Part shown: positions 1 through 64,000 of the stretch, piece by piece
Layout: each line of letters begins with the position of its first letter
Position numbering within the stretch: position 1 is the first letter of the stretch
NCBI GenBank assembly: GCA_949751835.1
Contig: CATKHK010000018.1
Location: forward strand, 248,001-312,000
Reading direction: 5' to 3'
Length of the DNA stretch: 64,000 bases
Source: Blepharisma japonicum
Taxonomy: Eukaryota > Ciliophora > Heterotrichea > Heterotrichida > Blepharismidae
The notes under the pieces: generated by a model
Database searches by the model: none
Seen by the model: only the letters and a program-made list of their open reading frames with translations
What the model was told of the DNA's origin: nothing
Translations under genes and position numbers: made by a program

Positions 1-75
1 ATGAATATAAATGTTTCTGGAGTTGTTGCATTTACCACTTTGGTGTACCTGACTCTCTCCAGCTTTTGGGCTTAA
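1..75 (+). CDS. Possible 3' end of a gene cut by the window edge
   Basis: The first 75 bases form an open frame of 24 codons ending in TAA. The peptide is strongly hydrophobic and would suit the last membrane-spanning segment of a protein that begins upstream. The frame opens with ATG at base 1, but nothing precedes it, so the true start is unknown. A peptide this short could also be chance. No family is recognisable. Confidence 0.3.
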   Translation: MNINVSGVVAFTTLVYLTLSSFWA

Positions 76-429
76 TAACTTAGACTACTAGCTTAGGTTA
101 ATATTTTAATGATTCTTCAACACAATTCCACTCACATTCTATATTTTATTCTTGATTTTCTAAAGTCAAATATGATTATTAGGTAAAGCTATATTAAATA
201 TGTATCTAAATTGAGATTTTTCATACAACGATCTTATTTCTTATTTCCACTATTCGTCCCTTTTTGAAGCAAGAATAAGCTATACCAAAATTTGGCGAAA
301 TCTTTAAATTATTCTTATTTTCTAGGCTCTGTAAAATTATTTATAACTGCACTTTAATTTCATTGTCCCTTTAATTACATTTATTAGTAATGGCTATTTT
401 CTCCACATTATCGTTCTCAAATAAATATA
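76..429. other. Intergenic, AT-rich, no gene seen
   Basis: This is the spacer before the acyl-CoA synthetase gene. Neither strand holds an open frame with coding character, even with TGA read as Trp. It should contain the promoter of the gene starting at 430, but I see no motif I can defend. Confidence 0.6.
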
Positions 430-2436
430 ATGGGTGGTGGGACGAGCAAACCTAACTTCGAATACACGGTTCCAGTGATAGGCTCTGAACGGCCAGGAGA
501 ATCACCTATCTATGTCAGCCCTAAAGCTAAGCCATATTTGAGTACTCCTTTACCTACAGGCGCTGTCACCTTATATGAAAATTTTAAAGCAACAGTGAAT
601 CGTCATGCATCTAAGCCTTACCTCGGTACCAGAGTAAAAAATCCAGACGGCACTCTTGGTGCATATCGTTGGAAAACTTACGGCGAAGTCTCAGATCTTG
701 CAGCTCACGTTGGCTATGGCTTAGCTTCATTAGGATTAACTCAAAAGAATGAAGATGGGCTGTCATTTGTAGGGATTTATTCTAAGAACCGTGAAGAATG
801 AATTATTACTGATCTAGCGTGTATGTGCCAAGGAATCACAACAATTCCTCTTTATGACACTCAGCAACCTGATACCATCCAATACATTGTTGAACAAACT
901 GGAATGCAAGGTATCGCATGTGCTGCTAAGCAAACTGAAACCATTTTGAAGCTCAGAAGTGAAGGAGGTCTGCAATCATTGAGAATCCTTATCCAATTCG
1001 AAGAAGTCACTGAACAACTCAAAGAGTCATTTGGCAAGCTCGGAATGGAAATTATGACTTTAGCTGAAGTAGCAGTTATCGGAAAAGTAGGCGAAGACCA
1101 GCCTCCAAGCCCTAATACAATCTACACTATCTGCTATACAAGTGGGACAACTGGGAGATCCAAAGGTGCAGTGATCACTCAGCAAAATATGATTTCTACC
1201 CTTGCAGGGATTATTGCTTTTGGAATTGACTTTTCCAGTGATGACTCTTACATGTCTTATTTACCTCTCGCCCATATGCTAGAAAGAATTATTTCTCAAT
1301 TTGTCATTTTGCATGGTGCTCAGTATGGCTTTTATGCTGGAGATGTGCTGAAAATTAGAGAGGATTTGGCTGAGTTGAAACCAACTGTATTTGTATCAGT
1401 CCCAAGGCTCTTTAATAGATTTCATGATTTAATCCAGCAGCAGTTTGCATCAGCTACAGGAGTCAAGAAAATGCTTGTAAGCCGTGGACTTAGTGCTAAA
1501 ATGTACGGATACGAAACTACTGGGACTCTTGTAAATTCAGTATGGGATAAACTTGTATTCTCCAAAGTTAAAAATGTGCTTGGTGGGAGGGTAAGATTAA
1601 TGCTTACTGGCTCAGCTCCTATTTCTGGTGATGTCCTTAAATTCTTAAGGCTTGTCTTTTCATGCCCAATTCTTGAAGGTTATGGCCAAACAGAGACTTG
1701 TGCAGGCTCTGTGCTCACCGAGCCAACCGATACAGGATATGGATATGTTGGTGGACCAATAGCCACTCTCGAAATAAAATTGGTTGACGTCCCAGACATG
1801 AATTATTTCAGCACTGATGTTAGCGAAGATGGTCAAAGAGCACCAAGAGGAGAAGTTTGTTTCAGAGGACCACCTGTGTTTAAAGGATACTATAAAAGCC
1901 CTGAACAAACAGCCGAAGCTATAGACGAAGAAGGCTGACTTCATTCTGGAGATATCGCTATCAGATTGCCAGGTAGTGGCGCTTTAAAGCTAATTGATAG
2001 AAAGAAAAACTTCTTCAAGCTCGCACAAGGTGAGTATGTTGCTGCTGAAAAGATAGAAATTGCTTACCAAAAAAGTTTCTTTATTAACCAAATTTTCGTG
2101 TATGGAGATTCTTTCCAATCTTATTTAGTCGCTATTATTGTGCCTGATGAGCAATATATTAGAAAATCTTGGACTGATGCAAATCAAATAAGCAAAGATA
2201 CACCGTTTGCTGATATTTGTGCTAATCAGAAACTAAAAGAAGATATTATTAAAGATATGAACAAACTTGCAAAAGAAGAAAAATTGCTTGGGTTTGAGGT
2301 AGTTAAAAAGATACATATTGAGCCAGTACCTTGGACTCCTGAAGATTTGTTAACTCCAACTCAAAAATTGATGAGATTCCATGCAAAGAATAAATACATT
2401 GATGTGATTAACCAGCTCTATGCAGAGCCTTTATAA
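430..2436 (+). CDS. Long-chain acyl-CoA synthetase (AMP-forming)
   Basis: The 668-residue enzyme would activate fatty acids to acyl-CoA through an acyl-adenylate. The AMP-binding signature YTSGTTGRSKG lies at residues 236-246, the EGYGQTE motif at 416-422 and the conserved LIDRKKNFFK region at about 521-530. TGA codons at 799-801 and 1936-1938 are read as Trp124 and Trp503. The first sits in NREEW and the second in GWLHSGD, where relatives have Trp. Length and motif order fit the eukaryotic ACSL family. The N-terminus MGGGTSK has Gly2 and a hydroxyl residue at position 6, so it may be N-myristoylated and membrane-tethered. That is inference. The next gene starts 76 nt downstream on the same strand. 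Confidence 0.93.
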
Positions 2437-2512
2437 CCTAATTTTAGAAATTTAGCTCAATTAATATTCTGAAAAATTATTATCATTTTGCATCTGTCTT
2501 TTATCATTAAAT

Positions 2513-3250
2513 ATGAGTGAATTTTTTAGCTCTCTTATATCAAATACAAGCATCATTGACTGTACCCAAACAATAAATGAAAGTACCGTTATTTGGCCTG
2601 ATGATCCTACCTTTTCTCGCTGTAGTTTTAGCGATCAAGGGTACTCAAGTGAGACTTACCAATTTATTGGAGGTTGCGCAACACATATTGATGCCCCAAA
2701 GCACTTTTTAGCAAATGGTAGAGCTATCTCTGATCTTCAGCCAAATGAGCTTATCTCTGAAGGAGTCCTTATCGATGTGGCTTCTAAATGCGAAAAAAAT
2801 AATGACTATGAATTATCAATTGAAGACATTAATCAATGAGAGTCAAGAAATGGAAGAATTCCTAACCGCTCTATTGTATGCATGAGAACAGGTTGGAGTG
2901 CTAAATTCACTAATCCAGCTGAATATAAAAATCATAACCCTGCAGAGGAACATTCTCACTACTCTGGGGGAGTTATGCATTTTCCTGGATTTTCCAAAGA
3001 TGCTGTGGAATTTTTATGTAGTGAAAGAAATATAAATGCTATAGGAATAGACACTCTTTCTCTTGATCCTGGGAAATCAGTAGATTTTGAAGTACATTAC
3101 ACAATATTTAGAAACAATAAATATCAAATCGAAAACATGAAATTGGAGAACCTACCGGAAAAAGGATTTGTGATGATAGCATTACCATATCCGGTTGAAA
3201 ATGCTCCTGAGTTTTTGACACGAGTTATTGCATTAGTAAAAAATAATTAA
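2513..3250 (+). CDS. Cyclase-family metal hydrolase, kynurenine-formamidase type
   Basis: This 245-residue protein matches the Cyclase (PF04199) family, which includes bacterial-type arylformamidases that hydrolyse N-formylkynurenine. The metal-binding signature THIDAPKHF covers residues 57-65, with His58, Asp60 and His64 as likely zinc ligands. A TGA at 2837-2839 gives Trp109. Reading it through joins the metal-binding half to a C-terminal half containing a conserved G-I-D-T-L-S-L-D stretch. No signal peptide is seen. Substrate cannot be told from the sequence: kynurenine formamidase is the best-known role, but isatin hydrolases and other cyclases share the fold. The family is mainly prokaryotic, so ancient transfer is possible. 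Confidence 0.8.
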
Positions 3251-3486
3251 CTTACATTTTTCTCATATATGCTGCTATTGCAATCAGAAATGCAAGGATA
3301 AAGTGAAATTTAGATGAATTAAAGCCCTCTAATAAATAGATTTATTACATATTTATCGCAATAAAAATTTCTGTAATAAATAATATGTAATTTTGAATGG
3401 TTTTATATCTAAGGAATCATCAAAATAGCTGGATATTTATGGTGTCTTAAATGAAATCCTAGTAATTTAATTCCAGCATTGGAAAA

Positions 3487-3963
3487 ATGATGCCAGATGA
3501 TGACGGCCTCAGTGATCTTCCTACAAAAGATACAAGGAATAAGCACCGTGGCTACGCATCAGGTGATCACAGCAAGCGTACCAATGCCAAAGAAATCCGA
3601 GTCCGTCAAGAAAAAATGCAAAATCGCCTGGAGCAAAGTGAAATGATGACAAACCATAAAGCAGCCAAAGCTGAAGCTGATAATTTCGAAGAAATGCAAA
3701 GGCAGCATCAGAAAAAACTTGAGCAAGACCAAAAAAAGAAAGAGCAAGCACAACGGCGAGAAGAAAATAAAAATTTATATGACCAAGACTTAATCAATAT
3801 AGTAGCAGGGTCTGTGCCTACGGATTTGCAAGGGAAAAAAGCTAGAATATACAACCAAAGAGTAGAATCAGTCCAAAACTATTCTCAGCAGCAAGGAAAG
3901 CCAAAAATCAACTCGAACCAGAGAGCAAGCTTACTTCAGTTCATGCAAAATAATTTGAAGTAA
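3487..3963 (+). CDS. Small charged coiled-coil protein, unknown
   Basis: This 158-residue protein is not recognised. Residues 1-30 are acidic to mixed and disordered. Residues 35-100 are rich in Glu, Lys and Gln with heptad-like spacing, so a coiled coil is likely. The C-terminal 50 residues are basic and may be partly ordered. The frame has no internal TGA. A second Met at codon 2 is an equally good start. It lies between the cyclase-family gene and RAD23, which runs the other way. Confidence 0.75.
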   Translation: MMPDDDGLSDLPTKDTRNKHRGYASGDHSKRTNAKEIRVRQEKMQNRLEQSEMMTNHKAAKAEADNFEEMQRQHQKKLEQDQKKKEQAQRREENKNLYDQDLINIVAGSVPTDLQGKKARIYNQRVESVQNYSQQQGKPKINSNQRASLLQFMQNNLK

Positions 3964-4066
3964 CTCATACATAATTAGAAGATTAAATATTTTTATTACT
4001 ATAACCATTGGTATACATAAGATTATTTAATTAATCCTAATTACGCAAATGGGATTTATTTATCCT

Positions 4067-4954
4067 CTAAGAGAACCCTTGACCTTGAAAATTTTGCTGG
4101 AAATTCTCAAATAGCAAGCTAGCGGCCATCTCTTTATTCTTATCACAGCTTAGATAAACCTGTATGACGTCTTCCTGCGAAAATCCCAGCTGGATTAGTT
4201 CTCTTACATCATTTTCTTCTTCAGGCGTTAAATGAATTTGGACGGCCCCTCTTTGTCTTCTTCTTCCTCCTAAAACTCTGATGAATTCATCCATATTGTC
4301 ATTTATGAGTGTTAATAGCTCTGGGTTAGTGGTTTCCAGCTGCTGTAAGAAAACATTGAGCTCTTCAGGGTTTTGTAATATAACTTCTCTTATACTTTGG
4401 AATTCAGGACTTTGTAGCAGAAAATCAAAGGTGGTTGAGGTTATTTCTTCGCCTGGCTCACCTGGGTCTTCTTCGTCCTCTTCTTCTTCATATTCAGCAC
4501 TTTCGCCCTCGCCTTCAGGCATAGGGGCATAGCCTGACATTAGAAATTCTATAGCAATTGCTGAGTTATTGTGAGCTGCATTTAAAGCAGCAACTACTTC
4601 TTCTCTGGAATAGCCCATTTCCATCAGACGAGCTACATCAGCCTCATTGAGTTGAGCTGGAGCTTCTTGTCTTTGTGGTACTAAAATATCGGCAGGCTGA
4701 TTTTGTTCTGGCTGTGGTCTCTCTGGAGCCTTCTTGTGAGAAACCATTAAGACTAAGATTGCGTTTTCTGTAATTTGATAATCTGTGAGAGGTTTTTCAT
4801 CATCAAGAATCTTTCCTTTATAAAGAAGCTTTTGGGACTCAACTGCGTGGCCTTGATTTGTTTGAATTAGACGTTTGAGTTCAATTACTTTAAAATGAGG
4901 CTCGATTTCTAAACTGGTTTGTTCTCCACGAAGATTCTTTATTTGGATGATCAT
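4067..4954 (-). CDS. RAD23: RAD23-type ubiquitin receptor (UBL-UBA-XPCB-UBA)
   Basis: RAD23 carries ubiquitinated substrates to the proteasome and stabilises XPC/Rad4 in nucleotide-excision repair. The 295 residues show the complete order: ubiquitin-like domain at about 1-72 with a LLYKGK stretch, first UBA at about 103-143 (LMEMGYSREEV), acidic linker at about 150-170, XPC-binding/STI1-like helices at about 180-228 (FLLQSPEFQSIR), and second UBA at about 243-285 (LIQLGFSQEDV). Two UBAs flanking an XPC-binding domain separate it from ubiquilin/Dsk2. It is somewhat shorter than animal RAD23, mainly in the linkers. No introns or TGA codons. Confidence 0.92.
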   Translation of the reverse strand: MIIQIKNLRGEQTSLEIEPHFKVIELKRLIQTNQGHAVESQKLLYKGKILDDEKPLTDYQITENAILVLMVSHKKAPERPQPEQNQPADILVPQRQEAPAQLNEADVARLMEMGYSREEVVAALNAAHNNSAIAIEFLMSGYAPMPEGEGESAEYEEEEDEEDPGEPGEEITSTTFDFLLQSPEFQSIREVILQNPEELNVFLQQLETTNPELLTLINDNMDEFIRVLGGRRRQRGAVQIHLTPEEENDVRELIQLGFSQEDVIQVYLSCDKNKEMAASLLFENFQQNFQGQGFS

Positions 4955-5283
4955 TTATTATCTGCCAGAATTATATTACAATATTATCATCTCAATCCCT
5001 CTATAAATGCAAAATTTATTTCAGGGGTAAGAAATTATTTAATATAAATTATTTACATATAAACTAAATGAGTGCAGGAATAGACAAATAAAAGAAAGAA
5101 AAAGAGTTATTTTGATAATAATGTAACATATTTATTTTAAAATTGAAAATAGTGATTTTTATAGTACTCAATATCAGATAGATTCAAGGATGAGCTTGCT
5201 AATAATTTAGTTTATAAATTAAATACAGAAGACAATATAAGGTCTGCTTAAGGATAAAACAATTAATACTTAATTATTTGAAA
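4955..5283. other. Intergenic, promoter side of RAD23
   Basis: A 329-base AT-rich spacer lies between the end of the guanylate cyclase fusion gene and the start of RAD23, both on the minus strand. I see no open frame or structured RNA. Confidence 0.6.
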
Positions 5284-8200
5284 TTAATTCGCAGGCTTTA
5301 TGAAGTATGACTGATGAACTCTATCAATTGCTTTTGCTGCTACCTCTTTATTAAATGTGTATTCATATTCGCCATTATAATTCTTTTCCAATAATTCTCT
5401 AGTCTTGTCACTAACATTGATTTCCCCAGGCTTCCCATTGCTTTCCATCTTATTTGCTATCAGCACATCTGGTCCATAAATATCATACCTCACAATATTG
5501 GTGCCAATAATTCCAGCAATAACAGTTCCAGTATGAAGACCAATTCTCATATTTAGCTCAGATCCATGAAGCAAATTCACAGCATTAATAATTTCAATCA
5601 TATTCTGGGCCATTTTCAGCATATTTAAGCACTCTTTCCCAATATCTCTATTAGCGCTTCCATTATACCCCATAACCACATAGCAATCTCCTATTGTGTG
5701 CACTTTATAAACACTAAGTTCTACACATTTTTTATCAAATTGAGTAAATAGCTCGCTCAGCATTTTTACTATTTGTTTAGGCCTTTTATTTGAACTTCAG
5801 GCGGTAAATCCTACAATGTCTGCAAATAGTAAAGTAACGTCTTGTAGCTTATCAGTAATGGATTTGTCTTGCTTCATGTTTTCTAAGACATGAGGCGGCA
5901 TCATTTGTACTAATAACTTGTCAGTCTCTTGAATTTCTCTCTCTGCTAAATGCTGCAAATTGAAATTTATTCTTACCCTTTGTTCTCGTGAATAAACTGC
6001 GGAAGTGTTTATAATTGCAAATCCAAACACCAGTAAAATATTGGCTAAATCTGACCCATTTAAGGCTGCTGCAATAACCCATGGTGTAAATATCCCGATA
6101 CTCACTAAAATAATGGCAGAAAGCGGCATGTCTGATGCGTGGTTGAGTATAATAATGATGTACATAATCTCAAGGGCTATAAGGTCATCACTAAATTTTT
6201 TGTCATCAAAAATAGAATAAAGAACTGTAATTAGCATCAAAAGAAGCACTGGAATGGTAAAAAGCGGGTAGAACCTCATCTTGTTCATTAATCTGTGGAT
6301 AATAATAAGCCCTATTAATGCTCCCACAATCACTATCCTCATTATGCTAATATTTGCGTCAGAGTATCCCGATAGAAGTCATGCTTCTAATATAGAAACC
6401 GCTAAAAGCATGCCATACGCAATCACAGCTGTAGATAATCCTAATAATACAGTCACATAGTTTCTCAATGTATGCTCCAGTCTGAATTTCTTCTGGTTTT
6501 CTGTTTCTCTGATTGAAAAATCACAAATTTTGGCCGGCTTGATTATTCCTGGATCATTTTTTTTAAATGCAGCTTTTTTGTCAGAAATATCGAAACGGGT
6601 TATACTGCGGCTGATAGTAATTGCATCGTCATCTTCATCATCAAATTGAGGATCAAAATTTTGAACTATAGGAGGGTTATTCATCATTGTGTTCATTGGC
6701 AAAATTATATCCTCCATCGATCCTTCAACAGACTCAGAGACAATAAATGTTTTCATTAGTCCTTTGCCTTTTGCTTCCACTTCTTTTTGTTCAAATTTCA
6801 AGCCATTATGATTTTCAAGCAGCTTATAAGTATCCTTTGAAATTTGTATAGCATTTGTCTGCTCTAATGTTGAGCACATTCTGCTCGCTGTATTAACAGT
6901 ATCTCCGACTAAAGAAAACTGAGGCTTGTGATATCCGACAACCCCAGAAGTTACTGGTCCAGAATTTATCCCAATTTTTACTTGTAATGTGGAGCCATAC
7001 TTTAATTTGATTGATTGGATTTCTCTGATAATTGCAAGACTCATTTCTATGCATCTTCTGGCATGAGTTACTTCTTTTAGATGCTTACTCATTTCAAGCT
7101 CACTGTCTTTTAGCCCTGCGCAAGCCATATAAGTTTTACCTACTGTCTCGATTTTAGTTACACCGATGGTGTCACACATTTGGTCGAATTTCTGGAAAAT
7201 TTGATCTAAAAAGGTTGTAAGTTCGTTTGGACTGTATTCTTTGCAGATTCTATCAAAATCGTAGATATCACAAAAGAGGACTGTGACCGTGCCTTGATCT
7301 TCAGCGATGTATCGGGCACCTTTTTTTACTCGGTTTCTTACGAAGAAAGGTAGCAAATAGCTTAATATTGTTTGGATTTTCTCTACAGCGTTTTCTGTTA
7401 TATTCATCAGTTTATGCTCTTCTCTTTTGGATTTGTCAAGAAAATAGCCAATGAATGCGGAGGTTACTGAAATAGCTACTATGATAATCATTGATTTTAT
7501 TATCAATAAAATAACTTCAGTATTACTATAGCTTGAATCGCCTTCATAATAAATCAAAAGTGCCATTAGGAATAGCCCAATATTAATAATATTCAATATT
7601 GTAATGATCAAATAGTCCACATTAAACAGAATATAAGAAATTGCTGGCACCATTGATGTAGATAAAAGCCCTGTTTTCTCATAATTGGCATCACTAACTG
7701 CCATCGCAATTATAAAAAGAAATATAATGGCAAGTGTGCAAAACACATAATGCCGCTTAAAATAGTCAAGCATTACTAGCAGCAGCACAGCTGAAAAGGC
7801 CAATACCATGACTATTCTTATTACGGTATAAGATAACGACGGACTCTGCACAACTACTTCATAAATTGTCCAAAATAATAATATAATCCATATTAGTCCA
7901 CAAATCAATCGATACATTAATATATGATCATTGATATAGTGGTCTCGATATAGGTTTTCTATATAAGGAGAAACAAATTTGAGCATTCAATTCATGTCAA
8001 ATTTATTTTTTTCATTATTGGATTTTCATATTGATGAATCTCGGTATGCAGAGAGTAATCCATCTGAATAGTTTCCTAGCCTGCTAAATTCAATCTCTTC
8101 AGCCTTCTCTGGGGCAACGATAATTAATTCTCTCATACTTGGTTTGAATAATGTAAAATAAGCTTTATAGAAGTATCCTGGAACGATTGCTAACAATGGT

Positions 8201-11200
8201 GTTACAAGAAAAGCAATAAGGGACACTGAAAATTTAGAAATTTCCGTGCCAATTCCAATTTGCTCCCAATTAGGGAACTTATATTCATTTGATATGCATA
8301 TATAGCCAACAAGGAGAGCCAAGGAAAGAATATGAGAAATACAGTATAGTATGTTGAAAGAAAATGTGTCAATTATTATTTGATATAGAGCAACAAAAAC
8401 AGTTGATATAAACATTGTGGTTCCAAACAGATTTTGATCTTCACTAAATCCATCATTATTTATAGATCCATCAAATACTTCACTTACAAGAAGAAGAATG
8501 ATGGCAGCCTGGATTATTGACAAAGTTGAGTAATAAATTAATTTTTTCCAGCTGAAAAGCTTATTTACGATCCCTTGCACATAAATTTGAGGATGCTCAA
8601 AAATTTTAGATCTCTCTATATCAAGATCGAAAACTCCAAGCATAAATAACGGAAACGTTGTATATAATAAATTATAGCCTACCAATAAGCCTGAGTTATA
8701 TATAGTGGCTCCTGAGTAATCACTCATAAAAATATACCCAAAAGTTATAGCAGTCAAAATAAAATTTTTGTAAAAAAATAAAAGAATTATCCTGGACATT
8801 CTTGAGTAGTTTCTATGGCCATATAGGAGGAGAAGGTCTTTCAATACAGAAAAATGCTCAATAGAGACTTCACAGAAGTTAGAAGCATGGTTATGAGTTT
8901 TTCCTTTAATTCCTATACCAATGTCAGCTTCTTGAATCATTGAAATGTTACTATTCCCTGCTCCAACAGCTAATACAACCGGCTTAAATGTTAAATTTTC
9001 TTTTAGAAGCTTAACTAAATTGTTTTTGTCTTTTGGCAATAAATCATGAAAACATACACATTTTGCAGCCAGCAAGACACATACTATTAGCTTTCTTGAA
9101 TCTTGGTCACTTAAAGCTAGTTCAAATGATTTTCTATCTAAAGACACTGAAAAATTAACGGTTTCAGGGAAAAAATGCTTGGAAAGATAATCATCTGCAA
9201 CAAGGGTTGAGCCTATTTTTAGCAATGATTGATAAGCTAAAGTAGCATTGCCTGCGTTGCTAATTTCTTCTAAAATAATAGAAGCTTCTTCTAAGTATTC
9301 ACTAACAATGCTATCTGTTTCAGGGTTATCTTCATTGTCATTTAATGCTTTTTCTTTAGGAGCGCTATTAAATCTTGCTAATTGCTGAGGAGCAGCAAAA
9401 GTTGGTAATTTACTTCTTGCTATTTCATGATAAATATGAGTTGCTATTACCCGTTGCAACATTTTGGTTATCCCATATACAGAGCTCGCTCCTTTAATAT
9501 GCACAAGTGATGTATGAGAATTTAAAAGCCTTGCTCCATACGCAGACTGAATAGTATTATCTTCAGAATCCCCACTTGTCAGCCATAGCTTTATTCCAGC
9601 TTTTTGAAGGGCCTCTACACATTCAATAGTTTCAGGCAAAACCGTATCTTTGATGCCTACAATACCAAGAAAATCTGCATTTTTTTCGAATTCAGAATAA
9701 ATGTTTTCGTATTTGTAATTAATATTTAAAGGTGAACATCTTGCAATTTCTATTTTTTGAAGAAAATCTTTCAGTTCTCCATTAGAAAGTGCCTTGCGAG
9801 CTAGAAACACTGGCTTCATTCCTTCATTAATAATTTTCTTTGCGTCAAATAGAAGGTTAAGCCTAAGCTCTTCATTTTTTAGCAAAGGTATTATAGTTTC
9901 ATATGTCCCTTTTATATACATGATAGCAGGCTCATTTTCTTCTGTTTTAACGATGACCCTTGCTTTTTTCGAATTGCTATTGCTAGGTTTCGATCCAAGA
10001 ATTATATAAGATTGCTTATTGCCATTTATCTCAATTTCACAAGAATTCATAGCATTTGATAGGATTTTTATCCCTAAATCCGAACTAAAAGCATTTAATG
10101 CTTTATCATCTGGTGAAAGACCTGAGATCTTGTTTGGGAAAGCTGAGGTAGATACAGCCAAGCATTTTAAAAACTCTGTTTTTTGCTCACTAGATTTATC
10201 TCTGAGTTCTTCAGAAAGTTTTTCAAAGGATTTTGCATCATCTTTAGGGCCTTCACTACCAAAGCGTTCAGTATAATTAATACTAAAAGCAGAAGGCTTA
10301 ATAAACAATGTTTTTTCTTCATCAGAAGACAACATATGTTCAGCATTTTCAACCCTTCTATATATTTCTGAGTCAACCATGCATAGTTGAACTATAAATT
10401 CGCTTTCAGTCAAGGCTCCACTTTTGTTTAATAAAACATACTCAACTTGCCCAAGGTCTTCATTAATATCTCCAGTTTTAAAGTTTATCCTTTGTCTAGA
10501 ATTTATTTGAATGTAAATTACTTGAAGAATTCTTATGATATCCATGGTCACAAAAAGGGATATTGGGATGATATTATTAAAAAGCAAAGTAAAAGTCACA
10601 AACATTTCAGGAAGAGAATAAGTTGAGTATGAGTAAGAGTCTGAACTTTCTGATATGAAATAATATGCGCAAATTGAAAAAACGACAAGACCAAATAGTA
10701 TTAGCAAAATGATCCCAACCCATCTATTTATTCTTCTTTCTAAAGAGCTTGTCTTCTTAGTAGGCTTTCTTGTGTTCATCAATGTTTTGGTGTCATGCCC
10801 AGTATATACAATTAATCCAATTGCCCAGGATGTCCCATTTAGCTTACCGCCCCTAAAAAGCGCTTGCTCTGCATGAATATCAAAAGCTTTGGGAAAGCCG
10901 TTTAATTTTATCTTACCTCTAAATTTGGAAAAATCGCTATTTGGCTCTACTATCCTCACCTTGGCTTTCAATTTTTTTAAAATTGAATCATCTTCTATAG
11001 AGTTTAAAAATTGTTGGATTTCAGGAATTTTTTTTATTTCTTTGAAAATTGCGTTTCCAATAATACCTGAAGTGTCTAAGTATACTTGCTCTTTTTCCTT
11101 TTCGGATGCTAATAAAACCATATCTGCTGGGACAATATCTCCATCATTTAGCAAGACAATATTCCCAACTAATAAATCTTTTGACTGAACTTTTACAAAT

Positions 11201-11556
11201 TTTTCCCCGTTTCAACAACTGTAAAGAATTGTGTTTATTTTTTTATCATCCTTCCACCTATACAAGTCATTATAAGCATCCTTTATAAGGGTAAAAAATA
11301 AGAGTATTGCCAATGGTGCAATTGTGCTCCAAGAGTCTGTAGGGTTTAAATTGATAGGAATCAATTGGAAAACCGATACAAGTAGAAATCATATGTTTGA
11401 AGAACGCTGGAATTGCTCGAAAAGATTCAATGGGATGATTGTAAGTAGTGTATACCTTGTAGATTTGGCACAATTATTTGGAAATATTGAATTTTCAACG
11501 CTGGCGTTTCCATCAACTTTAAACTCACGCCAATTCGTTTCTGCATAAGATGCCAT
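5284..11556 (-). CDS. P4-ATPase-like/guanylate cyclase fusion
   Basis: One 2090-codon frame joins a flippase-like half to two nucleotide-cyclase domains, the architecture known for guanylate cyclases of ciliates and apicomplexans. Residues 1-1180 follow a P4-ATPase, including the N-terminal FPNN...[11 protein letters not shown] motif. About six membrane segments follow, then C1 (about 1420-1590), six more segments (about 1725-1880) and C2 (about 1905-2075). Six TGA codons give Trp56, 115, 1177, 1190, 1726 and 1920. The last lies in GFTAW of C2. The pump looks dead: the phosphorylated Asp is Asn377 (NKSG for DKTG), DGET is lost near 160-169, and GDGAND is GAGNSN at 865-870. The cyclase half looks active. 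C1 supplies Glu1470, Ser1548, Asn1555 and Arg1559; C2 supplies metal ligands Asp1913 and Asp1957. The product would make cGMP at a membrane. Confidence 0.93.
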
Positions 11557-11899
11557 TAAAAATGTATTTTAATGCTTTAAAAATATACAGACATGTAACA
11601 GCCTTAATTTATAAAACGAATATTTAAAAATTTCTAAATCCGACAGAAAAAAATGCCAAGCTCATTTAACCTCAGTTATCAGATGCTTTCGACTTTATCG
11701 ACCAGAAATTAAATATGAAATTTAGAAATTATTTAGCCAATATAATCATAATTTTTAAATAATAATATTTCTCTTTTCAAAATAATAGTAAGTTTTCTTA
11801 CAATATCAACTATTTCCAGCCTGATTATTTATGATTTATTCGATTATCAATTTAAATATCTTAAATATGATATAAATTCATTTTTCCAAAGAAGTTCGA
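11557..11899. promoter_or_regulatory. Shared upstream region of the cyclase fusion and Aurora kinase genes
   Basis: A 343-base AT-rich spacer lies between two divergent start codons and must hold both promoters. No TATA-like or other element stands out from the A/T background, and no open frame with coding character is present. Confidence 0.5.
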
Positions 11900-14026
11900 A
11901 TGTCCCGACAATTCAAGAAGTATCTCTTCGAATCTCCATCAGTTGAAAACGGTGAAGAACCTGAACTCCAACGCGAAGATTTTGAATTTGAAAGGAAACT
12001 TGGGGATGGTGCATTTGGGCAAGTTTGAAGAGTTCGGCATAAATTAACAAATAAACTGTATGCCCTCAAGCAAGTCCCGAAAGAAAAAGTAATACGAATG
12101 ATACCCCAGTTCTGCCGAGAAGTTTATATTATGTATGAACTTGATCACCCTCATATCATAAAACTTTATAATCATTTTGAAGATGAAAAATATTTTTGCT
12201 TGATTATGGAGCTTGCTGAAGGTGGGACTCTATTTAGTAAGCTATATAGAGAACGAAGCTTTGTAGAGCGTGTTGCTGCGCAATATTTTCGAGAAATTGT
12301 GCTTGCGGTAGAGTATTTGCATTCGCATATCCCAGCTATTATACATAGAGATATAAAGCCTGAAAACATTTTGATTGATAAGGATGGGAGATTGAAGCTT
12401 ACAGACTTTGGATGGTCAAATTATTATACTGATGATACTCAGACTCCTCGACATACTATGTGTGGAACTTTGGAATATTTACCACCTGAAATGATAGAAG
12501 AAAAAATGCATGATACTTCAGCTGATATATGATGTCTAGGAATCCTATTATTTGAATTATTAACAGGAGATACACCATTTAAAGGAGTAGGAAAGCAGGA
12601 TATGCTTACCAAAATCACTGTTGCCAAAACGAAATTTCCTGCTTCAATGTCTCCTCTTGCTAAAGATCTTATTTCCCGTATGCTTGAAAAAGAGTCAGTC
12701 AAACGAATTTCTGCCCACGAAATAAAAGAACATCGATGACTTTTAGACCACCCTCCAATAAGAGAAACCATTTCTCAAGATCCAGAACTAAAAGTCTTAC
12801 GTATAGATGATAAACCAAAAGTAGAAAAAGGCTATCTCATTATCAGTACAAATCAAGTCAAAAGATTTGCCAACAAGCAAATTAAAATTCAAATACAAAC
12901 CCCTCCAAAGCCTCAAAATAGATCTGGCTCTCAGTTAGAAGCATTTAAAAAAAGCGTAGATAAGCTAAAATTGCAGACTGAGAAAAAGATGAGAGATATG
13001 AATAATACAAAATCTTTAATTGAAGAAAAGGAAAGGCATCATCAAAAACTGAGCCATAACTTGCATGATATTGAGGTTAGAATTGAAGAAAAAAAAGCGG
13101 AATATAAAAGACTGGCAGATAATGAAAATAATTTAGTTGGGAAAATCAATGACCTTGATTTAGAGCTTGATAGGATTAGTAATACAATTGATATGACTTC
13201 TCTTACAGAAAAAGCTAGAATTCAGCTAGAAGAATATAACGCCAAAGATCAGCTGTGCAACCTTCATAAAGCGCAGCTTGACAAGCTAAGACAAGACGTT
13301 AAACAAAAGACTTTAGATATGGCTGAAAAAGAAAGAAATCTAAAAATCTGGCAAGAAAAGAACTCAAAAAAGAAAGAAAAAATATCGACCCATATAAGGC
13401 AAGAATCTATTGAAATTTTGAGGCTAGAAAAAGAGACAGCTACGCTAAAAAATAGCATAGTAAAAGATCAAGAAAAATCCATGTCGAAAAATGATCAAGC
13501 TATTTCTCAAGAAATGGTGGAGTTTATTAAGAAAAGATTAAATGAATTGACCGGAATTAGCAGTTTACAAGATAGAATAGCGCTGTGCGAAAAGAAAATT
13601 TCAGAAAAAGAAAAAATGATTATTGAATCTAAGATTGAGTTCGTAGAAAGGAGAACCGAACTTTTCAAAGAGATGGCAGAAAAAAGAGCAAAAAGAAAAG
13701 AAAATCAAAAAACTCAAACAAAAGAAAATTTTTCTCCTGTAAAATCTTTAAAATTGAAGCTGGAGGAATCAGAAAATAGAGGGAAAGGATATGAAATAAA
13801 CCAAAATCTGATTCAAACTAGTAAGAAAAAGATTTCTGTATATTATAATTAGGAACTCAAATCAAAAATAGATAGCTTGAACCATAAGATTAATAATGTC
13901 AGGAAGAAGAGGTATAGACTCAACCTCGCTAAGAAACAAAGACAACTGGAGATTGAAAGCATTGAAATGGAGATAGGCTTGACTAAAGCCAAAATTTTTG
14001 AATGTAAGTGCTATTCAGCTTATTAA
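11900..14026 (+). CDS. Aurora-type protein kinase with long coiled-coil tail
   Basis: The kinase domain spans about residues 28-290. It has the glycine loop GDGAFGQVW (35-43), Lys57, HRDIKPEN (149-156), DFGW (169-172) and an activation segment CGTLEYLPPEMIE. DFGWS and that segment are Aurora hallmarks, so roles in mitosis or cilia are likely. TGA codons at 12026, 12530 and 12737 encode Trp in GQVW, ADIW and HRW. A 15-nt intron at 13838-13852 is removed in phase 0, and the gene ends at TAA 14024-14026, giving 703 residues. Residues about 345 onward are a long Lys/Glu coiled coil. Most Aurora kinases stop soon after the kinase domain, so this tail is unusual. I chose the ATG at 11900 because it opens the only in-frame upstream stretch. 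PLK or another family is much less likely. Confidence 0.88.
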
Positions 14027-14282
14027 TGTTAATATGTAGTATATAAAGACCAAAATTATTAAAAGGCTTAATAATTAAGGCTAATTCAAGTGCTATAAAT
14101 AGCATTGCTTATTTTTCATCAAAAATTTATAAAGACAGTCAAATATTAGGATTTGTAGCATCCTATATTTTAAAATAATTCTTTTTATGGATTATTTCTT
14201 TAAATTTAAACTTCTATTTCATGCGAAATTCATGCTTCCAGGCATTTCAAAGCAAATTAACTATTAAATTGAAGGCGAGAAA

Positions 14283-15455
14283 ATGGTAAAGTCTAGCAGC
14301 AGTAGCAGCGACTCTGACGAAACATTAGAATTAATTAGTCAAGGCCACCCAAATCCCCAAGTAACTAGGTCTATTGCTCCTGATTCATCACCTATGGTCT
14401 TTCTTTTCCTTGACTGCATTCATTATGTTGCAGGAGAAAAAGTAACTGGTGAAATTTTGCTGAATCTTCCTAGTGATTATCCTGCAGGATCCCTAATTTT
14501 ATCATCTACAGGAACTGAAGAAGTTTTTGTCTATGAGCCTCTTTCTAGTGAAAAAGCAAAAATCCAAGAAGTGAGCGAAGTTTACAAGCTTGAAGTTCCT
14601 ATTAAAGAATGAAAAAAAGGAATTCAGGCAGGGCAGTATGTATTTCCTTTCAATTTTAAGCTTCCTCAATACTCTCCTTCAACTTTTTATTATGCAGGAG
14701 AAGATGCCAGAAATTATTACATTAAGGCTCAAGTTTCTTATTCTGTGAATATCAGATTAGAATTATGCCACCATTCTGATTTGACTCTAAGCCACTCCAG
14801 AATGTTTGTGGTGAGAAATAAACAAACACACACCAAGCCAAATATTTCTATAGAAACTCGAGAATCTGTCTATGGTTGCTGCTGTACAAATAAAGGAAAC
14901 ACATATTTAAAGCTCTCAGTCAAAGGAGAAGAACATAGCCAAGTAGAAGGAACCTTAAGGTACAAATTAGACCCGGACAACACAAATTGTAAAGCACCAA
15001 TTAACTATGTGACAGGTGAAGTGTCATTAGTTCTTGAAATCACTGTAAGTAGTCAGACTTTTCGCATTGTAAAAACCCTTTCTAGCATATCAAGAGCTAC
15101 GTGGATAAGCGCATTTACTAGTCTTGTGTATGAAAAAGACTTTGAGTATAATGCTGAGCTCAAGATGAACAACGCTGAACTCAACCCTAGCAGCAACCAG
15201 ACTCCTATGATTAGCTGCATGTTTGTAATTGAAGTTCTTGTTTTTTATGATCTATCCTGCAAAGGGAAACCTGCAAGAATTGCAATGCCTTTTCATGTGA
15301 ATCCAAAAAATACTTTCATAAGAGAAGAGCCTAAACTTCCTGTTCCTTGGGAACCTGAAGAAGCACCGATTTCTAATTTTCTTGTAGAAAGCTCAAGACC
15401 AACAAGTCAAGAAGTTGAAGGGATGGCGAGTTTATCCACTCCTGACACACGTTAA
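14283..15455 (+). CDS. Arrestin-like (alpha-arrestin) protein
   Basis: The 390-residue protein has a Ser/Asp-rich N-terminus followed by two beta-sandwich halves of arrestin type. The N-half includes the YVAGEKVTGEI strand and the AGQYVFPFNFKLPQ segment, typical of arrestin-domain trafficking adaptors. The C-half starts near residue 190 and ends with a disordered tail. TGA at 14610-14612 gives Trp110. Alpha-arrestins link membrane cargo to ubiquitin ligases or the endocytic machinery. No PPxY motif is seen in the tail, so the partner is unknown. The VPS26 family is an alternative but a poorer fit. Confidence 0.78.
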
Positions 15456-15825
15456 AATTATAAATTTAACTAGTTTTTTATAGTACTTTGTTAGTTTAAA
15501 TCTTGCTTTTAAGAATTGATGGCATTACTATAGTAAGAAAATTTCTTCTTTTTAATAAAAGATTCAATTATCCCAATGAAAATACTATACATAAAGATTA
15601 TTATAATTACTCAGCTGTTTTTTATCATATAATGTTGTATTTAGGATTTCTATGGCTATATTTTAATTATAGTTTAGGAGCTTCTTATTTTTTATACAAT
15701 TTACTAAAATTGAAAGCTTTAGACTTAAATTGTTTGCTTATTTATTTTGATTTCACAAAAATTTATGATTTTGCTATCATAATTTTAAATATCGATAAAT
15801 TAAATAATCTAACACTATTAATAAC
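15456..15825 (+). other. Intergenic, very AT-rich
   Basis: This 370-base spacer precedes the NDR kinase. A frame is open across part of it, but it encodes low-complexity Leu/Tyr/Phe/Asn sequence and continues out of frame into the kinase, so I treat it as non-coding. Confidence 0.55.
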
Positions 15826-17322
15826 ATGGACCAAAGAACCTCTGCAAGAAAGCCTGAAACAAGAGAAAGACCTGAAATTTCAGCTGTTTCTAGAGAAAAA
15901 GCAGAAGCTGCAAAAGCATATATTGAACAAAAATACTCCAAGCTCAAGAGAGAGGAATCAGAAAAGCGTGAAGGCTGAAATGAACTTTCACGTAAAATGA
16001 CTGAGCTTAGTCTCTCCACCACAGACCAAGAATTAATTAAGCAAGAAATCCTTCACAAAGAAGCAGAACAACTAAGGCAAAAACGAAAAAGGACGACAAT
16101 TTACGATTTTGAGCCAATTGCTATCATAGGAAGAGGCGCATTTGGAGAAGTCAGAGTCGTCCGCAGCAAAATTTCTGGTGAAATCTTGGCTATGAAGAAA
16201 ATGAATAAGTCAGAAATGATAAGAAAAAATCAAGTCCAGCATATAAGGGCTGAAAGAAATGTGTTAGCGCTGGCGAATAATCCATGAATCGTTGAGCTGA
16301 AATATTCTTTTCAAGATGAAAGATACCTGTATTTGTCAATGGAGTATCTTCCAGGAGGAGATTTAATGACAATTTTAATTAAGCGGGATATTCTTCCTGA
16401 GGCAGAAGCTAGATTTTATATAGCTGAAATGATTATGGCAGTGGATTCAGTCCATAAATTGAATTATATACATCGAGATTTAAAGCCAGACAACATTTTA
16501 ATAGATTCTCAAGGACATGTGAAGCTTTCAGACTTTGGACTTTGCAAGATGAGCGAAATTCAAACAGACCATCCTTACGCAAACTTAAGGAAAATAGAAG
16601 AAGACACCAAAACTAAGCAATACATCGAAAAGAAAAGTGACTATAAAAGAAATAGAGTCCTTGCGTATTCTACAGTAGGAACTCCTGATTATATTGCTCC
16701 AGAAGTGTTTGAGAGAAATGGGTATACTGAAACTGTTGATTGGTGAAGCTTAGGTGTGATTTTATATGAAATGGTTGTGGGTTATCCCCCATTTTTCTCT
16801 GATGAACCTTCAATTACTTGTCAAAAAATTTTGCATTGGAGTAAAACTTTGGCCATTCCTCGAGAAGCGAATTTAAGCAGATCTGTAACAGATTTAATAA
16901 GAAGATTGATATGTGATCATCAAAATCGCCTTGGAATTAATGGTGTAGAAGAAATACAGCGCCATCCTTTCTTTATGGGGATTAATTGGGAAAATTTAAG
17001 GAATTCAAGAGCACCTTGGGTGCCAGATGTAAGTGTTATATAGTTAAGAAGTGAAGTGGACACATCAAATTTCGACCAATTTGAAGAAGTCGAGCCTTTT
17101 TACCCTCCAGAAAATGAAAAAAAGAAAAAAATCAGAAAAGATAATAACTTTATTGGTTATACGTATAAAAAAGAATTAGAAAATCAAAGAACAAGCTTAG
17201 TAACAGCTCTTCAAGAGCTTGATGCAGTTAGAACTTCAGTTTCTGTGCCAATGTCCCAGCCTGTGCAAAAATACAATAAGCAGCAGTTTATGTTAAATTC
17301 TCAAGAGCTTTATTCAAGCTAA
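15826..17322 (+). CDS. NDR/LATS-family AGC kinase
   Basis: The gene encodes 493 residues after removal of a 15-nt intron at 17029-17043 (phase 0). An N-terminal helical segment (about 20-85) resembles the MOB-binding region of NDR kinases. The kinase domain has [17 protein letters not shown] (from His216), DFGL (from Asp236), the long basic insert before the activation segment typical of NDR, and [13 protein letters not shown]. The tail ends with a hydrophobic motif, [11 protein letters not shown] codons at 15976, 16285 and 16744 encode Trp51, a Trp in NNPW and Trp307 in DWW. NDR kinases act with MOB proteins in cell-cycle, polarity and morphogenesis control. Upstream kinase and MOB partner are not in the window. 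Confidence 0.93.
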
Positions 17323-17757
17323 ATATAAATAATTAATGATATTGTTAATACGCTTATTTAAACATATTAATATTTATTTTTTATACAACACCTCGAAAAC
17401 GGAATAAATCAATGATTGCAATGGCTTTTTCGGTAAAATGAAAAAATCATAAAAATCATTGATAAGTATTTTATATAGCCTTTAGCTTATTTAGAAGAGC
17501 TTATACACTAAAAATGTAACTATTAAGCAAAATATTATATCAAAAATTAATTACCTGCTACTATGAAAGCATTAAGTCTCACAAAATTTATATATAAAAA
17601 TTTTTCAATTAAAAAATTATTTATTTTTACTGTCATATTTTCTTTCTATTGCAATTTTTCTCCTAGATTTCCAATAAATTTTATTAATTTAACATCATCC
17701 ATTTTGATATGCATTTCTGTCTGCTCTCACTTAATTAAAGATGCGTTTTCCAATAAA
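17323..17757 (+). other. Intergenic spacer, possible hydrophobic extension of the START gene
   Basis: The frame of the START gene stays open from an ATG at 17563, which would add 65 residues with two hydrophobic stretches. Its composition (Phe, Ile, Asn, Lys from A/T-only codons) looks like translated spacer rather than protein, so I place the start at 17758. If the upstream ATG is used, the protein would be membrane-anchored. Confidence 0.4.
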
Positions 17758-18390
17758 ATGGAAGATTGGGTTTCTCGTTCTAATGCTTTAATCACTCAAG
17801 GACTGGCAGAATCTGATCAGCTTAAAGACGGTGAATGGCACTTCGAAGAAGAAAAAAACGGCATAAAAATCTATACCAAGCCTTTTACAGCAACTCTTAC
17901 GGCAGGAAAAGGAGTCTCAGAATATGCTAGATCTTCTGAAGAGATGTTTAACTTCGTCAACTCATGGTCGCTCGAAACAAGATGGGGCAAAGGAAACACC
18001 ACAAATCCAATTGCTGCACCTGGACCTCTTAATTCTGAAGTAGTTGCTGAAGAAGGAACCAGAAAACTTGTGTTTGTGCTTCTTCCAATGAAATGGCCTA
18101 TAAGCAACAGAGAATTTATATATGTTTCTGATACCAGAATTCAAGGAAACACATACACGATTATTGAAAGATCATTGTCAGTCCCTGAGGTGCCACTCTC
18201 TGATGGATGCGTAAGAGGAAATCTCAATATGGCGACAATATATATTGAGCCAATATCTGATAGTAGATGCAAGGTAACCTTTTTAGTGCAATTTGACCCT
18301 AGTGGAGACATCCCTGATATGGTGAAAGGAAAAATCCAAAAAGGATGGGCTGAACTTGTTCCTTCAATCCTCCATCAGCACACCGATTAA
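17758..18390 (+). CDS. START-domain lipid-binding protein
   Basis: The 210-residue product is essentially one START domain (about 15-205), the alpha/beta grip fold that binds sterols, phospholipids or ceramides. Supporting features are the opening WHFEEEKNGIKIYTK segment, the central PISNREFIYV strand and the C-terminal helix ending WAELVPSILHQH. Similar single-domain proteins resemble the STARD2/PCTP and STARD10 groups. The ligand cannot be inferred. There is no TGA and no intron. The chosen Met gives MEDWVSR; a longer form from 17563 is possible. Confidence 0.82.
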   Translation: MEDWVSRSNALITQGLAESDQLKDGEWHFEEEKNGIKIYTKPFTATLTAGKGVSEYARSSEEMFNFVNSWSLETRWGKGNTTNPIAAPGPLNSEVVAEEGTRKLVFVLLPMKWPISNREFIYVSDTRIQGNTYTIIERSLSVPEVPLSDGCVRGNLNMATIYIEPISDSRCKVTFLVQFDPSGDIPDMVKGKIQKGWAELVPSILHQHTD

Positions 18391-18587
18391 GAATAATCAA
18401 ATTAAAATAAAAAATTAAGAAAGCGTATTTAATGAAATTATATCAAGGCTGATTCATCCTTCCATCAATTTTTAATGATATCATAAGATTAAACTTAATT
18501 TTTTATGCATTGAGGAATGAAGGATTGTTCTAAAGTAATACTGATGGAAAAACAGCCTAGAAGGGGACTAAGTGTTTCCTTAAATCA

Positions 18588-19466
18588 ATGAATTCTAATT
18601 TCATATATTTAAGTATGGATAATTCTTTTAATTCTTGCAAGCAAGAATGGTTTGAAAAATATGTTGCACATATAGCAGAGAGGGAGAAAAGAGAAAGGAA
18701 CCTGATTGATACTATTGATTCATTAGAAAATGATTTAAAGAAGCTTGTCGAAGAATTAATTAAACTAAAACAAGAAAAAGAAGTGATAAGGCTTCAATTA
18801 GAGATAATGGCCAGTGAAAAAGAACTGCATATTGAAGAGCATGCTATCGATGCAAATAATTGGAAAAAAGAAAGAAAAAAACTGCTTGAAAGCTTTGAAG
18901 AAGAGAAAAAACAATTAAAAAAATTATATCATCAAGCCCTTCATGAGGCAGAAAAGTTTAAAAAAATGTTTGAGGAAGCACAAAATAAAAAACATACAAA
19001 GGAGGATAACTTAAAGAAAAAAATTGAATTGAAAGCTGGGGAATATTCAAGGATTTTGAGTGAAAAAGAAAAAGTTATTAGGGTAAATGCAAATTAGGAT
19101 TTACAAATAAAAGTTCAAGATGCAGATAAGCCGAAGTCAAAAGCCTCGAGACTAAACACTTCAGCAAAGAAAAAAGTTTCTAAAAAGAAGCATCCAAGCA
19201 TGAAAAGGCTAAACTCTTGTGCAGTATTAGATGCTCTAATTTCTCCAAGATCAGGTGCTAAAGGTGATTCTTTTGAAGATATAAGTGGGATTATTATTAA
19301 TCTAGGAAAAGAGCAAGAAGTTTTAAAAGAAAAAGTAAGAAATCTCGAGGAATCTGCTAATTCTCGATACTTGGATTTAAACATTTCAAAGCATGATGAC
19401 AGATCTAGAGAACTTGCAAGATACCTAGATTCAAATAGTCAAAAAATAAAAATAGAAGATTTATAA
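18588..19466 (+). CDS. Coiled-coil protein, unknown
   Basis: This 287-residue protein is not recognised. A 15-nt intron at 19083-19097 is removed in phase 0. Residues about 20-165 form a strongly predicted coiled coil rich in Lys and Glu. The second exon starts with a basic Ser/Lys stretch, followed by a second short helical region (IINLGKEQEVLKEKV). Met1 or Met10 could be the start; the latter gives a more typical N-terminus. It converges with CFAP299, the two stop codons lying 33 nt apart. Confidence 0.75.
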
Positions 19467-19499
19467 TGTAAATTTAATAAGAATGTTTATAATAAATAA

Positions 19500-20219
19500 T
19501 TAATTTTTACGACGTGTATAATGATCATATAACACGACTTGGGCATACTCATGAGTTGGTATTTCAATCCTTTGTGTATTATCTCCAGGAGATTCTGCAT
19601 CTGGATCAACATTAATGATTTTTCTGTCCCTTTTATTCTTAAATTGCAAGCCACTTTCACTGTAAGTATCTACTCTAAAATTTGGGCTTTCATTGATGCT
19701 TGTCTTTTGCCCATCCCAATAATAATAGCTTAAATCTTGAGGTGTCGGTAGCAATAATTTTGTCCCATTAAAATACTCTTCAAAGTTTTCTGTCTTTAGC
19801 CTATGATTATAATCAATGTACCCTGATATTTCTCTTTTTTTGTTTCCTTTGAACTGAAGATCTCTTATAAAAATGATTGTTGTGAGTCGGCCGTTGCGGA
19901 CTTGTTCTTCTCTTTTGGCTAAGGCTTGCAAAAAAGGCTTTCCAGTTAGATCTTTATCAGCGCTTGCAAGCTTCTTTGGCACGTTTTCTTGTTTGGCTTT
20001 TTTTGCTGCTTCATTGTCTCTCTTACGTTTTTCGAATTCATCTCGAGTGAGGATTTCCCCTTTTCCTTGGATTCCAAGTTCAACAAGCTGCCTTGCGAGA
20101 TCTTCATCTTCTAAGTAGTAGCGATCTATTTCGCTGATATGGGAATTCAGATAACTTTCATATGATTCAAAATCTTCCAAAGAAGTATCGACTCCTTCTC
20201 TTTCATATTCGTCTTCCAT
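19500..20219 (-). CDS. CFAP299: Cilia- and flagella-associated protein 299
   Basis: The 239-residue protein matches CFAP299 (C4orf22, DUF4464) in length and layout. The diagnostic N-terminal block includes FESYESYL, YYLEDEDLARQL and GEILTRDEF. A central RDLQFKGNKKREISGYIDY segment and the C-terminal half with TPQDLSYYYWDG also fit. The family is found in ciliated eukaryotes and is linked to sperm flagella and motile cilia; its biochemical role is unknown. No introns and no TGA. It shares a 355-base divergent upstream region with the NEK kinase gene. Confidence 0.9.
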   Translation of the reverse strand: MEDEYEREGVDTSLEDFESYESYLNSHISEIDRYYLEDEDLARQLVELGIQGKGEILTRDEFEKRKRDNEAAKKAKQENVPKKLASADKDLTGKPFLQALAKREEQVRNGRLTTIIFIRDLQFKGNKKREISGYIDYNHRLKTENFEEYFNGTKLLLPTPQDLSYYYWDGQKTSINESPNFRVDTYSESGLQFKNKRDRKIINVDPDAESPGDNTQRIEIPTHEYAQVVLYDHYTRRKN

Positions 20220-20574
20220 TTTTACTTATATTTCTTTTAAGTTAAATTTGTCGAATAAATATTATTTCTTTTGAAAATAACTTTTCCGAGTATCTTTTGC
20301 TACTATTTTTAGGCTTAATAACTAATTAAATTAATTCAAGATTTATTCAAATCATAAGCAGCTATTTAATCATAATATTTTAAAGCCATTAATTTATATC
20401 AACGATTTAAAAAATAAATTGCATCGAAACTTTCACCATAACGATATTTTTAAATTTCAATCCTATCCAGTTCGAGCATGCAAAACACATTAAAAATTAC
20501 AAAAATCCTTATCTTTTAAAAACTATCAAGCATTTTCGTAAGAAAAATTTATCTTTATATTATAAATTATTAAC
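20220..20574. promoter_or_regulatory. Shared upstream region of CFAP299 and NEK kinase
   Basis: A 355-base AT-rich spacer separates two divergent start codons. I see no gene in it. Both neighbours have plausible ciliary roles, so co-regulation from this region is possible but not shown. Confidence 0.5.
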
Positions 20575-21939
20575 ATGGATCGATACAGAAAGCTTCGAAA
20601 TTTAGGAAGAGGTCGTTACGGTGAGGTTTGGCTTGTTGAAAGAGAAGATGGCGCCTTAGTTGCAATGAAAAAAGTGCCTTTAGAAACTGAACAGCCCAAT
20701 TGTAAAGAGGTAAATGTACTGGAGCAGCTAGACCATCCCTATGTGATTCAGTACCATGAAAGCTTTATTGATGACAGTTATCTCTGCATTATTATGGACT
20801 ATGCTGAAGGTGGCGATCTTGCTGCTCGGATTCGATCAGTGAAGGATCAAAATAGCAGTTTTAACGAGACTCAGATTTGGAAGTGGGTTGGACAGCTTGC
20901 TGAAGCCTTAAACCATATTCACAACAATAAGGTTATTCACAGGGATCTAAAGAGCCATAATATTTTTTTAACAAAAGACGGAGGTGTACAAGTTGGGGAC
21001 TTTGGGATCTCAAAAATCCTCAATTTCAGCGATGAACTTGCTGTGACTAGTGTAGGAACACCTTACTATTTGGCTCCAGAAATATGTAAAGGAGAACCGT
21101 ATGACAATAAAGCAGATATATGAAGCTTGGGATGCATTATATATGAGCTTTGTACCTTAAAACGGCCATTTGAAGGAGAAAACCTTATAGCAGTTGTTAA
21201 TGGAATATTAAATACTGAGCCAACTCCTATTCCAGAAAAGTACAGTGAAAGCTTAAAAAATTTGATTTCATCAATGCTAAATAAAAACAAAGATCTTCGA
21301 CCTTCAGCATCTGCAATTTTGGCAATGCCCAATTTTAATTTTACAGAAGAGCGTAAAGAGCTCAGCTTAAACATGAGGAAAGTCAAAAAAGGCTACCAAA
21401 AAGAAATTTCTATTAATATTCCTACCCCCACTCATATTCCTCATAAATCCAATCCAATACACCCTACATCAGCTCCTTCAAGCCATAAACCAGAAACTCC
21501 TATTGATTCAGCAAATATCCAAACAGCTACCCATTCGCAATGCGGTAAAAAAAGTCCTCCGTCAAAAAATGATGGCTCAGCGACATCAAGGTCTTCACAG
21601 AGATGCTTTACATTTTCAGAAAGCATATTAAAACAATGTCCAAGCTCTCCAATCAGACCTATGCTGATGGGAGACTTCTTAAGAAGCAAGCTAGGGGATG
21701 ATATTTTTGTAAGAGTAAGAAGAGTCCTTATGAATACCAAAGATCCAGCAAAACTTATAAGTGAAGAACCTTGAATAATTTCTGATATCTGTGGAGAAGA
21801 AAATTTGAGTATTATTGATGTGGGGATTGCATTTGATGCTTTTAATTTAGATAACCAAGTGCCATATCCACCAACAAGCACAAGCAAAAGGGTGAATGTA
21901 AGAACTTTTTCCAAGTTAAGTAGAAAAGCTAGCCAGTAG
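20575..21939 (+). CDS. NEK-family protein kinase
   Basis: The 454-residue kinase has its catalytic domain at about 1-260. It shows LGRGRYGEVW, HRDLKSHNIF (from His122), DFGISKIL (from Asp142) and SVGTPYYLAPEI, all typical of NIMA-related kinases. TGA codons at 21121 and 21772 are Trp183 (ADIW) and Trp400. The middle (about 285-350) is Ser/Pro/His-rich and disordered. A conserved-looking C-terminal block (GDFLRSKLGDDIFVRVR) with an acidic segment after it resembles a tail element seen in some NEKs. NEKs are much expanded in ciliates and act at basal bodies, cilia and mitosis. I cannot assign a subfamily. Confidence 0.9.
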
Positions 21940-22080
21940 TTAGCTGTAAAGATATTGATATAAGTATGGTAATGTTAAATAACATTTTTAAAATCACTAT
22001 AAATGAAGCTCATCATGATTATTTAAAATATCAAACCAAACAAATATTTTTTCGCAATTTTTATAATAATTTCACAGAAA

Positions 22081-24132
22081 ATGGCAGAAAATTTATCATC
22101 TATTGGACTGTCTATTATGCTTGACTTTTGTATATTTTTAGTTCTGTTTATACTATTTCTTATATATCGAAAATTAAGAAGCCAAAATATAGACTTAGAT
22201 CTTGGAGATAACGAATTTAAAGAGCCCTGCATGAATGAAGCGAAATATAGTTTATCTGAAATTTCATGGATGATAATGAAGTTATCTGATCTCGAAATAT
22301 CAGGATATCTTGGCGAGTGAGGATTCTTGTATATAACTCTTCATAGGTATATATTATACACATTATATTGCATTGCATTTTTTGGCTTATGCTTTCTTAT
22401 CCCAATCTATTATTATGGAAGCTCAGATTCTTATAAAGATGTAAGGCAATATAGCATTACTCATGTTATTAAAGATGACAAAGGATTAATTTTGCCAGCA
22501 TTGGCAATTTTGCTTTTCTCCCTTGTGGTTTACTTTTTTGCAAGGCTTTATTATAAAAAAGCAGTCAATTCTGATTTTGTGATGCTAGCAGATTTACCTC
22601 AAGATTATGTTGTTTATATTTCAAACATTCCAAGACTACATGAGCCAAGAGATTTTGGTCATAAGCTTCATTTATGATTGAAAAAAACGTACGGAAATGG
22701 AATTATGAATGTCTATGTGGTTCCAGATTATGCAGAAATTATTCAAGATTATAAAAAATATGAAGAACTTTCTTTAAAATTGAGCTATCTTTTGCACCAA
22801 GAGCAACTTGGTATAGAAGGAGAATCCCAAAAACTAATAGATGAGGCTAGTCCAATAAATCTCATTGAAAAAATTAAATCAAGCATAGAAAATATTGTTA
22901 AAAAAATAAAAGAAAATATAAATAACTCAAAAAATACCAATTCAGGAGCAGCTTTTGTTATTTGTTGTAACAGATCCTTATCTAGAGAACTTGCAGAGCC
23001 ATACACAATAAGGAATGATTTATTTCAGAGTTTAGATTGACATAAAAATGAAACCCCTGCCCCTTCAGATATAATATGGGAAAATATAGGCACTAAGCAA
23101 AATTTTCACAACTATACTGGGATTTGTGTTAATTTGCTATTTATCGTTATTTTTCTTGTAATTTTAACTCCTTCATCCTTTTCTCTGTACATAAGTACAG
23201 GACTTGAAGAGATTGGAGTAAGATCTTCAATTGGGAATGCTATTGGGATGTATTTACCTTCTTTATTTCTTCTAATTTACCAACAAATTATATTACCTCG
23301 GGCGGTATCTTATCTTGTAAAGCTAGAAAAGCATTATAATTCAGCAGAAGCTACAAATAGCTGTCTTAAAAAATATTTATTTTATTTGACATTTTACATA
23401 TTTTTGTACCCAGTTCTTGGGCTACAGTTTTATCAAATAATTGAGATGATTTTAACCTCAGAAAACGACTGGACAAATGAACTTGCTACAAGCATTAATG
23501 CTGCTGGGGAATTTTTTACAATTTTTATGGTTCATCAAGCATTTATAAAAAATGGTCTAGATTTATTAATACTCCCGAAATATGCAAAAGTCAAGGCAAA
23601 ATCGTTAAGAGCTTATACAGAAATAGAAAAAGCTTTAGCATATAGTGCAGATGATTTTGATTTTTCAATGGAATTTGCAGTGACTTTGAATACTTTGATT
23701 ATTTGTATAAGCTTTTCAATAGTTTATCCAATTATATTGATACCAAGCATTATTTTCTTTTTTATCCGGGTAATTATTATGTAGTATTATATACATCTTC
23801 ATAACCTTTTATGTGTATATTATGTGGATATCACTTCTTCGGCATATCCCATACTTTTTTCTTTGCTTTGTGGAATAGTGGTATCAGCTTATTTCATGCA
23901 AATTATGACATCGAGCACTATGATTTTAAGCGGGAAAACTGAGTGACTTGCAGCAAATTCTGTTATAAACTCATTTGGCTTAATTTTATTAACTGCGCTA
24001 ATTGTAGTTTTTTATACTTTGACTGGAAAAGGAAGAAAGCCAATTTATGATGAAGAAGTAGAAGAAAAGACAGTGATTAAAATTGATCCAAAACTCTATC
24101 AACATCCAATTGATTGTTTAATTTTAAATTAG
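22081..24132 (+). CDS. OSCA/TMEM63-type cation channel
   Basis: The 678-residue membrane protein fits the CSC1/OSCA/TMEM63 family of mechanosensitive, calcium-permeable channels. One membrane helix lies at about 14-36, two more at about 85-160, and a cytosolic domain at about 165-330 begins with DYVVYISNIP. The remaining helices run from about 345 to 650. TGA codons at 22318, 22675, 23038 and 23944 encode Trp80, Trp199, Trp320 and Trp617. A 15-nt intron at 23770-23784 (phase 0) is needed to join the last helices. Length is near the family norm of 700-800. Gating stimulus cannot be read from sequence. Confidence 0.85.
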
Positions 24133-24858
24133 AATATTATATATAAATCTTACTACAACTTAGGCGTTAAAGATTTTAGTACTTTGGTGTTAGCTTCAAT
24201 TTTATTGCCTAATCATTCTTTGAATTTATGTTCTTTCAATAAAATTTATTTATAGATATAAAGATATAGTCTTTTTAATATTTTAGTATATTTATATTTT
24301 AGAAGATTTTTATTATTCTGTAAAGATAAAATTATCTCTAATTTTGAACAAGGAAATATTGGATAAAAATAAACACTTAAAATAACTTTGAAACTCTCAA
24401 CAAAATATTAAGAAATAATAATTTAGCATAAAAATAATAAGTTTACTATATAAATAGCAAAATTTTTCAAAAAAAAAGCTTAAGCACTCTATCTGTTCTC
24501 TCCAGAGTTGAAAGCATTTTTCATTTTTGAGCAAATTGAATGAAAATGATGGTGAACGGCATTTATGCTATATATAGATTACCCTCGGATTTAACAGTAT
24601 AGATCTTGCATCTTCTTAATAGAATGTGCATATAGGTAGATAATGGTAGCAATAAGGGTTATATTTTGGCGATGGAGAAAAAAAGTTCTGTCCACTTCTT
24701 CTAGGAATAGCATATCATAACCTATTTTATGGTATGATCTGAATGCCAGACTAACCGTCTTCTAAATTATCTACAATAAGATAAGGAAGAAATTAAATAT
24801 TATATGGATCTCCAAAAAATATAAATTAAATAACTACAATTTTTCTAAATTTTAATTT
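24133..24858. other. 726-base gap, no confident gene
   Basis: The first two thirds are plain AT-rich spacer. From about 24490 to 24780 the base composition is less extreme, and an imperfect inverted repeat sits at about 24705-24735. A 39-codon open frame on the minus strand at about 24600-24720 has no recognisable relatives. A non-coding RNA or gene remnant is possible, but I cannot support either. Confidence 0.4.
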
Positions 24859-25806
24859 TTATAATAGCTTCTTCAATTCCGTCTCAAGATCAACAGATTT
24901 TTTCGAATAAGCAATCCAACTAAATGCCATAATCCAGCACAAGCTTAAAATTGCTATCACAATCAGTGACCATCCTAAAACCAAATTTTTCCCTCCAATG
25001 CCCGTTGTAGTGCTAAAAATAACCCACTTCTCTCCATCAAAATCGCTATAGTCTTCAATATTTGCAATATTAAGTTTCATATTTTTCCCATCCATATCCA
25101 TATCAATTTTCCCATAAAGTTTCCTCACAGTTGAAGTAGCTGAAGTCCTCATCCAAACTTTTAAATGTGGGTCTTCAAAATCTCTATATTGCTTTTGCTT
25201 ATAATCATCAGAATTTTTGTATTTTGAATCATCATCAGTAAACCAATGAATGTCATCATCTTCAATTGTGATATTGTTACGATTTTCATCAAGGAAATAA
25301 AATTTGTCTTGGAATAAACTGAAGGCAATAAGACCGCAAGGGTTGACGATTTCATGATCTTTGAATGTTGACCCATCAAGCTTAGTTATATTAATGCGCA
25401 ATTTATCAGGATAATCATCTGCACGGAGGTAAGGAGAGCAATATTGGCAAGAAGTAGAGTCATAAGACTTATCTGCAAGTTGGTTTTGGCAATATGACTT
25501 GACGTATTTTCGATGATTTTGGAAATAGTTTTTTAGCTCAAAATAAAGATAGACAGGCTTTGATAACTTATCAGTGAAATGTAAATCGATGGTGCAATTT
25601 CACTTGCCCTCACATTGATCGTCATAACGAACTTTATAATCGACGATTTGATATGAGTAAGATAAGAGGATTGCTCCAAGTATGAGGGATATCACAAAGA
25701 CAACAGCAAATATGCATATTGCACAAAGGGCTGTAGGAATGCACATGATATACCGAAATTCTAGCTGCCTCCAACCTCCTTTAGGCTTTCTTGACTGTTC
25801 TTGCAT
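24859..25806 (-). CDS. CDC50: CDC50/LEM3-family P4-ATPase subunit
   Basis: The 315-residue protein has two membrane helices, at about 25-50 and 280-305, around a large extracytosolic Cys-rich loop, as in CDC50 proteins. The block YFELKNYFQNHRKYVKS is diagnostic, followed by paired cysteines (CQYC) and NPCGLIAFS. TGA at 25600-25602 is Trp69, followed directly by NCT. CDC50 proteins chaperone P4-ATPases and are needed for flippase activity. In apicomplexans a CDC50 also partners the P4-ATPase/guanylate cyclase fusion, and a fusion of that kind lies 13 kb away in this window. The pairing here is inference. Confidence 0.92.
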
Positions 25807-27363
25807 TTTTGTTTATATATAGATAAATTAAGATGATAAATTTAATCAATGTTTTGATTTATTCCTCTCTAGATGATTATGGATGCTGCTACAGAGCTCT
25901 GAAATTTCTTAGGAGTTATAATAAAACTTAAAAGCTTGGAATATGAAGAAATATAAATTCTATCACAGGATCCACAGTACGATTAGTCCCTAGTTCTGTG
26001 TTTGAAGCAGGACTATATACAAAATTAGTAATATTTTAAAGGAAGATAATAAAAAAAGCTTTTATTTGAATATATATTTTTATTCACTCATAGAGTTGTA
26101 ATCTAAACTAAAATAATTTTGATTTTTCCTTAAATACTAATGCTAAAATAATATAAAGAATTACAATCAATAAAGATACTGCTCCAAACTTGTTTAATTG
26201 CAATAATTTTAATTTAATTTTCCTGAAATAGTAAAATTAGTTTAAAAGAACTCCATATAATAAGATATGTCTTGAGAAAACTGTTTGTATCTTAATGAGC
26301 AAAAGGTTCAAATTTTTGATCTATGAGTTTCTAATATATATGACATAAAATTAAATATCAAGAAGGGCTAAAATCAAACAAGAATGAGTTGTATTATGTG
26401 TGTTGAGATACATTCTAGTGCTGAGATAATAAATATTATTCTGCCAATAAGAAGTTCTTTTATTAGATTTTTATATCACCTAATAAAATCGATTTTCTGA
26501 AAAAACGATGAGTTTTATGATGGTTGAATGCCGATTGATTGTAATAGCAAGCTTTTATTATTTTTTACTGTACTAATAATTGATTTTCAAATTATGCATA
26601 GCACCGTTTAACTTTCATGTGGCACAAGTATATCAAATCGAATAGCTTATATGCTCCTTATTTTATGGACTTAGTTTTATTTTGGTTTATACAACCACAT
26701 AAAGATTATTTTTTAGACTTAAAAATCGTTTTATAGTTTTAATTTAATGTTTTTGCTCTATATTATGAGCTACTTGTTGTGAGTGAGAATTTCTTCTAGC
26801 CATAAAATGATTAATCTTTCTTTATTGAGATACTGGATTTTTATATTATAAACGCCACATATCTCTCTAACCTTAAATAAGCCATTTCTAAACTAAAGGT
26901 CATATGATATTAAGATACTTTGAAGATAGATTTCTATGGCAAGAAGTAGATTATAAGGCTAAAAGTAGGCTGCCTCACCTTAAGCTTAGGATACTCAATT
27001 GAAAATAAGAAATAAATTTAAGAAATTTTAATAATGGAAAAAAAATTTGAAAAGAGGACAGTAATTCTAAAAATTATCACCTCTAGCATTTAATCTTTCA
27101 AATATTAATCTGCTCTTAGAGCATTGGAAGCAAGCTTAGATTTTATTTATATTTTTATTTTGCAGTTTCACAAAATTCATAATTCCAAAATAGCTTATCT
27201 AATAAATTGCTCTAGTAGCCAAATTTCTTTTTGTAGCAAATTATCAATTATTCTAATCGATCTCTTATAAAAACCTATCGAATTCTATCAAATTTCTTTA
27301 TAATCCTACTACCTTCATTTGTAAATAAAATTTCCTAGTTAAAATAAATCTAATATAAAAAAT
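25807..27363. other. 1557-base gap without genes
   Basis: This is the longest empty stretch in the window, between two divergent genes. I read both strands with TGA as Trp and found no frame of coding character, no tRNA-like cloverleaf and no long repeat. A B-box-like sequence near 26305 has no matching A box or acceptor stem. It may be a large regulatory region, a place where an eliminated element was removed, or eroded sequence. Confidence 0.5.
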
Positions 27364-28713
27364 ATGGATTGGACAGCAATCAAAGGCCTCGTTGAAGAAA
27401 TGATTGATTCTAAGCTTTCTCCTCTTCAAGAAACCATCCACTCCCAAAGAACTTACTTAGAGGAGCTTATTAAGAAATTAGAACCTAATGGAAAAGATTC
27501 AAAAAGGACTGGGTCAGCTGGCAAAGCAAGGTTGTCAATAAACGTTGGAGATATTTCTCCTCCTGAAAAAGATAAAAGACCTAAGACAACACGTGCAGCT
27601 ACTGGAAGAGCGCTTAGCCCTGTCAATGAAGAGTTAAAAAAAGAAAAGGAGGAAGAAGCTAAGAAAAAGGCTGAACTTAAGGCTCAAAAAGATTTAGAAA
27701 TCAAGAAACACCAAGAAGAAATCAAAAAAAAGAAGCAAGAAGAGCTTGAAAAGAAAAAAGAGCAAGAAGAAAAGAAGAGAGAAGCAAAAGAAAAAGCAAA
27801 AGAAGAGGAAAACAAGAAAAAAGAAGAGGCAAAGAAGAAAAAAGCCGAAGAAGAAGCAAAGAAAAAAGAAGAATTCAAACAAAAGCAAGCTCAAGAAGCT
27901 GAGAAAAAGCGGAAAGACATGGAAGAGAAAAATAAGTTGATAGAGGAAAAGAAAAAGAAAAAGGAAGAAGAGAAGAAAAAAGGAGGAGAAGAGGAGAAAA
28001 AGGAACCTAAAAAGAAAGAAGAAAAGAAAAAAGTTCCTGGCAAGAAAAAAGAAGAAGCCAAAAAGGTTGAGGAAGAAAAGAAAGTGGAAGAGCCAGCTCC
28101 TGTAGAAGAGGAAAAGAAAGTTGACGAGCCTGCTTCTGAAACCACAGATGAGCCTTCTTATAAAACTTTAGAAGAAGTCCAAGAAGCATTAAAAAAATAC
28201 ATCTCTGAAAACCCAGAATCTCAAGAACCAGCTTTTGAATTGTCAGAGAAATCTAAAGAGTCATTAAAAGCTCTTAATGAATTAGAAGAAGAAAATTTTT
28301 ATCTTGAAATAACTCCTCCAGAGGACACTATTTTTGTATTAAGATTATTCTTACAACTTCTAGGGCAAACAATCGAAGAAAATAATGGACAAGCTTGGAC
28401 TCATTGCCAAGATTTCTTAAGAGTTATAAGGAATAGAGATGTTAATGAGGGAAAAATATTGAGCGATGTAATTGAGGAAAAAGCCAGCTCTTTTGATTTT
28501 AGCTTTGAGAATTTAGAAAAAGTTGAAGCAATTGCTAGAGGACATCATGGAAAACTAAATCCTAATTATCATGCAAATACTTGTGCATTGGCAGAAAGTC
28601 TTTCATCTGTTGTCCATGATGCTCTAGTTTATGGAGGCATTGCAAGGGGAGAAGGACCTTCAAAACTCTATAGTTGGCTTTTGCATAAGCAGGAATTACT
28701 AACAGCTAATTAA
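27364..28713 (+). CDS. Lys/Glu-rich helical protein with conserved-looking C-terminal domain, unknown
   Basis: The 449-residue protein has three parts. Residues 1-40 form a short helical start (MDWTAIKGLVEEMIDSK). Residues about 88-260 are almost only Lys, Glu, Ala and Gln, typical of a single-alpha-helix or coiled-coil rod. Residues about 270-449 have normal composition with hydrophobic helices (FVLRLFLQLLGQTIEEN), suggesting a folded domain I cannot name. There is no TGA and no intron. The rod may act as a spacer in the cytoskeleton; that is inference only. Ribosomal, TolA-like or dynein-associated identities cannot be supported. Confidence 0.78.
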   Translation: MDWTAIKGLVEEMIDSKLSPLQETIHSQRTYLEELIKKLEPNGKDSKRTGSAGKARLSINVGDISPPEKDKRPKTTRAATGRALSPVNEELKKEKEEEAKKKAELKAQKDLEIKKHQEEIKKKKQEELEKKKEQEEKKREAKEKAKEEENKKKEEAKKKKAEEEAKKKEEFKQKQAQEAEKKRKDMEEKNKLIEEKKKKKEEEKKKGGEEEKKEPKKKEEKKKVPGKKKEEAKKVEEEKKVEEPAPVEEEKKVDEPASETTDEPSYKTLEEVQEALKKYISENPESQEPAFELSEKSKESLKALNELEEENFYLEITPPEDTIFVLRLFLQLLGQTIEENNGQAWTHCQDFLRVIRNRDVNEGKILSDVIEEKASSFDFSFENLEKVEAIARGHHGKLNPNYHANTCALAESLSSVVHDALVYGGIARGEGPSKLYSWLLHKQELLTAN

Positions 28714-29434
28714 ATCATATTTAATCAAAATTATTCTTGATATTATCAAATAAGTAGTTGTGTGAATAATCAGTAAATTTAATTTTATTATTTATTTTTA
28801 TTTATATCAAAATTTATAAATAGAGCTAGAATTGATTTTACCAATTTCTTTTAAGGCTATTAAAAACCTTTGTTAGGTGATATATTAGTCCTCTTTTTTA
28901 ACATCAGCTATAGCTTTACGCAAATTCATTGATTTTTCATTAAGAAATGCAATAACTTTTTTTGCTCTCCTTAAAATACCTTGTAGCAATTAACAAGTAT
29001 TAATTAGCTTCAAGCGCTTCATCTATAAATGTATTTCTCCTGAAAATACTGTTTTATATTTTCAGCTTTAGCATCTTTCACTTGAATATTATTTAATGCT
29101 CTTGGAAATATAAAGGGCTCTTCACTATAGTCGGTTTCTTTTAGTCCTCTATGAAAAACTTCATCTTCATCAAAGTAAAACTCATTTTTGAAGGCTTGAA
29201 TATCGTAATTCTTATGCTAAAGCCTATGCATGTTTCATATAACTACAAATAAAAACCATTTTAAATGTTTTGGTTTTTAATCACAACTCATAAAATATGT
29301 GGTAGGAACCAAATTACTTCTAAAGCGTCAACTTGCCTATTATTAGCTAAATAGCAATAGCATTTCTCTATTCATAGAGTAAGCAGCTATTTTATATCAC
29401 ACTTAAAAAACTATTTCATTCTAATAAAACTTTA
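28714..29434. other. 721-base gap holding a gene remnant
   Basis: The spacer between two plus-strand genes is AT-rich at both ends. Its middle carries a minus-strand stretch with coding character, described separately at 28880-29220. Confidence 0.5.
28880..29220 (-). pseudogene. Decayed gene fragment, unknown family
   Basis: Read on the minus strand, bases 29217 down to about 29024 give some 60 codons of well-mixed sequence (AFKNEFYFDEDEVF, EEPFIFPRALNN) with two more Trp-TGA codons near the end. After a frame break and stops, coding character resumes at about 28983-28890 (AKKVIAFLNEKS, RKAIADVKKED). There is no start codon and no full-length frame, and no 15-nt intron repairs it. I infer a host gene remnant. 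I do not recognise the family. Confidence 0.4.
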
Positions 29435-30214
29435 ATGGGTTCTCAAACAAGTCGCCCAGAAAGCAACCAAACCAACTCTTTTATTCACGCTCAAAAAGAC
29501 CTCGACAGAACAGACAGCCTCAACCTCGATGATACAAGCCAAGGCAGCTCAATTGCATCTTCACTGGTAGAAAATACTCCTGTTCAAGACCCCAATATAG
29601 TTACAGTCACTTTCAAGTGGAATCACGGTGGCAACGAGGCATTTATAATTGGCTCTTTCAACAACTGGAAAGAACGTATCCGAATGGAAAAAAGAGGCAA
29701 CGAGTTTGTCCTAGAAAAACAATTAGAACGAGGTGTTCATGATTATAAATTTATTATTGACAATGAATGGAGATTTGCCCACGACCAGCCTATAAAGAAA
29801 GATCAGCATGGAAACATTAACAATTGGATAGATACAAGCAGCATACCTGAGCCAAAATATGAAGCTGAGGATCAGAAAATGATGGGGAACATGTATACAC
29901 AGGAACTGTGCGCTGATTTGACAACTATGGACCCTGACCCGCTGCCTACACATTTGCAGTATGTACTGGCTAATCATTCTAATTCTTTTGATTATAGGCA
30001 GAAACAGACTATTCCTCATAATTCCCCAATTACGCAGACTAATGCAGAACTGGCAGGGGAAAACAATTTGCCACCTAATGAACTACCGATACCACCACAT
30101 GTAATATTAAATCATGTAGGCGTAAGAGCAAATGAGCGTGTAATAGGCCTTACAACGACTCAGAGATATAGGGAAAAATTTATCACGACTGTTTACTATA
30201 AGCCAATTAAATAA
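29435..30214 (+). CDS. AMP-activated protein kinase beta subunit
   Basis: The 259-residue protein has the two-domain layout of AMPK/SNF1 beta subunits. A CBM48 glycogen-binding domain lies at about 55-130 (FKWNHGGNEAFIIGSFNNW, HDYKFIIDNEWRF), and a C-terminal association domain at about 175-258 (LPPNELPIPPHVILNH, then TTQRYREKFITTVYYKP). The N-terminus MGSQTS fits N-myristoylation, as in animal beta subunits. The subunit scaffolds the kinase and gamma subunits of the energy sensor. No introns, no TGA. Length matches animal beta subunits (about 270). Confidence 0.95.
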   Translation: MGSQTSRPESNQTNSFIHAQKDLDRTDSLNLDDTSQGSSIASSLVENTPVQDPNIVTVTFKWNHGGNEAFIIGSFNNWKERIRMEKRGNEFVLEKQLERGVHDYKFIIDNEWRFAHDQPIKKDQHGNINNWIDTSSIPEPKYEAEDQKMMGNMYTQELCADLTTMDPDPLPTHLQYVLANHSNSFDYRQKQTIPHNSPITQTNAELAGENNLPPNELPIPPHVILNHVGVRANERVIGLTTTQRYREKFITTVYYKPIK

Positions 30215-30318
30215 GATAGATATTATGATTAAAATGAAGTCTTTTTTCGCCTTTTTCAATCATTTAAATTAAAATACCTATTTAATTATAAAAGAGCCAA
30301 ACGGTAAAATAAAAATTT

Positions 30319-31170
30319 ATGTCTCAATATCAAAAAGAGATTCATAGTAGAGGCAAAAATTCATCACAAAGATTAACACTGAAAGAGAGAAGCCTAAATG
30401 ATATAAAAGAAAGAGTTGATCAAATTTCTACATCAATGAAACAATCTCAAAATTTGCTTAAATCGAAATATGATTCTCTTCCTCAAACCCCCGATCGTCA
30501 AAAAAATCTTAATTACTCTCATAGATTAGCCTCAGACTCAATGAGATTGAATTTTGATGAGTCTGAAATCAAAGCTAGAACTCCACCTAAAAAACACAGT
30601 CCTGATAAGTGGGAAAAATCAAAAACAAATGACCCATTGAGCGAATTTTTTAATGATTTAGGCTTAGAAGATTTATTACCAATTTTTATTGAAAATCAAA
30701 TATCTTATGAAGATTTGCACTATTTAACTAAAGATGATTTAATTGATATGAATGTGCCTATAGGGCCTAGAAATCGGCTTTTTAATGCTATTTCTAGTAT
30801 TCAGGATAATCCAAAAGTATATACTCAGCCTAAAAATAGTCATATTTCACCAAAAAGGTTAAAATTGAAAGATGAGGTTGATCAATTCATGTCAGAGCTT
30901 GCTCAGCTATCAAAACGAAATGATTCAAGAGACAGACCATCTTCCAGAAAGCAGAGTATAGCTGATACCTCTTTTGAATCAACACAGTCACAAAGATCTT
31001 ATGAGTCATTGAAAAATATGCTGCTAGATATTAGCGAAAAGCAAGAGATTATGATGAAGATGATCCAAGAGAGCCAAAGAGCTATCGCAATACTCGCAAA
31101 AAATCAAAATATTTTATTAACTTCTTCAATGCCAAGCGCAAAAAGTCCTGGCAAGACAAATATCAAATAA
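30319..31170 (+). CDS. SAM-domain protein
   Basis: The 283-residue protein has one recognisable domain, a sterile alpha motif at about 105-170 (LSEFFNDLGLEDLLPIFIENQI, ending in a helix after PIGPRNRLFNAI). SAM domains mediate protein association and sometimes RNA binding. Flanking regions are basic, Ser-rich and probably disordered. The last 60 residues could form a short coiled coil. It starts 104 nt after AMPK beta and ends 76 nt from the stop of a convergent gene. Function unknown. Confidence 0.82.
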   Translation: MSQYQKEIHSRGKNSSQRLTLKERSLNDIKERVDQISTSMKQSQNLLKSKYDSLPQTPDRQKNLNYSHRLASDSMRLNFDESEIKARTPPKKHSPDKWEKSKTNDPLSEFFNDLGLEDLLPIFIENQISYEDLHYLTKDDLIDMNVPIGPRNRLFNAISSIQDNPKVYTQPKNSHISPKRLKLKDEVDQFMSELAQLSKRNDSRDRPSSRKQSIADTSFESTQSQRSYESLKNMLLDISEKQEIMMKMIQESQRAIAILAKNQNILLTSSMPSAKSPGKTNIK

Positions 31171-31246
31171 TAAAAAATAATTATAAATTAAAAGGTTCTT
31201 GGCATACTTTAACGCTTTAAGAGTCTATTATTAGCATAAAAACATA

Positions 31247-33319
31247 TTAATCAAATAAACTGCTAGGAATATTTCCATATTTCTTGTTCGAGTCTTTATT
31301 GTTGGGTACATGAGAAAAGAAATCAGCTGCGCTTTCTTCAAATTGAAATACTTGACTAATTTCCTGCTTATTAGGCTGACTTTGAGTTGCTTTGTAAGTT
31401 GGTGGAGAGCTTTGTTTATAGTTTAATAAATTTGTCTCAGGCTCTTTTTTAATTTCGAATGTATTTTCAATATTTTCATTAAATTCAAAAGGATTTGATG
31501 CATTTGGAGTAAAATCAAATAGGCTTTCTATATTCTGATTAAATGACTCCATATGAGTTTGCTTGGATTTTTGAGGCTCTTGGGGAGGCTTAGAGTCAAA
31601 AAGACTCTCAATATTATCATTAAATAAATGCTGAGAAGGCTGCTTGCTATGCTTAGATTGGATATTTGGCTTAGGGTCAAATATTGCTGTAATATCATCT
31701 TGAGGAGCTTCCGCAATAGGCTTTTTAGTGTTTTGTTGATGCTTCTTGGTCTCAGAAGTGTGAACGATTGGGTTAGAAATGCTAAACTGATCAATATTAT
31801 CAAAGAAGTTTGTAGCATCACTCGGGCCATTGCTGAAAAAGAAGTCAGCATTTGTATTTTCTTCAAAGAAATTTGTTACTTCAATATTTTTGTTTGGAAT
31901 TTCTTTGTTTTCTTCTTGAAGCCACTTTTGCACTTCTGGGTCCTCACTTTTAGCTTCTGAAGGAGGAATCCTGGTTATTTCAGGATTTATATCCTCTTCA
32001 AAGGGTTCCAAGCCAGAGTCAAAAAGATTTGAAATAGGCTGAAATGCCGGGTAGCTATTTTCTTCCTTATTTTTCTTAGCTGGATTTTCTGCCATCATAA
32101 AAGGATCAGATAAATTCACATGATTTATTTTTTCGAAATGACTTCCAATAGGCTTCCTTTCAGCCAAATATTCAAACTTCATTTCTTCAGCTTTTGGAGG
32201 CGGTGCAATATCTTCAATAGGAGTCTCTCGAACTTCTTCAATATCAGGTGACTTTTCATGATTTATTTTTCTAAATTTTTCAGGCTTTAGTTCTTCTCTT
32301 TCAGTGCAAGGTGGCAAAATAACCTCTGGTGGTCTTTCTGTTTGTATTTCTTTATGCTCTGTTTTGGTTCTAATTTTCAATTGCTCATTATCCTGTTTTA
32401 TACTCAACATAATTTCCTCTTGTTTTTTTAAAATTTCATTTAATCTTTTTATTTCTTTATCCTTTATCTCTAAATCCTTTAACTTTTCGCTGTTTAGATT
32501 TTCAATGATTTTTTTCATTTCAGCAAATTTTTTTTCAGATTTTTGCAGTTCCAACGCAATTTTATTTTTCTGTTGCAAAACCTGAGCAATAGCTTCATTT
32601 TGTGGCACAAAATTCTGATTCGCAGAGACTTCATCTAGTGTCTGCTGCAATCTTCCTCTCTAACTTAATCATACGTTTTCCTCACTTTGACTTTTAAAAG
32701 CTTCGAATTCTTGCCATGTGTTTTTTATGTGTTCTTTTAATTTTTCACGTTCAGCCTTGCTGGCTTGGAGCTCTTTTGCCATCAATTCTATTTCTTTTGT
32801 TTTATACGCCAGATTGGCTTTTATTCTTTCTATTTCTCCTTCAGCATGCTGGTTTCCACTCCTATCTCTTTCCTTTCTCCTGATTTCTCTCCTTAGATTT
32901 TCATTTTCTTCTTCTAAAAGTGTTGATTTTAGTCTCTCATTTTGCAATTCGCTTTCAGACTGCATGCATCTACGCTTCGCTTCTTCAAGCTGCCTTCGTT
33001 TTTTTCTGATTTCCATTTGAAGAGCTCTAGGATCATCCCATACGCTTCCACTGTCACTTTGTATGCTGTGTTCATAAGAATAACGAGGGTTTTGAGACCT
33101 TTGAGGGTTTCTTGCTAACTCGCTACGCTGAGGGGTCCGCTGAGCGTCTAAAATGACTTCTAATGTAGGAACTTCATTACGAAAATCATGAGGCTCAATA
33201 GAAATAGGTTCTTCTGTATATAATGGAGCAGCTTCTTGGCCTTGGCCGTGCTGTATTTCATGAGTTTCAATTATAGGTGGTGGAGGCCTTCTATATGATT
33301 TGCGTTCTTCCCTGCTCAT
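31247..33319 (-). CDS. Coiled-coil protein with NPF/DPF and repeated (N)IESLFD motifs
   Basis: The gene encodes 685 residues once a 15-nt intron at 32660-32674 is removed (phase 0). Residues about 105-300 form a long coiled coil. The C-terminal 350 residues are disordered and carry short Asp/Phe motifs: SDPF, NPFEF, and variants of NIESLFD (about four copies), ending in SSLFD. NPF and DPF motifs bind EH domains and AP-2 in known endocytic adaptors, so a scaffold role in vesicle traffic is a reasonable inference, and an epsin gene lies 14 kb away. No catalytic domain. Family not recognised. Confidence 0.75.
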
Positions 33320-33789
33320 ATTTTATTGTGTCGTATAGATATTTAAGCTAATATAATTTTATAATAATTTTTTTGAAGATTTGTGAGCTATTGCTTTTAT
33401 ATTTCAACGATAATAATTTGATTTGATACATAAGAGATTTAACTAAATTAAACTTATGACAGTATATATACAATTAAAGTGTAAAAATATTATTAAAAAG
33501 CGAGATGTCCATTTATCTATAGTATTTTGCCAGTAAAGTTGAAAAGAGTTGCTAGGATATCTATTTTAGAGAGATCTCGAGCATGTCGAGACACCTAGCT
33601 TTCGATTTTTTCTGAGCTTATAATTTTTAGTAATGCTGCAGTATGATCTTTCAGAAGATTATCTCCTTAAATAAAATAATTTTAGGATAGAAATATAACA
33701 ATAATTAATATTAAGACATCAAATTATAAAAAATTGTAATTATTTAAATCAAAAGGTTTTCTGTGTTTTGTTTAGATATAAATTCAAAA
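33320..33789. other. Intergenic spacer with a nested inverted repeat
   Basis: This 470-base gap between two minus-strand genes holds no open frame of note. The exception to its AT-rich background is a hairpin-like stretch at 33551-33599, listed separately. Confidence 0.5.
33551..33616. repeat. Nested inverted repeat, possible structured RNA
   Basis: An inner stem TCTCGA (33575-33580) pairs with TCGAGA (33586-33591) around a 5-base loop. An outer stem GCTAGG (33551-33556) pairs with CCTAGC (33594-33599). A run of six T follows at about 33605-33610. It is richer in G and C than its surroundings. It could be a small RNA gene ending at a Pol III terminator, a protein-binding palindrome, or chance. 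Strand is uncertain. Confidence 0.3.
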
Positions 33790-35184
33790 TTATTTATTTT
33801 TTCCAGAGTGAAAAGGTGAAATCCCTCCATATTTCTTTTTCAATCTTTCATACTCAAGCTGCTTTGCCAAAGTTTCTGTTTTTTTAGTATACTCACCACT
33901 AGGCTTTCGAGCCAAAGGCTTTATTAGAGTTATTTCTTTCTTCTTTAAGAATGGAGAGGTGCTATGAACTTGTGAGCTCTTCACAGAATTTGACTTTTTC
34001 ATAACATTGCTTTGATCTAGTGCTTTTGTTGCTCGTGATGTGATTTCTTTTAAATCTTTCAAAACATCTTGATAAATGAGCTGCTCATTTTGCAGACTTT
34101 CCCCCATGCCAGGACCAAAACTATTTGCTCTTTTTCCTAATTTTTTGGTTTCTTCTTCTGCACCTTGCTTATCATTGGTTGCAGCGGATGATACTTCAGT
34201 AGCTAATGATAGTCGGCCTGAAAATTGCTTTTCTAATTCTAATTTGAGGCTACTAATTTGGCTTTCCAATTGGGAGATATATATATCTTTGTCTTTTAAG
34301 CAATATTTCAAATCTTTAATTGCATCTCCTTGAAGAATATTTTGATTTTCTATTAAATCTGGCTGAATTTTCATAGTATGGCATTCCATTGAATTCTTTT
34401 CTTCTAGAGATTTTACTGTGGAATTAAGATTCATTATTTCATTTTCCAATTTTTCTTGTTTTGTTCTATATCTATAAATTCGAGAACGAATAATTTCTAG
34501 CTTGCTGGAAATGTGATTAAACAAATGAGGCCTAGCAATTTTACTTCGATTAGTATTTTCTTCATCTTCGCTAATATTTTCAACTGATTCCAATATTTTT
34601 ATCATTTCTTCTTCTATTGCTTTTAAATTTTTCTGAAGCAAACTTGCTTCAGATTTATGCCTTATCTGCTCTTGTAAAGAATGCTGCAATTCTTTAGAGT
34701 TTTGTTGAATCTCAAAAATTAATTGTTTATTTTCCTTTGTATATCTTTCACATTCAATTTTATATAGATCTAATGACTGCTTTAGGCAATCAATTTCATC
34801 TTTCATTAATTTGATAGAATTTCCTGGCTTAATCTCAATAATTGATTCTGTTGCAATATTCAATGTGCCAGTTATTTGCATTGGCAATTTACTGTCTCTT
34901 TTCAATGTATTTATGTTTGACTCTGTATTAGGAGTTTGAGGAAGATATTCAATAAAATTTTCATACTCTAAGCACTGAGAAATTTCTTGTTTGCTTTGGT
35001 TTTGAATGTAAAGATTTTCTGCATTCGAATCGAGCTCATCTTCTGTAAATGCTATAGAATTTTTATGAGAACTTAAAGAGCCTGATGGAAAATAAAAGAT
35101 TTTGTGTTGAATAGGAGAATATGATGTATTTATTTTAAGAGTAGAGTGAAGTCGCTTTGAATCTAAATCAGCGTCTTCATCCAT
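33790..35184 (-). CDS. Coiled-coil protein, unknown
   Basis: The 464-residue protein has a Ser/Asn-rich N-terminal 120 residues, a coiled coil at about 120-330 (KLMKDEIDCLKQSLDLYK and later heptads), and a basic Ser/Lys-rich C-terminus with SPFLKKKE and KKYGGISPFHSG. No TGA or intron. The type is common among basal-body and cytoskeletal proteins of ciliates, but I cannot name a family. It diverges from the FG/BTB gene across 364 bases. Confidence 0.78.
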   Translation of the reverse strand: MDEDADLDSKRLHSTLKINTSYSPIQHKIFYFPSGSLSSHKNSIAFTEDELDSNAENLYIQNQSKQEISQCLEYENFIEYLPQTPNTESNINTLKRDSKLPMQITGTLNIATESIIEIKPGNSIKLMKDEIDCLKQSLDLYKIECERYTKENKQLIFEIQQNSKELQHSLQEQIRHKSEASLLQKNLKAIEEEMIKILESVENISEDEENTNRSKIARPHLFNHISSKLEIIRSRIYRYRTKQEKLENEIMNLNSTVKSLEEKNSMECHTMKIQPDLIENQNILQGDAIKDLKYCLKDKDIYISQLESQISSLKLELEKQFSGRLSLATEVSSAATNDKQGAEEETKKLGKRANSFGPGMGESLQNEQLIYQDVLKDLKEITSRATKALDQSNVMKKSNSVKSSQVHSTSPFLKKKEITLIKPLARKPSGEYTKKTETLAKQLEYERLKKKYGGISPFHSGKNK

Positions 35185-35548
35185 CTTTAACTTATTCCAG
35201 GTATTTTAAAAGTATATCTACACTAAATAAAGCAATTATTGCTAAATTCATATTTCACATATGAATAATATTTTAATTATGCTTAATTGTCTAGTACATG
35301 TTGATATCCTATAGCAGAAATTTTTATATTTATAAAACTGTTAATTAAGAAAATGATACATAATTTTTGATTCTGATAACAAATTTTAGCAAATTTTAGC
35401 AAATAAGATATTAGAAGCTTCGGATTAATTTGAAAATTTATTTTACTTAAATATCAAACATTTTTGGTATTTTCAAATCTCCATTTTTCCTATTTTTCCT
35501 ATTATCGTATCTGCTCTTTTCTTTTTAAAAATAGATTTTTGATAATAA
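35185..35548. promoter_or_regulatory. Divergent upstream region
   Basis: A 364-base AT-rich spacer separates the starts of the coiled-coil gene and the FG/BTB gene. A short direct repeat (AAATTTTAGC, twice) occurs near 35380-35400. No open frame. Confidence 0.45.
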
Positions 35549-36733
35549 ATGTCATTTGGTTTTGGACAATCTCAGCCTCAGAGTCAGCCTCAACCTCTAT
35601 CTAACACGCTGTTTAATCAATCTGCTAACAATATTCCTCCTCAACAACCATCATTTTTCAATGCCTCTCAACAACCGCAGGCTACTTCCAACTTATTCTC
35701 CAATACTTGTCAGCAATCTTCACAATCAGGATCATTATTTGGAAGTGCCTCAAGCTATCCTCAAAGCTCTTTACAGCAACCTCAATGTCTCCCTGCAACT
35801 TCTTCTATTCCTCTTCAAAACCAGCAAGCAAGCAGCCCTTTCAGCTTTTCAAACGCTACTCCTCAACCTCCTCAGCCTAGCTCTTTATTTGCATCTCCAT
35901 CAATTCAAGAGGATCCTATCTCATTAGTTCATCCACCTCAAGCTAAAATCCAGCTTAATTTTACTAACGACAGTCAAAGTTTGCTAAATGCCAAGCCATA
36001 TGGGCTAAATATTGCTATTGGCACATCAGAAAAACCTGCTGATTTTACTATTGTGGTGAATGATACAGACACTTTTAAGCTTTCTTCAGAAATTCTAAAA
36101 GAAAGATCTAACTTCTTTAAAAGAGAACTTGAAGGAAAAGAGATAGAAAATTTAAAGCTGGAAATAAATATTCCGTTTCCGAATATGCTTCTTGACTTTT
36201 TCTTATGGCTGCATTATCAAGATCAAGGGAAATTGTTGCAAAAAATTCACTTCTTGCATGAGATGCTTGAGGTCTATGCAATTGGAAGGATTTTTCAAGT
36301 GAAGGCTGAGCTTGGACTAGGAGAGTTGCTATTGAGAAATAGAAATATATCTAGTGCTTCCAGCTTCCAGCAGCTTCCAGATGTATGGGATAGGAAATAC
36401 ATTGATTTCAAATTTGTGATTAAAATGTTAAACCAATCTGTAATGGCATTTGGAGGATTCGGAGGATTTGGTGTTAGTCTTTTTGGAGGAGTTGTTGATG
36501 ATGGGAAAATTTATTATGTCTTTGATTGGCTTGGAGAAAAAAGCTGTTATAACGAAGAAGATATTGAGGACTTGAAAAACTCAGATGACTTCAAAAACAT
36601 GGGAGAAGAATTAGAAAGAAACAACTATATGCCAAGAAATATTAATTCATATGCTCAACTAGCTAAAAGATACCCAGTTGCAATTCAAACTATCAGTGTT
36701 GCAAGACTTCTGAAAGGAATTAATCTGATCTAA
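35549..36733 (+). CDS. FG-repeat/BTB-domain protein
   Basis: The 394-residue protein joins two unlike parts. Residues 1-140 are Gln/Pro/Ser-rich with FGFG, SLFGS, PSFF, PFSF and SLFA motifs, as in FG nucleoporins. Residues about 165-265 are a BTB/POZ-like domain (DFTIVVNDTDTFKLSSEILKERS). A C-terminal 120-residue region has FGGFGGFGVSLFGG within an otherwise folded-looking segment. The FG part suggests nuclear-pore localisation or transport-factor contact, and BTB domains dimerise or bind cullin 3. I do not know this combination as a named family. No introns, no TGA. Confidence 0.75.
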   Translation: MSFGFGQSQPQSQPQPLSNTLFNQSANNIPPQQPSFFNASQQPQATSNLFSNTCQQSSQSGSLFGSASSYPQSSLQQPQCLPATSSIPLQNQQASSPFSFSNATPQPPQPSSLFASPSIQEDPISLVHPPQAKIQLNFTNDSQSLLNAKPYGLNIAIGTSEKPADFTIVVNDTDTFKLSSEILKERSNFFKRELEGKEIENLKLEINIPFPNMLLDFFLWLHYQDQGKLLQKIHFLHEMLEVYAIGRIFQVKAELGLGELLLRNRNISSASSFQQLPDVWDRKYIDFKFVIKMLNQSVMAFGGFGGFGVSLFGGVVDDGKIYYVFDWLGEKSCYNEEDIEDLKNSDDFKNMGEELERNNYMPRNINSYAQLAKRYPVAIQTISVARLLKGINLI

Positions 36734-36852
36734 ATCAAATAATTAATAATTAGACATTTAATAGTTAAAATTTATTAAAATTTACTTATAATAGTAGTGT
36801 TTAGATATAAAGCTCTATATTGATAAAAAATTATCACAAATATTAATTCAAA

Positions 36853-37239
36853 ATGGGGGAACCAAGAGAATTCCAAGCAGTCACAAAAATCCTCAACTCA
36901 ATGGTCGATTCTTACTCAGAAGATGTCCCATTTCTACTCCATGAATTTTTCGACCGATACATCCACGAAATCTTATCAGGCGCCAAAATCCATGCAGACC
37001 GGCGAAATGACACAATTCAGCCTCGTGATATTAAAGTATCTATAGATTTTCGCACCAAATTTGCATTTAAAACTAGGATGTCCAAGCCAGAGCTTCAAAA
37101 TTTGGCTGAACAAAGAAACAAAATAAAGCTTCCAATCCCAGGTGACCGAACAGGAATTTTATTGCCATCTGAGGAGCATTGTTTACTATCAAAAAATTAT
37201 CAGTTAATAAGAGACAATGACATGAATTTAGATTTTTAA
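36853..37239 (+). CDS. TAF9: TFIID/SAGA subunit TAF9
   Basis: The 128-residue protein has a histone-fold domain at about 8-75 (FLLHEFFDRYIHEIL, TIQPRDIKVSIDF). It is followed by the TAF9 signature LAEQRNKIKLPI and the C-terminal LPSEEHCLLSKNYQLI. This tail separates TAF9 from histones and other TAFs. TAF9 pairs with TAF6 in TFIID and SAGA to support Pol II initiation. It is shorter than animal TAF9 (about 264) because the disordered C-terminus is absent. Its stop is 18 nt from the stop of the convergent gene. Confidence 0.9.
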   Translation: MGEPREFQAVTKILNSMVDSYSEDVPFLLHEFFDRYIHEILSGAKIHADRRNDTIQPRDIKVSIDFRTKFAFKTRMSKPELQNLAEQRNKIKLPIPGDRTGILLPSEEHCLLSKNYQLIRDNDMNLDF

Positions 37240-37257
37240 GTAAAATTAATGAAGATT

Positions 37258-37650
37258 TTATTTTGAATTTTTAATGTTCTCTACATATGCTTGTAGTTCA
37301 TCTTTTCTCCTTAAAGAAATCTGCATTATAAGCTCATGATACGTAGACATTAAAGGATTTATATAATATCCAGCTCCTATTGCTCCATAAAGCATCAAAA
37401 TTCTCATTATGATTTCAGTAAATGGGAAATTTTGCCTATATCGAAATTTGTAAAGTGCTCATGGTGGTATAATGGCTGCTAAAACCTGACATATGCGAGA
37501 GCTCATCATTATACCTTTCTCAGCTTCTTTGAGAGCAGGGTATGCAGGATCGTTTTCTAAGTTGATTTTGTTTTCTTTTAGTGCTGCTTTCAATGCTAAA
37601 CTTGCTTGAAAATGTGTAAATTTATCCTTATCTTCTGTCTTATCAACCAT
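37258..37650 (-). CDS. Small membrane protein, unknown
   Basis: Reading TGA at 37459-37461 as Trp64 extends the frame to a TAA at 37258, giving 130 residues. The first 45 residues are polar. A short hydrophobic stretch (ICQVLAAIIPPW) and a longer one (IIMRILMLYGAIGAGYYI) follow, then a charged C-terminus. The layout would suit a small mitochondrial or ER membrane protein. No family recognised. Start ATG at 37650. Confidence 0.65.
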
Positions 37651-37728
37651 TTTATAGTTAATTAATAAAAATAATTAAAGAAGAAAGCTTATAAGCAAAA
37701 ATGCAGGATCTTTGTAATAAAATGATGA

Positions 37729-38361
37729 TTAATAAATAAATGGAATTATTATCTTCCTATTTGGGTATTTTGGCTTGTCTTTTTCTCCATTAAACTGTTT
37801 TATATAGTTCATATGTTTTGATTTTCCCCAAGTAGTAGTAATCAATAAAGCTGTCATTAAAAACATTAAGGAGTACATAGTTTGAGATGCAATATAGAAT
37901 CCTAGCCAAGTCAATAGCTCGAAAAAATAATGTGGGCATGATACATATTCAAATAAAAACCCTGTTGGTATCAATTTAACACCACTATTAGCCTTTTTAA
38001 ATGATCTTAGTTGGAGATGGACATATGTGTTGCAGATAAGTCCAAGTGAAAAAATAATAATTCCTACTATAATAATCCAATTATCAGGTCTTATGAACTC
38101 AGGAGTATAGATTTCATTAGAAATGTTTGAAGAAAAAGACCACAAATAAGTCCATTCCATAAAAAACATAAATAGATTTGTGTCTTGTTGATTTGATCTA
38201 ATGTGTATGAAAAGAGCATCAATTGACCTTTTCAGCATATACCCAATTCACATAGAAAAATACTCAATCTCCAAAATTTTGCCTTTTCTATAAGCAACAT
38301 TTGTCCAGATATAAGCAGCCACTATAAAGCCTATAGTTGGCAATATTTTTTCCTTTGTCAT
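37729..38361 (-). CDS. Steroid 5-alpha-reductase-fold enoyl reductase, TECR-like
   Basis: The 210-residue polytopic protein matches the C-terminal catalytic half of very-long-chain enoyl-CoA reductase (TECR/Tsc13). The key block is GFLFEYVSCPHYFFELLTWLGF with the following WGKSKHMNYIKQF, close to the NADPH-binding C-terminus of that family. TGA at 38248-38250 is Trp38. TECR completes each cycle of fatty-acid elongation at the ER. It is shorter than TECR (about 300) and lacks the ubiquitin-like N-terminus. A stop lies just upstream of the ATG at 38361, so no extension is visible. Polyprenol or steroid reductases share the fold. COMMD4 ends 39 nt upstream. Confidence 0.78.
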
Positions 38362-38400
38362 TAATTAAATAATTATTAAAGATTTTTGTAAATCACGCTC

Positions 38401-39016
38401 TTAATTTAACTCAGCTGGTCTACTTATTTTTTCCATCAGATTTTTAGCTCTTGAAAGCTCTTGAATTAATAAATTTAGCTGTGGAGCTGATAAGCATAGT
38501 GGATGCCTTTGAAGATCAGATGTTGTAACTATAATTGATGCGTCTGCAGACTTTGTTCTTAAGTCTAAATCGATTTTCCAACTGATATTTTCAACTTTTG
38601 AAACTATCTTAAAATTTACCTCTTAAAAAGCTGTTTTCTAATGATCTTTGCATGTTGTTGAGATGATCTCCATAAGTTTTGCTGAGAGCTAAAGCATTTT
38701 CTAGAGGAAGTCCAAGTTGTCCTATTTCATCATTTAAGATATTTGAGGTAACGCTGAATTTTGCAGCTGTGGAGAATATGAAATGGATTGATGCCAGGGC
38801 AGATTGAATTTCTTCTTTGCTTAGGCCGCAGTCTGAAGATAGTTTCCAAGCTTTCTCCATGTCAAATTTATTCTCTGAAATTTGCTTTGCAATTATTGTT
38901 GATATCAACTTTATTCTGACAGCAGTCTATTTAGCAAATACAATTCTTGATAACTGATTAACCTCTGCTAAAAGCCACTCTGGAGGCTCTATATCTCCAC
39001 AAAACTTGAACCTCAT
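38401..39016 (-). CDS. COMMD4: COMM domain-containing protein 4
   Basis: Three exons give 194 residues: 39016-38942, 38926-38620 and 38603-38401. They are split by a 15-nt intron at 38927-38941 (phase 0) and a 16-nt intron at 38604-38619 (phase 1). The N-terminus MRFKFCGDIEPPEWLLAEV is close to COMMD4. A HN helical domain follows (HFIFSTAAKFSV, IGQLGLPLENA), then the COMM domain at about 125-190 with VSKVENISWKIDLDL and LLIQELSRAKNLM. COMMD proteins form the Commander complex for endosomal recycling. Length matches human COMMD4 (199). Without both introns the frame is broken, which supports them. Confidence 0.92.
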
Positions 39017-39328
39017 TTTTTGCTAATGAATAAAATTATTTCTCTCACAAAAAATTGCAAATTAATTAATAATTATAAACATCGGCTATATCCAAAATAT
39101 CAAGCAATAATTTAAACATAAAGTTGCAGCAACATGAGGAAAGTTGTAGTTTTTTACATAAAGAAAATCCAATTTTTGGAAAATAGAAAGGGACTTATTG
39201 AAAATCATAAAAATATCTAGAACTTGAAGCCAATAATCTCAGCTAATTTTAAAAACTGTTAAAGATGCTACCATTCAAGATGTTTTAAGCAACTTTAAAT
39301 TAAAAATACTTTTTATTAAACTCTTAGC
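39017..39328. promoter_or_regulatory. Divergent upstream region of COMMD4 and the MAK-type kinase
   Basis: A 312-base AT-rich spacer between divergent start codons. No gene or clear motif. Confidence 0.45.
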
Positions 39329-40450
39329 ATGGAGCGATACAAAATTATAAAAACGCTAGGGGATGGGACTTTTGGATCTGTCTATAAAGCAGTTGTAAAA
39401 GGAACTAATGAAGTCGTAGCTATCAAAAGAATGAAAAAAAAATTTTACAGCTGAGAAGAATGTCTAGAGCTAAGAGAAATCAAAGTATTACGAAAATTGA
39501 CTCATCCCAATGTTGTCAGACTAAAAGAAGTTATTAGAGCAAACGATGATTTGCATCTAGTTTTTGAATTCTGTGAGAAAGATGTGGTTCACTTAATGAC
39601 TGAACAAGGATCTCCTTGTTCTGATATGCAAGTGAGAGATATCATTGGACAGATCTTGAATGGGCTTTCTGCGCTGCATAAAAGCGGATTTTTTCATAGG
39701 GATATGAAACCTGACAATATTTTGGTAAATGAAGGGGTTTTTAAAATAGCAGATTATGGGCTGGCAAAAGAAATCAGAAGCCAACCTCCTTATACAGATT
39801 ATGTAGCAACTCGCTGGTATCGAGCTCCAGAAATTTTGCTACACAGCCGAAGATACAATTGGCAAGTAGATATATATGCGGTCGGTTGCATAATGGCTGA
39901 GCTCTACATGATGCGACCATTATTCCCCGGCACAAACGAAGTAGATCAGTTAAACCGTATATGTTCAGTCCTAGGGACTCCACATGATTGAATTGATGGG
40001 CAAAGACTTGCATCTCAAGTCAGCTACTGCTTTCCTCAGTACATTCCTATGCCTTTACAAGAATTAATGCCAAATGCATCTCCAGATGCAATTCATTTTA
40101 TACAGCAAGTCCTTGCATGGGATCCCGCAAATCGACCTTCAGCTGATCAGTGTTTGCAACATCCGTTTTTTACTGAAAACCATAGGACGCTTAATCACAA
40201 TGCTAGCTTTTTAGATGTCCCCAAAGCTGAAAACAATCGACATCATTCCTTGTCTTCAGAATCTCAGCATACGCTTACTGAAGGATTACATACAAGATCA
40301 GGGATTTTGATTGGGATTGGAGAAGCAAGAAATCCACCACCAAGCATTGTGACGAGTAGAGCTAAACTTGGGGGAGGACTAGGACAGTTCGGAGCGAGCT
40401 TAATTGGGAAGCAAAATGGAGGAATTGGGATGGGAAGGCATAAGTTCTAA
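39329..40450 (+). CDS. RCK-family kinase (MAK/ICK/LF4 type)
   Basis: The 373-residue kinase has [11 protein letters not shown] near the start, [16 protein letters not shown] (with TGA at 39452 as Trp42), HRDMKPDN (from His123) and the TDY activation motif (156-158) followed by [16 protein letters not shown] with this flank marks the MAK/ICK/LF4 kinases that limit cilium length. A second TGA at 39989 is Trp221 (TPHDW). The tail of about 90 residues is short for the family and ends in a Gly-rich segment (LGGGLGQFG). A role in ciliary length or intraflagellar transport is inferred from the family. Confidence 0.92.
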
Positions 40451-40757
40451 GTAGCAATGTTATAAATAAGTATATCGAGACATAGATAATAAGCATGATA
40501 TGATAAGAATTTAAATTTAAAATGGGTACTTAGAGATTAGCAATAATAAGCATTTATTACACTTAAAATAATTAAGCATGATAATGTTTCATAATGAGCC
40601 ATAATTATGTTGAAATTATTAGAATACCTAAGTTATTTAAATATTGAATTAACTTTCAAAATTAAATAGGGGGCATTTCCTATTATAAAATTAAACTATA
40701 TTATCCATATTTTATCCATTAAAGTCCAATTCTTTGCAGTTCTTAATATAATTAAAT
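40451..40757. other. Intergenic spacer
   Basis: A 307-base AT-rich gap between two plus-strand genes. I see nothing in it beyond presumed promoter sequence. Confidence 0.55.
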
Positions 40758-41276
40758 ATGGCATCAAAAGCAGGGGGACATATGTTAAGTACAGCCTGTG
40801 AAGGCTGCAAAGATCCAGTGAAACGCGCAATCCTATATTCAAAGCAGTCCACTTCTCTTTGTACAAGATGCAAAGCAAATGCATCAGGAAAATCTTCTTA
40901 TGACTATTTTGAGCATGCTGAAAGAGAGGTGGAAAGAGAAAAAGCCTGAAGAAGAAAAAGAATAAGACAATTCGATTCATGCTCAAAGCTAAGAAAATAC
41001 GCCTTACTTCTCTCAGAGCAAGTCGGCAGCAAGTATCTCGCAGACGTTATCAAGATCGCAAGAAGAGACTATAAACTGATAGAAAAACTGGTAGCGCTTC
41101 ATAAAACCACACCAACTGAGCATAAGATGAACTTGGCGAGGGCAGTAAAAGTATGCTACAGTAGGGACTATACATTGGAGCAGGTGAACACTTATTTGAG
41201 ACCAAAGGGGTATCCTTATGAAAACGTGGCGATTATGTTTCAAGAGCTTTATGACAATTATATCAGTAGAAAGTAA
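40758..41276 (+). CDS. Small protein with a Cys-pair motif, unknown
   Basis: TGA at 40947-40949 read as Trp64 gives 172 residues ending at TAA 41274-41276. The N-terminal 45 residues hold CEGCKDP and CTRCKA, a likely single four-Cys zinc site. A charged helix follows (HAEREVEREKAWRRKR), then helical sequence to the end (YLADVIKIARRDYKLIEKL, YDNYISRK). The composition is less AT-rich in its 3' half than the neighbours. No family recognised. The stop is 23 nt from that of the convergent gene. Confidence 0.7.
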
Positions 41277-41299
41277 GCAAAAATTAATAGATTATTTAG

Positions 41300-43108
41300 T
41301 TACAGCTGACGCTTGCTAGGCTCTGTATTGTGGGCTGTGTAGGATTCAGATTTTTTCTTAGATCTGGCCTCAGTGTTAGCTCCTCGAAGCATTTCTTTTA
41401 ATAAAGTTATTTGGCGATCTTTTTCATCGAGCTCTTTGCTGACTTTGCTTAAGATGTCTCCTTCAATAGTTTTCATTTTGGAATAAGCTTTTTGGAGGCT
41501 GTCGTTTTTAATTTGGAGCTCAGATTCCAGTTTGGCAATTTCTTTGTGTTTAGCAATAACTTCTGTGTCTTTTTTATATATTTCTTCTCTAAGAGTTTGC
41601 AACTGAAACAGTGTCTTTTTTATTTTATTTTCTCTTTGATTATCAGCTCCATTACTTTTCTTTTCAATGACGACGCTTGAATATTTTGCTTTCCACTGTG
41701 AAGCTTCCCTTCTTAGCTCTTCTTCTTTTGCTAGTTGTTCCTTTCCTCTTTTAATTAAAGTATCCACTCTATTATTTATATTTGCTAGTTTTGTCAGTGT
41801 TTTTTGTAGTTCAGCTTCTTTTTTTTCATTTTCGTGCCTTGCGATATCTAATTTGTCTCTAAATGCATCATTTTGTTCTTTCATGATATCTGCATGCTTT
41901 CTTATTTTGTTTGCATTATCTTCATACTCGATTCTCATTTTTTTCATAGTGTTTTCTAGTCCTTCTATTTGATTTAAAAGAGGAGTTTGCGAGGTTAAAG
42001 CAGTTTTCATATTATCGTTCATTATTTTAAGTTGTTCTTCAAGATGCACTACTCTTTCCCTAACAGATTCTTCAGTATCATTTACACTGAAACTTTTCGG
42101 TATATGCTTAATAAGCATCGATTTCATCTCGTTTAGATCTTTCTCAATATTTTTCAAAAACATTACTAATCCTTCATGTTCTGGGTTTTCCACATCTAAT
42201 TGATTTATTTGTCCACTTATATTATCCTCTGCTTCTTTGATTTTGTCTTTTACATCCTCTACAACTTTTAAATAATTTTTCATATCTTCTTGTTGTGTTA
42301 ACAGTTTAGCATTGCTTTTCTGCAATCTAGTTTGTTCTGACATATATTGTGCTATAGTATTTTCAAAATCTTCTACATTATCTGCTTTTACTTTAGCTTC
42401 ATAATATCTTTTAGTGGTTTCTTCCATATCTGCGTTCATTTTATCGATTTTATCATGCAAATCTTTATTAAGTGTAGTCATTTGGTCGATGATTTTTGAT
42501 ATTTGGATAATATCAGATTTAATAGCGTTTACTTCGTTTTGCTTGCTGGATACTTGGGCTCTGCAAGCTTCAAGCTCTTCTGTGACTGCTTCTTGAAGAA
42601 GCTGAAGGGATTCTTTTTCATCTTTTCATTCTTCTTTACTTTTATCAAATTCTAGTTTCAAGTCAAAATTTTTTTTCTCCTCATTAAGTTTCAGGATTTT
42701 TTCAGCTTGCAACTCTTCTTCAAGTCTTTCAGCTTCAATTGCGTGCTCTTTAGCTTGCTTTCTTTTTTCATCGCTTACTTTTAAGCTTGTTTTTAAAGCT
42801 AAAATTGTTTTATTTAGCTCATTGATATGCTTATCTCTTGCTTGAATTTGCAATTCAAGATCTTTATCAATATTTTCTGTTTTTGAATTTAATAAATTAA
42901 GAATTCTTTGCTTTGAAACTACTAAGTTTTCAATATTAAGAATTTGGTCAGGAATCCAAAAATCAAATTTTTCTTTTGGAGTTTCTGTTTTGAGATTAAC
43001 TGGAGTAAGGTTTCTCTGGCTTTTTAATTTTGTTACTGGAGATCTTCTAGCAGCAGGAGAAGGCATTTCTGATGACGAGTTTACTAGATCCCTTCTTGTT
43101 TTCTTCAT
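41300..43108 (-). CDS. Long coiled-coil protein, unknown
   Basis: TGA at 42626-42628 (Trp161) joins the frame into 602 residues. After a basic Ser/Pro-rich N-terminus (1-45) and a short segment with FDFWIPDQIL, almost all of residues 80-590 is heptad-rich coiled coil. The last 20 residues are basic (EARSKKKSESY). Such proteins are common in basal bodies, striated roots and the ciliate cortex. No specific family can be named. Confidence 0.8.
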
Positions 43109-43481
43109 TATTATTAAATAACTGTTTATGGGTAATAAAAGATATTAAATAAAATCTCAGCTGTCTTTTTAAAGTTAAGTTAAATTAGAAAACTTTTTAT
43201 CAATATATGGATAGCAAAAACTAAATTTTTATAAATAAATTATAATTATTTTATGCATATTATTTAAGTTTAAAAAATAACTTAGTATTTTAAAGTTACG
43301 CAGATATACAATAAAAACATAAAAAGCATGAAACACCATAGATTCTTATACATTTTAGAGAAGCAATGCTATATCCATTCCCATAATCCTTCAAACAGTC
43401 TTAAATTATTATTTGAATTTCAAAAAGTAATTTAATTTAATTTCAATTTTATTGGCCATTGAGCCATTTATATATAAATCC
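43109..43481. promoter_or_regulatory. Divergent upstream region
   Basis: A 373-base AT-rich spacer between the long coiled-coil gene and the large F-x-P-motif gene. The frame of the latter stays open for 30 bases upstream of its ATG without another Met. No other signal. Confidence 0.45.
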
Positions 43482-46400
43482 ATGAGCAGCAGTGACAGCA
43501 TAAGTGCAGGATCCGATTCAGATTGGAGTGATGAAGACGAAGATATGGACGTCGACGAAGGAGCTGGAGCAGTTAGGCTAACTACAATTCAAGAAGTTTC
43601 TCAAATGGCTTCAGTTGCGAAAAAGGCACCTGAATCTGATTCATCATCATCTAGCATGGGAGAGTCAGATAAAGAGCCTGATATGTCTAGCGAAAGCGAA
43701 GAAGAAAGTAAGGAAGAAGAGGAAAGCAAAGAGCCAGACCAAAAACCTCAGCCTGAAGAAGCAGTTAAAGAAAACAATGAAATTAAGCCAAGCGCATCCC
43801 CAGCAAAAGTAAGAATAAGTCCTCCTAAAAAGGCTAAAAAAAAGAAAGCAGAAGAACTATGGAACCAAAAATCCCCAAGAATTTCATCAATCCCTGTCTT
43901 GAATAAAGACACAACCAACCCAAACACATATGATATGGACTTCCTTCTTAACCCTCGTGTCCAAGATATTACTTACAGCGGGCACAGATTTACAAACTCC
44001 ACCACTAACTATGCTCCAGGCAAGTCTTCGTCTGTAAGTCAAAATGATCATATTCGTGCAAATATTGACAACATAACGAAAGTGACTCATCAGCCAGTGG
44101 TCAATGTTTCAAGTATTGGGATTGTTGATAGGACGTCAATCCTTTCTCCTCCTTCAAAACGAAAACCTACTGATGCTAAAGAACGCTTTTACCCTCATAT
44201 AGAAAGAACCAAAAGAAAAGTAGAAAAACTCAGAGAGGATCAAAAAGAAGAGGAAGGGAAAATATGCACTTTTAAGCCTGAAATTAACCAAAAAGATGAG
44301 ACGAAAAGGACAACTCAAGAGTTTTATGAATATCAAAAGAAATTTTTGCAGTCTAAAGAGGATAAATTAAAAGCGATGAGAGAAGAAGCAGAGAAAAACC
44401 AAAGCAGGAGTGACGATATTCTTCATCATCCCAAAATATGTAAAAAAAGCGCAAAAATGGTTAAGGAAAAGCAAGAAGGAAATGAGCCAGCTTATGAAAG
44501 GCTTCATAAGATTTATAAAGCAAAAGCTCAAAAGCAGATAGAGCAAATGAAAATCAAAGAAGCAAATCCTCTTGATAAATCAGATGATAGTGAAGATAAA
44601 GCCAAGCCTTTTCATCCAACTATTAATCCGAAATCTAAGAGTCTTATAAGAGACCAGCCTATTGATGTTCATCTTTATGAAATATCAAAAAAGCAAAACA
44701 CAAAAAAAGAATCTGTTTCAATTGATAAAAAGAAACCACAAAAGTATGCTAATCAAAGCTCTGAAGAAGTTTTGACTGAGAAAATTCAAGCTGATTTTGA
44801 TGAATACTTAAGGTCAAGAGATCCTGAATTGATTTCTTTAAATTATACTGCATTTCTTGATGTACTTAGATCAATGCTCTTCATTAAAGAAGAAGAAAAA
44901 AATTATGAGGCCGAGAGAAATCTTGTAGTTGAAGCTTGGAAAATATTAGGAGGCACATCAGAAAGCACAATTGAAAAAAAATCCCTTCTGATTTTCCTAA
45001 TTGCAGTAATGGGCTACTATATATACTGAATGAGTGAAGGTGACCAATTCAAGCTAAAAGAAGAAGAAGCCCAAAAAATTCACCGCCAATTTAGGCTTTT
45101 CTTCGAAAATCGCACCCAAAAACCCAATGAAAAGCGCTTTAACGAAAAACTAAAATACATGTATGAGTATTCTTTTAAGCCAACTTTAATAGCAGAAAGT
45201 GAACAATACGCAACCGATTGGAGGGCATCGAGAATTCAAGAAAGAAATCAAAAGCTAGAAGATGTCTTAATCGCTGAAAGAGAAAGGCACAAGCAAAGGA
45301 TCGATCAAATCAAGCAAGCAATTGATGATCATGCTTTAATTGAGTGCACATTTAAGCCTAACACTTCAGAGATGCCTAATTTTTATAGGCACCTTGAAAA
45401 GAAAAAAGAAAGAGACGAACTGACTGAAGAATATTTTAAAGTGATGGGTAATGAGAAAGATATACATAAAGGTATTGCTCTTTATAAGCTAGCACAGCCT
45501 GTAAGAGAGAAAAAAGAAAATTTAGCGAAAAAGGCTCAAGAGGAAGAACTAGAAAAAACTTTATCAGTTTGTATTTTCAGACCGAATATAGAAACTAAAG
45601 TAGTCCCTGATAATGTTGATGAGCACTATGGCATAGAAAAATCAATCGAAAGGATGAGCAAAGGGAGACAAGTTAAAGATGATATCAAAAAGAAGACAGA
45701 AAGAGGATATGATTATGATAAAGAAATGGATGTCTGGAGGTTTGGCCTTGGAAATGAAGCAAAAGAAAAAGAAATCCAGTTTAAGTATAAAGATTTGAGA
45801 GATGAAGTCAAACAAGCTAAACTAAAAGAATGGGAAGATAGGAAGAGAAAAGAGAGAAGAGAAAAAGAACTTAGAGAAAGAGAAAATCAAGAACAAAATG
45901 AACAAAGGGAGCAGCAAATCAAATATTTAAAAGAACTTAAACTACTTGAAGATAAGAAAGCAAGGACTGAACAGTTGCTTCAAAAAGAGCAAGAAAGAAA
46001 AATTAAAAATGACCAAAAATTATCTCAAGAATCATACTCTCAAAGTGAATCTGATCATCAAGAATTCCAATATACTAGTACTGAAGAAAAATCAGTAAAT
46101 GAGCCTAAAATAATTTACAAGCAAGAAATTGAAGATAAAAAAGAAGAAGTTGATCATTATAATCAAAAATCTGAAGACCTGCCTGCTCCTAAAGAAATAG
46201 AGAAGAGCGAAATCGAGCAAGATAGCTCACAGCAACAGCAAGGAAATGAGGGAAGTTTATCAGCGGAAGAAGAGGAAGAAGAGGTTGAAGAAGTGGAAGA
46301 GATTGCAGAATATGAGCTTAATGTAAAAATTGAAGGCGGCGCAGAAGCAACTTTGAAATTTAGCCTGAATGATGATCCCGTCACATTGGTAACTAATTTT

Positions 46401-46529
46401 GCAAATCTTCATGGTCTATCAAATGAAGAAAGAGACCAATTGATTGCAGAAATTCAGCAAATTCAGCAAGAAGAATTAGAAGCTGAGGAAGAAGAAGAGG
46501 AAGACGAAGAAGAAAATCAGCAAAACTAG
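43482..46529 (+). CDS. Large charged protein with repeated F-x-P motifs, unknown
   Basis: TGA at 45027-45029 (Trp516) joins two halves into 1015 residues. The N-terminus (1-130) is acidic and Ser-rich. Four or more copies of a short motif recur: CTFKPEINQ, PFHPTINPK, CTFKPNTSE and CIFRPNIET, each beside charged helices. A helical region at about 440-560 (ISLNYTAFLDVLRSML, then DQFKLKEEEAQKIHRQF) may be a degenerate EF-hand-like pair. The C-terminus is very acidic. Proteins with such F-x-P motifs occur in ciliates and flagellates and are often axonemal or cortical; the name is not known to me. Part of its 3' end is duplicated downstream. Confidence 0.78.
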
Positions 46530-46832
46530 ATATACATCAAAATTAAATAAAGATAATTAAATATAATCTTAACGATATGGTTCAAATTACAGGTAATAAT
46601 AAATAAGAAGTAGAGCTTGCTATAAGTTCACATTTTAAATTAAATTTGCTAAATTTAAATAAATTATGAATTTAAGATTTAGTTTACTTTCTACATTCTT
46701 TGCTATAATTATTATTTTTTTAATGATTTAAGAATAATTCATTAAGAATTGAATTGAAAGAAATGTTAAAATAATAAACATTTTAGGTATTAGAAATTAA
46801 GTCTTTTCTTATTGTTAAAATCATAAAAATAT

Positions 46833-46890
46833 ATGGAGAGTCTTAAAAGGCAAAAATCAATTTTTTAAAGATAAACTGACCAAAAAAGAA
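46833..46890 (+). pseudogene. Truncated 5' copy of the epsin gene
   Basis: From ATG 46833 the sequence matches the first 45-50 bases of the epsin gene at 47281 (MESLK start), but a missing A shifts the frame and TAA follows after 11 codons. It then runs straight into a copy of the upstream gene's 3' part. This is the inner end of copy A of the tandem duplication. Confidence 0.7.
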
Positions 46891-47135
46891 GAAGTTAAAT
46901 TATAACCTAAACTCTGAGTCTACCTTCTCTTAAAGAAAATAAAGAAGAGTGAAATCGAGCAATATAGCTCATAGCAACATCAAGGAAAAAAGGAATTTAT
47001 CAGTTGAAGAAATGGAAGTGATTGCAGAATATGAGCTTTCTATAAACATTGAAGCTGGCACAGAAAACAATTTTGAGATTTAGACTGGATTATGATCCTG
47101 TCGAATTAGTAACTAATATCATCTTGACTATATGA
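46891..47135 (+). pseudogene. Truncated 3' copy of the F-x-P-motif gene
   Basis: The sequence matches about 46150-46400, including the stretch coding for IAEYEL, but with deletions in the acidic repeat, an in-frame stop and shifted frames. It is the start of copy B of the tandem duplication and has no promoter or start of its own. Confidence 0.7.
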
Positions 47136-47280
47136 TTCAAAGACACTTTATAATAAAAAAAGTAGAGATAGTTATAAGTTCACATTTTAAACTAATTTTT
47201 ACTACATCTGAAATTATTAATTTAAGTTTGAATTTACTTTAGAAAATATTATTTTCTTACTGTAAAAATCATAAAAATAT

Positions 47281-49260
47281 ATGGAGAGTCTTAAAAAGGC
47301 AGCAGTCAATTTTAAAGACAAACTGACCAAAACAGGACTCGAGCGGCTTATAATAGAGTCAACAATGAACGATGACGCCATTCCTCCAAAAACAACTCAA
47401 TTAGCAATTGCAGACAGAACGATTTCCCAAATGGATATAGAAACTATCATGAAAGCGCTTTGGGAAAATCTAAAATCTCCAGAACGAGAATGGAAAAAAA
47501 TTAATAAAACCTTATGCTTGGTCCATTCACTTCTTTTATCAGGCAGTCCTCGAATGGTAAATGAGTTAAGGGATTCCGCTCATAAGCTAAAAGGATTTGA
47601 AACATTTAGTTATCGAGAAAATGGAATCATTGAAAAAGGAGGGCCGGTAAGGGATAAAGCACGACAAATTAGCTATTTGTTGGCAAATGCTGGGCTACTT
47701 GAAGAGGAAAGGGAAAATTCAAGAAGAAATAGAGAAAAATATGTAGGGATTTCGTCAGACGAATATGGTAGGAGTGGCAATTCTGGCGGGTATTCGGGAG
47801 GATACTCAGGTGGATATTCAAGCGGATCTACAGGTGGGTATTCAGGTGGATATAATTCATATGAAAGTAGAAGTGATAGTTATAATTATCAAGCACCAAC
47901 AAACGAAAGAGCAGACAAAGGGTACGATCAAATTTTTGGAAACCAAAACAATAATACACCTGCTTATAATAGTGAAGAGAATAGGTATAGAAACTCTGGA
48001 AGTGGTGCTCTACAAAATGAAACTTATGAAAATTATCAGCCGAGACAAGAACAAAGGACTTCTTCAAATGGAAATAACTGGCAGCCCCAAAGCAGCCAAG
48101 GGCAAACTGTTCCGGATATTTTTACAAGTGCTCCAGTAAGGAGACAAGAACAATATCAATATAGAGATCCTGGCGCGGAGATTATTCATGAAGAAAATAG
48201 ACAGCCAAACAATGAAATAAAAGGAAATTTTCAACAGAATTCTTATCAAGTCCCTGCTCAAAGGCCTAAAGATATTTTCCAGCCTATTTCATCTCAGTTT
48301 CCAAAATCTCAACCTTCAAATCAAAATCTTCAACCAAAGCAATCAATAGACAGTTTTCAGCCAATAGCCAATAATCCGCCTGCAAGAGTGCAAGTTGATA
48401 TTTTTCAGCCAAAATCAGCAAATGATATTTTCCAACAAAAGCCTGCAAATGATAATTTTCAGCCTAAACAAGCAAATGATATTTTCCAGACAACTAGCAA
48501 TAATATGGCTCCAACCAGAGCTCAAGTTGATATTTTCCAGCCAATTTCCCAACCTTCTCAACAGCAGTCAAATCCAGTTCCCAAGCAGCAAGAGAGCATA
48601 TTCAAAAACTTAAATACAAAATCATCACCGCCTTCAGTATCTCAGCCAGATTGGACACAAGAGATTGCAACTTTATCTCTAAATGTACCTCCAAGTCAGC
48701 CTATTCAAAAGCCAACACTTCAAACAGCCCCAGTGCAACCTAGTTTTCCAGCAGTAAATATTTCCCAAGCACCTTCTCACCAGCAAAATATCCCATATTA
48801 TCAAAACAGCTCATCTCAGCCTCCAATAAAGCCATATATATCACAGCCAACAGTCCTACCTTATCAAAATACACAATCTCCATCACAGCCAGGCTATCAA
48901 AATAATTTATCCCAACCTCCAATAAATTCATACCAGCCTAGTTATCCTCATTCTCCTATGCAACCAGTTCAGCAACCTTATCAATCAGGCAATCCTTCTT
49001 TACAGCCACAGCAATTTCCAGCATATCCTGCCAAATCTAATGTAAAAATTGCTCATAATCTAGATACAACTTCAGGAATCTCAATCAGCCAGCTTCAATT
49101 TAGCCCATCACTTGTCCAATCTCAAGCTCCCCAAGCCCAGCCAAAGCCAGAAAAGCCAAAAAACCTTGAAGACGCTCTCTTAGGCTTAGAAGATCTCTCA
49201 TCTTCGCTAACAACTTCAAAAGAAAAAGAGAAGCCTCAAAGAAATCTGGGATACTTATAA
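47281..49260 (+). CDS. Epsin-type ENTH-domain endocytic adaptor
   Basis: The 659-residue protein starts with an ENTH domain at about 5-150 (ESTMNDDAIPPKTTQLAIAD, WKKINKTLCLVHSLLLSGS, FETFSYRENG), which binds phosphoinositides and bends membranes. A Gly/Tyr/Ser repeat (YSGGYSGG units) at about 165-200 follows. The rest is Gln/Pro/Asn-rich and disordered, with at least seven DIFQ-type motifs (VDIFQP, NDIFQQ, NDIFQT) in roughly 10-20-residue spacing and a Ser/Gln/Pro tail. These resemble short clathrin- and adaptor-binding motifs of epsins. No UIM is evident. No introns or TGA. It belongs to epsin/epsinR rather than AP180, which has an ANTH domain. Confidence 0.88.
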   Translation: MESLKKAAVNFKDKLTKTGLERLIIESTMNDDAIPPKTTQLAIADRTISQMDIETIMKALWENLKSPEREWKKINKTLCLVHSLLLSGSPRMVNELRDSAHKLKGFETFSYRENGIIEKGGPVRDKARQISYLLANAGLLEEERENSRRNREKYVGISSDEYGRSGNSGGYSGGYSGGYSSGSTGGYSGGYNSYESRSDSYNYQAPTNERADKGYDQIFGNQNNNTPAYNSEENRYRNSGSGALQNETYENYQPRQEQRTSSNGNNWQPQSSQGQTVPDIFTSAPVRRQEQYQYRDPGAEIIHEENRQPNNEIKGNFQQNSYQVPAQRPKDIFQPISSQFPKSQPSNQNLQPKQSIDSFQPIANNPPARVQVDIFQPKSANDIFQQKPANDNFQPKQANDIFQTTSNNMAPTRAQVDIFQPISQPSQQQSNPVPKQQESIFKNLNTKSSPPSVSQPDWTQEIATLSLNVPPSQPIQKPTLQTAPVQPSFPAVNISQAPSHQQNIPYYQNSSSQPPIKPYISQPTVLPYQNTQSPSQPGYQNNLSQPPINSYQPSYPHSPMQPVQQPYQSGNPSLQPQQFPAYPAKSNVKIAHNLDTTSGISISQLQFSPSLVQSQAPQAQPKPEKPKNLEDALLGLEDLSSSLTTSKEKEKPQRNLGYL

Positions 49261-49304
49261 TTCAAATTAACCCACAATTATTATAACTTTTACTTAAAAT
49301 TATC

Positions 49305-50081
49305 CTAAAACATGCAAGATTCATAAGTAGGGACCATATATTTGATGTTTATATAAGCATCTTCTCCTCCATAGGTTTCAAATAATTCCAGAGTTTCTTG
49401 AACTAAGTCACTTATATTGCACCCTTTATATTGTCCATAATCAATTCCATCCCCTATATTTAATCTTTTGTTTTTAAACATATTAAAAATTGGTAAAATT
49501 TGTCGATAGTAAGGTACCAAGGCTTCAGCCACAGCATTACCACACTTAACCAGCTTCTGAAGCTTTTTCAAAGTAACAACAATAACCTCAGAGTGTTTTG
49601 TATTTAACGCAGTTTTTATAGGTATTATCAATTGTGGAAGCACAGGCAGTACTTTATGTGGGCATCTGTCTAATAGGTCATCAATAGATTTGTCGGCTAT
49701 AAATTTGAAAGGTTCTTCAACTTCTCTTAGTCCTTCGAAAAACAAAGGTAAATAATGATGATAATCGAGAAGCTCCAATTCAACTTTCCATGCAATTTTT
49801 CTATGTGCGCCGAGGAAATTAACGACTACAGGGAGATCGCCTCTGAGATAAAATTTCCTGAATGCAGTTGCAGGAATTTCAACTTTCCTGAATAATTTTT
49901 ACCTCTGCTTTTTGAATACTCCAGAGCTTGAAGGTTTTGATAAACTTCTAACTGATTTTGGGGCGATTGAAGAACTGGAGCCACCGAGTCCTTTTGCAAT
50001 TAATGGCATTGGCTGAGCCCTTGAAGATGATGTGCTTGGTCGAGCAAGACCTGTCCAGAGTCCTCGATTACTGTAACTCAT
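49305..50081 (-). CDS. PACRG: Parkin co-regulated gene protein (PACRG)
   Basis: Two exons (50081-49903 and 49887-49305) around a 15-nt intron at 49888-49902 (phase 2) give 253 residues. The N-terminal 60 residues are Ser/Pro-rich. From about 62 the protein matches [55 protein letters not shown], then [19 protein letters not shown] and [15 protein letters not shown] is an inner-junction protein joining A- and B-tubules of ciliary doublets. An upstream in-frame Met at 50168 would add 29 hydrophobic residues; I prefer MSYSNRG at 50081. Confidence 0.95.
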
Positions 50082-50432
50082 AACTGATGCAATTAAATAT
50101 ATAGTAAATGATAGAATCTTAAAATTTAAATAATAATTAATTTTGGTTTTATTTTCCATAATACTCAAAAGAAATCATTATTTCTCCAAACATTTCTCCT
50201 TTGATAACTTTGATAATCTAGATAGATATGAGTTTTTATATTATGACTAGATTTTATTAATTTTTCATAATAAGCCATCTGTCTGCATTATTATCTTTAT
50301 TCTATTTTAATTAGGTTTTCATTCTTAAATAAATTACATATTTAAGATACAATTTTTTGCAATGTTTGACTGATCATCATCCAGAAATGTCTTCATAACC
50401 TCAATAAATTCTTTAAATTTATAAATTAATAA
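50082..50432. promoter_or_regulatory. Divergent upstream region of PACRG and a microprotein gene
   Basis: A 351-base AT-rich spacer. The PACRG frame stays open into its first 87 bases but looks like translated spacer there. No other gene. Confidence 0.45.
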
Positions 50433-50681
50433 ATGGAAAAAGAGTTTGAGAGCACAGAGCAGAATATTTTGGAAGATGATTGGGAAATTTTAAATGATAA
50501 TGAACAGAATGAATTCACTAAAAGCAGTTGCAATCAGCCTGAAAATTGAAAGCAGCAAGAACAATATTGAAGATCACAACAAATCTCATGAAATCAAAAA
50601 ATAAATGATTACAAAGAGCAAGAAAAATATTGACTATCTCAAGCTTCTTACTGGAGCCAATTCAATAATTCTAATTCTTAA
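50433..50681 (+). CDS. Trp-rich microprotein, unknown
   Basis: With TGA read as Trp, ATG 50433 opens an 82-residue frame ending at TAA 50679-50681. Six Trp are predicted: four from TGA and two from TGG. After an acidic start (MEKEFESTEQNILEDDW) come Gln/Asn-rich segments with regularly spaced Trp, such as QYWRSQQISWNQ and KYWLSQASYWSQ. Read with the standard code it would be only 37 codons, so ordinary gene callers would miss it. Reality depends on TGA density being real coding use rather than chance; the mixed TGG/TGA use and codon character support it. Confidence 0.55.
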
Positions 50682-50767
50682 TTTAAATGCTAATTCTCTA
50701 AATTCATCTGAAAGCATTTTTTATGAGGGCGTTAAAATTGGTTTCAGAAAAACCTATGAATATTAAA

Positions 50768-51664
50768 TTATTGATCTGCTATTAGCATTTTATTTCTAAT
50801 TTCAGTTGAGCTCACATCTTCCCTGAAATTCGGCAAAGGTATAATCAATCCTCTTAGCACATCGGGAACCTCATCAACCCTCAATTCTCTATATTCCTCA
50901 TCAACAACTCTTCCAGCAACCAGAAACTTGTTTCCATGCAGTTTAATTTCCCCCATAGCGATCATCAAGCTATTAGCATCACTATAATATATAGGATTAA
51001 GGATCCTGACTATTGTGTCGTACCCAACGATAAAGGTACTGTTTTTAAATAGCATTGATTTATTTACATATAGAGATCGGTTTGTAATCATAATAGGCTG
51101 GGTGAAATCTTTTAGTCTGGCTGTTAAATCTTCTTCAGTGACAATTCCTTTGTCAGGATGCTGTATAGTGAGCTCAAAAAGAGCATGCTTGGAGTGTAGA
51201 AATTCTGAAGCTTTCTTTAATAGATTTATATGGCCGTGATGAAGGGGTCTAAATGAGCCTGATAGTATGGCTGCGTTTGATACTTCTAAATCTCTTAGCT
51301 TTTTACCCGAATAAAAGATGAGATTGTGGCAGTCTCCAGTCCTAAGCTCCTCAATTCCAAATGTTCCAGAGCAATCTGGATTATCCCAAGTCTTTTGTAT
51401 GTTTTCTTCAATTGATTCGCCGAAGTTTCTATGCTTTTGCATTCATCGTTCATCTGTTTCAATCTCAATTCAATCCCCAATTTTTATACCCACAACTGGC
51501 TGCCTTACTAAGCTTTCAAAGCCTTCATCATTCAAAATTCTACTGCACTCAGCAGTTCATAACGTTCTGAGATCTCAATTTTCTGCAATTATAACAATAT
51601 TTGGAAGGGTAATTGAGCCAATCATACCTTTGCTGCATGATATTACATATCTGCATGAGTTCAT
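50768..51664 (-). CDS. HxGH-motif nucleotidyltransferase-like protein
   Basis: Four TGA codons (51574-51423 region) read as Trp extend the frame to 298 residues from ATG 51664. The N-terminal 110 residues (GSITLPNIVIIAENW, IGDWIEIETDE) do not match a domain I can name. Residues about 128-290 show the nucleotidylyltransferase fold: GSFRPLHHGH with HHGH at 142-145, and a C-terminal FREDVSSTEIRNKM resembling the ISSTxIR motif. Members include NMN and phosphopantetheine adenylyltransferases and CTP-transferases. Substrate is uncertain. Confidence 0.75.
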
Positions 51665-51774
51665 ATTTATCTATTTATATATGCATTTAATAAGGACTTA
51701 TGAAATGATTACTAATTCTAATATTTTCTATCTAAAATAATTAATATACACCATAATAATATAAATTATTACGT

Positions 51775-52284
51775 ATGAAGCAGGGACACAAAATTTCAAT
51801 AAAACTTTTTCCTTACGATGATGCTTATGAATCTATAACCAATGGCCTAAAATGTGAACTCTGCAAAAAATCATTTAAAAGAAAATTTTCTTACGAGAGA
51901 CATTTTCGTGTAGTCCACTTAAATCAAAGACCTTATGAGTGTTCCTGCTCCAAGTCTTTTGCGACAAAAGAACAAATAAATAGGCATATTATTAGTAAGC
52001 ATACAAATGATAAGCCTTTTTCATGCGAAAAAGGCTGTGAAAAATCGTTTACTTCAAAAAATGCAAGACTATATCATTATAAAATGTACCATGAAAATAG
52101 GAAGTTTAAATGCGATTTCTTAGGCTGTGATAGAGAATTTTCTGCTTTAAAACATTTAAGAAATCATTCAGAAAAATCACACCAAGAAACATTGCAAACT
52201 CTTACTGATAAGTTAACCGAGAAAAGTGCAATAATAAAAAAACTAAAAGCGAAAATAAAGAAATTAAAGAAAAATAAGCAATAA
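51775..52284 (+). CDS. C2H2 zinc-finger protein
   Basis: The 169-residue protein has four C2H2-type fingers between about 25 and 135: CELCKKSF...H...H, CSCSKSF...H...H, a C-x4-C finger (CEKGCEKSF) and CDFLGCDREF...H...H. The spacing, with several C-x4-C pairs, resembles TFIIIA-like and ZAP-type fingers. A basic coiled-coil-like tail of repeated Lys follows. A nucleic-acid-binding role is likely. It starts 110 bases from the divergent start of the nucleotidyltransferase gene. Confidence 0.85.
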   Translation: MKQGHKISIKLFPYDDAYESITNGLKCELCKKSFKRKFSYERHFRVVHLNQRPYECSCSKSFATKEQINRHIISKHTNDKPFSCEKGCEKSFTSKNARLYHYKMYHENRKFKCDFLGCDREFSALKHLRNHSEKSHQETLQTLTDKLTEKSAIIKKLKAKIKKLKKNKQ

Positions 52285-52305
52285 ATTAAATTATTATTTA
52301 CGAAT

Positions 52306-54417
52306 TTAAAAAGTTATGCAGATACCTTGAGTACAAAGACGATTGCAGGTCCCTCTTTTTAATTTTTCTTCTTTTTTGTCTTCAAATGAAGGGATTTCAA
52401 TTGAGCTGCTCATTCTGTGAGGCTCAGGATTTGTATTGATTTTCTCTTCTGGGTGAGTAGGCGATACTATTATATTATAATCTTCATCTATTTCATGAGA
52501 TCGCTTTTTATTGAAATGAGACGGAGAAGGACGGCCTGGAGATCTAGCTACATCGAATAGGTTAATTTGCTTATGATCGGATATTACTTTTATATCAATT
52601 TGACTAGCATTTGAATCTTCAACTTCAACGCTTTCCATATTATGAGCAATTTTCATTAAATCATTATTGATTTCTAAGCTTCTTGATAAATAATCGTTTA
52701 CATCAATAGAAGTGTCTGAAAGATCCAAGCTTTTGGATAAGCTGATATCCTGTGATATATCTGAATAGGAGTATTCGATTGAGTTTTCAGCTAGGGAATA
52801 GATCGGGTAAATATATGTATTCAGTTTATTTTCTATTTTGATATCTTTTAAGGAGATTGCATTAATGGAGTCAATAATATTTTTACCAAATTTGCTTTGC
52901 GTCACAAATCGTATAAATTCTTCTAAATCAATTTTTCCATATGAATTTGTGATAAGCGAAGAGGATAATTCTTTGGATTTTATCTGAATTGAGCATGATC
53001 TTTCATCAATGCAAGTTTCTATTAGGCAAAGCAGGGAAATAGTATCTTCAATACTCAATAGACTTGATTGATTATTGCTATATGCTCGAAAACAAAGCTC
53101 AAGTTTTTCTTCTAGACTCCCTTCAGATATGATTGCCAAGCCGCATTTTAAGCTTGTTATATTAATATTACTACTTCCTAGCTGATCAAAAGTATTGAAA
53201 ATGCTCAATATAAGAGGAAATGGTCAGTTCAATCGATATCCTAATTTGATGAACTCTTGAAAGCTCATAAAACTACTTGGAAACGGTAGAGCTGAATGTA
53301 TAAATATGCATTTATCAATAGAAAAGCTGTTATTTTTGCCCTGGATAAATGATTTACAAGTTTTTATTTTTGCAAGCCTTTGAGTATTATTCCTCTCAAT
53401 GTTTTTCGCTTTATTCACAAATAAAACCCTTTCTAAGGCTTTGTAGTTTGGCTTTAATATAGACTTTTTGATTAATTTTTCAGCAGCTATTGTCATTGTT
53501 TTGGAAATAAAATCATTTTTTAAAGCAGCACCAGCAATCATTAAAGTGTCAGGAGTTGTAATACTTCCGATATTTTTTATCTCAGTTTTAACCTTGTTTA
53601 TTAATACTCCTTCATATTTACTTAAAAGTGTCAAAGCAAACTTTTCAATAAAATCAATCCCATATATGAAAATGTTATCCCATATCCTCAATAAGCTTGA
53701 TTTTGATATCAGAGTTGTAAAAAGTGTCGAAAACAAAAATTCCCCAATTCATTTAATGGTATATAAAAATGCAGTTTTATCTTCCTCAAATGGGCTACTT
53801 TCAGATTCTTTAAATTTAGCTGTTAAGGAGCTTAAAAGTCTAGGTCTGAGTATTTCAGCCATCATTTCAAATATTCTTAGTTCTGTGTGTTTTTCGAGTT
53901 TTTTGTTTTCTAAGCTCCAGAAATCCTAATTAAAATTCACTTCAGGAAAAATATTCTCAATTATATGAGAAAATAATATAAAAGCGCGGCGTTCATTTTT
54001 CACTACTGCAATAATAAAAGCTGCTATATAATTCATCTTAAAATCATAATTTATATCAGGCTTCTTCAATAAGAACATCCTCATCATCTCTCTAAAACTT
54101 TCGACCCTTTCAGGAGTTTTTAGGCCAGACAAAGTTCCAGCCCATGCATTTTCAGAGCCATTATTTATTTTTTCTCTTATTTCATCTGATATTTCTTTAT
54201 AACCTTCAATAGAATCAAAAAAGTCTTTTGACTTAGAAACGAACTCAGGATTGATCAGATTTATTCATACTCTAAATTAAATTTACTCTTCACGTTTATC
54301 TTTTGGATCAATTGAAAATAAGTGAGATCCTTTCAAAATGCTTATTTTCTGATTAAATTTTCCTTTTAACTCCAAAAAAGCATCTCATGACTTGATTTTT
54401 TTGTGGTGATTTCTCAT
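52306..54417 (-). CDS. TBC-domain protein with degenerate catalytic fingers and EF-hand-like region
   Basis: Three exons (54417-54287, 54271-53941, 53925-52306) separated by 15-nt introns at 54272-54286 and 53926-53940 give 693 residues. TGA codons encode four Trp. Residues about 45-330 fit a TBC Rab-GAP domain (NAWAGTLSGLKTPE, FPEDFWSLENKKLEKHTELR, DNIFIYGIDFIEKFALTLL). The expected IxxDxxR arginine finger and YxQ glutamine finger are not seen (MNYIAA replaces YxQ), so it may not activate GTPases. An EF-hand-like pair follows at about 400-480 (LELCFRAYSN, YGKIDLEEFIRFV), as in the TBC1D8/9 group. A long Ser-rich tail closes it. Confidence 0.78.
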
Positions 54418-54541
54418 TTCTTTTCAATAAATTTGTCGTTAAAGGATTAATATCATAGCTAAAGAGTTCATTATGCAAATATGAATGATTTTTATGATAT
54501 TTTTTCTAATTAAATTTATATAGAATTTTATAAATAAAACT

Positions 54542-55636
54542 ATGGAAACCGAGGAAAAAATTGTCTCAGAGTTGAATAGAATTAAGCAAATCTCGGCCAA
54601 TCTTCAGCCAAGAGCCATTTATTTAGCTGGATGCATAAGAACCAAAACATCCTTATCTCCAGAAGTCATTTATACCTTTATTAATAAGCTTTATGATTCA
54701 GTCAAGATTGGTACAATATCAGAAGAAAATCAGCACAAAATTGAAATAAAACTTTATCAAGGAAAAATTGGAGAAGCAAATGAAATGCTAAATGCATTGC
54801 CACTAAAAAAAGGCACAAATGCCCAACTTCCTTCTGTAGAGCTAATATCAGCTTCTCCAAAGGGTTATAATTCATCAATTCAAATTGGCCAAAAACCTTA
54901 TCAGCCTTCTCCGGCTTTGCCTATTACAGGCCCTAAATGTAGCTGCTGTTCTCAAATTATCCAATGTGACTCCAAAAATTCTCTAAATTCATGCCCACAC
55001 TATTTTCATCAATTTTGCTTAAACGCTTATTTAATAAGCCAAATAAATAACGAAGTTTTAGAAATCGCATGTCCAAATTGGCAATGTGGGAAAATTATTC
55101 AGCCAGCAGACATGCAAAACTTTGTTTCTGAAGAAATAATGAGAAAATATAACGATTATACATTTAAAAAAAGAGTTGAAAAAGGCGAATTTGGAAATAT
55201 CATAAAATGTCCTAACGCTTTTTGTTCAGAAATATTTGAATTAGCTGGAAATGATGCAATGTGTCCTGGATGTAATCATTATATATGTGGCAGATGTATG
55301 GCTCTTAAAAATCAGTGCAAATGCAACTATCTTGATCAACTCAGAGAAAATAAAACTTGTATAAGTTGTTTTATGACGACAAGACCAGTGCCATATTCAA
55401 AATTGGATTACTGCAGTGTGTGTCATATATATTATTGTTCAACTTGTGAGAAAAAACTGTATGATTGCAGCTGTGGAGTGGAATCTTATAGAATTCAAAA
55501 CTGTCCGGTATGTAGAAATATTATTCATGTTGGAGAGGGTCTTAGAAATGTGCAGTGCATGAATTGCAACTATGTGATATGTTTAAAATGCTACATGGTA
55601 GTGACTAATTGCCAATGTGAAAAAAGATACTTTTAA
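54542..55636 (+). CDS. RBR-like Cys-rich protein, putative E3 ligase
   Basis: The 364-residue protein has a helical N-terminus (about 1-130) and a Cys/His-rich half. CSCC...CPHYFHQFCL resembles a RING1, then CPNWQCGKII, and later Cys pairs (CPNAFCSEIF, CPGCNHYICGRC) fit an IBR module. The last 70 residues have further C-x2-C pairs (CISCFMTT, CPVCRNI, CMNCNYVICLKC). Order and spacing suggest an RBR-type ubiquitin ligase, but a canonical catalytic RING2 Cys is not assigned with confidence. No TGA or intron. The stop is 16 nt from a convergent stop. Confidence 0.75.
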   Translation: METEEKIVSELNRIKQISANLQPRAIYLAGCIRTKTSLSPEVIYTFINKLYDSVKIGTISEENQHKIEIKLYQGKIGEANEMLNALPLKKGTNAQLPSVELISASPKGYNSSIQIGQKPYQPSPALPITGPKCSCCSQIIQCDSKNSLNSCPHYFHQFCLNAYLISQINNEVLEIACPNWQCGKIIQPADMQNFVSEEIMRKYNDYTFKKRVEKGEFGNIIKCPNAFCSEIFELAGNDAMCPGCNHYICGRCMALKNQCKCNYLDQLRENKTCISCFMTTRPVPYSKLDYCSVCHIYYCSTCEKKLYDCSCGVESYRIQNCPVCRNIIHVGEGLRNVQCMNCNYVICLKCYMVVTNCQCEKRYF

Positions 55637-55652
55637 CAATCTTAAGTACTAA

Positions 55653-56564
55653 TTAATCTAGTTTATTTTCAAAAATAATTTCTTCACTATCTTCGTAGAT
55701 AGCTTTTATACTAATTGTATTTCCATCTACTTGCAATATTTCAATTGCTGATTTTATACCATTCACAGCTTTACTAATTCCTGTATCAATAAAAATTGCC
55801 TTGCCGCTGCATCTCATTGTAATTTCTTTATACTCAAAATGCCCCATTACCATAAATTTCGCATCTAATTTTTTCAGTACAAATTTTAACTCATCACAGA
55901 TTCATTTTTCCTGTTCTCTCGCATACTTTCCAAACCACATAGGGCCAGCTTTGCTTCACAATACATTTCGATCAGGAGGGTTATCTCTTGATGCACGATT
56001 AATTTCTTCTATAGAGCCAAATTTGCTTAAAACTTCTTCAGAAATTCCTCCATGAACAAATACAATATCCCCTATTTTTTCTGCTAAATTTCTATTGATG
56101 AGAAATGATCCATAATGATCTCTTTCCATAAAGAGTTCTTTACGCTTAGATAGGCCGCCAAAAGCTTGCATATCTTTATCAGTTGCATATTTAAAGTTTT
56201 GAACTAAATTTAGTTCTTCATGGTTTCCTAATAAAAGTTTGACTCTTCTGTTATGATTTTTTACGAAATAATCAAGCAGATTTTTAGCCTCATCTCCTTT
56301 GTCAAGAAGATCTCCCAGCTGAATCAATGTATCTCCATCTCTCCAATCTGTAAAATCAAGAATATCCAAAAATGCACGATAATCCCCATGAAGATCACCA
56401 ATTGCAATAATTCTGTCATGCTGAAGTGGAATTAAAGGAGCATCAGGCAAAAATTCCATAAATTTAGTAGGCTCTTTGATATTTGTTGAGAGAATGTTAA
56501 TTGCCACGAAAAATAAGACTGAAACCCCAAGTAGAGCTAAAAGCAAGTTTTTTAAGGTAATCAT
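55653..56564 (-). CDS. Shewanella-like (SLP) metallophosphatase, membrane-anchored
   Basis: The 303-residue protein begins with a membrane helix or signal anchor (about 5-28). The PPP-fold metal motifs follow in order: GDLHGDYRAF, GDLLDKGDEA, LGNHEELN, VFVHGGIS and a late MGHFEYKEI. This set, with HGGI and no ordinary PP1/PP2A tail, fits the bacterial-like SLP protein phosphatases. TGA codons at 55956 and 55902 are Trp203 and Trp221. Such enzymes occur in plants, apicomplexans and bacteria, and the anchor suggests a membrane or lumenal site. Substrate unknown. Confidence 0.87.
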
Positions 56565-56667
56565 TGCAAATAGCCAATAATTATTTAATAATAATTTTTA
56601 AATTAATAAATTCTCAACACATCCTAAAAATTTTTGAATAAATTATTCTATTGAAAACATGAGAAAT

Positions 56668-57570
56668 TTAAATTTCAATACAAAATTTTGCCATAATATT
56701 TTGTTCTTTAAACCATAAATACCCAGCAGCTTTGATAATAGTTTTAATAGGTTCCATAACTGTAAATTCAATTAAAAAAGAAATTCCAAATGCAATAACA
56801 AATGATATTTCATCATCAAGCTAAATATAAATTACCTCTAATATGAAACTCGATAAACAAACTGCAATCATCGTGATCCAGCTGATAATATATCCTAATA
56901 AATTTAGAATAATTGAAATAATTGAGCCCTAAATGTTTTATACATTGTCATGAAACAGAGGAGTAAGGATAAACCCAACTGGCAGCACTGCCATACATGA
57001 GATTATAGGATATAGGACAAATTTCCCAGCGCCATCTCCTGCTCTTAAATCTTCATATAAAAGAATTAAAACCAAAAAAAATTCAGCAAAAATTCCAGTC
57101 CATCATATGGTGATCATTGATGTTCTTTTAAATGTCTCTTTATGAGAGAAATAAAAAGATAGTGGATAGCACTGCTCTTTGAAATATCCAAATATAAAAT
57201 CTTTTTCTTGGTCTTGCAACTTTTTAAGGTCTTTATATCGTGGACTGGCAGGTATTTGAATAGTTAAATTTCTTTTAAATTTAGGCCGCTTAATAGCAGT
57301 GGAATTTAAGGATTCTGGGTTTTCATTTGGCTTTTTAAATTTTGGTTTAGGGTTTGGCTGCTTGCTGTCAATTACACTTATGTCTAAAACTGTGCTTTGG
57401 TCGATGCCTGATTGAGTGTCAACTTTGCCTGAAAATTGAAAAGACTTTGAAGTTTTGGTGATCATGGATTCTTTTTCAATAGATTTTTTTTTGTGTTGCT
57501 TGAATGCAAAGTAAATAAGCATAATAATGTAGGTTGAAAATCCACACACGCTTAAGTAGATAACAATCAT
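56668..57570 (-). CDS. Multi-pass membrane protein, unknown
   Basis: Three exons (57570-56944, 56928-56836, 56820-56668) with 15-nt introns at 56929-56943 and 56821-56835, both phase 0, give 290 residues. One membrane helix starts the protein (MIVIYLSVCGFSTYIIML), a basic disordered loop follows (about 30-130), and three or more helices end it (FAEFFLVLILLYEDL, YPIISCMAVLPVGFIL, FVIAFGISFLIEFTV). TGA at 57103 is Trp156, beside a TGG Trp. The C-terminal EPIKTIIKAAGYLW resembles polycystin-1 family endings (EPIK), but I would not name it. A TTG just upstream cannot serve as start. Confidence 0.68.
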
Positions 57571-57823
57571 TTCAATATTTCCATTTATCTTTAAATTCAA
57601 GGAATATGAAGAATTATACTAAAGTATAAAGCACTATTTGCCAAGGATAAACATGAGTTTATTTATTTAATTTAACTTTATAAAATAGTATTAAAGTAAG
57701 AAGAATCCTAAGCTATTTGCGATATAAAGAGTTGTTGCTTAAATTACTAATAGTTATTAATTTTCATTAGACTTTTATTTCCTATTTTTATGAATTCTTA
57801 TTTATCAAAGTAAATTTTCAGTT

Positions 57824-58834
57824 ATGGCAAAAAACTACTACTCAATCCTAGGAATCACCAGAGAAGCTACAGATGAAGAAATCAGCCAAGCTTATCGACA
57901 ATTAGCACTGCGCTGGCATCCATCTAAAAAGCCAGATGACCCACACACAGCAACTCATATGTTTAATGAACTTGCAGAAGCATATGAAGTCTTAAGCAAT
58001 GATGTATTCAAGAGCTGCTATGATATGTATGGAGAATATGGCTTAAAAGAAGGAGTTATTGATGGCAAAGGTGGCTATACTGGTGGGTATAGATACAGAG
58101 GTAATGCTGAAGAAATCTTTGAAAAATTCTTTGGATCTCCTAATCCATTCTATGGAGGATCAGATGAAGCGACTATAGCTGGAAGCTTATTTGGGGCAGC
58201 TACAAGAGGTATGAAACAAGTTAAAGCAGACCCTCCACAAGATTTGGTTGTTGAAGTGCCATGTACGCTTGCTGAGCTATACCTAGGATGCCAAAAAAGA
58301 GTTACATATGACAAGATTGAACTGAATAATGATAGAATTACAACTTCAAAAGTCTTGAAAACAAAAAATTTAGAAATAAGAAGAGGATATAGCAATCAGA
58401 CCGTAATTTCTTTTCCAGGAGACGGAAATGAATCTCCACATTACCAAAACTCTCAATTAATTTTCAAGATAGTCGAATTACCACATGAAGCATTCCAAAG
58501 GAAAGGTAATGACCTAATTTATACAGCTAAAATCCAGCTTGTTGATGCTCTGATGTCAGATCCAATACAAATTGTAAAAATTACTTAGACTGCTTTAGAT
58601 GGGAGAATTTTAACTCTATCATTTGATGAAGTTGTCAGCCCTTCGACAAGAAAAATGATTGAAAATGAAGGGATGCCTGTGTTTAAGGATAATGAATATG
58701 CCAATGATTTGAAAAAGTTTGGAATAGATAAGAGATCAATTGAAAAAGGGAATTTGATTGTGAGATTTGATATCGAGTTTCCACTGTATATTCCAGAAGA
58801 TAAGAAAAGACAACTTAAATTGCTGTTAAGCTAA
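57824..58834 (+). CDS. DNAJB13: DnaJ homolog B13, ciliary radial-spoke type
   Basis: A 15-nt intron at 58574-58588 (phase 0) gives 331 residues. The J domain (1-70, YYSILGITREATDEEI) carries HPS at 32-34 instead of HPD, so it should not stimulate Hsp70 ATPase. Human DNAJB13 also lacks the Asp. A Gly/Phe-rich region (about 85-115, EEIFEKFFGSPNPFYGG) and two beta-barrel substrate-binding domains (about 150-331) follow. DNAJB13/RSP16 is a radial-spoke protein in motile cilia. The intron joins the two halves at SDPIQI|TALDGR. Confidence 0.9.
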
Positions 58835-59989
58835 AAATTATAAAGTTATTATTAAGAGATTGATTAAAATTAATTTTATAGTTCATATATGAGGATTTAT
58901 AAATTTGTATTTAACAGAATAATATTCAACTGTAAGGAGATTAAGCTGCACTAATTTTTCAGACTCTTGTTATGAAAATTTGGAATGGTGCCCTTATGCA
59001 ATCTATTGGCTACATTATGCAAGATTTTAAGGTTTTGCATTTTGATATGACAAAGAGTTTAATATTCTAAGTAGCAATTAAATATTTTCCATATTGTTTT
59101 ATATGGCTCTTCAATTATTCGTCATATAAATAAAACTATGGATGATGAATATTTCCGACTTCAGATCTATTGATGACAAAATCCAAATTTCTGACTTTTA
59201 CACAATAAAACTAAGTATAATTAAAATTCTTTGCAATTCTATCACAATTTCTAATGCCTTTCCAAGCCAGCTAAAATAGAAATTTGGTATGCCAATTGAG
59301 TGAATATGATTAGATCCTTTTTCTGCTTACTCATATAGAGGCTAGATCATAATTGGGCTAATTTTATCTTAATTGAAACGAAAGAATGATTATTACGGAC
59401 TTCTTAGCATGCGAAATTTTAGAAATTATTAATCTCTATATATTAAACGCAAGGCTTAAAATTTTTAAGTGTCATTCATTTTATCGATTGAATTCATAAG
59501 AACTATAAAGCGATTAGCAAATTATTGATAAAATCACTAGGTGTCTTATAACCTTCAGTAAACACTATCAGGCACTCAAAATTTATTCTAATAAATCATA
59601 ATTAAATTTTTACCTAAAAGATAAAGATCTTATGAATTTTTAATTAAGTTATTTAATTTCTTGAAGTAATAACTTACTATTAATATATATATTTTTAACT
59701 CTAAAAGTGTTATCTCAGCAATATCTTTAAGCAGGAAGAGTGTAAACAGAAAACATAACAAATATTAAAACGACAGTTAGATTAAAAAATCCGTTCTAAA
59801 ATTTATTTTTAAATTCATGTGGCTATTTAATATCTTATTCTCATAATGTTTCTTTACTTAATAATTCTAAGAAAAAATATTGAGATTAAGACAGGGTAAG
59901 GATCAAATAATCCCCAAAGAAATTAAAAATCAATAGTAATCATTAGTATTCTCCCTATCGTCAGAAAATATTTAAAATAACACCAAAAA
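58835..59989. other. 1155-base gap without confident genes
   Basis: This is an AT-rich spacer between two plus-strand genes. A 28-codon TGA-containing open frame starts at 59138 and has a box C/D-like layout (ATGATGA, later CTGA), but neither reading is convincing. No tRNA, repeat or longer frame found. Confidence 0.5.
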
Positions 59990-60481
59990 ATGGAAATGAG
60001 ACGAACAGATGCTGCAAACCGAGGGGACTTGTCGCCAATCTCTCCATTTACCCAATTTTGTTTGACTTCTCTACCGCCAATAGGAGCTTTTAGCATTCGT
60101 GCAGAATCAGAAGCGATGGATATTGAAAAAGAAGAAGTAAAACCTGAAGCAGCTCCTCCAGCACCGACTCCTTGTGGTTGTCAGAAAACCCACTGTTTAA
60201 AATTATACTGTGAATGTTTTGCTAATGGACGTTATTGTGTGGGCTGCAATTGTCACAATTGTCATAACCTCTCTAGTTATGAAGAAATAAGGACTGAATC
60301 AGTGAGGCAGATCTTAGAAAGAAATCCTGCAGCTTTTAGACAAGATGCAGCTACTAGTCACAAAGCCTGCCATTGTAAGAGATCAAATTGCATTAAAAAA
60401 TATTGCGAGTGTTATGAAGATTCTAGGCCTTGCACACCTCTTTGTAAATGTGAAGGTTGCCAGAATATGGGAAATCAGTAA
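59990..60481 (+). CDS. Tesmin/LIN54-type CXC protein
   Basis: The 163-residue protein contains two CXC motifs: one at about 61-97 (CGCQKTHCLKLYCECFANGR, then CVGCNCHNC) and one at about 128-160 (CHCKRSNCIKKYCECYEDSR, then CKCEGC), joined by a spacer with RNPAAFR. This tandem CRC domain binds CHR-type DNA elements in LIN54, tesmin and plant TSO1. It is short: essentially the CRC domain plus a 60-residue acidic N-terminus. A transcription-factor role in the cell cycle is likely by family. No introns or TGA. Confidence 0.92.
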   Translation: MEMRRTDAANRGDLSPISPFTQFCLTSLPPIGAFSIRAESEAMDIEKEEVKPEAAPPAPTPCGCQKTHCLKLYCECFANGRYCVGCNCHNCHNLSSYEEIRTESVRQILERNPAAFRQDAATSHKACHCKRSNCIKKYCECYEDSRPCTPLCKCEGCQNMGNQ

Positions 60482-60536
60482 ACTAAAATAAATTTAAAAG
60501 TAGTTACTAATGAGAATTATCATTTTTAGCTTTTTC

Positions 60537-60833
60537 TTAGAAAAATGTGAATTCAGGCCCAGGTTTTGACACACTCGCAGGAGAGTTTGCAGATGAAAGC
60601 TTTACTCCTGTCCTTAGCTCAATTACTTTAGCGTGGCTAGCCTTAAAATGTTCAAGCAGTGTTTCTGCCATTCTCATGTGTTCCTTAAAATCATTTTCGT
60701 CAGTAATTGTCTTGAATTTTTCATAATGCTCATGAACGCCTTGTAAAATGAATGGTCGATTTTGCGATGGGTAAAATCGTCCATGTTTAAAAGTTGTTCT
60801 TAGCATAGATAGAATTTTCTGCTTATTATCCAT
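60537..60833 (-). CDS. Small helical protein, possibly LYR-type
   Basis: The 98-residue protein begins 2 nt after the stop of the upstream gene on the same strand. It has a helical body: ILSMLRTTFKHGRF at the start, then HEHYEKFKTITDENDF and RMAETLLEHFKASHAKVIELRTG. Size and the alternating helix pattern resemble LYR-motif mitochondrial proteins, but a clear L-Y-R tripeptide is not seen. The C-terminal 20 residues are disordered. Treat the assignment as weak. Confidence 0.65.
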   Translation of the reverse strand: MDNKQKILSMLRTTFKHGRFYPSQNRPFILQGVHEHYEKFKTITDENDFKEHMRMAETLLEHFKASHAKVIELRTGVKLSSANSPASVSKPGPEFTFF

Positions 60834-60835
60834 TT

Positions 60836-62278
60836 TTATAATTTTCTTAATCCTAAAAATCCTTCGGCATGCAATTCTCCATTATAAACAATTGAGATTC
60901 TGGCTCTAGCAGGAAGTGCTATGAAATCGATCAAAGTTAAGCCTGCAATATTTCCATTGGAATGATTGCCGACAGATCTTAATTTTCCTGAGCTGTGGTG
61001 GACAGCATAACTAGCTGAATTTATAGCTGTTAAAATTGGCTCACCATTCACCAATATTTGAATAGTTGGTTTTTTCCTTGAATAAAATCCCAGCATCACT
61101 TCATAAAGCCCAGGTGCTACTGTAATTATATAAGTCCTATCTTTTTCCCACATAAAATTATCCGGCGCTGTATTAACACTTTGAACTTCCCATGGGACAT
61201 AGCTGCTTTCATCTAAATTGCCTGATTTTCATATCCATCTCGACACACAATTTTCAGCACATAGAGCTTCAATTATTGTTTGCTGCTCAGCTACATACGA
61301 AGAAAAGTTGTCAATCCTAAGTTTTACGTCAAGTTCTTTATGAATTTCACTTAAAACTTTGTTAACATCGTCAATGTTTGCTTTCATATCTAGCAGTGTG
61401 CACATGTCTTTAATGTTTGATTTAACGAGCATATCTCTTGCTACCTCTTCAAGTGCTAATTTAGTGCTTGAAACGTGTGCAGCAAGATCACATGAATTGC
61501 ATTTTCGCTGGACTTCTACTTGGAGATGCTCAAGGTTTGTCATGATTTTATCGATTTCTTCTTGCTCGGCTTTTTGGGCTAAAAATTTATTGAAAATACT
61601 GGAATCGACTTTGGATTCGAGAACCTTGTGAAGCTCAGATAGGCTTACTTTATTATCCAGGGATCTTTCAAAGTCAGATTCAAGTTTTAATAAATTGTCT
61701 TTAATTTGGTCTTCTAAATCTTCAATATACATAAAGATTTCTTTTTTATTCTTTGTAATAACTTCGTTATATGTCCCTACATCTACTTTTGATTCTTTGA
61801 TATTATTTATTGCCCGCTCTAATGAATTAATTTCACTTTTTCCTATCTTTTGAGCTTCTAATTCATTAATTTTATCAATAACAGCATCTATATCTTTTTT
61901 AATCTCACTTTTTATTGAAGCTGCTTCTCTTCTCATTAATTTTTTGGGCTCATCTGAATCTTTTTTCTTTTCTTCAGAGATTTTAATCATTTGCTCTCTT
62001 AAATAATGCAATTCATCTTCAAGGTTTCGCTTTAATTCTCCCAACTCATCATTTTTTTTCCTTTTTTCAGCTTTGAAATCCCTCAAGCATTCATTAATCA
62101 ATTCTTTGGTTTCTGATTTTATTTTTTCAATTAGCTCAATTGTAGGCTCATAGTCTGCTTTTTGCGTAAGTGTTGATATGAACTTTTCTAAGTCTTTAAT
62201 ATCTGCTTTTTTAGCTAGAGATTTGCGAAGAATCTCGATTTCAGCTTTCATCGTAATAGTGTAGGTGTCGATATCCAT
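60836..62278 (-). CDS. Coiled-coil protein with C-terminal jelly-roll-like domain
   Basis: TGA at 61229-61231 (Trp350) joins the frame into 480 residues. Residues 1-335 are long coiled coil (LRKSLAKKADIKDLEKFIS and on). Residues about 350-480 form a beta-rich domain (YIITVAPGLYEVMLGF, NGNIAGLTLIDFIALPARARIS, HAEGFLGLRKL) resembling C1q/TNF-type jelly rolls. Similar coiled-coil plus jelly-roll proteins are known in ciliated protists, but I cannot give a name. Its stop lies 2 nt from the start codon of the next gene. Confidence 0.78.
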
Positions 62279-62521
62279 ATTATCAATTTATTTTAAAAAA
62301 ATTCAAAGAAATTGAATCAATTTTTGCATAATAATAAAGCCAATATTTTGAATAAAAATAATTTAGGAAATATAAATTTTAATAATTTATTTCACAAAAT
62401 ACAAAAAATGGAAAAAATATTAAAATAAACAATTATAAGCTCTTATTATGCTTCTTAATGGAATTATTTAAGGCTAAAAATCTCTCTGTGAAGTATCATG
62501 AAAAATCCATATTTATAAAGT

Positions 62522-63631
62522 ATGCTGACCAGATTTTCAAGAAGATTAATTGCCACTCACAAATTTTCTCTTCCTGACATAAAAACTCATAATCTTGACC
62601 CAAAACTTGTCCCTACAGAAGCAGAATCTTCTAAAGACGAGCTCATGAAATATTTAACAGATATGATGACTATTAGAAGACTAGAAATCCTTGCTGATGA
62701 CCTATATAAAAATGAACAAATAAGAGGCTTTTGCCATTTAAGTGATGGCCAAGAAGCTATCGCAGTTGGTATGGAGGCTGCAGTTACTTATGAAGATAGT
62801 CTAATCACAGCATATAGAGACCATGGAAATGCTTATATGCGCGGGATAGGTCTAGACCATATTTTTGCTGAGCTATTCGGAAAAGCTTCTGGCTCGAGCA
62901 AAGGAAAAGGAGGCTCAATGCATTTTTATAATAAAGAGCACAATTTTTATGGAGGAAATGGCATTGTTGGAGCTCAATGTGCTCTTGGGGCAGGTCTTGC
63001 ATTTGCTTTAAAATACCAAAAAAAGCCAAATATCGCCTTAATTTTATTTGGAGATGGAGCTTCTGCTCAAGGTCAACTATATGAAGCATCTAATATGGCT
63101 GAGCTATGAAAATTGCCAGCCATTTTTGTATGTGAAAATAATTTGTATGGCATGGGTACTCCTATTGAAAAAGCCTCTGCAAATTTAGAGCTTTATACAA
63201 AAGGACACCCAAGCCCTGGCATTAAAATTGATGCTCAAAATATTTTAGCTGTAAGAGAAACTTTTCGCTTTGCAAAAGATTATGCTTTAAAAAACGGTCC
63301 AATTTGGATAGAATGTTTAACATATAGATATCATGGCCATTCAATGTCTGATCCAGGAGTTTCTTATAGAAAAAGAGACGAAATCACAGCAGCAAGAGCT
63401 GCAAGAGATCCTATACAAAGAGTAAAAGATTGGCTTATAGAAAAAAATGAAGCAACTGAAGAGGAGCTTGATAAGATGGAAAAAGGTATCAAGAAAAAAG
63501 TGCTAGAGATCGCAAATAAAGCAAAAGAGGAGCCTTGGCCAGATCATAAAGAGTTATTTACAGATATCTATGGTCCAGGAAGAAAATATTTTTATAGGGA
63601 TATTGAGTTTAAAAATAGCACCATTTGCTAA
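62522..63631 (+). CDS. PDHA1: Pyruvate dehydrogenase E1 alpha subunit
   Basis: The 369-residue enzyme starts with an Arg/Ser-rich presequence (MLTRFSRRLIATHKFS) for mitochondrial import. The E1-alpha body includes MTIRRLEILADDLYKN, GFCHLSDGQEAIAVG and the thiamine-diphosphate motif from GDG (177-179) to ENN (205-207). TGA at 63107-63109 is Trp196 inside it (AELW). The phosphorylation-loop region YRYHGHSMSDPGVSYRKRDE is conserved, so control by PDH kinase is plausible. The subunit decarboxylates pyruvate with E1 beta. Length and order match the mitochondrial family (about 390). Confidence 0.96.
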
Positions 63632-63667
63632 GCATTTTATTTTTAATTAACTTTATAATTTTTTAAG

Positions 63668-64000
63668 ATGAGCAGCATTGACCCAAGACAGCCTAAATGG
63701 ACTCCTAATGAAGCCAGGAGACCACAAGATGCTTCAGACACCTCAGAAGAGTCTGAAGAAGAATATTTTAGACGAGCAGCTCCTTATGAAGTAAAATTAA
63801 GACTAGGCCAAATAGAATACGGACAAGATATCGCCTACTATAACGACAACCAAGCAGCCTTAACCGAGCTTACTTATCTCCAACAGAGACAGATGAACAC
63901 CGATCACTCATTGTACCGCAAAGACAAAAAAGGTAGAATCATCAAAAATATCGACCAAGACAAGCTTGAAAAACGAACAGAAAAAAAGATTGAGAGGTTT
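63668..64000 (+). CDS. Start of an acidic/basic charged protein, cut by the window edge
   Basis: From ATG 63668 the frame is open to the end (111 codons). The sequence is charged (DTSEESEEEYFRR, later QRQMNTDHSLYRKDKK) and Gln/Glu-rich, with no recognised domain so far. It follows the PDH gene after 36 nt, so its promoter must be tiny or overlap the upstream gene's 3' end. Confidence 0.65.
   Translation, partial: MSSIDPRQPKWTPNEARRPQDASDTSEESEEEYFRRAAPYEVKLRLGQIEYGQDIAYYNDNQAALTELTYLQQRQMNTDHSLYRKDKKGRIIKNIDQDKLEKRTEKKIERF

Follow-up and report, generated by a model that had tools for sequence, protein, structure and literature searches.

A Blepharisma fusion of a guanylate cyclase with a P4-ATPase-like half that has very probably lost its ATP-driven cycle

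The stretch of Blepharisma japonicum DNA analysed here (contig CATKHK010000018.1, 64,000 nucleotides, referred to as the window) carries a gene (5284..11556, minus strand) whose product, a single chain of 2090 amino acids, joins a P4-ATPase-like half to two cyclase domains. A preliminary description, made from the letters alone, had proposed that the pump half has lost all catalytic motifs and is retained as a pseudo-flippase, a regulator or receptor domain for cGMP synthesis. The locus thus raises the question of whether this half can still pump and, if it cannot, what it is kept for.

We analysed the genome (45.2 Mb, 224 contigs) with TGA read as tryptophan. When only TAA and TAG were counted as stops, 17 of the 23 stop-to-stop frames of at least 300 codons in the window contained in-frame TGA (50 in total), and many P4 and cyclase profile matches across the genome also read through TGA. 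Read in this way, the fusion is indeed one long open frame as described earlier, but its low end does not lie at 8026: positions 8026-8028 are an in-frame TGA (W1177), and the frame continues to 5284. Four Pfam stretches scored over their cut-offs, namely PF16209 (PhoLip_ATPase_N), PF16212 (PhoLip_ATPase_C) and two stretches of PF00211 (Guanylate_cyc). Scores below the cut-off were obtained with the generic models for E1-E2_ATPase, hydrolase and cation-ATPase, as would be expected if the catalytic part is worn. The gene and the domains of its pump half are as follows, the domain boundaries (e.g. actuator 116-275) being our own choice.

5284..11556, minus strand: whole fusion gene, 2090 codons in a single open frame when TGA is read as tryptophan (six TGA codons), with a TAA stop
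11320..11493, minus strand: PhoLip_ATPase_N, the P4-ATPase N-terminal domain, residues 22-79 (54.5 bits, cut-off 29)
10732..11211, minus strand: actuator-like domain, residues 116-275, from alignment and fold (PF00122 sub-threshold, 24.3 vs 28.1 bits)
8137..8871, minus strand: PhoLip_ATPase_C, the P4-ATPase C-terminal membrane domain, residues 896-1140 (Pfam)

We then read the motifs of the pump half; the roles given to the motif residues are those generally known for P-type ATPases.

11050..11064, minus strand: DGET position, residues 165-169, reading IIGNA, with Asp166 and Glu168 lost (alignment)
10555..10566, minus strand: PISL of TM4, residues 331-334, intact (motif reading)
10417..10428, minus strand: NKSG in place of DKTG at the phosphorylation site, residues 377-380, starting at window position 10428
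9901..9912, minus strand: KGTY in place of the nucleotide-binding KGAD, residues 549-552 (motif reading)
9568..9576, minus strand: TGD changed to SGD, residues 661-663 (Ser661 is present in 29 of 29 members of the clade described below)
9025..9039, minus strand: P..QK site reading LPKDK, residues 840-844, Lys844 kept (motif reading)
8947..8964, minus strand: GDGAND changed to GAGNSN, residues 865-870 (Asp866 to Ala, Asn869 to Ser, Asp870 to Asn)

In the alignment to human ATP8A1 and ATP8B1, N377 stood opposite the Asp of DKTG, and Ala866 and Asn870 stood opposite the acids of GDGAND. The residue numbers first given for Asn377 in place of the phosphorylated Asp, for SGD at 661-663 and for GAGNSN at 865-870 were exact, and the DGET loop, said to be replaced near 160-169, was found as IIGNA. 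The cited substitutions are therefore real; the statement that all catalytic motifs are lost was too strong, since 10 of 16 engine residues are kept and six lost (by our own list, in which Ser was accepted for Thr at 379 and 661). The residues retained include K378, G380, K549-G550, G662-D663 and K844, together with PISL, while three of the four P-domain acids are gone. Of the features of an active flippase, the P4 fold and PISL are present, and the phosphorylation Asp, the GDGxND acids and the DGET Glu are absent. The Asp866 position is, as we take it from SERCA, a Mg2+ ligand. It is very probable that the P-type cycle can no longer be run by the pump half, which lacks its nucleophile, the dephosphorylation Glu and two more acids of the P domain. 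An Asp to Asn change at the phosphorylation site is reported to ablate yeast Drs2p (PMC7858053, in excerpt), and excerpts of PMC6592433 state part of the roles of the pump motif residues.

A profile search of the organism's own genome gave at least 59 PhoLip_ATPase_C places and at least 87 Guanylate_cyc places, 78 of the latter at 126 bits or above. These matches were paired by position, by eye, into at least 39 fusions with two cyclase domains each, and the remaining 20 P4 places were stand-alone genes. We read the pump part in 39 of 39 fusions and in 15 of the 20 stand-alone P4-ATPases (the other five lie at C50:105024, C13, C73, C33:233600 and C3). One stand-alone gene on the reverse strand, L021, has a 15-nt GT-AG intron that contains an in-frame stop; introns of 15 nt are reported for Blepharisma, as is the use of TGA for tryptophan (PMC9942806, in excerpt). 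Fusion genes in tandem, at a spacing of ~6.4-7.0 kb, were seen on contigs C29, C40, C86, C106, C43, C8 and C70 of this genome (G000), indicating that the family grew partly by tandem duplication.

Judged by the flippase motifs, eight fusions were fully intact, two nearly so (L037 and L040) and 29 departed from the canonical state. The 29 lay on one side of a branch with SH-aLRT 100 in the tree of the whole part read, and the same 29/10 split had 100/100 in a tree of residues 15-365 from which the motif columns had been removed. The ten others grouped less surely (90 for the whole part read, 84/51 for residues 15-365). The trees carry no tested root, and by the clade of 29 we mean this side of the branch. 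All 29 members were without Asp166 and Thr661, and 17 retained Glu168. Because the whole clade has Ser661 and lacks the DGET Asp, neither feature says much on the window gene alone, and we rejected both as signs of pump death. We also rejected the idea that the whole clade is dead, as all four P-domain acids are present in 21 of the 29, and in L029 the engine residues are complete (16 of 16).

The substitutions that are rare in the family are more telling of the window gene, namely N377, A866 and N870. When the motifs were compared across these 39 ciliate fusions, Asn377 occurred only in the window gene; Asp377 was kept in the 38 others and in 15 of 15 stand-alone P4-ATPases, which exceeds what chance would give. 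The window gene has AAC at this codon, while both its sisters, L034 and L030 (the three are called the trio here), have GAT. Asp866 was kept in 34 of 39 fusions and Asp870 in 37 of 39, L034 sharing the Asn with the window gene. Within the trio, position 866 is Ser in L030, Glu in L034 and Ala in the window gene, Asp870 is lost in L034 and the window gene, and Asp377 is lost in the window gene alone (the order of the motif losses was taken from the tree by eye). L034 has Asp377, but Lys replaces its Gly380. Outside the trio, Glu stands for Asp663 in L038, L056 and L058, and for Asp866 in L044 and L052. PISL is exact in 12 of the 29 clade members, the trio included; L045, L046, L047, L049, L050, L051 and others keep the phosphorylation Asp and have PISL rewritten (PLPL, PPSL, PTSL, PTEL).

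To see where constraint has fallen, each trio pair was set against comparison pairs inside set identity bands; the three trio pairs have a common history, which makes them non-independent, and the counts of pairs as low are descriptive. Elsewhere in the fusion family, segment 366-400, which holds the phosphorylation site, is conserved as well as or better than the rest of the chain. In the trio pairs its identity was 49-57%, against 80-94% expected from the rest of the chain, and none of the 138 within-group comparison pairs was as low as any of them. The N domain was likewise low (34-44% vs 52-65% expected; 0, 0 and 2 of 138 as low). Other bands, mixed groups, the clade only and removal of the motif all agreed, the sole exception being a wider segment, for which 1 of 143 pairs was as low as one trio pair. 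Identity in the P2 segment was reduced for two of the three trio pairs (1, 14 and 0 of 138 comparison pairs reached as low a value). No outlier was seen for the P3 segment that holds GAGNSN (3, 66 and 13 of 105 as low), the actuator domain (19, 87 and 64 of 168) or TM1-2 (150, 107 and 136 of 152).

Residues invariant in the canonical genes (a reference set of 23 genes, with L037 and L040 left out) were scored at 19 positions in TM1-4 and 71 in the P segments. Of the 19 TM1-4 residues, 16 are kept in each trio member. In the rest of the clade (26 members) the count is 17 in two, 16 in one and at most 14 in 23. In the trio, the phosphorylation-site segment has lost its usual constraint, and TM1-4 and PISL have kept theirs.

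We further estimated the selection on each half against L034. The pump half (1130 codons) had 64% protein identity, with 161 of 250 four-fold sites differing, pS 0.73 and pN 0.23; the cyclase half (950 codons) had 70% identity, with 143 of 219 four-fold sites differing and pN 0.19. The cyclase catalytic domains stood at 84% and 91% identity. Purifying selection acts on both halves of the window gene and is strongest on the cyclase domains. For the pump half, on which the preliminary description had left selection to be measured, this is seen in near-saturated silent change beside 64% protein identity; such saturation makes dN/dS rough, and only its direction is safe.

The model of the pump half showed a P4-ATPase fold (pLDDT 84.5, pTM 0.84) with low-confidence inserts near 406-435 and 721-783. 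Its best Foldseek match was Dnf1-Lem3 (TM 0.82), and Drs2p-Cdc50p scored 0.81. We also considered whether the shape is locked in E2P, as the best E2P match (TM 0.82) exceeded those to E1 (0.50-0.71). The canonical control L022 behaved alike (0.86 vs 0.53-0.74), so this is a preference of the modelling and no evidence for a lock. The genome gave 11 CDC50 matches, two of which are pieces of one gene by position, i.e. ~10 genes. One of these is in the window, and a further one lies on the same contig beyond it (C18:230365).

24859..25806, minus strand: CDC50 gene of 315 aa, P4-ATPase beta-subunit family, ~13 kb from the fusion

The cyclase half has the following two domains.

6736..7302, minus strand: first cyclase domain, C2-like, with Glu1470 (KIETVG), Asn1555 and Arg1559 kept and the second metal Asp replaced (GKTYM)
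5299..5850, minus strand: second cyclase domain, C1-like, with metal Asp1913 (ADIVGF) and Asp1957 (GDCY) both kept

The pair is inverted, with the base residues, among them the Glu that selects guanine, and the transition-state residues (NTASRM) in the first domain and the metal Asp pair in the second, an arrangement described for Toxoplasma GC (PMC6592433, in excerpt). As these residues are kept, one working composite guanine-type site, and with it cGMP synthesis, is predicted. We read the cyclase residues in 8 of the 39 fusions, and the transition-state pair was lost in L018 alone. L018 (G000:C1:414639-424638) is a mirror image of the window gene, having 16 of 16 engine residues in its pump half and an altered cyclase. 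In its first domain NTASRM has become TKIASGM, with Asn and Arg lost, and in its second IANKME has become IAFTTE; its weaker cyclase match is the lowest-scoring of the 78.

Together, the loss of the nucleophile and acids, the open frame, the purifying selection, the predicted P4 fold and the intact cyclase residues agree with the earlier view of a retained pseudo-flippase, and the pump half is not decaying. Since the residues for pumping are lost and the pump half is nevertheless kept by selection, it is probably a sensor or scaffold and not a pump. On balance, and with moderate confidence, we favour a fusion of a class III guanylate cyclase with a P4-ATPase-like half whose ATP engine is dead; this half would act as an inert scaffold and probably as a lipid-responsive regulator. 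The regulatory role is suggested by the kept lipid-path residues and by the apicomplexan relatives. In such a protein, the pump half would be held in a non-cycling state and would pair with a CDC50 protein for folding and membrane placement (we draw no link to the CDC50 gene of the window). The TM linker may relay lipid or membrane occupancy of the intact TM1-4 groove to the cyclase pair, and cGMP synthesis would thereby be freed from ATP-driven flipping. Against a dead engine stand the engine residues that remain, K378, D663 and K844 among them, and the unexceptional constraint on P3; the kept actuator domain could also mean a residual conformational cycle. Weighing against the lipid-responsive role are the smaller number of canonical residues scored in TM1-4 (19, vs 71 in the P segments) and the need for an active pump that is reported for PfGCalpha and Toxoplasma GC.

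The alternative that survives best is a purely structural pump half, required for folding with CDC50, for ER exit and for positioning the cyclase within a membrane domain, with no lipid sensing. The kept fold and membrane part fit this, as does Plasmodium GCbeta, which is degenerated in P. falciparum (PMC6592433, in excerpt), stabilised by CDC50 and polarised in the ookinete (PMC7858053, in excerpt). However, a pure scaffold would have no need of lipid-path residues, and the trio keeps those of TM1-4, PISL included, better than 23 of the 26 other clade members, which counts against this alternative; we regard it as possible but rather unlikely. The membrane path retained beside a dead engine could instead serve transport of its own, as a passive scramblase-like path or a lipid-gated switch with the cyclase secondary. 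With 84% and 91% identity to the sister L034, however, the cyclase domains are better conserved than any other stretch of the protein (the pump half stands at 64%), which points to cGMP synthesis as the main output, and we find this explanation improbable. Still more improbable is a pump active by unusual residues, with Asn377 modified or another acid used. Lys378, Asp663, Lys844 and Lys549-Gly550 are there for it, but Asp866, Asp870 and Glu168 are lost too, the constraint on 366-400 has fallen, and the Asn change ablates Drs2p (PMC7858053, in excerpt). A decaying pseudogene or a sequencing or assembly error at the motifs is rejected as the least probable of all: AAC at codon 377 is one base from GAC, but the frame is open over 2090 codons, as are 38 of 38 other fusions in the part read, selection is purifying, and Asp866 and Asp870 are likewise missing from L034, which lies on another contig, and Asp866 from L030.

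Returning to the favoured explanation, the 39-member family may, more tentatively, amount to a pump-cyclase receptor dissected by nature, in which the trio would be ATP-independent lipid-gated cyclases and others would be altered in the PISL groove or in the cyclase (L018). If true, ligand binding, pumping and cGMP synthesis would be separable modules, and pump catalysis would not be inherently required by the cyclase, contrary to the indications from PfGCalpha and Toxoplasma GC.

Among the literature matches listed (open-licence papers), no title named a pump-cyclase fusion family in Blepharisma, and the main text of the Blepharisma genome paper (PMC9942806) has no word starting with cyclase. 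On cGMP in heterotrich behaviour, nothing on these fusions stood in the excerpts of PMC8208649 and PMC8582858 or among the matches listed. Many Paramecium cyclase sequences are mentioned, without pump motifs, in an excerpt of PMC9608856. Tetrahymena PAC1 and PAC2 have the same architecture as the window gene; one survey gives T. thermophila 2 fusion copies (PMC3143110, in excerpt), against at least 39 in the Blepharisma genome, 29 of them in the divergent clade. With the flippases ATP8A1, ATP8B1, Drs2p and Dnf1, the window gene shares the fold, PISL and TM1-2 residues, but unlike them it has no catalytic Asp, GDGAND acids or dephosphorylation Glu.

The closest comparison is Plasmodium GCbeta, a P4-ATPase-like/guanylyl cyclase fusion with the same domain order and a degenerated ATPase domain. 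In P. falciparum this domain is called degenerated and most pump signature residues are reported as unidentifiable (PMC6592433, in excerpt), and in P. berghei the cGMP of ookinete gliding depends on GCbeta, which a CDC50 protein stabilises (PMC7858053, in excerpt). A degenerated pump half in such a fusion is thus already known, and the window gene, which fits this side with its dead engine and kept scaffold, is not the first of its kind. It differs in being one of at least 39 paralogues that run from canonical to eroded on one tree (the GCbeta residues are taken from the description). Plasmodium GCalpha and Toxoplasma GC (TgATPaseP-GC) are the same fusion, with the inverted cyclase pair in Toxoplasma GC (PMC6592433, in excerpt), and PfGCalpha has PISI at the position of PISL (PMC7858053, in excerpt). 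Both keep the phosphorylation Asp (PMC6592433, in excerpt), where the window gene has a natural Asn. Three transfections with PfGCalpha Asp756Asn gave no viable parasites (PMC7858053, in excerpt), and for Toxoplasma GC the ATPase activity is listed as indispensable to survival (PMC6532924, in excerpt), which indicates that the coupling there depends on an active pump. The window gene naturally carries the Asp to Asn change tried as a knock-out in PfGCalpha, with its cyclase kept, and the same ciliate also has canonical sisters of it; it can therefore be tested here whether cGMP synthesis needs pumping or only an occupied pump shape.
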